Below, one piece after another: positions 1 through 43,884 of a stretch of DNA of 43,884 bases. This DNA is from Verrucomicrobiota bacterium (GTDB lineage Bacteria > Verrucomicrobiota > Verrucomicrobiia > Limisphaerales > JAEYXS01), in NCBI GenBank assembly GCA_030834415.1, contig JAURFH010000005.1:1-43884 (forward strand). The letters run 5' to 3'. The translations under genes and the position numbers were made by a program. The notes under the pieces were generated by a model, which saw only the letters and a program-made list of their open reading frames with translations, was not told the DNA's origin and made no database searches. How positions within the stretch are numbered: position 1 is the stretch's first letter; every line of letters starts with the position of its first letter.

Positions 1-839
1 AGATCCGGGAAGATGAGCACATTGGCCCGACCGGCCACTTGGCTGTCCGGGAGCTTGCGGCTGGCGATGTCCGGGATGAGCGCGGCGTCCACCTGGAGTT
101 CGCCGTCGAATTCCGCATCAAGGCGTTGTTGGTGAGCCTTCTGTTGGGCCAAGGCGGTGGCTGCCTGCAAGCGACCGATGCTGGAGTGCGTGGCGCTGCC
201 TTTGGTGGAATAAGAGAGCAGGGCAACGCGGGGTTTGACGCCCAAGATTTGACGGGCTAGGCGACCAGTGGAAACGGCGATATCCGCCAGTTGTTCCACG
301 GTCGGTTCCGGGATGACACCGCAATCTCCCATGAAGAGTACACCCTTTTCACCGAAACGCGTGTCTTCCACTTCCATCACCATGCAGCTGGAGGCGGTGG
401 TTGCCTGCGGGGCTACCTTGATGACTTGGAATAGAGGGCGCAAGACACTCCCGGAGACCTCGTTGGTGCCGGAGATCAGCCCGTCAGCCTGATGCATGGC
501 CACCATCATGGCCCCGTAGTAGTTCGGCTTGAGCATGGCCTCGCGGGCTTCCTCCTCACCGACACCCTTGGAGCGGCGCACTGCGGCATAGCGCTTGGCG
601 AAACTTTCGAAATCTTCGCTCTCAGCCGGATTGATGATACGCACACCTTCCAGAGAGACATTCAAGCGGGCGGCGGCTTCTTTTACCTTGGTCCGATCAC
701 CCAACAGGATGGGAACCCCGAGACGAAGGGAATAAAACTGCCGGGCCGCCTGCAAGATGCGCGGCTCGGTGCCTTCCGGAAATACCACCCGTTTCGGGTG
801 ACGTTGGAGCTTTTCAATGACACTCCCGATAAATCGCAT
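1..839 (-). CDS. pta: Phosphate acetyl/butyryl transferase (PTA_PTB), C-terminus cut by window edge
   Basis: Not in the ORF track because it runs off the edge. Minus-strand reading starts MRFIGSVIEKLQRHPKRVVFPEGT (ATG at 839) and contains GLISGTNEVSGSVLRP, VLFMGDCGVIPEPTVEQLADIA, ALLSYSTKGSA and GRANVLIFPDL, typical of phosphotransacetylase. Confidence 0.88.
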   Translation of the reverse strand, partial: MRFIGSVIEKLQRHPKRVVFPEGTEPRILQAARQFYSLRLGVPILLGDRTKVKEAAARLNVSLEGVRIINPAESEDFESFAKRYAAVRRSKGVGEEEAREAMLKPNYYGAMMVAMHQADGLISGTNEVSGSVLRPLFQVIKVAPQATTASSCMVMEVEDTRFGEKGVLFMGDCGVIPEPTVEQLADIAVSTGRLARQILGVKPRVALLSYSTKGSATHSSIGRLQAATALAQQKAHQQRLDAEFDGELQVDAALIPDIASRKLPDSQVAGRANVLIFPD

Positions 840-903
840 GCGTCGTTAGTAACGGACACCGCCTGAAACTGCAATCCGCAATCCGCCCTTACTCCACACC
901 GGT

Positions 904-2469
904 TTATCGGCTGATGGGGGGTGGGTTGTTGGTGTTAGGCGTGAGGGTGAGGTTCAAGAAACTGGAAAAAGCGGCGGCCGGGTCATTGGCTGCAACTTGT
1001 GCGGGCAGGTAAACTGTGAGCATCTCGTGTCCGCGTTGGCGGTAGGCTTCTTTGAGCAACTGCAAGCGGGACCAGCGCGAGGTGGTCAACTGGGTGGCGG
1101 CAGGTTTCAACGAGGCGCCCCGCCATGTCGCCTGAAAGACGGCCTGCCGGTCACTGTCTTGCTCGAAGTATCCCAAGGTGCCGACGATTTGATTGGTGCC
1201 CACGCTTAGCTCAAGGGTAGTAGGATTACCCATCGCTTTCCAGCCGGCGTTGGGGAGACATATCTGGGCGCTGTGGCCGAAAGCCTGACTCGGAATAGTG
1301 CGGTCAGCCGACCAGAACATGTGCACGATGTAGGCTGGGATGCTAAGGTCACGCTTGAACAACCAGGCACCACCTTCGGTGAATTGCAGCAGACGTTGTT
1401 CCTCGCGCGTGAATGTATCTGCCCGCACGGACCAGCCCGGAGGAGGTGGATCGGTGCGAACAAGCCAATGAGGGGAATCTAGCACATCCCGACTGGACCC
1501 GGCCACTGCTGTCCAGAGGAGCATACTCAGCAAGGGCAAGATGAGCACGGCTACCAAGATCACGCCAGAGTGTTTGAGTGGAGTCTGAGGCACGGCAGCT
1601 TTGGCTCCAGATGTGTCCGCCGTCTCAAGGCGAGGGCGCATGCACCAAGCCAACAACCCAAGGGTTAGAAAAATTCCCGTGCTGGCCCACATGCCCACCG
1701 GGTCGTGGGCCTTCTCAAATCCTGCCTGCCCTTGTTGCTGCACCGCTTTGGTAAGCACGATGATGCGGATGACATTACCAATCACGGCCGTGCCGAGTCC
1801 TGCACTGACCAAAACTAATCGGCGCCATGGCGTCAGACGCAAGTAAGCCCCCAGAAAAACGGAAGCCATCAGACTCGAAAGCAATGATTGAATGCCGCTA
1901 CAGGCTTCATCGATGCCCACGAGACCATTGCTCAACTCGATGACGTTGCCACGTTGCAAGCAGGGGATGCCGAGCCAGTTCAGGCAATCCACTGCGATAC
2001 GGGTAGCGACGGCTAACAAGCCATTCGTGAGTGTACCTTCGACCAATGATGGCCAGGGCACGGCGAGTGCCAGAAAAAGGACGGGAACCACCAAGGCACG
2101 CAGCCAGTGGCGTCCACCCCAACTCAACAAAATGCCGAATGTCAAACCAGTGGCTCCCAGTTGTAATAACCAGCCGCTCAATCGCCAGAATGGGTCTGCT
2201 TGCCGGATGAACTCTCCTGCGAAAAGTGGGATGAGAGAGAGACCGCACAGAAGCTTGCCGGTTTTCTGTGCAGTTGAATCAGGGATGCGTGAACCGTGGA
2301 AACTGATCAGCCGGCTCCAGCACAGCATGAGGGCTAGGAAGGGGACGGCGTAGCCGTATTCATACTGCGGGTTCAGTTTCCATTCGATGGCCAGATGAGA
2401 CCAGGTCCATAACCAAGCGGCGGCGATTGCCGCCAAGGCGGGCCATGACTGTCGCAGCATTGGGTTCAT
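904..2469 (-). CDS. Exosortase with fused C-terminal EpsI-like domain
   Basis: 521 aa, multiple TM segments, exosortase catalytic motifs EACSGIQSL (Cys), NVIRI (Arg) and FEKAHDPVG (His), followed by an EpsI-like soluble C-terminal region. Confidence 0.88.
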   Translation of the reverse strand: MNPMLRQSWPALAAIAAAWLWTWSHLAIEWKLNPQYEYGYAVPFLALMLCWSRLISFHGSRIPDSTAQKTGKLLCGLSLIPLFAGEFIRQADPFWRLSGWLLQLGATGLTFGILLSWGGRHWLRALVVPVLFLALAVPWPSLVEGTLTNGLLAVATRIAVDCLNWLGIPCLQRGNVIELSNGLVGIDEACSGIQSLLSSLMASVFLGAYLRLTPWRRLVLVSAGLGTAVIGNVIRIIVLTKAVQQQGQAGFEKAHDPVGMWASTGIFLTLGLLAWCMRPRLETADTSGAKAAVPQTPLKHSGVILVAVLILPLLSMLLWTAVAGSSRDVLDSPHWLVRTDPPPPGWSVRADTFTREEQRLLQFTEGGAWLFKRDLSIPAYIVHMFWSADRTIPSQAFGHSAQICLPNAGWKAMGNPTTLELSVGTNQIVGTLGYFEQDSDRQAVFQATWRGASLKPAATQLTTSRWSRLQLLKEAYRQRGHEMLTVYLPAQVAANDPAAAFSSFLNLTLTPNTNNPPPISR

Positions 2470-4193
2470 TTGGCAGCTTTGTTCAAGGCAGCCTGCAGCA
2501 ATTCTTTCTCTTCCGGCAGGCTGTCTTCAGCTTTGCGTCCCAGTTCCAAAAAAGGGCGGGCTTCTTTTTCCCGTCCCGCCTCGGCGAGCAGGATGCCCCA
2601 GTAGGCGGCCATAGCTGGAATCTTTTTGATCTCCGGAGACAGCTTGTCCATGAGGACCACGGCTTCGCTCAACTTGCCTTCTTCGCGAAGGGAAAAAGCA
2701 TAGGTGGAGATGGCGGCCGGATCATTAGGGTGCTGCTCATAATTTACCCGGGCCAGTTCTTTGGCTTTCGGTAGGTTCTGCCCCAGCAGCAAACTGAGCA
2801 TGGCGTAGTTGTTCTTGATGACCGGGTCCTCTGGTAACAACTCGGTGATCAGTTCAGTGACGCGTAATAAACGGCGGCTGTCGCCAGTGTTGTGGTAGAT
2901 CTTGTGCAATGCTTTCAGGGCGGGAATGCGTCCGGTTTCGCCGCGCGCCAGCACCCACCAAATCTCCTCGGCCTCGGAGTTCCACTCCCAGCCTTGGGCC
3001 AGCTTTGCCAGCAAGCTGCGGCTATGAGGGTCGATGCCGACGGAGGCCATAGCCTGTCGCCAAGAGCTGCGGGAAGATCCCCAGAGGTTCATTTCGCGTT
3101 GGGCACGCGCTTGAAAGGCAAGACGCAAGAAATCCAGTTCCTGCCAGTTGCTCTTGGCCGCCAGAGGTAACAGTTCTTCCCATTTCTTGAGCTGGGTAAG
3201 AGACTCGGCATAGGCCAGTCCCATGGCCGGTGAAATCCGGTCCTTATCCGGTAAGGTGGCTACCCAGTCGTATGCTTCTTGCGAGAGTCCACGTGAGTTG
3301 AGCCATGCGACGAGTTCAGAGGCATTCAGGATTTCTTTCCGGGCGATCTCCTTTGTGGTGGCGAGTTTGGTGGCGAAACGCTTGTCTTTGCTTTGTCGCA
3401 GCAGATCCAGATACAAAAGCCGATCAGTGAATCTCGCTCCGGGCATCTGCATGATCTTGAGGGCGAACTCAAGTTGCTTGGGCACGTTCTTTTGACGTAA
3501 GTAATCGGCCAGTAAGGCCATGGCTGCTTCCCGGCCCAGTATGGGATCACTGGTCAGTTTTTCCAAAGTTGCCCGTGAATCACGGACGATCTGCGGCTGC
3601 GCTGATAGTAAGCGGATGGAAGCCAGGTTCAGTTGCTCTTGCGAGCCATCGGGATTCAGCTTGAGCGCTTTTGCGAAATGATACTCTGCCGCCTGATACT
3701 TCCGTATCTGGATGGCCAAAGCCCCGGCCAGCCGATGGTAATCCAGACCATCTTGCTGCGCCTTGGGAAATCGTTGCAACACCTGGTCGGCGTCAATGAG
3801 TTCATTCTGCCGCAATGCGCTTCTGGCCCACATGACCAGATTGGTGATATTGCCGGGTTCCAGATCGGCCAGCCGGTGCATCCACTGCAAGGAAGCTGGG
3901 GAGTTGAACCGGTCGGCTTGCAGGGCGAGCATCCGAACGGCTTCCAGATTTTCCGGGTTTAACTGCAGTACGCGTCGTAAGGTAAGAATCTCGCTGCGGT
4001 AATCGCCTTTGGCATCGAATTCCTTCGCCTGGGCCAGCAGATGTTTCTGCTGTTCCAGTTCATATTTTTTGGAGCCCCAGCCGCGACCGAATATGAGGGC
4101 TAGAATGACCAGCAAGCCGAGGATGACCCAAAGCGGTCGAATGCCGGCAATTCGCCAGAGGCTCGGCGGTTTTTGATCCTGATGTGTTGGCAT
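2466..4193 (-). CDS. Membrane-anchored TPR-repeat protein, likely exosortase-system associated
   Basis: 575 aa, N-terminal TM helix, repeated TPR-like units; its stop overlaps the exosortase start by 4 nt. Confidence 0.75.
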   Translation of the reverse strand: MPTHQDQKPPSLWRIAGIRPLWVILGLLVILALIFGRGWGSKKYELEQQKHLLAQAKEFDAKGDYRSEILTLRRVLQLNPENLEAVRMLALQADRFNSPASLQWMHRLADLEPGNITNLVMWARSALRQNELIDADQVLQRFPKAQQDGLDYHRLAGALAIQIRKYQAAEYHFAKALKLNPDGSQEQLNLASIRLLSAQPQIVRDSRATLEKLTSDPILGREAAMALLADYLRQKNVPKQLEFALKIMQMPGARFTDRLLYLDLLRQSKDKRFATKLATTKEIARKEILNASELVAWLNSRGLSQEAYDWVATLPDKDRISPAMGLAYAESLTQLKKWEELLPLAAKSNWQELDFLRLAFQARAQREMNLWGSSRSSWRQAMASVGIDPHSRSLLAKLAQGWEWNSEAEEIWWVLARGETGRIPALKALHKIYHNTGDSRRLLRVTELITELLPEDPVIKNNYAMLSLLLGQNLPKAKELARVNYEQHPNDPAAISTYAFSLREEGKLSEAVVLMDKLSPEIKKIPAMAAYWGILLAEAGREKEARPFLELGRKAEDSLPEEKELLQAALNKAAK

Positions 4194-4334
4194 TTACAAA
4201 CCCGTTTCGGCCAACATACTGCGAAACGGGGCGAAGGCCAATGAAGTTTGCAAGCCGGGCAATTCACTAAAAGCGAAGGCCTCGACAGTCTTTACGGATT
4301 GATTGCCGTGGCGAAACCGCGGAGTGGCTGAGAC

Positions 4335-5798
4335 TTACTTTGCTGCGGCCAAATCCTCCCGGCGTTGGGCCAGACTCTTGAAGAACTCCGCGCCTTCACG
4401 CATCCTGCGTTTGAAGACGTCTTTGTCCTCAAGCATAGTCTTGAAGATGCGCCATGAGGGAGTGCGCGGGATGAGCAGCTTGCCGAAACGGTTGAAGTAA
4501 TAGCGTTCGTAGAAATCTTCCAGCGAGTTAAAGATCTCCTCTTTGCTCAGGCTGGGATATTCCAAGGTGCTTTGCTGGAATCCATCCGTCTCGACCAGGT
4601 CGGTCTTGTCCTTTTTGACGAACCAGCTGTTCATCTTGGCCATCTCGTAAAGCTCGGTGCCAGGGTAGGGGGCAGCGAGGGAGACTTGGAGGCTGAACAC
4701 ATCCAGTTCCTTGGCGAAGTTGATGGTGGTTTCGATGGTCTCGCGCGTCTCCACCGGCAGACCCAAGATGAACGTGCCGTGAATGACTACGCCTGCCTTA
4801 TGACAAGCTTTGGTGAAGCGACGCATCTCATCCGTGGTGACGCCCTTCTTGATGGTCTTGAGGATGTCATCGTTGCCTGATTCATAGCCGACCAGAAAGA
4901 GGCGCAGACCGTTGTCTTTGAAACTTTGGATGGTGTCGTAATCTAAGTTGGCGCGGCTGTTGCAGCTCCAGGTGACACCTAACTTGCCTAGTTTCTTGGC
5001 GATCTCTCGAGCTCGCGGAAGATTGGCCGTGAAGGTATCGTCATCGAAGAAGAACTCTTTCACCTGCGGAAAGAGGTCCTTCATATACGCCATCTCATCG
5101 GCCACGTTCTGCGCGCTGCGGACGCGATATTTGTGACCGCCGATCGTCTGCGGCCAAAGACAGAAAGTGCATTGGGCCGGGCAACCGCGGCCCGTGTACA
5201 TGGAGATGTAAGGGTGTTGCAGGTAGCCGATGAAGTATTTCTCGATCTGCAGATCCCGTTTGTACACATCTGCTACCCACGGTAGGACATCCATGTTCGG
5301 GATCAGTTCCCGCTCAGGATTATGCTTAATCTTGCCGTCCTTATCCTTGTAGGAGATGCCAGCTACGGTGGATAGCGCCCGACCTTCGGCGACTTCCTTG
5401 CAGGTGTAATCGAATTCTTTGCGGGCGACCCAATCAATCGCCCATGAACCTTTCAACGTTTCGGTCGGCAATACCATCGCATGTGCGCCGACGAAGCCGA
5501 CGGTAGTGCCAGGTTTCTGGTTCTTGATGGCTTCCGCGATCTTGCTGTCGTTCTTGTACGAGGGCGTCGAGGTGTTGATGATGACGTGATCGTAGTCCTT
5601 CGCGATCCTCAGGCACTCCTCCACGCCGATGTTATGCGGTGGGCAATCCAGCAACTTGGAGCCCGGTACCATGGCAGCGGGCTGGGCAAGCCAGGTGGGA
5701 TACCAGTAACTGGTCACTTCGCGACGCGCCTGATAACGCGCGCCAGCACCCCCATCAAAGCCATCAAACGAAGGAGGAGATAGAAAGAGGGCACTCAT
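4335..5798 (-). CDS. hpnJ: Hopanoid biosynthesis-associated B12-binding-type radical SAM protein HpnJ
   Basis: 487 aa; radical SAM cluster GRGCPAQCTFCLWPQTIGGHKYR; N-terminal B12-binding-like region; overall resemblance to HpnJ. Confidence 0.82.
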   Translation of the reverse strand: MSALFLSPPSFDGFDGGAGARYQARREVTSYWYPTWLAQPAAMVPGSKLLDCPPHNIGVEECLRIAKDYDHVIINTSTPSYKNDSKIAEAIKNQKPGTTVGFVGAHAMVLPTETLKGSWAIDWVARKEFDYTCKEVAEGRALSTVAGISYKDKDGKIKHNPERELIPNMDVLPWVADVYKRDLQIEKYFIGYLQHPYISMYTGRGCPAQCTFCLWPQTIGGHKYRVRSAQNVADEMAYMKDLFPQVKEFFFDDDTFTANLPRAREIAKKLGKLGVTWSCNSRANLDYDTIQSFKDNGLRLFLVGYESGNDDILKTIKKGVTTDEMRRFTKACHKAGVVIHGTFILGLPVETRETIETTINFAKELDVFSLQVSLAAPYPGTELYEMAKMNSWFVKKDKTDLVETDGFQQSTLEYPSLSKEEIFNSLEDFYERYYFNRFGKLLIPRTPSWRIFKTMLEDKDVFKRRMREGAEFFKSLAQRREDLAAAK

Positions 5799-5859
5799 GG
5801 TAGTGATGTATCGGCCAGGTTACTCAAAATGCTGTTTGCAGCCTATAAACGTAAAAAAA

Positions 5860-5885
5860 GACCCACAAGGGTTTACTTGTGGGTC
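5860..5885 (-). terminator. Intrinsic terminator downstream of hpnH
   Basis: GACCCACAAG/CTTGTGGGTC 10-bp stem, 6-nt loop, followed on the minus strand by a T7 run (TTTTTTTACG). Confidence 0.8.
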
Positions 5886-5920
5886 CTCGTTACAAATAGC
5901 TGCGAAATGTTACAGCCGGA

Positions 5921-7327
5921 TTACTTGTCCTTAGCTGCTTCAATCTTCTTCAACAAGTCATCCCGCTGCGAACTGTCGCCAGTCCCGCAACCGCCACCGG
6001 CAGTGTCGGGAACGATGTCGTTGCCGCCACGGGCAAAGGCTGATTTCGCACCAGACATCTCTTTGTTCACCGCGGCTTTCGCTTCGGCCAAGTGGCCCTT
6101 GCCGATGGAGACGCCATTGAACGCCTTCACCTTGTAGCCCTCTGCGTAAGGGGCGGGCTTGGAGCCGAAATTATACTTCATGTTAATCCACGTATCGCGC
6201 GGCTTGTTGCTCAGCGCGCCGCTCGGGTCGTAACCGCAGTGCACCATGCAATTCTCGCAACGCGGATCGCGGGCAACACCATCTACCACACCGTATTTCT
6301 CCCAATTCACGGTGCCGAGCATCTCCTGATACTTCGGGTAATGCCCGTCGGTCATGAGATAGCAGGGGGCCTTCCAGCCTTTCACATTGTATGTGGGAAT
6401 CGCCCAAGCGGTGCAGGTCAATTCACGCTTGCCAGCCAAGAACTCTTGATACACCGGGGTGCCGAAGATGGTGAACATCTCGCCCCACTTCTCGATGTCT
6501 TTGAATTTCTGGCGCGTCAGTTCGCGCGTCAGGAAGAATTCTTTCGGATCGAAACCGCGGCGGGCCACCATGTCTTTCTTGGCGGCATCGTAATCGTAAC
6601 CCGGCGAAATCGTGTGACCGTCCACATTCAAGTGGGAGAGGAACTTGAACATGTCTTCGATTTCCTGCACCTCGGTTTCCTTGTAAACAGTGGTGTTCGT
6701 GGCCACCTGGTAGCCGAGCACCTTGGCCATCTTGATGGCTGCAATACATTCCTTGAAGACACCCTCGCGTTCCACGATGAGATCGTGTGTGTATTCCAAG
6801 CCGTCCACGTGCACGTTCCAGTACATCCACTTGGTAGGCTTAATGACCACCTTCTTCTTGGCTGCTTCGTCAGACTTACGGATCTGCTCGGCTTCCTTCT
6901 CGGAGACGAGTTCGTCTTTGACGAGTTGCGCCAGCTTCGTCTCCATCTCGGGAGAGTAGTGGGCGGCCATGTAATCGCGCATCTTCTTGCGCATGAATAC
7001 ACCGTTGGTGCAGACGTAAATGATACGGCCTTGGTCGCGCAAACCTTGGATCAGCTCCTCGATCTTCGGATAGATTAGCGGCTCACCACCACAGATGGAG
7101 ACCATGGGGGCATCGCATTCAGCGGCGGCACCGAGGCATTGCTCCAACGGCACCATGTCCTTCAAGCTGGTGGAGTACTCACGGATGCGACCGCATCCGG
7201 TGCACGTCAAGTTACAGGTGTGCAACGGTTCGAGCTGCAGCACCATGGCAAATTTCGGGGTGCGGGCTAATTTATGCTTGATGATATGACGGGCAATCTT
7301 GACCGTCAGGGCCAAAGGGAAACGCAT
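5921..7327 (-). CDS. hpnH: Adenosyl-hopene transferase HpnH (radical SAM)
   Basis: 468 aa; CNLTCTGCGRIREY radical SAM motif, MVSICGGEPLIYPKI, VHVDGLEYTHD, C-terminal CENCMVHCGYDPSGA. Confidence 0.88.
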   Translation of the reverse strand: MRFPLALTVKIARHIIKHKLARTPKFAMVLQLEPLHTCNLTCTGCGRIREYSTSLKDMVPLEQCLGAAAECDAPMVSICGGEPLIYPKIEELIQGLRDQGRIIYVCTNGVFMRKKMRDYMAAHYSPEMETKLAQLVKDELVSEKEAEQIRKSDEAAKKKVVIKPTKWMYWNVHVDGLEYTHDLIVEREGVFKECIAAIKMAKVLGYQVATNTTVYKETEVQEIEDMFKFLSHLNVDGHTISPGYDYDAAKKDMVARRGFDPKEFFLTRELTRQKFKDIEKWGEMFTIFGTPVYQEFLAGKRELTCTAWAIPTYNVKGWKAPCYLMTDGHYPKYQEMLGTVNWEKYGVVDGVARDPRCENCMVHCGYDPSGALSNKPRDTWINMKYNFGSKPAPYAEGYKVKAFNGVSIGKGHLAEAKAAVNKEMSGAKSAFARGGNDIVPDTAGGGCGTGDSSQRDDLLKKIEAAKDK

Positions 7328-7333
7328 AGGCTA

Positions 7334-7570
7334 TTATTGGACGTCGGCCAGCAACACCGGCTCGAATTTGTTTTGAGCAGGTGTCTCTGCCGGAAGAGGT
7401 TCCGTTAGGGACGGCGTTTCCTGAGCAGGACGTGTATTGTGCAACAAGCCCGGCAACAGGAACGTAGCAGGCGAAATGGTACGGGTGGCATTGATGCCGC
7501 CACAGCCGCTGCCCACAAGGGCCAGCAGACTGAGGCTCATCCAAAGCCAGCAGTTCCATTTTTTCCGCAT
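7334..7570 (-). CDS. Small putative lipoprotein
   Basis: From the internal ATG: MRKKWNCWLWMSLSLLALVGSGCGG, a lipobox-type signal; ends 6 nt before the hpnH start. Confidence 0.55.
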   Translation of the reverse strand: MRKKWNCWLWMSLSLLALVGSGCGGINATRTISPATFLLPGLLHNTRPAQETPSLTEPLPAETPAQNKFEPVLLADVQ

Positions 7571-7594
7571 TGGCGTAATATATGTCACATCGAC

Positions 7595-8398
7595 ATGCGC
7601 GCAACCACTAATTCTAAGGTCTTGGCCATAAATTGTTTTCATGAAAATAGTAATGGTTCGGTGCGGTTCAGTGCGCTTCTCGGGCTGCTTCTACTTATGT
7701 GGTTTTGCCTGGTAAACCCGGTCTTGGGAGATAACACCACCAATGTCTTCGAGTTGCGGGCCCAGAAAGCTTATCAAACGACCCGCGATGCCTATCGTGC
7801 TGCGCCCCAGAATGATGAGGCCGCTTGGCGCTATGGCCGGGCAATCTTTGATTTGGCTGAATTTGCCAAGGGTGACGATGCCCGGGAGGAACTGGCCTTG
7901 GAGGGCATCGCTGTTTGTCGGGCACTGGTGGCCCGTTCGCCCAAGCATGCTGCCGGGCACTATTACCTAGGGATGAACCTAGGCCAGCTTGCCCGCACCA
8001 AGACCTTGGGAGCCCTTTCCATTGTCCGGGAAATGGAGAAGGTCTTCAAGCGGTCGGCCGAGCTGGATAACAAGGTTCATTATTCCGGGGCGGATCGTTG
8101 TTTGGGGATCTTGTATCTGGAGGCCCCGGGCTGGCCGACCAGTATCGGAAGCAGGTCCAAGTCCCGCCAGCATCTCCAACGCTGTGTGGAACTGAGCCCG
8201 GAATACCCGGATAACCATCTTGAACTGATGGAGGCCTATGTGGAGTGGAAGGATACCAAAGCGCTCCATAAAGCTGCACAAAGCTACGAAGAGTTGCTGC
8301 CCAAGGCTCGTGAGCAGTTCAAGGGCGAGCAATGGGAAGAGAACTGGCTGGATTGGAACAAGCGCTGGCAGTTGATCCAGAACAGGCTCCACAAGTGA
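7595..8398 (+). CDS. TPR-like secreted protein resembling the TRAP-T/TatT component family; start uncertain (GTG at 7661 possible)
   Basis: Signal-like FSALLGLLLLMWFCLVNPVLG; helical-repeat region with ALVARSPKHAAGHYYLGMNLGQLARTK, a typical TatT-like sequence. Confidence 0.65.
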   Translation: MRATTNSKVLAINCFHENSNGSVRFSALLGLLLLMWFCLVNPVLGDNTTNVFELRAQKAYQTTRDAYRAAPQNDEAAWRYGRAIFDLAEFAKGDDAREELALEGIAVCRALVARSPKHAAGHYYLGMNLGQLARTKTLGALSIVREMEKVFKRSAELDNKVHYSGADRCLGILYLEAPGWPTSIGSRSKSRQHLQRCVELSPEYPDNHLELMEAYVEWKDTKALHKAAQSYEELLPKAREQFKGEQWEENWLDWNKRWQLIQNRLHK

Positions 8399-8470
8399 AC
8401 AGATAGTTGAGTTGCCCGTTTTTGCTGCTCACTGGTTGACTCTTGGGCCCTGACGAAGTTTATTCTTCTT

Positions 8471-8869
8471 ATGCGTTTCACCTTGGTTGCTTTGTTTGTA
8501 TTGGCATTGTCGTTTGGTTGTGCTTCCAAGCCGGATGGGGAGAAGAACCCGTTTGTGGATAAATCATCATCCGTAAAAACGCCCGATCAACCCAAGGAGA
8601 AATCAGGCAAACGAGAGGATAGCGATAAACCGGAAGTGATACCTAGTAATGAGCTTTCCGGTAAAATCGTCCTGGTGAATGACACCCTGCGCTACGTAGT
8701 AGTGGATTTCGGGTTTGGTCTGCTTCCTCAGCCTGAGCAGAAACTGGCCGTCTATCGGGCGGGCAAAAAGGTCGCTGAGATCAAGATTTCCTCCCACTCG
8801 CGCAATTCCAATTTTGCCGCGGATATCGTCACCGGCAAAGTGGCGGACGGGGATGAAGTGAAGCCTTAA
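8471..8869 (+). CDS. Small lipoprotein of unknown function
   Basis: 132 aa; MRFTLVALFVLALSFGCASK lipobox. Confidence 0.65.
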   Translation: MRFTLVALFVLALSFGCASKPDGEKNPFVDKSSSVKTPDQPKEKSGKREDSDKPEVIPSNELSGKIVLVNDTLRYVVVDFGFGLLPQPEQKLAVYRAGKKVAEIKISSHSRNSNFAADIVTGKVADGDEVKP

Positions 8870-8890
8870 ACGGCAATCTGCAAATTTTAC

Positions 8891-10780
8891 TCAAGCCCTC
8901 GCGGTTTCTACCACTACCTTGACCGTAAAGGTCGATCCTTTGCCTGGCGTGCTTTGCACGGTGATGTCCCCTCCAAGTAGTGTGGCCAGCCGTTTGCTGA
9001 TGGAGAGACCCAGCCCACTGCCACCATGAGTGCGGGCGATGGAGGCATCTGCCTGGACATAGGGTTGAAACAGCTTTGCCAACGCCTCGGGAGCAATGCC
9101 TTCACCTGTGTCAGTCACATGGAAGATCAAATTCCTTTTCTTGAGCCCCTCGGATTCAGTCGCTCCCGGTAAGGATTGTATCTTGGCGCGCAGTTCTACT
9201 TGGCCGGTGTGGGTGAACTTGATGGCGTTACTCACCAAGTTATTGAGGATCTGACGCAAGCGACCCGGATCGGTCAATACGATGGCTGGAAGTTTGTCAT
9301 CAGCCACGATACGCAAGTCGATGCCTTTGGTTTGTGCTGAGGGGCGGAACAGATGGCAGACCTCTTGCATCAATTCGCGAGGGCCAAGCGGCAGTTGCTC
9401 CAGCTCCATCCGTCCAGCCTCCAACTTGGAATACTCGAGCGTATCTCCAACTAATTTGAGCAGGCTCTCAGCTGAATTTTCTACCAAGCGGAGATCCGCC
9501 CGGTAACTGGCATCCAGTTTTTCCATGCTCAGGTTTTGCATCATCATCACGATGCCGGCGAGAGGAGTGCGGACCTCATGAGCGATGACGGCCAGGTAAT
9601 GGCTCTTCGCGGCATCAGCTGCTTCGGCGATGTCCTTGGCTTGTCTTAGACGTTCCTCGGCTTTGAGACGCTCATTGATTTCGTGACGCAGGCTGCGATT
9701 CAAGCGATAGAGCGGGAGCATCCAGCCCACGGCTGTCAAAGTGATGACCAGGGCGCCGCCCAGCACCCAATAGACCCAGCGCAGATCAGGCTGGGGATTG
9801 GGTTCATAGAGAAGGCCGGTAAAATCAAACCCGCGCGGAATCATGCCGAACTCGGCGTAGGTATCCGCGATATGTCGCCAGCGACCGGGATTCATGTGGC
9901 CCACTTCCACCAGATCCGTATGCATGAGTTGGGTGGTGTGCTCAGCTTCAAACTCCAAGTGGGCCAGTTCTTTGCGGTTGCCGTATTTTCTGAAGATCAA
10001 CTCAGTGATTTCTTTAGGATGCGCGATCGCGTATTCCCATCCCTTCAGGCTGGCGTCCCGAAACGCTTTGACCATTTCCGGGTTCTTGGTGATTTGTTCC
10101 TCGGTGGTGAAAAGATTATCGCCGTAGAAATCGATGCCGCCAGAGCGTGGCGTAAAAGTCATGGCCTCCATGCCGGCTTTTTCGATCAGGAATGGCTCAT
10201 CGGTGCTGTAAGCGGACATGGCGGCGAACTTCCCACTGATGATATCCGCTACCTCAAACGTGTGGTGCTCAATCTTTAGTTTGCCCGGGTCCACACCTTC
10301 GGCCTTGAAATAGGCAAAGAGTTCAGCGGACTGGGGCTCGATCATGATGGGCTTGCCGACCAGGTCATGGAGATCGTTGATTTCAGGTGTCCGCCTTGCC
10401 ACTAGCACGAGGGGCGAGTGTTGATAAATGGCGGCCAGTACGACGACCGGTTCACCTTTGGCCCGCAGAAGCATCAACTCCGAAGTGCCCACTCCGAATT
10501 CCGCTTCGCCATCAAGCACGGCCCGGACCGGATCGTGTCCGGGTTGAGCTTCTTTTAGTTCCACGGTCAGACCGGCATCCTTGTAATAGCCTTGCTCGAT
10601 GGCAGCGTAATAGCCGGCGAACTGGAACTGATGTTTCCACTTGAGCTGAAGAGTGACTTTTCTTGGTGTGTCTGCCGCGTGGGCATGTGGCAAGGAAATG
10701 AAGAACAGCAAGAATAACACGCCGACAACTCCGGGGGAGAATGGCCTTGTGTTGAGAGGGTGCTGCTTACTGCTGATCAC
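8891..10780 (-). CDS. NMT1/THI5-like substrate-binding domain fused to a sensor histidine kinase
   Basis: Signal peptide; VTLQLKWKHQFQFAGYYAAIEQGYYKDAGL (THI5-like); one TM; HEVRTPLAG H-box; DTGEGIAPE and GSGLGLSISKRL ATPase boxes. Confidence 0.9.
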   Translation of the reverse strand: MISSKQHPLNTRPFSPGVVGVLFLLFFISLPHAHAADTPRKVTLQLKWKHQFQFAGYYAAIEQGYYKDAGLTVELKEAQPGHDPVRAVLDGEAEFGVGTSELMLLRAKGEPVVVLAAIYQHSPLVLVARRTPEINDLHDLVGKPIMIEPQSAELFAYFKAEGVDPGKLKIEHHTFEVADIISGKFAAMSAYSTDEPFLIEKAGMEAMTFTPRSGGIDFYGDNLFTTEEQITKNPEMVKAFRDASLKGWEYAIAHPKEITELIFRKYGNRKELAHLEFEAEHTTQLMHTDLVEVGHMNPGRWRHIADTYAEFGMIPRGFDFTGLLYEPNPQPDLRWVYWVLGGALVITLTAVGWMLPLYRLNRSLRHEINERLKAEERLRQAKDIAEAADAAKSHYLAVIAHEVRTPLAGIVMMMQNLSMEKLDASYRADLRLVENSAESLLKLVGDTLEYSKLEAGRMELEQLPLGPRELMQEVCHLFRPSAQTKGIDLRIVADDKLPAIVLTDPGRLRQILNNLVSNAIKFTHTGQVELRAKIQSLPGATESEGLKKRNLIFHVTDTGEGIAPEALAKLFQPYVQADASIARTHGGSGLGLSISKRLATLLGGDITVQSTPGKGSTFTVKVVVETARA

Positions 10781-10903
10781 GTAGAAAGTTTTGCCGAAAA
10801 ATCTGTTCGCGCAAGATTATCCGGGTAAGCGCTCGCAATAGGTGGGACTGATCAAACTTTACTTTTCCTGGGAGCGAGAAAACGGTTTACTTGTTTTAAG
10901 CCC

Positions 10904-12511
10904 ATGTCACAGCAAATCAATCGCCGGCAATTTTTGCAAACCTCAGGAGCGGCTTTTGCCGCTACCCATTTGACCTTTGCCAGCAAGGTGATGGCTCAGC
11001 CTGGATCCAATCAGATGACTTGCGATGTCTTCGTGTATGGTTCCACTCCGGGCGGTTGCGCGGCAGCGATTGAGGCTGCCCGCCGCGGCTGCAAAGTGAT
11101 TCTGGCCTGTCCCAAGAAACATCCAGGCGGCATGTCGGCCAGTGGGCTTTGCACTACGGATGCCGTTCGTCCGGAGATTTTCGGCGGATTGATGGTGGAG
11201 TTCATTGAACGGGTTCGTGCAATTTACAAGCTCACCATCGGTACGGATTCCAAGGAGTGGCCATTGATCAAAGACGGATGGTTCTACGAGCCCTGCGTGG
11301 CGGAGCAGGCTTTCCACGAATTGCTCGCTGCGGAGTCGGCACTGTTAACTTTCTTGCCGGGCTATCATCTAGAACACGCATCGGTAAAAGGAGATGAGAT
11401 CGAAGCGGTGTCATTGCGGACCCCAACGGGAGCAGGGCAGGGGATTAGGGCGAAAACGTTTATCGACGGCACTTACGAGGGCGACCTTGCCGCTGCTGCC
11501 AAGGTGCCTTATCGCGTGGGCCGGGAAGGGCGTGCGGAGTTTGATGAATCGCTGGCCGGCATCCATTACATGAACTGGCGCACTGGCAAACAGATCATGA
11601 CGCCCGACACGGGGGAGCCTTCGCCGGCCATCCAGGCCTTTTGCGCCCGTAGCATCTTCACGACTGACTCTGCCAAGTTTGTGCCCATTGAAAAACCGGA
11701 GACTTACGAGCAGCACCTTCAAGATTACCTGCCGTTGCTGGAAGATTTCAAAAGCGGTCGCGTGAAGACTATGGGGTATGGGACGCCGCTGCCGCATCAG
11801 AAGTTTCAGCTCAATGGTTCCATTGACCGGTTGACCAGCCTGAATTGTCCCGGCGTGAGTTGGACATGGCCGGAAGCGGACCGTTATCACCGCGAGCGGT
11901 TGGAGAAGTTCCATGTGGATCACGCGGCTGGCTACGTCTGGTTTCTGCAAAATCATCCGGGTGTGCCCGACAAGATCCGTGACACTTGGCGCAAAGCCGG
12001 ACTTCATCGTGATGAGTTCGCGGACAACGGTCACTGGCCTTGGCAAATCTATGTGCGTCAGGGCCGCCGCATCGAAGGGCGAGCTATGGTCACGCAGCAT
12101 AATTTCATCGTGGATGCCAAGACTGGGCGCACCCCCAAGGTGAAACACGCCATCGCCATCGGGGAACATTCATTTGATGTGCATCCTTGCCATGACCGGC
12201 GTTTTGCGGTGGATGGTTTTATGGAAGGGGTGTTGTGGTATCCAAAGAAAGCCTTTGGTCCGGCGCAGCCTGGGCAGGTGCCCTATGGAGCGATGTTGCC
12301 GAAGAAATTGGATAACCTGCTGGTGCCGGTGGCTTTGTCCTCCACCCATGTCGCGATGTCGGTGTTGCGCATGGAACCGCTCTGGATGACGACAGGGCAA
12401 GTGGCTGGGCTAGCTGCTGCCATCGCAAAAGACAAGCGGCATAATGTGGCGAATGTGGATCCTGATAAGCTACCGCCCTTGTTGAAGATCAAAGTGGACC
12501 CGTATGCCTAA
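10904..12511 (+). CDS. FAD-dependent oxidoreductase, Tat-exported
   Basis: NRRQFLQTSGAAFAATHL Tat-like signal; CDVFVYGSTPGGCAAAIEAARRG dinucleotide-binding motif. Confidence 0.85.
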   Translation: MSQQINRRQFLQTSGAAFAATHLTFASKVMAQPGSNQMTCDVFVYGSTPGGCAAAIEAARRGCKVILACPKKHPGGMSASGLCTTDAVRPEIFGGLMVEFIERVRAIYKLTIGTDSKEWPLIKDGWFYEPCVAEQAFHELLAAESALLTFLPGYHLEHASVKGDEIEAVSLRTPTGAGQGIRAKTFIDGTYEGDLAAAAKVPYRVGREGRAEFDESLAGIHYMNWRTGKQIMTPDTGEPSPAIQAFCARSIFTTDSAKFVPIEKPETYEQHLQDYLPLLEDFKSGRVKTMGYGTPLPHQKFQLNGSIDRLTSLNCPGVSWTWPEADRYHRERLEKFHVDHAAGYVWFLQNHPGVPDKIRDTWRKAGLHRDEFADNGHWPWQIYVRQGRRIEGRAMVTQHNFIVDAKTGRTPKVKHAIAIGEHSFDVHPCHDRRFAVDGFMEGVLWYPKKAFGPAQPGQVPYGAMLPKKLDNLLVPVALSSTHVAMSVLRMEPLWMTTGQVAGLAAAIAKDKRHNVANVDPDKLPPLLKIKVDPYA

Positions 12512-12535
12512 GTTCAGCGAGCGGGAGAGCAGTGC

Positions 12536-12841
12536 TTACCGCACTTTGGCGCTCGCGCCTTTGACATTTTCCCAGATCACCCGGTTGCCATCGAATGCCG
12601 CCGCGTATTGCACGCCATTGACATTCTTCACCATCCCGACGGCCTTCTGTTTGGTGGGACCTTCAAAGACCTTCCGGCCTTGATAGGTCACGGTGGATTT
12701 ACCGGCGTCAAAGGAGACGACGAGTCCGGCACCGGCAGTCTTCGCTTTGCCCGGTAGGCTGCCGATGTTCTGAGCAAAGGCGGGAGTAAGCAGACTGAAG
12801 GTGAGAACTAACGCACAAAGGTAACGCAGCAGTGTTTTCAT
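12536..12841 (-). CDS. Small secreted protein of unknown function
   Basis: MKTLLRYLCALVLTFSLLTPAFAQ signal peptide then about 78 aa; convergent with the upstream oxidoreductase gene. Confidence 0.6.
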   Translation of the reverse strand: MKTLLRYLCALVLTFSLLTPAFAQNIGSLPGKAKTAGAGLVVSFDAGKSTVTYQGRKVFEGPTKQKAVGMVKNVNGVQYAAAFDGNRVIWENVKGASAKVR

Positions 12842-12956
12842 GGTACGCAAATGAATTGGTTCGCCTGGCAGGATGCGCTTTTCCCGGGCGGAAGCAATAG
12901 GCCTTTTGTGCTTTAGCCCCCTCGACAGGTTGCCTTGCCCTCGCTAACGTAACGCC

Positions 12957-13265
12957 ATGGCCGTTATTGAGGCTCCTGTAAAACAGCCTGACGTAAAGAA
13001 GACACCGGAAGAAAAGTCCAAGAAACAGTTGGACCAAGGCTTTCTCGTCATCTGTTGGGATGACCCGGTGAATTTGATGGATTACGTGACTCACGTGTTC
13101 CAGACCGTGTTTGGCTGGGACCGGCAGAAGGCTGAGCATCACATGCTCCAGGTGCACAAAGAGGGCAAGAGTGTGCTGGTGCGCGAATCCTTCGAGAAGG
13201 CCGAGCATTACGTCCACCAGTTGCATAAATACAGCCTGCAAGCCACCTTGGAGCCCGCCTCGTGA
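12957..13265 (+). CDS. clpS: ATP-dependent Clp protease adaptor ClpS
   Basis: FLVICWDDPVNLMDYVTHVFQTVFGW...AEHHMLQVHKEGKSVL, the ClpS core fold signature. Confidence 0.9.
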   Translation: MAVIEAPVKQPDVKKTPEEKSKKQLDQGFLVICWDDPVNLMDYVTHVFQTVFGWDRQKAEHHMLQVHKEGKSVLVRESFEKAEHYVHQLHKYSLQATLEPAS

Positions 13266-13747
13266 AATTATTGCGCCGCAGCGAATCTGAAGTCGTCTTT
13301 CATCTGGGCAAACGGGAACACGATGCCTTCTGCAAGCTGGTGGACCGTTACCCGATGGTGCCTTCCGATTTCTCTCCCCTGAGCCGGTTTGCCGATGCGG
13401 AAGATGTCGGAGGGGATCAGGAGTTGCTGGAAGAGTCGCTGACGGAATCCAAGAAGGAGAGCAAGACGGCGTTGCTGGCCATGCTTAACGACGGCAAACA
13501 CTTTCACGAGGTCAGCCGCGGCTGGAATCTGCACCTGACGCCAGAAGAAGTGGACTGGCTCTTGCAAGTCTTCGGTGACATCCGCGTGGGTTGTTGGATG
13601 AAGCTGGGCTGTCCGGATGAGATGAAGGGTAAGATGCCGGAGCTCACAGCGGACAATCTGGAGTTTTACGTGGCCATGGACATGTGCGGCCGGTTGCAGA
13701 TGTTATTGCTCCACAGCCTGCGACCATCGGAAGATTCTGGCTTATGA
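13262..13747 (+). CDS. DUF2017-like protein
   Basis: 161 aa, GTG start overlapping the clpS stop (GTGA). Family call rests on position next to clpS and overall length and character. Confidence 0.55.
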   Translation: MKLLRRSESEVVFHLGKREHDAFCKLVDRYPMVPSDFSPLSRFADAEDVGGDQELLEESLTESKKESKTALLAMLNDGKHFHEVSRGWNLHLTPEEVDWLLQVFGDIRVGCWMKLGCPDEMKGKMPELTADNLEFYVAMDMCGRLQMLLLHSLRPSEDSGL

Positions 13748-14442
13748 AAAGCCCCTTCAGTCAGCGTCACGGGGTGGTCCCGGTTCTGCTGACTGAAGCC
13801 CTGGAGTTTCCTGTTTTGGATGATAGGGCGATCGAATTGGGGCCGCCGGGATTGGTCGCGCTGGGTGGGGACCTGTCTGTTGACCACTTGTTGCTTGCCT
13901 ATCATTCGGGTATCTTTCCTTGGAGTGTCGATCCCATCACTTGGTGGTCTCCTCATCAACGGGGTATCATCGAGTTCTCCCGGTTTCATGTGGGACAGAC
14001 ACTTCGTCGGGTGATGCGGCAGAAGCCTTTTGAAGTCAGCGTGGACAAGGCCTTTCGTGAAGTGATGGAGGGATGCGCCCAGACGCGGACAATAGGGAAT
14101 TGGATATCCCCGCAATTCATCGATGCCTACACTGAACTGCATAAGGCAGGACATGCCCATAGCGTGGAGTGCTGGCAAGACGGGCAGCTGGCGGGCGGGA
14201 TTTACGGTGTCGCTTGCGGGAGTGTCTTTGCTGCCGAATCGATGTTTTACCGTGTCAGCAATGCATCCAAGGTGGCGCTCGTCTCACTAGTGGAGATGTT
14301 GCGTGCCAGCGGTTTTGTTTTCATCGATATCCAAATGGTCACTCCGACCACAACCTCATTCGGTGCCAGTGAGATCACGCGACGGGAATATCTGACGCGT
14401 TTGCGGATGTCCGTATCTCAATTCATCAAATTCCCAGTTTGA
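13744..14442 (+). CDS. aat: Leucyl/phenylalanyl-tRNA--protein transferase
   Basis: GLVALGGDLSVDHLLLAYHSGIFPW, WWSPHQRGI, GGIYGVACGSVFAAESMFYRVSNASKVAL; start overlaps the upstream stop (ATGA). Confidence 0.95.
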   Translation: MKSPFSQRHGVVPVLLTEALEFPVLDDRAIELGPPGLVALGGDLSVDHLLLAYHSGIFPWSVDPITWWSPHQRGIIEFSRFHVGQTLRRVMRQKPFEVSVDKAFREVMEGCAQTRTIGNWISPQFIDAYTELHKAGHAHSVECWQDGQLAGGIYGVACGSVFAAESMFYRVSNASKVALVSLVEMLRASGFVFIDIQMVTPTTTSFGASEITRREYLTRLRMSVSQFIKFPV

Positions 14443-14450
14443 AAAATGAA

Positions 14451-14481
14451 ACAGGCGCACAAGGATGCCCTGTGCGCCTGT
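14451..14481. terminator. Bidirectional hairpin between convergent aat and DUF3500 genes
   Basis: Perfect 11-bp stem ACAGGCGCACA/TGTGCGCCTGT, 9-nt loop; weak T-tract. Confidence 0.6.
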
Positions 14482-14512
14482 CAAAGTATGCGGCAAACCG
14501 TGCCGCTATTCC

Positions 14513-15610
14513 TTACTTCTTGTGCTCCTGAGCGTAGTGCTTGGCGAGGATGTCTTCACCGAAGTCTCCGTTGAAATCGCGCCAGACCGCATGAACGTGA
14601 TTGTTGTTGTTCTGCGTGTTGTCGTACTCGAGCAGGAAGGTCGGGCCTTGCACGCGGTAGTATTGGCCCTGGCCCTGTTCGGTGCCGCCTGCCCAAGCGA
14701 ACTGGATGGAGTCCAGACCGGCCTTCTCGATCTTGGCGAGCTCGATAGAAGAGACTTCCGGGCGCACGCGTTCCACGTAGGCCTTGATGAGGTCCATCAA
14801 CATGGTTTTCTGAGCAGCGTTCAGCTCCTTGTAGGTGATGCCTTGAGCTTCCAAAGGCTTCACCCGGCGCTCGGCGGCGGTGATTACTTCTTTCGGTGCC
14901 ACCTTGTCATAGATGGCCTTGGCCTGTTGCTTGGCGTTCAGGGATTTCAAAAGCTTCCGGCCGAGCTCTTCCTCACCACCGAGGACGCGCAGGCCTTTGC
15001 GAGGACCTTCGCGGATCTCTCCAGGGTTCGAGCCCATGAAGGATGGGGTGGGGGAAACTTTGTCGCCATCCAGCGTGAAGTTCAGGGAAAGGTGATGGCC
15101 TTCTACCCGCCAGCCCCACGCCTTAGTAGCACCAGGTGCGCCGAAGATTGTGAAGTAATACTTCTCCGGGTCGCGCTTGGGGCTCTTGTTCTCCAAGTCA
15201 TAGAGAACCTGCTCGAGGCTCATGATGGTCAACGATTGGCTGGTACCACTGGAGCTCATGCCGGAAGAGAGCAGGGCCAGTGCCAAGCGTTGCTGGGCCG
15301 GGGTCATCTCTTTAAGCGTGAGACCGTTACGGTCTTTCGGGATGAAGTGCCAGTTCTGGCGCTCATCCGATTTCAATTCATACACGGCTTTGGCCTTCTG
15401 TTCAGGCGTCAAGGCGTTGAGGAGATTGTTAGCCGCGGCGGACATCTCTTCCACCCCGGCATGCGCGGTGGAGACATGGGATAATGATCCTATTGCTACG
15501 GCGATGGCCGCAAGCAAAGACGGAAAGGACTTCACAGACTTCAAAGTGGTCATAGGGAGACGATTTGCGAGATTTGCTGCGGAGGCAATGAGAAACTTCA
15601 TTTCGCCCAA
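14513..15610 (-). CDS. DUF3500 domain secreted protein
   Basis: Signal-like N-terminus; RDPEKYYFTIFGAPG, WGWRVEGHHLSLNFTL and YDNTQNNNNHVHAVWRDFNGDFGEDILAKHY are characteristic of DUF3500. Confidence 0.85.
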   Translation of the reverse strand: MGEMKFLIASAANLANRLPMTTLKSVKSFPSLLAAIAVAIGSLSHVSTAHAGVEEMSAAANNLLNALTPEQKAKAVYELKSDERQNWHFIPKDRNGLTLKEMTPAQQRLALALLSSGMSSSGTSQSLTIMSLEQVLYDLENKSPKRDPEKYYFTIFGAPGATKAWGWRVEGHHLSLNFTLDGDKVSPTPSFMGSNPGEIREGPRKGLRVLGGEEELGRKLLKSLNAKQQAKAIYDKVAPKEVITAAERRVKPLEAQGITYKELNAAQKTMLMDLIKAYVERVRPEVSSIELAKIEKAGLDSIQFAWAGGTEQGQGQYYRVQGPTFLLEYDNTQNNNNHVHAVWRDFNGDFGEDILAKHYAQEHKK

Positions 15611-16674
15611 GCATTGCGTATGAAGCTCAAAAAATTTCCATGCATGACCTTCGCGATATCCTCTTCTGAATACCCTCGCGCTCTAAAGAGGTCGGTAACC
15701 TTCTGCAAATCGGCGATGGTATCCAAGTCCCCCGGACTTTGCTCCTTGCCGAAGCCGCCGTCGAGATCGGTGCCGATGCCGATGTGGTTTACATTCCCAG
15801 CTAGTTGGCAGATGTGGTCGAGATGATCGACCATGTGCTTAAGACTGACGCCGGAGGACTCGGGGGTGGTTTTTTGTCGAATCCAGCCAGGCACCATCAT
15901 CCAGGCATCCAGCGGTCCGCCGAGCACGCCCCCGCGTTTGATGATTTCCTTGATCTGCTCATCGCTGAACTGACGATTGTGATCTACCAAAGCGCGGCAG
16001 TTCTGGTGACTGGCCCATACGGGGCCTTCCCAAATGTCCATCGCTTCCCAGAAACTCTCATCGCAAAGGTGGGTGGCGTCTAAGATGAGGTCGAGCCGCA
16101 TCATTTCCCGGAGCAGTTCTCGGCCTTTTTCACCAAGCCCACCCGTATCATCCGTGCCATGAGCATAGGTGCCGGGTCCGTAATGAGCGGGGCCGAGCGC
16201 GCGCAGCCCTTGGGCGTAAGACTTTTCCAAGTAACTCAGTTTAACGATGGAGTCCGCTCCTTCGAGAGAGAGAATGTAGCCGATAGGTTTCTTGGTGTTG
16301 TCGATGGTCTCGTCTTTCCACAGGGCGAGATGCTTCTCCATCGCTTCGAGATTGGTGATGGCGACCATCTCGCCTTGATCTTCCATGGCACGATACCAGG
16401 CGAGTTGGCCTTGCGTCTGTGCCCAAGCCTGCTCGGGAGAGCGCCAACCGCCCAGCGGATGCGTGGGCTTGGCGTAACGGGCAATCTGAGTGGCGACCAC
16501 CAGACCGATGTTACCTTTGCGCAATTCCGGCAGACACACGGTGCCGCGACCCCGATCTGGCTTGTCGGTCATGTCTTTTTCGCGTGCACGGATTTCTTCG
16601 ATGGGTCGCGTGTAGTCACGGTTCCACTCCAGCGCGTTCATGCTGAGGTCGAGATGGGCGTCGAAGATGAACAT
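15598..16674 (-). CDS. Membrane dipeptidase (peptidase M19)
   Basis: FDAHLDLSMNAL, LILDATHLCDESFWEAM, GPVWASHQNCRAL, IGIGTDLDGGFG. Confidence 0.9.
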   Translation of the reverse strand: MFIFDAHLDLSMNALEWNRDYTRPIEEIRAREKDMTDKPDRGRGTVCLPELRKGNIGLVVATQIARYAKPTHPLGGWRSPEQAWAQTQGQLAWYRAMEDQGEMVAITNLEAMEKHLALWKDETIDNTKKPIGYILSLEGADSIVKLSYLEKSYAQGLRALGPAHYGPGTYAHGTDDTGGLGEKGRELLREMMRLDLILDATHLCDESFWEAMDIWEGPVWASHQNCRALVDHNRQFSDEQIKEIIKRGGVLGGPLDAWMMVPGWIRQKTTPESSGVSLKHMVDHLDHICQLAGNVNHIGIGTDLDGGFGKEQSPGDLDTIADLQKVTDLFRARGYSEEDIAKVMHGNFLSFIRNAWAK

Positions 16675-16680
16675 GGTGTT

Positions 16681-18030
16681 TTATATCAAAGTGTTCAGTA
16701 GCAGGATCAGCCCAAGACCGGCGATGGCGATGATGGTCTCCAAGACCGTCCAAGTCCGCAATGTCTCGCTGACGCTGAGTTGGAAACATTCCTTCACTAA
16801 CCAAAAGCCACCGTCATTGACGTGTGAGAGGATTAGGGAACCGCAACCGAGCGAGAGGACCAAAAGCTCGCGATTAACGGAAGGATCACTGGTGACCATG
16901 GGCGCCAGCAAGCCTGCGGCCGCTGTGATGGCGACAGTGGCCGAGCCGGTGGCGACACGCACCATGGCCGCGAGCAACCAACCGAGGAGCAGGGGAGGCA
17001 GGTGCCAGTTTGCAGCGAGGCTCTTCACCGCTTCACCAACTCCACTATCGATTAACACCCGGCTGAAACCTCCGCCTGCCCCGATAACCAGTAATACGCC
17101 AGCAACGGGTCCCAAGCATTCTTCGCTGAATTTCAGCAGCTGCGTGCGATTGAAGCCACAGTGGCGATTCAGTATGAGCATCGAGTAGAGCACGCCGGTG
17201 AGCATGGCGAAGACCGGATGGCCCAGCAGTGTGAATAGGCTGCGCCGACTGGAGCCCTCCGGTGAAAGCAGTGCGGCCAGGCTGCCGGTGAGCATCATCA
17301 GCACCGGCAGCAAGATTATGGAGAGCGTCAGGGGGAAGGTTGCTTGCTTATTGTTGCTGGCCACATTGGGCTCAGATGCAGGTGGTAATATGGGCGTCTT
17401 GACTATCAGCCTCGGCACCATGAAGCGGGTGAATAACGGCCCGGCCAGGGCGAGCAGCGGCACGCTCAGCAACAATGACCAGCCAATGGTTTTACCGACA
17501 TCTGCCTTTAGCAAGCCGATCGCGGCCATCGGACCGGGGTGGGGTGGTACCAAGCCGTGCGCGATGGATAGCCCGGCCACAACTGGCAAGACCAATACCA
17601 GCCATGACACTCGATGCCTGCCTGCCAGCGCGAAGACCACCGGCACAAAGAGCATTAGACCCACTGGGAAAAATACCGGCAAGCCAATCAGAAAGGCGAC
17701 CGCCGCCAGGGCCCATGCCAGATGTTTACCACCAGCAGCTTTAACCAGTGTTTCGGCGGCTACGCTGGCGCCGCCGGATTCAGCGAGCATACGGCCTAAC
17801 ACTGTCCCGAGGCCGATCACCAAGGCGATAGAGCCCAAGACGCCACCGACGCCGGTCTCGATCGCTTTGCCGATGAGGGCGAGATCCATTCCGCTGGTCA
17901 GTCCTACGAAGAGCGACGCGACGAGCAGGGCGAGGAAGGCTTGGATGCGAAATACGGTAACCAGTAAAATCAGTCCCACCACAGCGACCAGGGCAATCAT
18001 CAGGAGATTGATATGGTCGTTTGGTGACAT
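16681..18030 (-). CDS. GntP-family (gluconate:H+ symporter-like) permease
   Basis: 449 aa, many TM helices, GntP-type organisation (VASLFVGL..., VIGLGTVLGRMLAESGGA). Confidence 0.85.
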   Translation of the reverse strand: MSPNDHINLLMIALVAVVGLILLVTVFRIQAFLALLVASLFVGLTSGMDLALIGKAIETGVGGVLGSIALVIGLGTVLGRMLAESGGASVAAETLVKAAGGKHLAWALAAVAFLIGLPVFFPVGLMLFVPVVFALAGRHRVSWLVLVLPVVAGLSIAHGLVPPHPGPMAAIGLLKADVGKTIGWSLLLSVPLLALAGPLFTRFMVPRLIVKTPILPPASEPNVASNNKQATFPLTLSIILLPVLMMLTGSLAALLSPEGSSRRSLFTLLGHPVFAMLTGVLYSMLILNRHCGFNRTQLLKFSEECLGPVAGVLLVIGAGGGFSRVLIDSGVGEAVKSLAANWHLPPLLLGWLLAAMVRVATGSATVAITAAAGLLAPMVTSDPSVNRELLVLSLGCGSLILSHVNDGGFWLVKECFQLSVSETLRTWTVLETIIAIAGLGLILLLNTLI

Positions 18031-18094
18031 TGAAGCAGAGGCAATGTGACAAGGGGGAAAGCCTCATTCAAGTCTCTATCCAAGGCATGAATCT

Positions 18095-18112
18095 GGTTCA
18101 TCAAAATGAACC
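18095..18112. promoter_or_regulatory. Inverted repeat between gntP and the PII locus
   Basis: GGTTCAT-CAAA-ATGAACC, 7-bp perfect arms. Confidence 0.4.
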
Positions 18113-18250
18113 GAATTATGAATGATAGTGTACTTTGTGTTTAAATTTAGCCACCAAGGGTGATTTTAATCACTTTGTTATAGTTTTTCCGAATTTCTCT
18201 AACTTGTTTGAAATAAGGTGATTAGGATGAAATTTCCGAGATGGCGCACC

Positions 18251-18267
18251 TTGGCACCAAGGGTGCT
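18251..18267 (+). promoter_or_regulatory. Candidate sigma-54 (-24/-12) promoter of the PII-amt locus
   Basis: TTGGCACCAAGGGTGCT: GG(18253-18254)-N10-GC(18265-18266); exact TGGCAC-N6-TGCT. Confidence 0.75.
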
Positions 18268-18275
18268 TATGTAGC

Positions 18276-19054
<779 letters not shown>

Positions 19055-19077
19055 AACCCAAACTATCAAACAAACCT

Positions 19078-20454
19078 ATGAAACGAATTTTGACACTCTT
19101 AGCCCTTAGCGGGCTTTTTCTGGTTGGTGATCTGACCGCGCAAGATGCGGCTCCGGCCGTCACTGGCGCGGCTGTGGAAGCAGCCGCCACGGTGGCCGCT
19201 GAAGCTCCCAAGATCGACAGCGGCAACACCGCGTGGATGATCACGGCCACTGCTTTGGTCTTGTTCATGACCTTGCCGGGGCTGGCGCTTTTCTACGGTG
19301 GCTTGGTGCGGGCGAAGAATGTGCTATCCATCCTGGTGCAGTGCTTTGCGATGGCTGGAGTGATGACAATTCTATGGGTCATCTATGGCTACAGTATGGC
19401 GTTTGGCACCGGCGGAATGGAAAAGGGAGCCATCAATCTGCATACCTTTATCGGTGATGGCAGCAAACTGTTCCTCAAAGGTATCAATGCAGACTCTGTC
19501 TCGGGTAGCATTCCCGAAGCGGTCTTCCTCACGTTCCAGATGACGTTCGCGATCATCACTCCGGCGCTCATCATCGGTGCTTTCGCTGAGCGCATGAAGT
19601 TCAGCGCGATGCTGATCTTCACCACCATCTGGTTCACGCTCTCCTATCTTCCCATTTGCCATATGGCGTGGGCGGGCTCCGGGGCGTTGTTCTTTGATTG
19701 GGATGTGTTGGACTTCGCAGGTGGCACCGTGGTGCATATCAATGCCGGTATCGCTGGTCTGGTCGCCTGTATCATGTTGGGTAAACGCCGTGGCTACGGC
19801 ACGGAACCCTTGCCGCCGCATAGCGTGCCGCTGACGTTGATCGGTGCGGGCATGCTCTGGGTTGGCTGGTTCGGTTTCAATGCCGGCTCTGAGTTGGCGG
19901 CTGATGGCACGGCAGGTATGGCGATGTTGGTCACGCAAGTCGCTACGGCGATGGCGGCAGTCACCTGGATGTTCCTGGAGTGGACGCGTAGCGGCAAGCC
20001 GACGGCGGTGGGTATCGCCACAGGTGCTGTGGCTGGTTTGGTGGCTATCACTCCGGCTTCGGGCACTGCGGGCCCGATGGGGGCGTTGCTGATCGGCTTT
20101 GCTTCAGCGGTGATCTGCTATTTCTGCGCCACCAAGCTGAAACATAAGCTTGGCTACGATGACAGCCTCGATGTGTTCGGTGTGCACGGTGTCGGTGGTA
20201 TCGTGGGCGCCATCTTGACGGGCCTATGCGCGGCTGGGTTCATGGGCGGCTCCAAGGGCGACCTCAATGTTGGCCACCAGATGTTCGTCCAGTTCAAGAG
20301 CGTGGTGGTGACAATTGTCTGGAGCACGGTGGTCTCGGTGATCGCTTTGTCCATCGCCAAAGCGCTGGTCGGGCTGCGCGTCTCGCCTGAGGTTGAGAAT
20401 CAAGGTCTTGACCTGTCAGAGCACGGTGAAGAGGGCTATCACCAGCGGGGCTAA
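19078..20454 (+). CDS. amtB: Ammonium transporter
   Basis: Signal peptide; LPGLALFYGGLVRAKNVLS, FDWDVLDFAGGTVVHINAGIAGL, DVFGVHGVGGIVGAILTG. Confidence 0.96.
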   Translation: MKRILTLLALSGLFLVGDLTAQDAAPAVTGAAVEAAATVAAEAPKIDSGNTAWMITATALVLFMTLPGLALFYGGLVRAKNVLSILVQCFAMAGVMTILWVIYGYSMAFGTGGMEKGAINLHTFIGDGSKLFLKGINADSVSGSIPEAVFLTFQMTFAIITPALIIGAFAERMKFSAMLIFTTIWFTLSYLPICHMAWAGSGALFFDWDVLDFAGGTVVHINAGIAGLVACIMLGKRRGYGTEPLPPHSVPLTLIGAGMLWVGWFGFNAGSELAADGTAGMAMLVTQVATAMAAVTWMFLEWTRSGKPTAVGIATGAVAGLVAITPASGTAGPMGALLIGFASAVICYFCATKLKHKLGYDDSLDVFGVHGVGGIVGAILTGLCAAGFMGGSKGDLNVGHQMFVQFKSVVVTIVWSTVVSVIALSIAKALVGLRVSPEVENQGLDLSEHGEEGYHQRG

Positions 20455-20498
20455 ATCGGGAATTCTAACGCTTGGGCCTCGCTAGAGGCTAAGTCACG

Positions 20499-20533
20499 CA
20501 AGGGGCAACCGATCTGGTTGCCCCTTGTTTTTT
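20499..20533 (+). terminator. Intrinsic terminator after amtB
   Basis: 12-bp stem CAAGGGGCAACC/GGTTGCCCCTTG, 5-nt loop, then T6. Confidence 0.85.
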
Positions 20534-20556
20534 GTAATAAAGCAGAGAAATGGGAA

Positions 20557-21387
20557 TCAGTTGATGCGGATCACCAAAGCGGTCGTGTTGTCGCGACCGC
20601 TGTTTCGCAAGGATTCTTCGACCAGCAATCTGGCGGGACCGCGTTCATCCTCGGAGCGTAATAGCTCGATGAGGTGGTGATCGTAGAGGCCATCGATCAA
20701 TCCGTCCGAACAGATGAGGAAGTTATCGCCCGGCTCATAGCCTACGGCCCCCACTTGCGGATCGACGAACATATTGCCGCCACCAAGAGCTTTCTGGAGC
20801 ACGTTACGTTGAGGGTGATTGCGGGCTTCACGGTCATTGATTTTGCCGTTGCGCAGAAGCCAGCCCACATGCGTGTCATCGTGCGTAAGCTGTTTCACTG
20901 CGTCTTCCCGCTTGGGCAGATAATAGATGCGGCTGTCACCGATGTGGCCAAAGTACATCCACTCGGGGCTGAACCAGCAGAGGCTGAGCGTGGTCTCCAT
21001 GCCTCGGCATTCATCATAGCTGTCGCCAAGGAATTTTAGGGCGCGATGGGTCTGGGCGTAGAGCTCGGTGAGCACATCACCAAATCCGGTGGACAAACCC
21101 AAGGCAGATTGTTGGAAAGAGCGTGGGAGGAGCGTGGTGATTTTGTCCACTGCGATCCGGCTGGCGTATTCTCCGGCCATCGCGCCGCCCATGCCGTCAC
21201 TCACGGCGAAAACATAATCATACTCCGCATTGGTGCCCTCGCCATACTTGCCGAGGCGATGGACTTCCCGGGCATCGAACTGTAGGCCCAGAAAGGAATC
21301 CTCATTGTTCTTGCGGACTTTTCCGACATCGGAGAGACCCCACCAACTAAACTTGCAAGGAGAGGCTGCGCGGCTGACAGGATTCAT
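20557..21387 (-). CDS. PP2C-family protein serine/threonine phosphatase
   Basis: SDVGKVRKNNEDSFLG, FAVSDGMGGAMAGEYAS, NFLICSDGLIDGL, SGRDNTTALVIRI. Confidence 0.93.
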   Translation of the reverse strand: MNPVSRAASPCKFSWWGLSDVGKVRKNNEDSFLGLQFDAREVHRLGKYGEGTNAEYDYVFAVSDGMGGAMAGEYASRIAVDKITTLLPRSFQQSALGLSTGFGDVLTELYAQTHRALKFLGDSYDECRGMETTLSLCWFSPEWMYFGHIGDSRIYYLPKREDAVKQLTHDDTHVGWLLRNGKINDREARNHPQRNVLQKALGGGNMFVDPQVGAVGYEPGDNFLICSDGLIDGLYDHHLIELLRSEDERGPARLLVEESLRNSGRDNTTALVIRIN

Positions 21388-21399
21388 GCGGTGGCGATA

Positions 21400-21783
21400 T
21401 TATTTCGGGTCGGGGAGGATTGTGGCGAATTCGAAATCAATCAAACAGAATCGGCCATCCGATTGGCGGTAGGTGACATTGCGCATCTCAGCGTCATCAT
21501 GCCGCACCCCATACGGCAGCAGTTCGGCGAAGAGTTCCGCAGTGCGTTTCGGATCCAGGTGCTGCACTCGTTCCCCGCAATTGGTCGTGACGATGGTAAG
21601 GGTCTCATCCCGGGCTTCTAGCAGCTTGGGGACGAAAGGGCAGCCGCGTTCCTCCAGATGGCGGAGGACCTTGACCTCGTTGTCATACCTCTCTTTGGCT
21701 TTGGGGCCTTGGAACTTTTTTATAACGCGTCCATCAAAAGTGAGTTTGACCGTGGACCGTAGTGTGTCTTTGACTTGCAGCAT
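21400..21783 (-). CDS. Minimal kinase-fold protein (LPS-kinase/RIO/Bud32-like)
   Basis: 127 aa: RVIKKF (beta3 Lys), YDNEVKVL (alphaC Glu), GVRHDDAEMRNVTY (catalytic loop), CLIDFEFA (DFG-like). Confidence 0.6.
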   Translation of the reverse strand: MLQVKDTLRSTVKLTFDGRVIKKFQGPKAKERYDNEVKVLRHLEERGCPFVPKLLEARDETLTIVTTNCGERVQHLDPKRTAELFAELLPYGVRHDDAEMRNVTYRQSDGRFCLIDFEFATILPDPK

Positions 21784-21966
21784 GACAGATTTAAGGCGTG
21801 GCTTAGGGTGGTAATCTGGTCTGATGTTGATACGGATTTACCCGAAATTGCTTGTTCTCATCGGGGTTCCATTTCTGTTAGGAAAACTTGTCATTTTTCT
21901 TGAGACGGATAAAGGATATTCCCTGCCAAAAGCTCTTCTCCAGTAATGGCTTCGGAGGTGCACTAG

Positions 21967-21984
21967 GTGGTTAAAAATAGCCAC
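21967..21984. promoter_or_regulatory. Candidate upstream activator dyad for GSII
   Basis: GTGGTTAAAAATAGCCAC; 15/18 identical to GTGTTTAAATTTAGCCAC at 18137-18154. Confidence 0.45.
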
Positions 21985-22115
21985 AATGATTAAATGAATT
22001 CATGAAATTCATGTATTGCATGAAGTGTATAGATTGCTTGGCGCTAATGTTTTGCGTTCGTTATCAAGGGTTTATGAAGAAATCGGCCGCTTTGGCAAGG
22101 CTCGAGCTTGCTAAA

Positions 22116-22131
22116 TGGCACTCTACCTGCT
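22116..22131 (+). promoter_or_regulatory. Candidate sigma-54 (-24/-12) promoter of GSII
   Basis: TGGCACTCTACCTGCT: GG-N10-GC spacing; exact TGGCAC-N6-TGCT; about 76 nt upstream of the ATG. Confidence 0.75.
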
Positions 22132-22206
22132 CAGCTTTAAACGCACTGGACACACTGTAGCATTCTGCTCAGTCAAACCGGACTAAACACATATACCTCC
22201 ATACAC

Positions 22207-23229
22207 ATGGCGAAATATAAGTTGGAATATCTCTGGCTCGACGGCTACCGGCCGGTTCCTAACCTCCGTGGCAAAACTCAAATCAAGGAATACAGCAGCT
22301 TTCCCAAGCTCGAAGAACTGCCGATGTGGGGCTTCGATGGCAGCTCGACCCGGCAGGCAGAAGGCAGAAGCTCTGACTGCATGCTCAAGCCAGTGGCTGT
22401 CTACCCTGACACCACCCGCAAGAACGGCGTATTGGTGATGTGCGAAGTCATGATGCCCGATGGCACGACTCCGCATCCTTCCAATGGCCGCGCTAACATT
22501 CCTGATGATCCGGGTGCCTGGTTCGGCTTCGAGCAGGAATACTTCCTCTATAAAGATGGCAAACCCTTGGGCTTCCCGTCCACCGGCTTCCCTTATCCGC
22601 AGGGTCTCTACTACACGGGTGTCGGCTATGACTCCGTGGGTGATATCGCCCGTGAGATCGTCGAGAAGCACCTCGACCTCTGCCTCGACGCTGGCATCAA
22701 CCACGAAGGTATCAACGCCGAAGTGGCGAAGGGCCAGTGGGAATTCCAAATCTTCGGCAAAGGCTCCAAGAACGCTGCCGACCAAGTCTGGGTTGCCCGC
22801 TACCTCATGATGCGCCTGTGCGAGAAATACGGCGTGGACGTGAACTGGCACTGCAAACCGCTTGGCTTGGAAGTGGACTGGAACGGTTCCGGTATGCACT
22901 CCAACTTCTCCACCGAGTATATGCGTACGGTCGGCGGCAAGGAATACTTCGAAGCGCTGATGGCTGCGTTCGACAAATACAAGAACGAGCACATCGCCGT
23001 TTACGGTCCGGACAACCACATGCGCTTAACCGGTCTGCATGAGACGCAGTCCATCGACAAGTTTAACTACGGTGTGGCCAACCGCGGTGCTTCTATCCGC
23101 GTGCCGCACAGCTTCGTGAACAACGGCTACAAGGGCTACTTGGAAGACCGTCGTCCGAACTCCCAAGGCGATCCGTACCAGATCGCTGGTCGCATCCTGC
23201 AAACGATCGCGACGGTGCCGACTCCTTAA
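22207..23229 (+). CDS. glnA: Glutamine synthetase, eukaryotic-type GSII
   Basis: YLWLDGYRPVPNLRGKT, WGFDGSSTRQAEGRSSDC, GFEQEYFLY, NWHCKPLGLEVDWNGSGMHSNFST, NRGASIRVPHSFVNNGYKGYLEDRRPNSQGDPY. Confidence 0.94.
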   Translation: MAKYKLEYLWLDGYRPVPNLRGKTQIKEYSSFPKLEELPMWGFDGSSTRQAEGRSSDCMLKPVAVYPDTTRKNGVLVMCEVMMPDGTTPHPSNGRANIPDDPGAWFGFEQEYFLYKDGKPLGFPSTGFPYPQGLYYTGVGYDSVGDIAREIVEKHLDLCLDAGINHEGINAEVAKGQWEFQIFGKGSKNAADQVWVARYLMMRLCEKYGVDVNWHCKPLGLEVDWNGSGMHSNFSTEYMRTVGGKEYFEALMAAFDKYKNEHIAVYGPDNHMRLTGLHETQSIDKFNYGVANRGASIRVPHSFVNNGYKGYLEDRRPNSQGDPYQIAGRILQTIATVPTP

Positions 23230-23251
23230 GTTGGTCCCGATAGTTTCCATG

Positions 23252-23287
23252 AACGGCGCGGAATCATTTCCGCGCCGTTTTCTTTTT
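23252..23287 (+). terminator. Intrinsic terminator after GSII
   Basis: 12-bp stem AACGGCGCGGAA/TTCCGCGCCGTT, 4-nt loop, then TTCTTTTTT. Confidence 0.88.
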
Positions 23288-23367
23288 TAAGGATGTCTTT
23301 GCTGAGCTGATATTCAGCAAATTCCACCATTGCCCCCGGGGGAAGCTTTTCGCAATATCTGCGGCCT

Positions 23368-26184
23368 ATGTCGAGTGGCCGTAAACAGTATCCGTTCGAT
23401 CTGATCGAACCGAAGTGGCAGCAGAAGTGGGACGCCGAACAGACGTTCCGAGCGTGGAACCCGGGCGAGACCGTGCCGGTAGGGCATCCTTTTGGATTAC
23501 GCCATGGTCTCGCTGGTAAGGTGGCCGACCGCGAGGTCCTGCCGCCGAAGTTCTATATCCTCGACATGTTCCCGTATCCCTCCGGTGCCGGTTTGCATGT
23601 CGGCCATCCGGAAGGTTATACGGCCACGGACATCTTGGCGCGTTATCGCCGTTCCCAGGGTTTGAACGTCTTGCATCCGATGGGCTGGGACGCCTTTGGT
23701 CTGCCGGCGGAGCAATACGCCATCAAAACGGGACAGCATCCGCGCATCACCACAGAAACGAACATCGCGAACTTCAAGCGCCAGATCAAATCGCTGGGCT
23801 TTAGTTACGACTGGACGCGTGAGGTGGATACGACGGACCCGAAGTATTTCCAGTGGACGCAGTGGATTTTCCTTCAGCTCTATAATTCCTGGTTCAATCC
23901 GGAGACGAACAAGGCGGAGTCCATAGACACGCTGACGTATCCAGAGGATTGCACCACGGAAGAACAGAAGCGGGCCTATCGCGATAACAAGCGTCTGGCT
24001 TACGTGAGTGAAGCGCCGGTTAACTGGTGCCCAGAGTTGGGAACCGTGTTGGCGAACGAGGAAGTAGTGGACGGTAAGTCGGAAGTCGGTGGCTTCCCGG
24101 TCATCCGCAAACCGATGCGCCAATGGATGCTCCGCATCACGGCTTATGCGGAGAAGTTGCTGAACGATCTGGACATCATCGACTGGACTGATTCGCTGAA
24201 GGAAATGCAGCGGAACTGGATCGGTCGTAGTGAAGGTGCGGAAGTGGATTTTAAGGTGGATGGCTCTGATGCAAAAATCCGCGTGTTCACAACCCGGCCT
24301 GATACTTTGTTTGGTGCCACTTACATGGTGCTTTCTCCCGAGCATAAATTGGTGAAGGAAATCACGACCGCAGAACAAGCGGATGCGGTGAAGAAGTATC
24401 AAGAGTTTGCGGCGACCAAGAGCGATCTGGAGCGCACCGAGTTGGCGAAGGATAAAACCGGTGTGTGGACGGGGGCGTATGCGATCAATCCGGTGAATGG
24501 GGAGAAGATTCCCATCTGGATCGCGGATTACGTGCTCTCCACGTATGGCACGGGGGCGATCATGGCGGTGCCAGCGCATGATGAGCGAGATTTTGAGTTC
24601 GCGAAGAAGTTCAATCTGCAAATTAAGCACGTTGTAGCTGAAATCGGCTTATCGAGCATTCAAGTTAATTACCATCAAGCGGGCCAGCCCCTAAAAATCA
24701 CACATTTTATCGAGGATCAGTCTGGAAATGATGTCGGATCGTGGACTGAAGGCGCAATATTCTCGGGTGAAGGTATAGCGTTTAACTCTCAGTTTTTGAA
24801 TTTACTGCCAACTAAAGAGGCGAAGCAAAAAATCACCGCATGGCTCGAATCCAAAGGCCTCGGCAAAAAGACCATCAATTACAAATTGCGCGACTGGCTC
24901 TTCAGTCGTCAGCGTTATTGGGGTGAGCCGTTCCCGATCATCTGGAAGAAAGATGCGAGCGGGAATCTGTATCACGAGGCGTTGGCCGAGGCGCAATTGC
25001 CGTTGCTGCCGCCGAAGCTGGAGGAATACAAGCCGACCTCCGATGGTCAGCCGCCTCTGGCTCGGGCGACGGATTGGATGAACTTACCCGATGGTGCGGT
25101 GCGTGAATCTAACACGATGCCACAATGGGGCGGGTCCTGCTGGTATTACTTGCGCTATGCCGATGCGTTGAATGGCAAAGCGTTTGTTGGTCCGGAGGCG
25201 GAGTCTTATTGGATGGGGACCGGAAAGACGCAGGGTGATGTGAAGCCGGGTGTGGACCTCTATGTCGGCGGCACTGAGCACGCGGTGTTGCATCTGCTCT
25301 ACGCACGCTTCTGGCACAAGGTCTTGTTCGATCTCGGGCACGTCTCTACGCCGGAGCCATTCTACAAGCTGGTGAACCAAGGACTAATCATGGGCGAGGA
25401 CGGACAGAAGATGTCCAAGAGCCGTGGTAACGTAGTAAATCCCGATGATGTGCTGGTGGAATACGGTGCCGATGCATTCCGTCTCTACGAGATGTTCATG
25501 GGACCCTTACAGGAGAGCAAGCCGTGGAATACGCGTGGCGTGGAAGGTGTCTATCGCTTTCTAGGTCGCGTCTGGCGCATGTTCGTGGATGACAAGGCGG
25601 AGACAGCCTATGAGCAGGCGGAAGCCGTCGCCACACCGGAGACGCGTGGCGAGTTGCTCGACTTGATCATCTTGGATGGCGGCATTCTGGAAGCTGAACC
25701 TACGAAGGCGCAGTTGAAGGTTCTGCATGCTTGCATCAAGAAGGTGACGGAAGACCTCGAAGGCATGCGCTTCAACACGGCCATCTCGGCCATGATGGTG
25801 TTCAGCAACGAAGCGAGCGCCTGGCAGACCAAGCCGTTCTCGGTCATGCGGACATTCCTGCAATTGCTCGCGCCGTTCGCACCGCACTTGGCGGAAGAAC
25901 TCTGGGCGCGCTTGCACGCGACTTTTGGACACGTGGCTCCGTCGCTAACGTACGCTGTGTGGCCGCAGTTTGATCCCGCTTTACTCATCGAGGATGAGAT
26001 CGAGATCCCGGTGCAGGTGAACGGCAAATTGCGTGACGTCATCAAGGTGCCGACGGCGGCGGACAATGCCAGCATCGAAGCCGCCGCCAAGGCGTCGGAG
26101 AAGGTGAAGGCGTTCATCGATGGGAAGACGATAAAAAAAGTTGTCGTGGTTCCCAAAAAACTGGTCAATATTGTGGCTGTTTAG
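23368..26184 (+). CDS. leuS: Leucyl-tRNA synthetase
   Basis: [26 protein letters not shown] (HIGH), [31 protein letters not shown] (KMSKS). Confidence 0.97.
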
Positions 26185-26213
26185 CTGATGCGACTGCTTA
26201 AAATGGCGCCGCC

Positions 26214-26345
26214 ATGTCTGGTCTGACCCGACAGCAGAAATGGATAATTGGGCTGGCAGTGGGGTTGCTGCTTTTGGGGTGGGTCGTTAAGACCTGGCGC
26301 TTGGCCGAGCCTAAACCGGCCCCGGTCGAGCAGACGGCAGAGTAG
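26214..26345 (+). CDS. 43-aa single-TM small protein
   Basis: ORF below track cutoff: MSGLTRQQKWIIGLAVGLLLLGWVVKTWRLAEPKPAPVEQTAE*; sits in the 165-nt gap between leuS and the Minf_1886-like gene. Confidence 0.5.
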   Translation: MSGLTRQQKWIIGLAVGLLLLGWVVKTWRLAEPKPAPVEQTAE

Positions 26346-26349
26346 ATAT

Positions 26350-26808
26350 ATGCAACAACGCAGCTTTGAAGAAGGCGTAGAACAGATCGTGGCGCGCGAT
26401 AGCCGCTACGATGCGGACGCTTATGATTTTCTGCGTGAGGCCTTGGATTTCACCCAGAAATCCCTTGGCCGAGCTGAGAAGGTGCGCCAGCGCTCTGGGA
26501 CTTCCACGGACCCCGATCACCATGTCTCCGGGCAACAGTTGCTTAACGGCATCCGGGACTTTGCCATCCAGCGGTTTGGTCCCATGACGTTGACCGTCTT
26601 TGAAAGTTGGGGCATCAAAGGGACTGAAGACTTTGGTGAGATCGTGTTCAATATGGTCGGGGAGTTGTTGCTGGGCAAGACGGACAATGACCGTCCTGAA
26701 GATTTCAAGGCCGTTTACGATTTCGATGTGGTGTTTCGTCAGCCTTACCTGCCCAAGACGAAACCGACTCCCACACCGCCTGCCGAGACGACTTCTACTG
26801 ACGGCTAG
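26350..26808 (+). CDS. Minf_1886 family protein
   Basis: FEEGVEQIVARDSRYDADAYDFLREALDFTQK...HHVSGQQLLNGIRDFAIQRFGPMTLTVFESWGIKGTEDFGEIVFNMV; in-frame ATG at 26350. Confidence 0.8.
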   Translation: MQQRSFEEGVEQIVARDSRYDADAYDFLREALDFTQKSLGRAEKVRQRSGTSTDPDHHVSGQQLLNGIRDFAIQRFGPMTLTVFESWGIKGTEDFGEIVFNMVGELLLGKTDNDRPEDFKAVYDFDVVFRQPYLPKTKPTPTPPAETTSTDG

Positions 26809-26910
26809 AGCGGAATGGCGTTAGGAATGCTTAACGCCATGGCAAGGCGGCCTTAACAGGCCAAAATTCTTATCGCACCGGACTTTTTGCTCCGGTAATG
26901 TCAGGCCAAA

Positions 26911-28170
26911 TTGATGAGTGTGAATTTGACATCCCAAAATCGCGCTGCTTTGGCGGCGAAGGTAGAGCAGTTAGTCCATAACACGCCCGTGTATGACATC
27001 CATACGCATCTGTATGATGCCGCGTTTGGAGATCTCCTGCTCTGGGGTATTGATGAATTGCTCATCTATCATTATCTGGTGGCCGAGGCGTTCCGCTATT
27101 TTGACATGCCGTATCAGAAGTTCTGGGCCTTGCCGAAATCGCAGCAGGCCGAGCTCATCTGGAAAGCGCTTTTCATCGAAAACACGCCCATCTCGGAATC
27201 CTGCCGCGGCGTTTTGACGACCTTGAACAAGCTGGGTTTGGATGTGAAACAGCGCGACTTGGGCAGCATCCGCAAGTGGTTTGCGACGCAAAAGCCAGCC
27301 GATTACATCACCAAGACGATGGAACTGGCGAAGGTGAACAAGATTTGCATGACGAACTCGCTGTTCGACGTGACCGAGCGGCCGGTGTGGGAAAAAGGTT
27401 TCCAACGTGATGAGCGTTTTACTGCCGCGCTGCGTATCGATCCACTGCTGCTTTCCTGGCATGACTCACACCAGAACCTGATGGAGTGGGGGTATGTGGA
27501 CGGGGCGGACTTGAACGAGGCGACCATTTCAGGGGTGCGCCGTTTCCTGGCGGATTGGAGCAAACGTATCGATGCGCAGTATGTCATGGTATCTCTGCCG
27601 CCGGATTTCAAATACCCCGATGAAGGTCCCACGGCGAAGTTGATCGAGAAGGCGGTGTTGCCGCATTGCCGTGAGTTCAATCTGCCGTTTGCCTTGATGC
27701 CCGGCGTGAAACGGGCGGTGAATCCGCAACTGCACTTGGCGGGTGACGGCGTGGCCAAGGCTAATCTGGCCAGTTACGAGAAGCTTTTCGCTTCGCATCC
27801 GGATAACAAGTTTTTGACGACGATGCTCTCGCGCGAGAACCAGCACGAGCTGTGCGTCACGGCGCGCAAGTTCCGTAATCTCCACATTTTCGGCTGCTGG
27901 TGGTTCACCAATGTGCCGACGCTCATCGAAGAGATGACCCGTATGCGCCTCGAACTCGTGGGCATGAGCATCACGCCGCAACACTCTGATGCGCGCGTGC
28001 TGGATCAGATCATCTACAAGTGGGAGCACTCGCGGAAGATCATCGCGAAGGTGCTGACGGATAAATACGCCGATCTTATCGACACCGGCTGGGAACCGAC
28101 GCCAGAAGAGATGGAGCGCGATGTGAAGGCGCTCTTCGGTGGTGAGTTTATGCGATTCTGTGGGAGGTAG
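26911..28170 (+). CDS. Glucuronate (uronate) isomerase-like amidohydrolase
   Basis: VYDIHTHLYDAAFGDLLLWGIDELLIYHYLVAE; conserved late region FGCWWFTNVPTLIEEMTRMRLELVG. Confidence 0.7.
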   Translation: MMSVNLTSQNRAALAAKVEQLVHNTPVYDIHTHLYDAAFGDLLLWGIDELLIYHYLVAEAFRYFDMPYQKFWALPKSQQAELIWKALFIENTPISESCRGVLTTLNKLGLDVKQRDLGSIRKWFATQKPADYITKTMELAKVNKICMTNSLFDVTERPVWEKGFQRDERFTAALRIDPLLLSWHDSHQNLMEWGYVDGADLNEATISGVRRFLADWSKRIDAQYVMVSLPPDFKYPDEGPTAKLIEKAVLPHCREFNLPFALMPGVKRAVNPQLHLAGDGVAKANLASYEKLFASHPDNKFLTTMLSRENQHELCVTARKFRNLHIFGCWWFTNVPTLIEEMTRMRLELVGMSITPQHSDARVLDQIIYKWEHSRKIIAKVLTDKYADLIDTGWEPTPEEMERDVKALFGGEFMRFCGR

Positions 28171-28175
28171 TCATT

Positions 28176-28299
28176 AACCACAGATGGACACAGATAAACA
28201 CAGATGATGGGAATCTGTTGATAGGTTTTCTGAAAATGAAAAGGCCCGGCGAATTGCCGGGCCTTTCTTATCTGTGTGAATCTGTGTCTATCTGTGGTT
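28176..28299. repeat. Imperfect inverted repeat of the 'ACCACAGATNGACACAGAT' type enclosing a hairpin
   Basis: Left arm AACCACAGATGGACACAGATAAACACAGAT (28176-28205) vs reverse complement of 28270-28299: 27/30 identical. Confidence 0.8.
28241..28265. terminator. Bidirectional terminator hairpin between convergent genes
   Basis: AAGGCCCGGC-GAATT-GCCGGGCCTT, 10-bp stem, nested in the inverted repeat. Confidence 0.75.
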
Positions 28300-28305
28300 G
28301 CATTC

Positions 28306-29739
28306 CTAACCCTGCAGCAGCTTCTTGCAGGCTTTGCGGAGTTTTTCCAATTGCGCGGCCGACTTGGCCTCGATGTAGCAGCGGATAAGCGGCTCAGTGC
28401 CGCTGGCGCGGAAGGCGACCCATTCGCGGTTTGGCAGAAGGAACTTGTAGCCGTCGGTGGTGATGAATTTCTCCACTTTGGCCGTGCCGACTTTCTCCAA
28501 ACCACCCGCCAGCATTTTGAGCAAGGCTTCCTTCTTGTCGGGCGGGATGGCGACGTTGATGCGGTCGGTGTGGAATTCGCCGGTCTGTTTCTCCAGCGAT
28601 TTCATGATCTGGCCGAGCGACTTCTTCTCGTAGGCGACAAGTTCCGCCATGAGCAAGCAGGCGAGGATGCCGTCCTTCTCGGGCACGTGGCCTTTCACGC
28701 TTAGGCCACCGGATTCCTCACCACCGACGATGATCGGTTCGCTCTCCATGAGGGCGCCGATGTATTTGAAGCCGACGGGCGTCTCATGGACTTTAACACC
28801 GAGAACTTCAGCGACAGAATCGACCTGGTGACTGGTAGGGACCGTGCGGACCACAGCGCCGGTCCAGCCACGATTCTTCTTCAAGTGATAGAGGGCGAAG
28901 GCGAGAACTTGGTTCGGCGTGATCCAAGTGCCGTCCTTGTCCACGATACCGAAGCGATCGGCATCCCCATCCAATCCCAGACCAATGCTGGCCTTGCCGC
29001 TGCGTATGAAATCACTGACGGCATGCATGCCTTCAGCATTCGGTTCGGGATGATGACCACCGAAGAGCGGGTTCAATTCATTGTGGAAGCGGGTGACCTT
29101 CACGCCAGCTTCTTCCAGCAAAGTGTCAAGGTATCCGCGACCCGTGCCGTACATCAGCTCCACGGCGATCTTCATCTTGGCCTTCTCGATGGCCTTGAAG
29201 TCGATGAGCTTCTTGATCTGTTTGAAGTAGGCGGGCAGGGGATTGATGGTCTTGCACTTGAACGTACCGACCACGGCGGCCTTAAAAGTCCATTTTTCGG
29301 CTTCGAGTTTTGCGATGATGGCCTCGACCTGCTTGGTGACTTCGGGCGGAGCAGCGGCACCATTGCTAGGTGAGAATTTCAGGCCTTGATACTCAGCCGG
29401 GTTATGGCTGGCGGTCATGTTGATGCCGCCGATGGCCTTCAGATTACGGATGGTGTGCGCGATGACTGGTGTGGGGGCATCGCGATCGCACATCACCGGC
29501 GAGAGACCGTTGGCGGCGAGGACTTCTGCCGCCGCCAAGGTGAACTCGTGGCCGAGGAAGCGGGTGTCATGGCCGAGGATCACAACGGGTTTGCGACCGT
29601 AGATCTCTGATTTCGGGTTCTTGAGTTCGCCTTTCCAATATTCCGCGATGGCCTGGGTGGCCAGGCGGACTTGATCGAAAGTGAAATCGCGTGCGATGAG
29701 ACCGCGCCAACCGGAAGTGCCGAATTTGATTTTAGCCAT
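28306..29739 (-). CDS. Phosphoglucomutase/phosphomannomutase family protein
   Basis: GINMTASHNPAEYQGLKFSP active site, GLDGDADRFGIVD metal loop, GGEESGGLSVKGH, FRASGTEPLIR. Confidence 0.93.
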   Translation of the reverse strand: MAKIKFGTSGWRGLIARDFTFDQVRLATQAIAEYWKGELKNPKSEIYGRKPVVILGHDTRFLGHEFTLAAAEVLAANGLSPVMCDRDAPTPVIAHTIRNLKAIGGINMTASHNPAEYQGLKFSPSNGAAAPPEVTKQVEAIIAKLEAEKWTFKAAVVGTFKCKTINPLPAYFKQIKKLIDFKAIEKAKMKIAVELMYGTGRGYLDTLLEEAGVKVTRFHNELNPLFGGHHPEPNAEGMHAVSDFIRSGKASIGLGLDGDADRFGIVDKDGTWITPNQVLAFALYHLKKNRGWTGAVVRTVPTSHQVDSVAEVLGVKVHETPVGFKYIGALMESEPIIVGGEESGGLSVKGHVPEKDGILACLLMAELVAYEKKSLGQIMKSLEKQTGEFHTDRINVAIPPDKKEALLKMLAGGLEKVGTAKVEKFITTDGYKFLLPNREWVAFRASGTEPLIRCYIEAKSAAQLEKLRKACKKLLQG

Positions 29740-29837
29740 GAAGTTAGAAGGTCGTTAGTTATCGGATAAGTGAATGGATACCGGGAAAGCCCCTGCGATT
29801 CAAGCCCAAGCCTGCGAACGGGTTTTCAACCACCGCA

Positions 29838-31418
29838 TCACTTAGCGAATTCAATGGCCCGGGTCTCCCGCACCACTGTAACCCGGATCTGACCAGGGTA
29901 TTGCAGTTCTTCTTCGATCTTGCGGGTGATGGATTTGGCGAGCGCGTAGGATTCTTCGTCGGAAAGTTTTTCCGGCTGCACGAGCACGCGGAGTTCGCGG
30001 CCGGCTTGCACAGCGTAGCACTTATCCACCCCCGGGAAGGAGCAACCAATACGTTCCAAGTCTTCGAGCCGCTTGATGTAAGTGGTCATCGTCTCGGAGC
30101 GGGCTCCGGGCCGAGAGGCACTGATGGCATCGGCGGCGCTGACGAGGACGCCGAGAGGATTGGTGTGAGGCACCTCGCCGTGATGGGAAGCCACACCGTT
30201 CACGATATTCTCGGCTTCGCCATGACGCTTGATGAAGTCTGCACCGATGATGGCGTGGGAACCTTCCACTTCATGATCGATGGCCTTGCCGATGTCATGC
30301 AGTAGACCGGCACGTTTGGCATCTTGGACATCGATGCCCATCTCAGAAGCCATCAAGCTCATAAAGCGGGCAACCTCGATGGAGTGATCCAGCACGTTTT
30401 GAGAAAAGCTATGGCGGAAACGCAGGCGACCCAGCAACTTCACAATCTCCGGATGCAATTGCGGCAAGCCGACCTTGAAGACGGCTTCTTCACCGTTCTT
30501 CACGATGGTTTCATCCATCTCCTCGGTGACCTTTTGCACGACTTCCTCGATGCGCGTGGGATGGATGCGGCCATCAAGGATCAGGCGCTGCATGGCTTCA
30601 CGGGCGATCTCGCGGCGCACGGGATCAAAGCCAGAGAGAACCACGGCATTGGGCGTGTCGTCGATCAGGACGGTGACGCCAGTGGCGGCTTCAAAGGCGC
30701 GGATGTTGCGGCCTTCACGACCGATGATGCGGCCTTTGATCTCATCACCGGGCAGGGCGATGGTGGCGGTGGTCGTCTCGAAAGTATGATCGCCCGCGTA
30801 ACGTTGTATGGCGACGCTGAGGACATAGCGGGCCTTTTCCTCCGCCTGTGACTTGGCATCATCCAAAATATGGCGGGTCAGATTGTTGGCGTCCTTGAGG
30901 GCATCTGCCTCGACCTGTTTGAGCAATTGAGTGCGGGCTTCGAGCTCAGTGATTCCAGCGATGTTCTGCAGCTTCTCTTTCTGGAGTTGCATCAACTGGT
31001 GCAGCTCGATGCGTTGCTTCTCTAAGTCAGTGGATTGCTTCTGCAGCTTCTCCTCGGTTTGCTCCAACTCCTTTTCCTGCGAGACGAGTTTTTCCAGTTG
31101 GTTATTGAGCAGGCGTTCCCGTTCGGCGTGACGATTCTCCAAGTCGGAGATTTCCTGCCGTTTTTGGGCGAAGGATTTTTCCGTTTGCTCGCGGATTTTC
31201 AGGGCCTCTTCGTTGGCGGAAAGCTTGGCCTCACGAAGTATGTTATCGGCTTCGCGGCGGGCATTGGAGAGGGCGAGGTCTTGTTGCTCCTGAAGCTGCT
31301 TCTGGAGGCCTTTTTCGCGTTTGCGGAGCAGAAAATAGCACGCTCCAGCGCCTGCGCCGAATAACGCAAGTCCCTCGATGAAAATCACAATGTTGCCCAA
31401 CAAAAGCATTTCAAGCAC
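29838..31418 (-). CDS. rny: Ribonuclease Y
   Basis: N-terminal TM and coiled coil; GRIIGREGRNIRAFEAATGV (KH), RAGLLHDIGKAIDHE (HD domain). Confidence 0.97.
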   Translation of the reverse strand: MLEMLLLGNIVIFIEGLALFGAGAGACYFLLRKREKGLQKQLQEQQDLALSNARREADNILREAKLSANEEALKIREQTEKSFAQKRQEISDLENRHAERERLLNNQLEKLVSQEKELEQTEEKLQKQSTDLEKQRIELHQLMQLQKEKLQNIAGITELEARTQLLKQVEADALKDANNLTRHILDDAKSQAEEKARYVLSVAIQRYAGDHTFETTTATIALPGDEIKGRIIGREGRNIRAFEAATGVTVLIDDTPNAVVLSGFDPVRREIAREAMQRLILDGRIHPTRIEEVVQKVTEEMDETIVKNGEEAVFKVGLPQLHPEIVKLLGRLRFRHSFSQNVLDHSIEVARFMSLMASEMGIDVQDAKRAGLLHDIGKAIDHEVEGSHAIIGADFIKRHGEAENIVNGVASHHGEVPHTNPLGVLVSAADAISASRPGARSETMTTYIKRLEDLERIGCSFPGVDKCYAVQAGRELRVLVQPEKLSDEESYALAKSITRKIEEELQYPGQIRVTVVRETRAIEFAK

Positions 31419-32009
31419 CTACGTGGCCAGACGACTTTTCAGCCAGCGTGTCGGTGTCAGGACTGCGTCCAACTCGACATCATGCGGCTCTACGGGGAGC
31501 GCGTCGCTCTCCTGCCAGTCGAAGGCCAGTCCTAACGTCATCCCTGTCGTCCCTGGAAGCAACCGGTCATAGAAGCCTTTGCCCCTGCCCAGCCGCCGTC
31601 CGCTTGCATCGAAAGCTATGCCAGGTACCAAGGTCAAGTCCAGTTGGTTTAATGGCAAAGCCGGACAATTTGGAGCTGGCTCCCGGACACCAAAACGCCC
31701 GGGGATCAGGTCTTCCGTCAGATTCCGGATCAGGGCGGCTTCGTAAACCCCTGAGCTGGAGTCGTAACGGGGCAGGGCGATGGTTTTTCCTGAGGTCAGG
31801 GCCTCGGCCATTAAGGGGACGATATCCGGTTCGTCTGACAGGGGGTAGAACATCAGGATACTACGGGCTGTTTGCCAAGTTGGGGACGGTATGAGCTTGC
31901 CCCTTAGGCTTGCTGAATCAACGGCCAACTGTTCTTTAGCCTGTTCCTGATAACGAAGGCGGAACTGCTGCCGGATCGCTGTTTTTTGTTCTACCAAGCT
32001 GGTTGTCAT
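31419..32009 (-). CDS. 5-formyltetrahydrofolate cyclo-ligase
   Basis: LDLTLVPGIAFDASGRRLGRGKGFYDRLLPG signature. Confidence 0.93.
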   Translation of the reverse strand: MTTSLVEQKTAIRQQFRLRYQEQAKEQLAVDSASLRGKLIPSPTWQTARSILMFYPLSDEPDIVPLMAEALTSGKTIALPRYDSSSGVYEAALIRNLTEDLIPGRFGVREPAPNCPALPLNQLDLTLVPGIAFDASGRRLGRGKGFYDRLLPGTTGMTLGLAFDWQESDALPVEPHDVELDAVLTPTRWLKSRLAT

Positions 32010-33388
32010 GAGGACTTCCTCCGGGCGGCATCCAGTTCCGCCCGCCAGCGTTCCACACGCTCTTTGATCTTCTTTTCCACCCCTTGCTCGGTGGGTTGGT
32101 AGTAGTGGCGGGTTTCTCCAAGGTAGTCTTGAGCAACGAAATTACCGGGATGGGAATGAGCGTATTGGTAGCCTACACCATGCCCCAGTTGCTTGGCGCC
32201 TTTGTAGTGCCCGTCGCGCAAATGTTCCGGCACAGGCAAGGTGCGACCATTTTTCACATCCTCCAGGGCAGCATCAATGGAAGCGACGACGGTGTTGCTC
32301 TTGTTCGCGGTGGCGATGTAAAGCGCGGCCTCGGCAATGGGTATGCGGGCTTCCGGCCAGCCGATGAACTCGGCAGCATGGTGCGCGGAGACGGCGAGCA
32401 CGAGGGCCATGGGATCCGCAAGGCCGACATCTTCAGCGGCATGAATCACGATACGGCGGGCGATGAAGCGCGGGTCTTCGCCGGCATGGATCATCTTAGC
32501 GAGCCAGTAGAGGGTGGCATCAGGATCACTGCCCCGCATGGATTTGATGAAGGCGGATATGGTATCGTAGTGCGCGTCGCCATCGCCATCATAGACGATG
32601 GCCTTCTTTTGGATGCTTTGCTCGGCCACTTCCAAGGTGATATGGATGAAGCCATCGCTGCCGGGTTCGGTGGTCAGCACGGCAATCTCCAGCGAGTTCA
32701 AAGCCTTGCGCGCATCGCCGTCAGATGTCTTCGCGAGATGCTTCAAGGCGGCTTCATCGGCGCGGATCTTGAGATGACCAAGACCGCGATCGGCATCCGT
32801 GAGTGCGCTTTGGTAAAGACTCAGGATATCTTCGTCGGTGAGGGAGCGCAGTTCAAAGATCTGCGAACGCGAGACGAGCGGGGAGTTGACGAAGAAAAAG
32901 GGATTGTGCGTGGTGGCGCCGATGAGCCGAATGACGCCACTCTCCACATCAGGCAACAAAACGTCCTGCTGGGATTTGTTGAAGCGATGGATCTCGTCGA
33001 TGAACAGAATGGTCGGCTGACCGGTGTTATGCAGGCGGTTGGTAGCTCCAGACAGCACACGACGCATGTCTGCGACATTTGATTCCACACCGCTCAAGCG
33101 TTCGAAACGGTTCTTAGTGCGGAGCGCGATCAATTGAGCGAGCGAGGTCTTACCCGTGCCAGGCGGTCCATAGAAGATGAGTGATTGGATGCGATCAGCC
33201 TCGATGGCGCGGCGCAATAACATTCCGGGAGCGAGGATGTGGCGTTGGCCGATGTATTCTTCCAGTGAACGGGGGCGCATGCGAGCGGCCAAAGGGGCGC
33301 TGCGATTCGATGAGTGGGCAGGGGACGCTGATGCTGCTTCGTCAGCAGGGATTACGGGGCCGGTTGCGAACAGATCAGACTGCGCCAT
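32006..33388 (-). CDS. rarA: Replication-associated recombination protein A (RarA/MgsA AAA ATPase)
   Basis: FYGPPGTGKTSLAQLIA, FIDEIHRFNKSQQDVLLP, YLGETRHYYQPTEQGVEKKIKER. Confidence 0.96.
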   Translation of the reverse strand: MAQSDLFATGPVIPADEAASASPAHSSNRSAPLAARMRPRSLEEYIGQRHILAPGMLLRRAIEADRIQSLIFYGPPGTGKTSLAQLIALRTKNRFERLSGVESNVADMRRVLSGATNRLHNTGQPTILFIDEIHRFNKSQQDVLLPDVESGVIRLIGATTHNPFFFVNSPLVSRSQIFELRSLTDEDILSLYQSALTDADRGLGHLKIRADEAALKHLAKTSDGDARKALNSLEIAVLTTEPGSDGFIHITLEVAEQSIQKKAIVYDGDGDAHYDTISAFIKSMRGSDPDATLYWLAKMIHAGEDPRFIARRIVIHAAEDVGLADPMALVLAVSAHHAAEFIGWPEARIPIAEAALYIATANKSNTVVASIDAALEDVKNGRTLPVPEHLRDGHYKGAKQLGHGVGYQYAHSHPGNFVAQDYLGETRHYYQPTEQGVEKKIKERVERWRAELDAARRKSS

Positions 33389-33428
33389 AGAAGGGAGTTT
33401 AACGCATGCGGACGGGAAGCCAATAGAG

Positions 33429-33528
33429 AATGACCAATGACGAAGCCCGAATGACTAGGGAATGAAAAATGACCAATGAGAAAATCTGGAGGGAGTACCT
33501 CGTGATTCGGATTTCGTCATTGGTCATT
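33429..33528. repeat. Inverted repeat of the 'AATGACCAATGACGAA' interspersed type
   Basis: Perfect 16-bp arms AATGACCAATGACGAA (33429-33444) and TTCGTCATTGGTCATT (33513-33528), plus an additional partial copy (aatgaaaaatgaccaatgag). Confidence 0.75.
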
Positions 33529-33544
33529 TGGAAAGGAATACCCC

Positions 33545-33712
33545 ACCTCTGCCGTGTGGAACGGTACCTATGAACTGCCCTGATATAGGTGGGACCGAAT
33601 CTTAGGTGTCCGACGTCCAATAAAGGCCTGTCGTTAACCTTGGAAGTTAAGGCCCCGCATTGATTAATTACGGTCCAAGGACTTTGTTGCGCAATCACGA
33701 ACAGCGCAGGGT
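33545..33712. ncRNA. Candidate structured RNA (6S-like?) upstream of rarA; strand unresolved
   Basis: Long-range complementary segments: ACC(T)CTGCCGTG (33545-33556) with CACG..GCAGGGT (33696-33712); GGACCGAAT (33592-33600) with ATT(A)CGGTCC (33667-33676); plus local hairpins. Confidence 0.25.
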
Positions 33713-33954
33713 AAATCGTTTAAAATTGCTTCAAAGATCATCGGTGGCGCACCACCAGTTTCTGGTCGGAATATCGTCCTACTAGTGGCCTGTCTCAAGT
33801 TCTTTCCGGGAAAAATTATTCACCGGCAGTTTCGCGTTGGAAGTGGCGGATGAAAAGAGTATGCTACGCGAAGTTTCACTCTGGCCCGGGTCCGCAGGCG
33901 CTGCATTTGCCGCTGACTTCGGGCGGGAAAACGATTCACGACATATTTCTTTCT

Positions 33955-35487
33955 ATGCGCACATTGCTCATCGGCATCGACAGCGGCACGCAATCCACCA
34001 AGGCCCTGGTGGTGGACGCCAAGGACGGCAAGGTTTTGGGAGCATCCTCGGAAGCTTACGGGCTCATTCCCGGTCTGCCGGCGGGAGCGAAGGAACAACA
34101 TCCATCGGACTGGATCAATGCGACATCCAAAGCCATCCGCAAAGCGATGAAGCTGGCGCAGGTGAAAGCGGGTGAGGTGAAGGCCATCGGCGTGAGCGGA
34201 CAGCAGCATGGCTTTGTGCCGTTGGATAAGAAGGGCAAGGTGATCCGTCCGGCGAAGCTGTGGTGTGATACCTCCACAATCGCGGAATGCGAAGAGATCA
34301 CAGCGGCCTTGGGCGGTCCTAAGGCGACCATCAAAGCGACCGGTAATGCCATCCTGCCAGGCTTCACTGCCTCGAAGATTCTCTGGTTGAAGAAGCATGA
34401 GCCGAAGAATTTCGCCCGCTTGCATACGGTTCTGTTGCCGCATGATTACATCAATTTCTGGCTCACTGGCGAAGCGGTGATGGAGTATGGAGATGCCAGT
34501 GGTACGGCGTTGCTGGATGTGCGGAAGCGCAAATGGTGCGCGGATGCGTTGAAGGCCATCGACAGTGACTTGGCGAGCAAGTTGCCGCCGCTCATTTCGA
34601 GTGAACAACCGGTCGGGTACCTGCAGCCTTCCACCGCGAAAGAGCTGGGCCTCTCCACGGATGTGCTGGTGAGTGCTGGTGGTGGCGACAATATGATGGG
34701 TGCCATCGGCACGGGGAATACCCGCTCCGGGGTCATCACGGCGAGTTTTGGCACGAGCGGGACGATCTACGCCTGTGCTGATAAACCGGTGGTCGATCCG
34801 CAAGGTGAGATCGCGGCGTTCTGCGATTCCACGAATCATTGGCTGCCGTTGCTCTGCACGATGAATGTCACCGTGGCCACGGAGATGGTGCGCACGGACT
34901 TTGGCTGGTCGCATAACAAATTCGCAGCCGAAGCGGCGAAGGTGAAGCCGGGCTGCGACGGGCTTATCCTGGTGCCGTATCTGGAAGGCGAGCGGACACC
35001 CAATGTGCCAGACGGGACGGGCGTGTTCTTTGGTGTGACGCAGAAAACGTTCAAGGCGGGGCACTATGCCCGCGCGGCGATGGAAGGCGTGACCTTGGGA
35101 ATGAATTACGGATTACGTCGTTTGGCGCAGCTTGGGGTGAAGCCGACCCAGATCCGTGCGACCGGAGGTGGCGCGAAGTCCAAGGTCTGGCGTCAGATCA
35201 TGGCGGATATCTTCAACGCCGAGGTGGTCACGCTCAAGGTGAGCGAAGGTGCGGCTTATGGAGCAGCCATGCAGGCGCTGTGGTGCTCGCTGGTAGAAGT
35301 GGGTGAGCAGGTGGATGTCTCCGAGATTACCGATCATTTTGTGAAGCTCAATACCCGTGAGACCGCAACACCGAATGCCAAGGCGGTCGCCGCATATGCC
35401 GAGGTGCAAGCATTGCAGGACGATCTTTCCAAGAGCTTGCGCGGAGTCTTTACGCGGCACCGGCAGTTTGTGTTGCGGGGGGAGTAA
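33955..35487 (+). CDS. xylB: Xylulokinase-like FGGY carbohydrate kinase
   Basis: LLIGIDSGTQSTKALVVD, GVSGQQHGFVPLD, GGGDNMMGAIGTG, RATGGGAKSKVWRQIMADIF; start at internal ATG. Confidence 0.92.
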   Translation: MRTLLIGIDSGTQSTKALVVDAKDGKVLGASSEAYGLIPGLPAGAKEQHPSDWINATSKAIRKAMKLAQVKAGEVKAIGVSGQQHGFVPLDKKGKVIRPAKLWCDTSTIAECEEITAALGGPKATIKATGNAILPGFTASKILWLKKHEPKNFARLHTVLLPHDYINFWLTGEAVMEYGDASGTALLDVRKRKWCADALKAIDSDLASKLPPLISSEQPVGYLQPSTAKELGLSTDVLVSAGGGDNMMGAIGTGNTRSGVITASFGTSGTIYACADKPVVDPQGEIAAFCDSTNHWLPLLCTMNVTVATEMVRTDFGWSHNKFAAEAAKVKPGCDGLILVPYLEGERTPNVPDGTGVFFGVTQKTFKAGHYARAAMEGVTLGMNYGLRRLAQLGVKPTQIRATGGGAKSKVWRQIMADIFNAEVVTLKVSEGAAYGAAMQALWCSLVEVGEQVDVSEITDHFVKLNTRETATPNAKAVAAYAEVQALQDDLSKSLRGVFTRHRQFVLRGE

Positions 35488-35538
35488 GCTATTTGCAGCG
35501 AGGAATTGTGCGCCCTAGATGGGGCAATTCAGTTTCGG

Positions 35539-36813
35539 TCAACTTTTGAGTTTGGTGGCGACTTCAGACGGATTCACACGCTCTTCCTGCCGCGTCTGCA
35601 AGTTCTTCACGACGGCGATAGTGCCGGTGTCGCTCTTTTCCAAGCGCACCGTGAATTTGCTGCCGAGTTCTTGGGCGCGTTTGAATTGCTTGTCACCCTT
35701 GGTCGGGGTTAGGGAGTAATCCACCAAGAGGCCGCCCTCGCGCAGTTGTTGGATGAGTGACAAGGATTCGGCGCGCAAGGTCTCGTCTTCGATCATCATG
35801 AAGGCGTTCAGGTTCGCGCTGAACTTGGGCAGTTTGCCGCGGACTTTGAGCAGTTCCAGCAGCACCACGTCACCCATGCCGAAGCCGAGTGCTGGCAAGT
35901 CCACCTTACCATTGCTGACCAGCTTGATTAGGTTGTCGTAACGACCGCCACCGGCGATGGCACGGAATTCACCCTTGCGATCAAACGCCTCGAACACGAC
36001 GCCCGTGTAATATGCGAGACCGCGGATGACGCCGTAGTCGGTCTTCACGAAATCGCTTAGGCCACGAGCCGCAAGATTGTCGAGCACGGCTTGCAGTTCC
36101 GGTGTCGGCTCGCTCTTTTGGATGAAAGAGACCACGTCATCATAGCTGATGCCGAGCGGTGCGAGTTTTTCACGGGAGATCTCCGGCTTTTCGCGCTCGA
36201 TCTTATCCACCACCTGATAGAACTCGTAGGCCTTGGAGGCATCGGGGTTGCGCGCTTCGTAGAAGCCTTGCCACGCCTGACGGCTGCTAAGGCGCAGGAC
36301 GAAATCTTCCGCAGTCAGACCGAATGAACGCAGGCTATCGATGAGCAGGGCGATGATCTCGGCATCGGCCGCGTTAGCTTGCTCACCGAAGATGTCGCAG
36401 TTGAATTGAAAGTGTTCGCGCAGCCGACCCTTCTGTTGCTTCTCGTAGCGGAACAGTTGCGGCAGGGCGAACCACTTGATGGGTTTCTTATAGGCCCGTT
36501 CGGACGTGGCAACCATGCGGGCTACTGTTGGAGTCAGTTCGGGGCGCATGGACACGGCGCGCTCGCCTTTGTCGATGAAGTTGAAGAGTTGGCCGACAAT
36601 CTCATTCCCGGATTTGTTGGTATAGAGTTCAAGTGGTTCGAGTGGCGGGCCATCGTACTCACGAAAACCATAACGGCGGGCGACCGAGCGCCATGTATCA
36701 AAGATATATTGGCGCGCGTCACAGCTCCACGGTTCATTACCGGGCAGCGGCTCAGGATAAAAATCACGGAATCCGGGCAAACGTTCCATAAACAGAGCGG
36801 GGACAGTAGCCAA
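35539..36813 (-). CDS. hisS: Histidyl-tRNA synthetase
   Basis: PGFRDFYPE, MRPELTPTVARMVA, GLAYYTGVVFEAF, AGGGRYDNL. Confidence 0.95.
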   Translation of the reverse strand: MATVPALFMERLPGFRDFYPEPLPGNEPWSCDARQYIFDTWRSVARRYGFREYDGPPLEPLELYTNKSGNEIVGQLFNFIDKGERAVSMRPELTPTVARMVATSERAYKKPIKWFALPQLFRYEKQQKGRLREHFQFNCDIFGEQANAADAEIIALLIDSLRSFGLTAEDFVLRLSSRQAWQGFYEARNPDASKAYEFYQVVDKIEREKPEISREKLAPLGISYDDVVSFIQKSEPTPELQAVLDNLAARGLSDFVKTDYGVIRGLAYYTGVVFEAFDRKGEFRAIAGGGRYDNLIKLVSNGKVDLPALGFGMGDVVLLELLKVRGKLPKFSANLNAFMMIEDETLRAESLSLIQQLREGGLLVDYSLTPTKGDKQFKRAQELGSKFTVRLEKSDTGTIAVVKNLQTRQEERVNPSEVATKLKS

Positions 36814-36898
36814 AGCTTACTTGGGGGTAAATGACTAATGACAGGGAAGGGGGGAATCCTTGCCGGATTTCGACATGCGAGTCTGATGAAAAAGACAA

Positions 36899-36924
36899 AC
36901 GCCTCAAGCAACTGCCTGAGGCGT
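36899..36924 (-). terminator. Intrinsic terminator after the HU gene
   Basis: ACGCCTCA/TGAGGCGT stem followed on the minus strand by TTTGTCTTTTT. Confidence 0.7.
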
Positions 36925-36959
36925 CCTAGGTGGTAAAGTCAAGCTGGCGCTTTGGGCGC

Positions 36960-37313
36960 TTACATATCCGTAGAGGGATCGGCGGGCGGCGTGTTATTCT
37001 GCAGGGCGATCGCTTCTTCTATCTGCTGGGGGGTGAGCTTGAGCACCGCTTCGCGCATCTCCTTGCCGGGCTTGAACTTCACCACGGCGCGAGGGGGAAT
37101 CGGTACGTCAGTGGCAGGCGCGTTGGGATTACGGCCAATGCGGGCTTTGCGTACTTTGACTTCGAAAACGCCAAAGTTGCGAAGTTCGACATTCTTACCT
37201 TCAGCCACAGCTTCAGAGATGTAATCCAAAGTTTTTTGGATGACCTCCAACACCTGTTGCTGGACGAGTCCTGTCTCGCTGGCGATGCGCACTACCAAAT
37301 CTCTTTTTGTCAT
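36960..37313 (-). CDS. HU/IHF-family DNA-binding protein
   Basis: MTKRDLVVRIASETGL...VELRNFGVFEVKVRKARIGRNPNAPATDVPIPPRAVVKFKPGKEMREAV. Confidence 0.95.
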   Translation of the reverse strand: MTKRDLVVRIASETGLVQQQVLEVIQKTLDYISEAVAEGKNVELRNFGVFEVKVRKARIGRNPNAPATDVPIPPRAVVKFKPGKEMREAVLKLTPQQIEEAIALQNNTPPADPSTDM

Positions 37314-37393
37314 AGCCTCTACTGGTTGGTCTTTACCACGTTTCTTATAGCTTTCAGTTTACATAACTCGTTTGGGCTCAAAGGTCAATAAAA

Positions 37394-37423
37394 AGAATCC
37401 CCGCCAGTTATGGGGCGGGGATT
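37394..37423 (-). terminator. Intrinsic terminator after the thrC-ThiS-NIL operon
   Basis: 11-bp stem GAATCCCCGCC/GGCGGGGATTC followed on the minus strand by TTTTTATT. Confidence 0.85.
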
Positions 37424-37452
37424 CAATCGGAGTAAGATTAGGTGGGCTAAGT

Positions 37453-37752
37453 TTAGCTTTCCACTACATTGATTTCGACGGGTTCAACGCTGATGCCGAG
37501 GCTGACCAGCCATTTGATGGCGGCTTTCACCTCGGGGCGGAGGCCGGACAATTCCAAGCAAACTATTCCAATCTCGCCAGTTACGCTGGCCTGTCGGACG
37601 TTGGTGACCACCTTGAACTTCTGGGCAATCTGCCAGATTATCGGCTGGGTGATCTGCTTGGGCGGATACATCAGCCAAAGGCGCGTGCGCTCTTCTTTAG
37701 GAGCCGCGCTTTTAGCTGCTTTTGCGGCTTTTTTTTTGGCTTTGGCAGGCAT
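37453..37752 (-). CDS. NIL-domain protein with Lys/Ala-rich N-terminus
   Basis: RLWLMYPPKQITQPIIWQIAQKFKVVTNVRQASVTGEIGIVCLELSG resembles NIL domains. Confidence 0.8.
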   Translation of the reverse strand: MPAKAKKKAAKAAKSAAPKEERTRLWLMYPPKQITQPIIWQIAQKFKVVTNVRQASVTGEIGIVCLELSGLRPEVKAAIKWLVSLGISVEPVEINVVES

Positions 37753-37761
37753 GATAAATCC

Positions 37762-38037
37762 TTAACCCCCGGCGATGGCCGGGATGATGCTGACTTCGTC
37801 ACCGTCTTTGAGCGGCGTTTCCTTATTCTGCAAGAAACGGATGTCTTCCTCGTTTACGTAAACGTTAACGAAGCGACGGACCGTGCCGCTTTCATCCAGC
37901 AAACGTTCTTGGATGCCGGGGTAGCGGGTCTGCAGTTCATTGATCGCACCGCCGATGGTTGTCGCGGTGACCTCCACAACCTCTTCGTTGTTCGTGAGTT
38001 TGCGGAGCGGAGTTGGGATACGGATATTCACTGGCAT
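37762..38037 (-). CDS. MoaD/ThiS-family ubiquitin-like sulfur carrier protein
   Basis: MPVNIRIPTPLRKLT...VRRFVNVYVNEEDIRFLQNKETPLKDGDEVSIIPAIAGG, with a C-terminal Gly-Gly. Confidence 0.92.
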   Translation of the reverse strand: MPVNIRIPTPLRKLTNNEEVVEVTATTIGGAINELQTRYPGIQERLLDESGTVRRFVNVYVNEEDIRFLQNKETPLKDGDEVSIIPAIAGG

Positions 38038-38044
38038 AATAAAG

Positions 38045-39304
38045 TTAGGCTTTGCACGCCGCACCTTCGGCTTCCAGCAAGCCTTCGAACTCGCGGAGGC
38101 TAGGCCGGATCTCGCGGGTCTGGCCGACGTGGTTCGCCACGGCGTCGAGTGTTTTCAGACCGTTACCGGTGATGCAGAGGACGGCGGAATCTTCCGCCGG
38201 GATCTTGCCGGAGGCAATGAGTTTCTTGGCCACGCCGACGGTCACACCGCCAGCTGTCTCGGCGAAGATGCCTTCGCAATCGGCGAGCAGGCGGATGCCT
38301 TCGCGGATTTCGTCATCGGTGACGTCATCGCAGTGGCCGCCGGTGTCTTTCATCACGCGGAGGGAGTAGAAACCATCTGCCGGGGTGCCGATGGCGAGTG
38401 ATTTCGCGATAGTATTCGGCTTCACCGGCTTGAAGAAGTCGAGACCGGCTTTTTGGGCCGCCGAGATGGGGTTGCAACCCGTGGCCTGGGCACCATGGAC
38501 TTTCCATTTGGTGTTCGGCACGAGGCCGAGCTTGGAGAATTCCTGATAGCTCTTGTGAATCTTGGTGAGCAGCGAACCGGACGCCATGGGGATGACGGTG
38601 TGCTGCGGGATGCGCCAGCCGAGCTGTTCCTGCACCTCGAAGCCCAAGCTCTTGGAGCCTTCGGCGTAGTAGGGGCGCATGTTGACGTTCACGAACGCCC
38701 AGCCGTACTTGCCGGCGATCTCGGCGCAGAGACGGTTCACTTCATCGTAGTGACCCTTGATGCCGATGACATTTGCGCCGTAAACGAGCGAGTTGACGAC
38801 CTTACCCTGTTCGAGATCGGCAGGAATGAAGACGTAAGCCTTCAGACCAGCGGAGGCTGCATTGGCGGCGACAGAGTTCGCCAGGTTACCGGTGGAGGCA
38901 CAGGCGACCGTGGTAAAACCGAGCTCAACGGCGCGGCTCAGGGCGACGCTGACCACACGGTCCTTGAAGGACAAGGTGGGGTAGTTCACGGCGTCGTTCT
39001 TGATCCACAGTTCGCGGATACCAAGGCGCTTGGCGAGGCGGTCCGCTTTGACCAGCGGCGTAAAACCGACCTGGGTGCCCACGGTGGGTTCACCGGCGAC
39101 GGGGAGCAACTCGCGATAGCGCCACATGGTCTGCGGTCGGCTCTCGATTGAGGCACGGGTGAGGGAGCCACGGATGGCTTCGTAATCGTAAACGACTTCG
39201 AGCGGACCGAAATCGAACTCGCAGACGTGGGTGGCGGTGAGGGGATACTCGTGACCGCACTCGCGGCACTTCAACGCCTTCATGAAACTTTTCTCGTTTG
39301 CCAT
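38045..39304 (-). CDS. thrC: Threonine synthase
   Basis: N-terminal CRECGHEYPL, NYPTLSFKDRVVSVALSRAVELG (PLP Lys), ACASTGNLANSVAANAASAGL. Confidence 0.92.
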   Translation of the reverse strand: MANEKSFMKALKCRECGHEYPLTATHVCEFDFGPLEVVYDYEAIRGSLTRASIESRPQTMWRYRELLPVAGEPTVGTQVGFTPLVKADRLAKRLGIRELWIKNDAVNYPTLSFKDRVVSVALSRAVELGFTTVACASTGNLANSVAANAASAGLKAYVFIPADLEQGKVVNSLVYGANVIGIKGHYDEVNRLCAEIAGKYGWAFVNVNMRPYYAEGSKSLGFEVQEQLGWRIPQHTVIPMASGSLLTKIHKSYQEFSKLGLVPNTKWKVHGAQATGCNPISAAQKAGLDFFKPVKPNTIAKSLAIGTPADGFYSLRVMKDTGGHCDDVTDDEIREGIRLLADCEGIFAETAGGVTVGVAKKLIASGKIPAEDSAVLCITGNGLKTLDAVANHVGQTREIRPSLREFEGLLEAEGAACKA

Positions 39305-39649
39305 ATCGCTTCTATTCTTCGGCCGGGGAGGGGCAAACAAAAACCCCTTCCCGAGGTTGCGAGAAGAGGTGAAATCTAGTTCTGGTGCTCTTCTCATTTT
39401 TCCCGAAACGCACTGCGCTTCGAGCTGGATTTAGCACCTGACGTTGAATTGCATTTCAACCGGTTGCCGTGACTTCACAGGGCCAGTCCCTCAGTCACTC
39501 TGAATGAGACCGTTATATCAACGGATGCGGATATATTGATTTAAACTGTTCAACAGTCAAATGGTTTTTTCAAACACACGACGATTCTATCGTTCAAGAT
39601 GGTCTGGTTTACTCCATTATATAATACACCTTTGAGACGAAACCCAATA

Positions 39650-39665
39650 TGGCACAACTGGTGCT
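39650..39665 (+). promoter_or_regulatory. Candidate sigma-54 (-24/-12) promoter upstream of the orphan response regulator
   Basis: TGGCACAACTGGTGCT: GG(39651-39652)-N10-GC(39663-39664). Confidence 0.55.
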
Positions 39666-39836
39666 AAATAGGCCTATGAGAATGCCAGTGATAATGTCTC
39701 ACCGGCTGAAGGAATTGTAACGTAAGTAATTTGTGGATAATGGGTTGTTGATTGGTTGGTGGGTTGGTTTGAGTCCGAATTGGGGGAGGCTGACTGAACT
39801 CAAGTGTCTTGGGGAGATGGTGAGGTGAGTGAAGTT

Positions 39837-39853
39837 TGTCCAAAGTTTGGACA
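39837..39853. promoter_or_regulatory. Palindromic operator candidate upstream of the receiver-domain gene
   Basis: TGTCCAAA-G-TTTGGACA, perfect 8-bp arms. Confidence 0.4.
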
Positions 39854-39917
39854 GTGAAAAATGGCCGATGTTCGCCGGAGTAGGGTGATGCTGGTTGGTT
39901 ACTAAATTGATAATACT

Positions 39918-40415
39918 ATGAACCGGATACCGACAAATAATGTGGGAAATATCGCGATAAACCCCATTGGGGGAGCCAGTCGTATCGCGCAAGAGCGTAT
40001 TCCCGGCGTCTTGCTGGTGGAAGATGATCCGCATCTCATGGAGATGAACCGGCGTATCTTGCAGCGCGAGGGGTTCCGGGTCTTCGAAGCGACTTCGGAA
40101 CAATCGGCACTATGGTTGTGGCAACGACATCAGCGGGATATCGATGTGGTGTTTGCTGATGTGATGATTCCCGACCGCGCCACGGGTGTGGAACTGGTGC
40201 GCAAGTTGCGGCAGCAAAGACCTGAACTGCGGGCGGTTTATACGAGCGGGTTTGGACCAGAGGTGGCAGGACTGGATGAGCCGGATCAGGGGCCGACATG
40301 TTTCTTGCAGAAGCCTTATTCGTTGCGCCAATTGATTGATGGAATAGTGGATGCGTTGGAGAAGCCTTTGCAGACGGCGCTGACTAAGGCGGAATTGGCG
40401 CGGTGTATGGCGTAA
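39918..40415 (+). CDS. Single-domain response regulator (REC)
   Basis: GVLLVEDDPHLMEMNRRIL, DVVFADVMIPDRATGVELVRKLR, CFLQKPYSLRQLI; no output domain. Confidence 0.88.
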   Translation: MNRIPTNNVGNIAINPIGGASRIAQERIPGVLLVEDDPHLMEMNRRILQREGFRVFEATSEQSALWLWQRHQRDIDVVFADVMIPDRATGVELVRKLRQQRPELRAVYTSGFGPEVAGLDEPDQGPTCFLQKPYSLRQLIDGIVDALEKPLQTALTKAELARCMA

Positions 40416-40491
40416 ATGCTTAGTCAGGGCTCGACCCCGACCAAAACGCCGGGGCGGGCAGGAGTCTCGCTCTACCTAGGATCAAAACTAT

Positions 40492-40524
40492 AAAGCCCCG
40501 GCAGTTTGTTACTGCCGGGGCTTT
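40492..40524. terminator. Terminator after gcvH (bidirectional)
   Basis: 14-bp stem AAAGCCCCGGCAGT/ACTGCCGGGGCTTT, 5-nt loop. Confidence 0.85.
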
Positions 40525-40544
40525 TGCTTTTTAGCGAAAGAGAA

Positions 40545-40928
40545 TCAACCGCCAATCTGCGCTTTGTAGGCGTCGGGCGTGAGGAGCTTTTCCAGATCGC
40601 CGGGGTTGGCGAGCTTGAGCTTGAAGAACCAACCGTCTTCAAAGGAGGATTGGTTCACCAATGCCGGATTGTCCACGATAGCCTGATTCACCTCGGTGAT
40701 CTCACCGGAGACGGGGGAGTAGATGTCGCTGGCGGTCTTCACGGATTCCACGACGGCGCAGGCTTCGCTGGCGGCGAGCTTACGGCCGACGGCGGGAAGT
40801 TCCACGAAAACGATGTCAGTGAGCTCGGCTTGAGCGTGATCCGTGATGCCGACAGTGGCGGTATCACCGGAGACGCGCACCCATTCGTGCGAGGAGGCGT
40901 ATTTCAGATCAGCAGGAACGTTGGACAT
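40545..40928 (-). CDS. gcvH: Glycine cleavage system H protein
   Basis: [41 protein letters not shown] (lipoyl-Lys site). Confidence 0.96.
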
Positions 40929-40967
40929 AATAAAGTGGGGTGATTGAAATCAGGGAACGCGCGTTGG

Positions 40968-42116
40968 TCAAACAGCTTTTCGATAAATGGGCTTGGCGAC
41001 AACTTGCGCGGCATACTTCTTACCGCGGATGTCGATGTGGATGACGGTGTCTTTCTTGGCAAGCTCCGGCTTCACATAGGCGAGACCGATCCCGGCGCTC
41101 AAGCTGGGGCTCAAGGTGCCGCTGACGACCTGGCCGACCTGGGTTTCGCCATTCCACACGGTATAGCCGGGGCGGGGCGGGGCGCATTTATCGGTCATTT
41201 TGAAGGCGACACAACGTTTCTGCGGGCCATTGGTCTTTTGGGCGAGCAAGGAGTCGTGGCCGATGAAAGGGCCTTTCTCGAAGGAGACGAAGAAGCCCAA
41301 CCCGGCTTCGATGGGACTGGTTTTTTCATCCAGTTCGTGGCCGTAGAGCGGGTAGCAGACTTCGGTGCGCAGGGTATCGCGAGCCCCCAGCCCTGCGGGT
41401 TTGAGCCCATGGGCTTTGCCGGCTTCCATCAAGGCGTCCCACACTTCCAATATATTGGAGGCAGTGGTGACGATTTCGAAACCATCTTCGCCAGTGTAAC
41501 CAGTGCGGGCCACCCAGCAGAGGGAGCCGGTGCCTTTAAGATTGAAGGTGGCGATCTGGTTTTTGTGCAGATCGGTCAGGCGATGGACGTGGGTGCCGGC
41601 ATGGGAGCCGCCGGGGAAAACCTCATTGATGAACTCGACGGCTTTGGGGCCTTGCAGGGCAATAGCACCGTATTTGTCCGAACGGTTCTCGAACGTGATG
41701 AGATGCCGTTGCGGGAAAGCGGCGAGTTGTGTCTCCATCCACGCCACATCGGCCTCGATGCGCGAGGCATTGATGATGAGCAGGTATTCCTTGTCCGTGA
41801 GGCGGTAGAGATAGAGATCGTCCACGGTGCCACCGTCTTCCTGGCACATCTGGGTGTATTGCCCCTGGCCGACGACGAGCTTGTTGACGTCATTGGTGAG
41901 CAGCCAGTTCAGGAAATCACGGGCTCCGGCACCGCTGATGAAGACCTCGCCCATGTGGCAGATGTCAAAGAGGCCGGCGGCGCTCCGCACAGTCTGATGT
42001 TCACCCATAATGCTGGTATATTGCACCGGCATCTCCCAACCGCCGAATTCGATAAGGCGGCCATTCAGGGATTGGTGAGTGGCGAAAAGGGGTGTGCGTT
42101 TCAACTCGGCGGACAT
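40968..42116 (-). CDS. gcvT: Glycine cleavage system aminomethyltransferase T protein
   Basis: LKRTPLFATHQSLNGRLIEFGGWEMPVQY, AGLFDICHMGEV, ARTGYTGEDGFEI, GLGARDTLRTEVCYPLYGHELDE. Confidence 0.96.
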   Translation of the reverse strand: MSAELKRTPLFATHQSLNGRLIEFGGWEMPVQYTSIMGEHQTVRSAAGLFDICHMGEVFISGAGARDFLNWLLTNDVNKLVVGQGQYTQMCQEDGGTVDDLYLYRLTDKEYLLIINASRIEADVAWMETQLAAFPQRHLITFENRSDKYGAIALQGPKAVEFINEVFPGGSHAGTHVHRLTDLHKNQIATFNLKGTGSLCWVARTGYTGEDGFEIVTTASNILEVWDALMEAGKAHGLKPAGLGARDTLRTEVCYPLYGHELDEKTSPIEAGLGFFVSFEKGPFIGHDSLLAQKTNGPQKRCVAFKMTDKCAPPRPGYTVWNGETQVGQVVSGTLSPSLSAGIGLAYVKPELAKKDTVIHIDIRGKKYAAQVVAKPIYRKAV

Positions 42117-42179
42117 GTTAAGCTAGTCGTTTAATAATTATGGGAGGAACGCTAACGGAGAACCATCGGTAAAAGCAAG

Positions 42180-42215
42180 AAAGGCGGCGCAGGAAATGAT
42201 CCCAACGCCGCCTTT
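42180..42215 (-). terminator. Hairpin downstream of the reductase gene, upstream of gcvT
   Basis: AAAGGCGGCG/CGCCGCCTTT 10-bp stem, 16-nt loop; followed by TCTTGCTTTT on the minus strand. Confidence 0.6.
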
Positions 42216-42230
42216 TGGTAATGCTTCAGA

Positions 42231-42953
42231 TCAGCCCCACTTCTCCAGCTTCATCTGTTCCTTGGGCAGGCCCAGGTCTTCGCGGACGAGCTGTTCTACG
42301 GCTTCCACCATGGCGTTCGTGCCGCAGGCGTAGAAGACGGTGTTCGCGGCATCGGTCACGAAGCTCTTCACCCATTCTGGGGTGATGCGACCACGGCGCC
42401 CGGCCCAGTCGGAATCCGGCGCGAGGCGCGTGCAGGTGACATGGAACTTGAAATGCGGGTTCTTGGCTTCGAGTTCGCGGAACTCCTTCTCGAAGATGAT
42501 GTCCATCGGCGTGCGGACCGTGTAGAGGATCGTGATCTTCGTATGCAGGCCACGGGCGGTGGCTTCACGCACGAAACCGCGGAAAGGCGTCACACCCGAG
42601 CCGCCGGCCACGCAGATGAGATGCTTGTCCGGGGGATCGAACACGGGAAGGAACTTGCCGACTGGAGGGATGACGAACATCTTGTCGCCGGCTTCGGCCC
42701 AATCCACGACGCTGGTGCCCATCTTGCCGTCGCGCTTGATGGAGACCTCGAAGTAGCCTTTGTCCAAAGCGCAGGAGGACAGGGAGTAAGCGCGCTTGTA
42801 CTTGGGCTTATGCGGCCAGTAAACGGTGATGAACTGGCCGGTCTTGAATTCGCCCGGATCATAGCCTTCCGGCCACTTAAAACGCACGGTCTTGACGTCG
42901 GGCAGCTCCATCACCACCGACTCGATCTCCATCTCTGCAATCTGTTTCGCCAT
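42231..42953 (-). CDS. FAD/NAD(P)-binding oxidoreductase (ferredoxin-NADP reductase-like)
   Basis: KRAYSLSSCALDKGYFEVSIKR, CVAGGSGVTPFRGFVREA, FYACGTNAMVEAV. Confidence 0.9.
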   Translation of the reverse strand: MAKQIAEMEIESVVMELPDVKTVRFKWPEGYDPGEFKTGQFITVYWPHKPKYKRAYSLSSCALDKGYFEVSIKRDGKMGTSVVDWAEAGDKMFVIPPVGKFLPVFDPPDKHLICVAGGSGVTPFRGFVREATARGLHTKITILYTVRTPMDIIFEKEFRELEAKNPHFKFHVTCTRLAPDSDWAGRRGRITPEWVKSFVTDAANTVFYACGTNAMVEAVEQLVREDLGLPKEQMKLEKWG

Positions 42954-43077
42954 AGTATTTCAATAGTTCAGTTTCAAACGACACAAGAAGGCTCCGGGGA
43001 GCCCACAAAAAGGCAAATCAAGATAGAGGCAGGGAATTTGGTGTGTAAAGGACTTTGGCGGGTGGGGAAGGGGAAAC

Positions 43078-43107
43078 ATCGAGCATCCAACTTCCAACGC
43101 CCGCCAT
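43078..43107. repeat. Short relic resembling the 'CATCGAGCATCCAACTTCCAAC' interspersed repeat type
   Basis: catcgagcatccaacttccaacgcccgcc; minus-strand translation GSWMLDVS. Confidence 0.35.
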
Positions 43108-43162
43108 CGAAATGGGAAGGGGAAAGCTTGATGAACCTGAGCGGCGAAGAGAAAATGACGGG

Positions 43163-43717
43163 GTGAGATTGTTCGTGGCCATACCTTTGCCGAAAGTCAT
43201 CCGTGCTGGATTGGAGGATTACGTGGAGGAATGGAGTTCCGCATGGCCAGAAGGGCGGTGGTCGAAACCGGCAGACTGGCACGTGACGTTGCGTTTTCTG
43301 GGTGAGGTGAGGGATGACTCAGTGCCGGAGGTGAAGACATGGTTGCGCGAGCGGTTAGCTGGGGCTGAGGGTGGGGTGTTTCGATTAGGGCGCACGGGGT
43401 TCTTTGAACAGCCTGGCCGGTATGTGCTTTGGGCGGGGCTGAACAATGCGGAGTGGATGGATGGACTGGCGGCGCGCTTGAGTGGGGTGATTGCGGGATG
43501 TCATCCGGAAGCGCGTGAATTCAAAGCGCATATCACGTTAACGCGAACGGAAGTGGACCGGCGGAATGATGTGCGCTTCCTTGAGTTCATGGACTCGTTC
43601 AAAGGAACTTATCTCCCGCCGGAAGCGGACATGGCGGAGGAAGTGGTGCTGTATCGCAGCGAGTTATCGGCAAAGGGGGCGAAATATTCGGTGATGGAGC
43701 GGGTGAAACTATCGTGA
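43163..43717 (+). CDS. thpR: RNA 2',3'-cyclic phosphodiesterase (2H superfamily)
   Basis: RLFVAIPLP; two HxT motifs HVTLRFLG and HITLTR; GTG start at 43163 preferred over the track's 43055. Confidence 0.88.
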   Translation: MRLFVAIPLPKVIRAGLEDYVEEWSSAWPEGRWSKPADWHVTLRFLGEVRDDSVPEVKTWLRERLAGAEGGVFRLGRTGFFEQPGRYVLWAGLNNAEWMDGLAARLSGVIAGCHPEAREFKAHITLTRTEVDRRNDVRFLEFMDSFKGTYLPPEADMAEEVVLYRSELSAKGAKYSVMERVKLS

Positions 43718-43791
43718 ACCGCATTTTATCCGCAAAATTAGTCACCTTGGGTGGTTGACAAGTGGCCTTAATTTAACGGGAATACGGCCCT

Positions 43792-43884
43792 ATGATCCAT
43801 GTCATCGCAACGATCGAACTGCATCCCGGGAAACGGGCGGCTTTTTTGCAGGAATTTCATCAGGTGATGCCGTATGTGCATTCG
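43792..43884 (+). CDS. ABM-domain (antibiotic biosynthesis monooxygenase-like) protein, truncated by window end
   Basis: MIHVIATIELHPGKRAAFLQEFHQVMPYVHS, a typical ABM N-terminus; not in the ORF track. Confidence 0.75.
   Translation, partial: MIHVIATIELHPGKRAAFLQEFHQVMPYVHS

Follow-up and report, generated by a model that had tools for sequence, protein, structure and literature searches.

A predicted sigma-54 promoter and a conserved upstream palindrome at the GSII glutamine synthetase gene of an uncultured Verrucomicrobiota bacterium

What controls the glutamine synthetase of an uncultured Verrucomicrobiota bacterium? The window, the whole stretch of DNA analysed here, is 43,884 nt of contig JAURFH010000005.1 (assembly GCA_030834415.1) and encodes a GSII-type glutamine synthetase (glnII-like, 340 aa) at 22207-23229 (+), recognised by Pfam models PF00120 and PF03951 and with homologues up to 94% identical. 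The initial annotation had placed an exact TGGCAC-N6-TGCT string some 76 nt ahead of the GSII start codon; the string is found there as TGGCACTCTACCTGCT at 22116-22131 (+), with 75 nt between it and the ATG at 22207.

On the evidence below, this string very probably belongs to a sigma-54 promoter that responds to nitrogen limitation through an NtrC-like activator at a palindrome ∼140 nt upstream. RNA polymerase carrying sigma-54 would bind 22116-22131 as a closed complex, and an NtrC-like AAA+ activator would sit ∼140 nt upstream at the palindrome (consensus TTTTGnnCAnnnTGnnCAAAA, here 21974-21994). Under nitrogen limitation, the activator would loop in and open the complex, and transcription would then begin near 22142. 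The same promoter type would drive glnK-amtB, the second GSII gene of the genome and further ammonium-transporter operons. Comparison at the level of sequence establishes the promoter element and its conservation, shows that RpoN and activators are encoded, and reveals a conserved upstream palindrome; we infer the GSII start site, the nitrogen response and the identity of the activator that binds.

The promoter element of the GSII gene

Sigma-54 promoters as a class have a GG and a GC dinucleotide 12 bp apart, in the context TGGCAC-N5-TTGCW. The GSII element has its GG at 22117-22118 and its GC at 22129-22130, which is the exact -24/-12 spacing, and differs from TGGCACNNNNNTTGCW by one mismatch. 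Taking C 22130 as -12, the spacing rule for -24/-12 promoters puts the predicted transcription start at 22142 (+). An Rfam search of the GSII leader returned no riboswitch at gathering scores. The surroundings of the element have recurrent features of their own: a CTTGC box (window 22107-22111) lies 5-9 nt upstream of the TGGCA in about half of GSII promoters, and a PP2C phosphatase and a small kinase-like gene run divergently from GSII (window 20557-21783, -), the start of the divergent gene at 21783 being kept beside GSII in 39 loci.

Conservation was assessed in 98 GSII loci with usable upstream sequence, counting as a site any match to at least nine of the ten defining positions of TGGCAC-N6-TGCT. 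Such a site lies 67-196 nt (median 104) before the ATG in 89 of the 98 homologues, those of Bradyrhizobium and Phyllobacterium included, against an expectation of 0.36 and a maximum of 2 in shuffled upstream sequences. The other ORF starts in the same loci have a site in only 3 of 272 cases. Among the GSII sites, the six spacer positions vary, and the GG, C, T, GC and T are almost invariant. In a cultured relative, Chthoniobacter flavus Ellin428, the site precedes the GSII ATG by 123 nt.

Could the match at 22116 still be a coincidence with no promoter function? The raw string would allow it, with 13 exact matches in the whole 4.5-Mb genome against 15 for the reversed control pattern, and, within the window, one match in four falls inside a gene. 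The string is thus not over-represented genome-wide, and it is its position that is unusual. Four of the 13 matches sit in the window, which is 1% of the genome. However, a chance match would not account for fixed bases kept in 89 of 98 homologues, around a spacer that varies and at a set distance before the ATG, and coincidence has a negligible probability. The assignment of 22116-22131 as the sigma-54 (RpoN) promoter of the GSII gene is well supported by the exact match, the homologues and the matrix score described below.

The cognate sigma factor is encoded in the genome by a single rpoN (PF04552 on contig C384, E 2e-58). In the order, 40 genomes were searched and 38 have RpoN; the other two are assemblies of 76% and 83% completeness.

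Sites across the genome and a nitrogen-assimilation regulon

A matrix trained on the GSII sites of other genomes, with those of this genome left out, was used to scan 1.80 Mb, or 40%, of the genome; the search for the exact pattern extended over the full 4.5 Mb. The element at 22116 has the best matrix score in the 1.8 Mb scanned. Eight of the 13 matches of at least 15 bits lie outside ORFs, against none of 13 for the reversed matrix, in a sample of which 94% is ORF, so the motif is not equally common in coding sequence, the outcome by which the initial annotation would have been refuted.

The intergenic targets of the matrix include GSII, glnK-amtB (18252), an amtB-glnK operon on contig C12 (4378) and a DUF4388/amt cluster on the same contig (6959), together with dnaK (C85) and a pilin-like operon (C451). 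The genome's other GSII gene (C215) is also preceded by the exact motif; the ORF calling labelled this site as coding, since the gene's reading frame continues without a stop codon ahead of the ATG. A further match near rpoN (C384:21565) resembles a terminator hairpin, GCACG-CCC-CGTGC-TTTTT, and is not counted as a promoter. As a separate observation, the dnaK site is a strong sigma-54 element 51 nt before the gene (L191:1087), suggesting sigma-54 control of this chaperone. Such control would fit the sigma-54 regulation of chaperone genes described for Planctomycetota and Bacteroidota in a cross-phylum survey (PMC12316311).

Within the window, three occurrences of the string had been noticed initially; the count is four exact matches (15270-, 18252+, 22116+ and 39650+), for a chance level of 0.13 on average and at most 1 in 100 dinucleotide shuffles. 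Three are intergenic, ahead of GSII, glnK-amtB and a response-regulator gene. The fourth, at 15270-15285 (-), was found by pattern search within the coding sequence of a DUF3500 gene (14513-15610) and is judged a chance match. The element of the glnK-amtB operon, TGGCACCAAGGGTGCT at 18252-18267 (+), is identified by exact match, matrix score and comparison of glnK loci; it precedes glnK, which encodes the PII protein (18716-19054, +; homologues in 40 of 40 relatives), and the ammonium transporter gene amtB (19078-20454, +; PF00909, E 4e-116). The element at 39650-39665 (+), TGGCACAACTGGTGCT, lies 268 nt before the gene of a single-domain response-regulator receiver protein of 165 aa (39918-40415, +; PF00072). 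It is probably a genuine promoter, since orthologues in both same-genus relatives are preceded at similar distances by corresponding sites, TGGCATGGCCGCTGCT and TGGCATGGGCAGTGCT.

The association of the motif with ammonium-assimilation loci thus stands for GSII and glnK-amtB, but not for 39650, which belongs to the response regulator, or for the coding match at 15270. The coordinated nitrogen regulon that had been suggested gains support from comparative genomics: sites occur before 89 of 98 GSII genes, in most relatives upstream of glnK, before the second GSII gene and before two further ammonium-transporter operons. The element is common to glutamine synthetase, PII and ammonium-transporter genes, the membership by which an NtrC regulon is recognised, and the shared promoter type on these genes supports their reading as a predicted nitrogen-assimilation regulon.

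Several other features were recorded along the way. Of 24 glnK promoters, 9 have an ATG or GTG exactly 24-25 nt downstream of the first base of the sigma-54 element, roughly where transcription is predicted to start (examples are window 18276 and L155:4402 on C12); other positions mostly have 0-2 cases. The frames that follow are not conserved between genomes; the pattern might reflect leaderless leader ORFs or a start-site preference. The leader ORF at 18276-18614 before glnK was rejected as a conserved protein; a search of 19 other genomes of the order did not find it, and its only paralogue, a weak one, precedes amtB on C12. Elsewhere in the window, a SAM-I riboswitch (Rfam RF00162, 80 bits; 39391-39510, -) lies ahead of a threonine-synthase-like PALP gene (38045-39397, -), a target that looks unusual for SAM-I; the listed ATG probably lies upstream of the actual start of this gene. 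A 6S RNA (RF00013, 60 bits) is found at 33536-33715 (-), and an exosortase-like gene and the hopanoid radical-SAM genes HpnJ and HpnH occupy 904-7327 (-).

The upstream palindrome and its candidate activator

Sigma-54 promoters of the nitrogen regulon in enterobacteria and rhizobia are activated by NtrC bound at TGCAC-N7-GTGCA boxes. The same arrangement at the verrucomicrobial GSII promoter would be in keeping with the shared -24/-12 element of Bradyrhizobium and Phyllobacterium GSII, with the NtrC regulation of rhizobial glnII and with the presence of an NtrC-like protein in this genome (see below). Yet classical boxes upstream of verrucomicrobial GSII promoters number 8 in 87 against 8.8 in shuffles, and a stricter form of the box 2 against 8.1, and it is a different palindrome that is enriched. 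The test has limited power, having given no clear boxes in six rhizobial promoters either. Activation by classical NtrC at such boxes is considered unlikely, though it is the best placed of the alternatives.

The different palindrome emerged from unsupervised motif discovery by EM. The first motif obtained, GTGTCtTTgACtTt.aGCAT, comes from the beginning of the conserved divergent gene (MLxVKDT..., window 21783) and is not regulatory. With this start masked, a second run gave ATTTTGnnCAgcnTGanCAAAt...CAG, with a log-likelihood of 391 against 145-158 in shuffles. Its first 21-23 positions are palindromic, with a correlation of 0.84-0.85 to the reverse complement, and yield the 21-bp consensus TTTTGnnCAnnnTGnnCAAAA, located ∼140 nt upstream of the sigma-54 element in many GSII promoters of the order. 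The palindrome scores at least 10 bits in 38 of 84 GSII promoters, against 3 for the reversed matrix, an excess that is partly built in by training on these same promoters; the fixed position and the tests on glnK and on 40 genomes are not affected in this way. For 35 of the 38 strong matches, the distance to the promoter element downstream is 125-160 nt, with most at 139-142 nt. In glnK promoters, which are outside the training set, the palindrome is present in 11 of 23 where 1.8 are expected.

Across the 40 genomes, the perfect palindrome occurs at 13 places and its control at none; a stricter pattern of palindrome plus CAG has one match. Eight of the 13 have a sigma-54-like site 120-240 nt away. 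At the threshold applied, the other five lack a neighbouring site of this kind, and some of them may have arisen by chance or serve other promoters. Genes near the 13 perfect palindromes include those for GSII, NMT1_2/NrtA-like binding proteins, an amino-acid permease, BBP2 porins and phosphofructokinase. Taken as a putative enhancer of GSII promoters distinct from the NtrC box, the conserved palindrome has support for its existence from these comparisons.

In the present genome, the copies of the palindrome are diverged, scoring 11.7 bits at GSII, 7.0 at glnK and 3.1 at the second GSII gene. The putative activator site of the window's GSII promoter, AAAATAGCCACAATGATTAAA at 21974-21994 (+), is a diverged copy of TTTTGnnCAnnnTGnnCAAAA identified by the EM motif, positional conservation and same-genus alignment; it precedes the promoter element by 142 nt, the usual distance for this palindrome, and falls within a block conserved in the genus. 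A weak putative site at 18144-18164 (+; 7.0 bits) lies 108 nt upstream of the glnK promoter element.

Which protein would recognise it? The genome encodes six strong full-length bEBPs (AAA+ sigma-54 activators), five of them with a receiver domain. For one, a REC-AAA-HTH protein on contig C442 (L198:2663-4150), the best NCBIfam model is ntrC, at 486.8 bits against a cut-off of 558.6; for the other five, the best model is one other than ntrC. Counterparts of the C442 protein, 65-89% identical, occur in 30 of 39 other genomes. A search of its gene neighbourhood found no adjacent histidine kinase, and in the GSII and glnK loci of relatives that were compared no activator gene adjoins. The C442 protein would be the best candidate activator of the GSII promoter.

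With six bEBPs in the genome, and with sigma-54 sites at dnaK and the pilin-like operon as well, a genuine sigma-54 promoter at GSII might instead be under one of the remaining five activators and answer a signal unrelated to nitrogen. The combined targets of promoter and palindrome, which are mostly nitrogen genes (GSII, glnK, NrtA-like binding proteins, amino-acid permease), speak against this, and such a signal is quite improbable. The preferred reading remains a nitrogen-limitation promoter served by an NtrC-like protein at the palindrome.

Relation to known nitrogen regulons

The enterobacterial NtrC-sigma-54 regulon of glnA p2 and glnK-amtB uses the same promoter class and likewise covers glutamine synthetase, PII and AmtB. 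The verrucomicrobial case differs in that the enzyme is GSII rather than GSI and in that TGCAC-N7-GTGCA boxes are not enriched. The closest known relative of the present promoter is that of rhizobial glnII (Bradyrhizobium japonicum and Sinorhizobium meliloti), where a homologous GSII gene has the same TGGCA[CT]-N6-TGCT ∼100 nt before the start codon. Unlike the rhizobial systems, the host here belongs to the Verrucomicrobiota, the upstream palindrome is different, and no NtrB-NtrC pair was found at the candidate activator gene. Induction by nitrogen stress has been reported for S. meliloti glnII (PMC3596328), and a 1988 paper cited in PMC4842269 deals with the control of B. japonicum glnII by NtrC.

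A 2025 reconstruction of sigma-54 regulons across phyla places glutamine synthetase, PII and ammonia permease under sigma-54; in the portion of that survey drawn on here, nitrogen targets are mainly those of Pseudomonadota, and Verrucomicrobiota are mentioned only for motility in Opitutia (PMC12316311). The verrucomicrobial methanotroph 'Ca. M. fumariolicum' is reported to have ntrB and ntrC-family genes, in a text whose portion used here contains no promoter analysis (PMC3404531). A literature search found no described sigma-54 nitrogen regulon for Verrucomicrobiota. The promoter class and the gene set are already familiar from the NtrC-sigma-54 nitrogen regulon; the lineage-specific enhancer may be new, and the palindromic activator site, apparently undescribed, is the newer part of the finding.

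For the Limisphaerales (Verrucomicrobiota subdivision 3), there is perhaps an even chance that nitrogen assimilation is controlled by a lineage-specific sigma-54 activator recognising TTTTGnnCAnnnTGnnCAAAA instead of the NtrC box, at an almost constant ∼140 nt upstream of the promoter; this activator may be the orphan REC-AAA-HTH protein of C442. Given the conserved enhancer palindrome, a simple binding test would be enough to find the activator, and scanning uncultured genomes with the promoter matrix can yield lists of candidate nitrogen-limitation genes. A predicted nitrogen regulon is defined here, at the sequence level, in a phylum of abundant and mostly uncultured bacteria of soil and fresh water.
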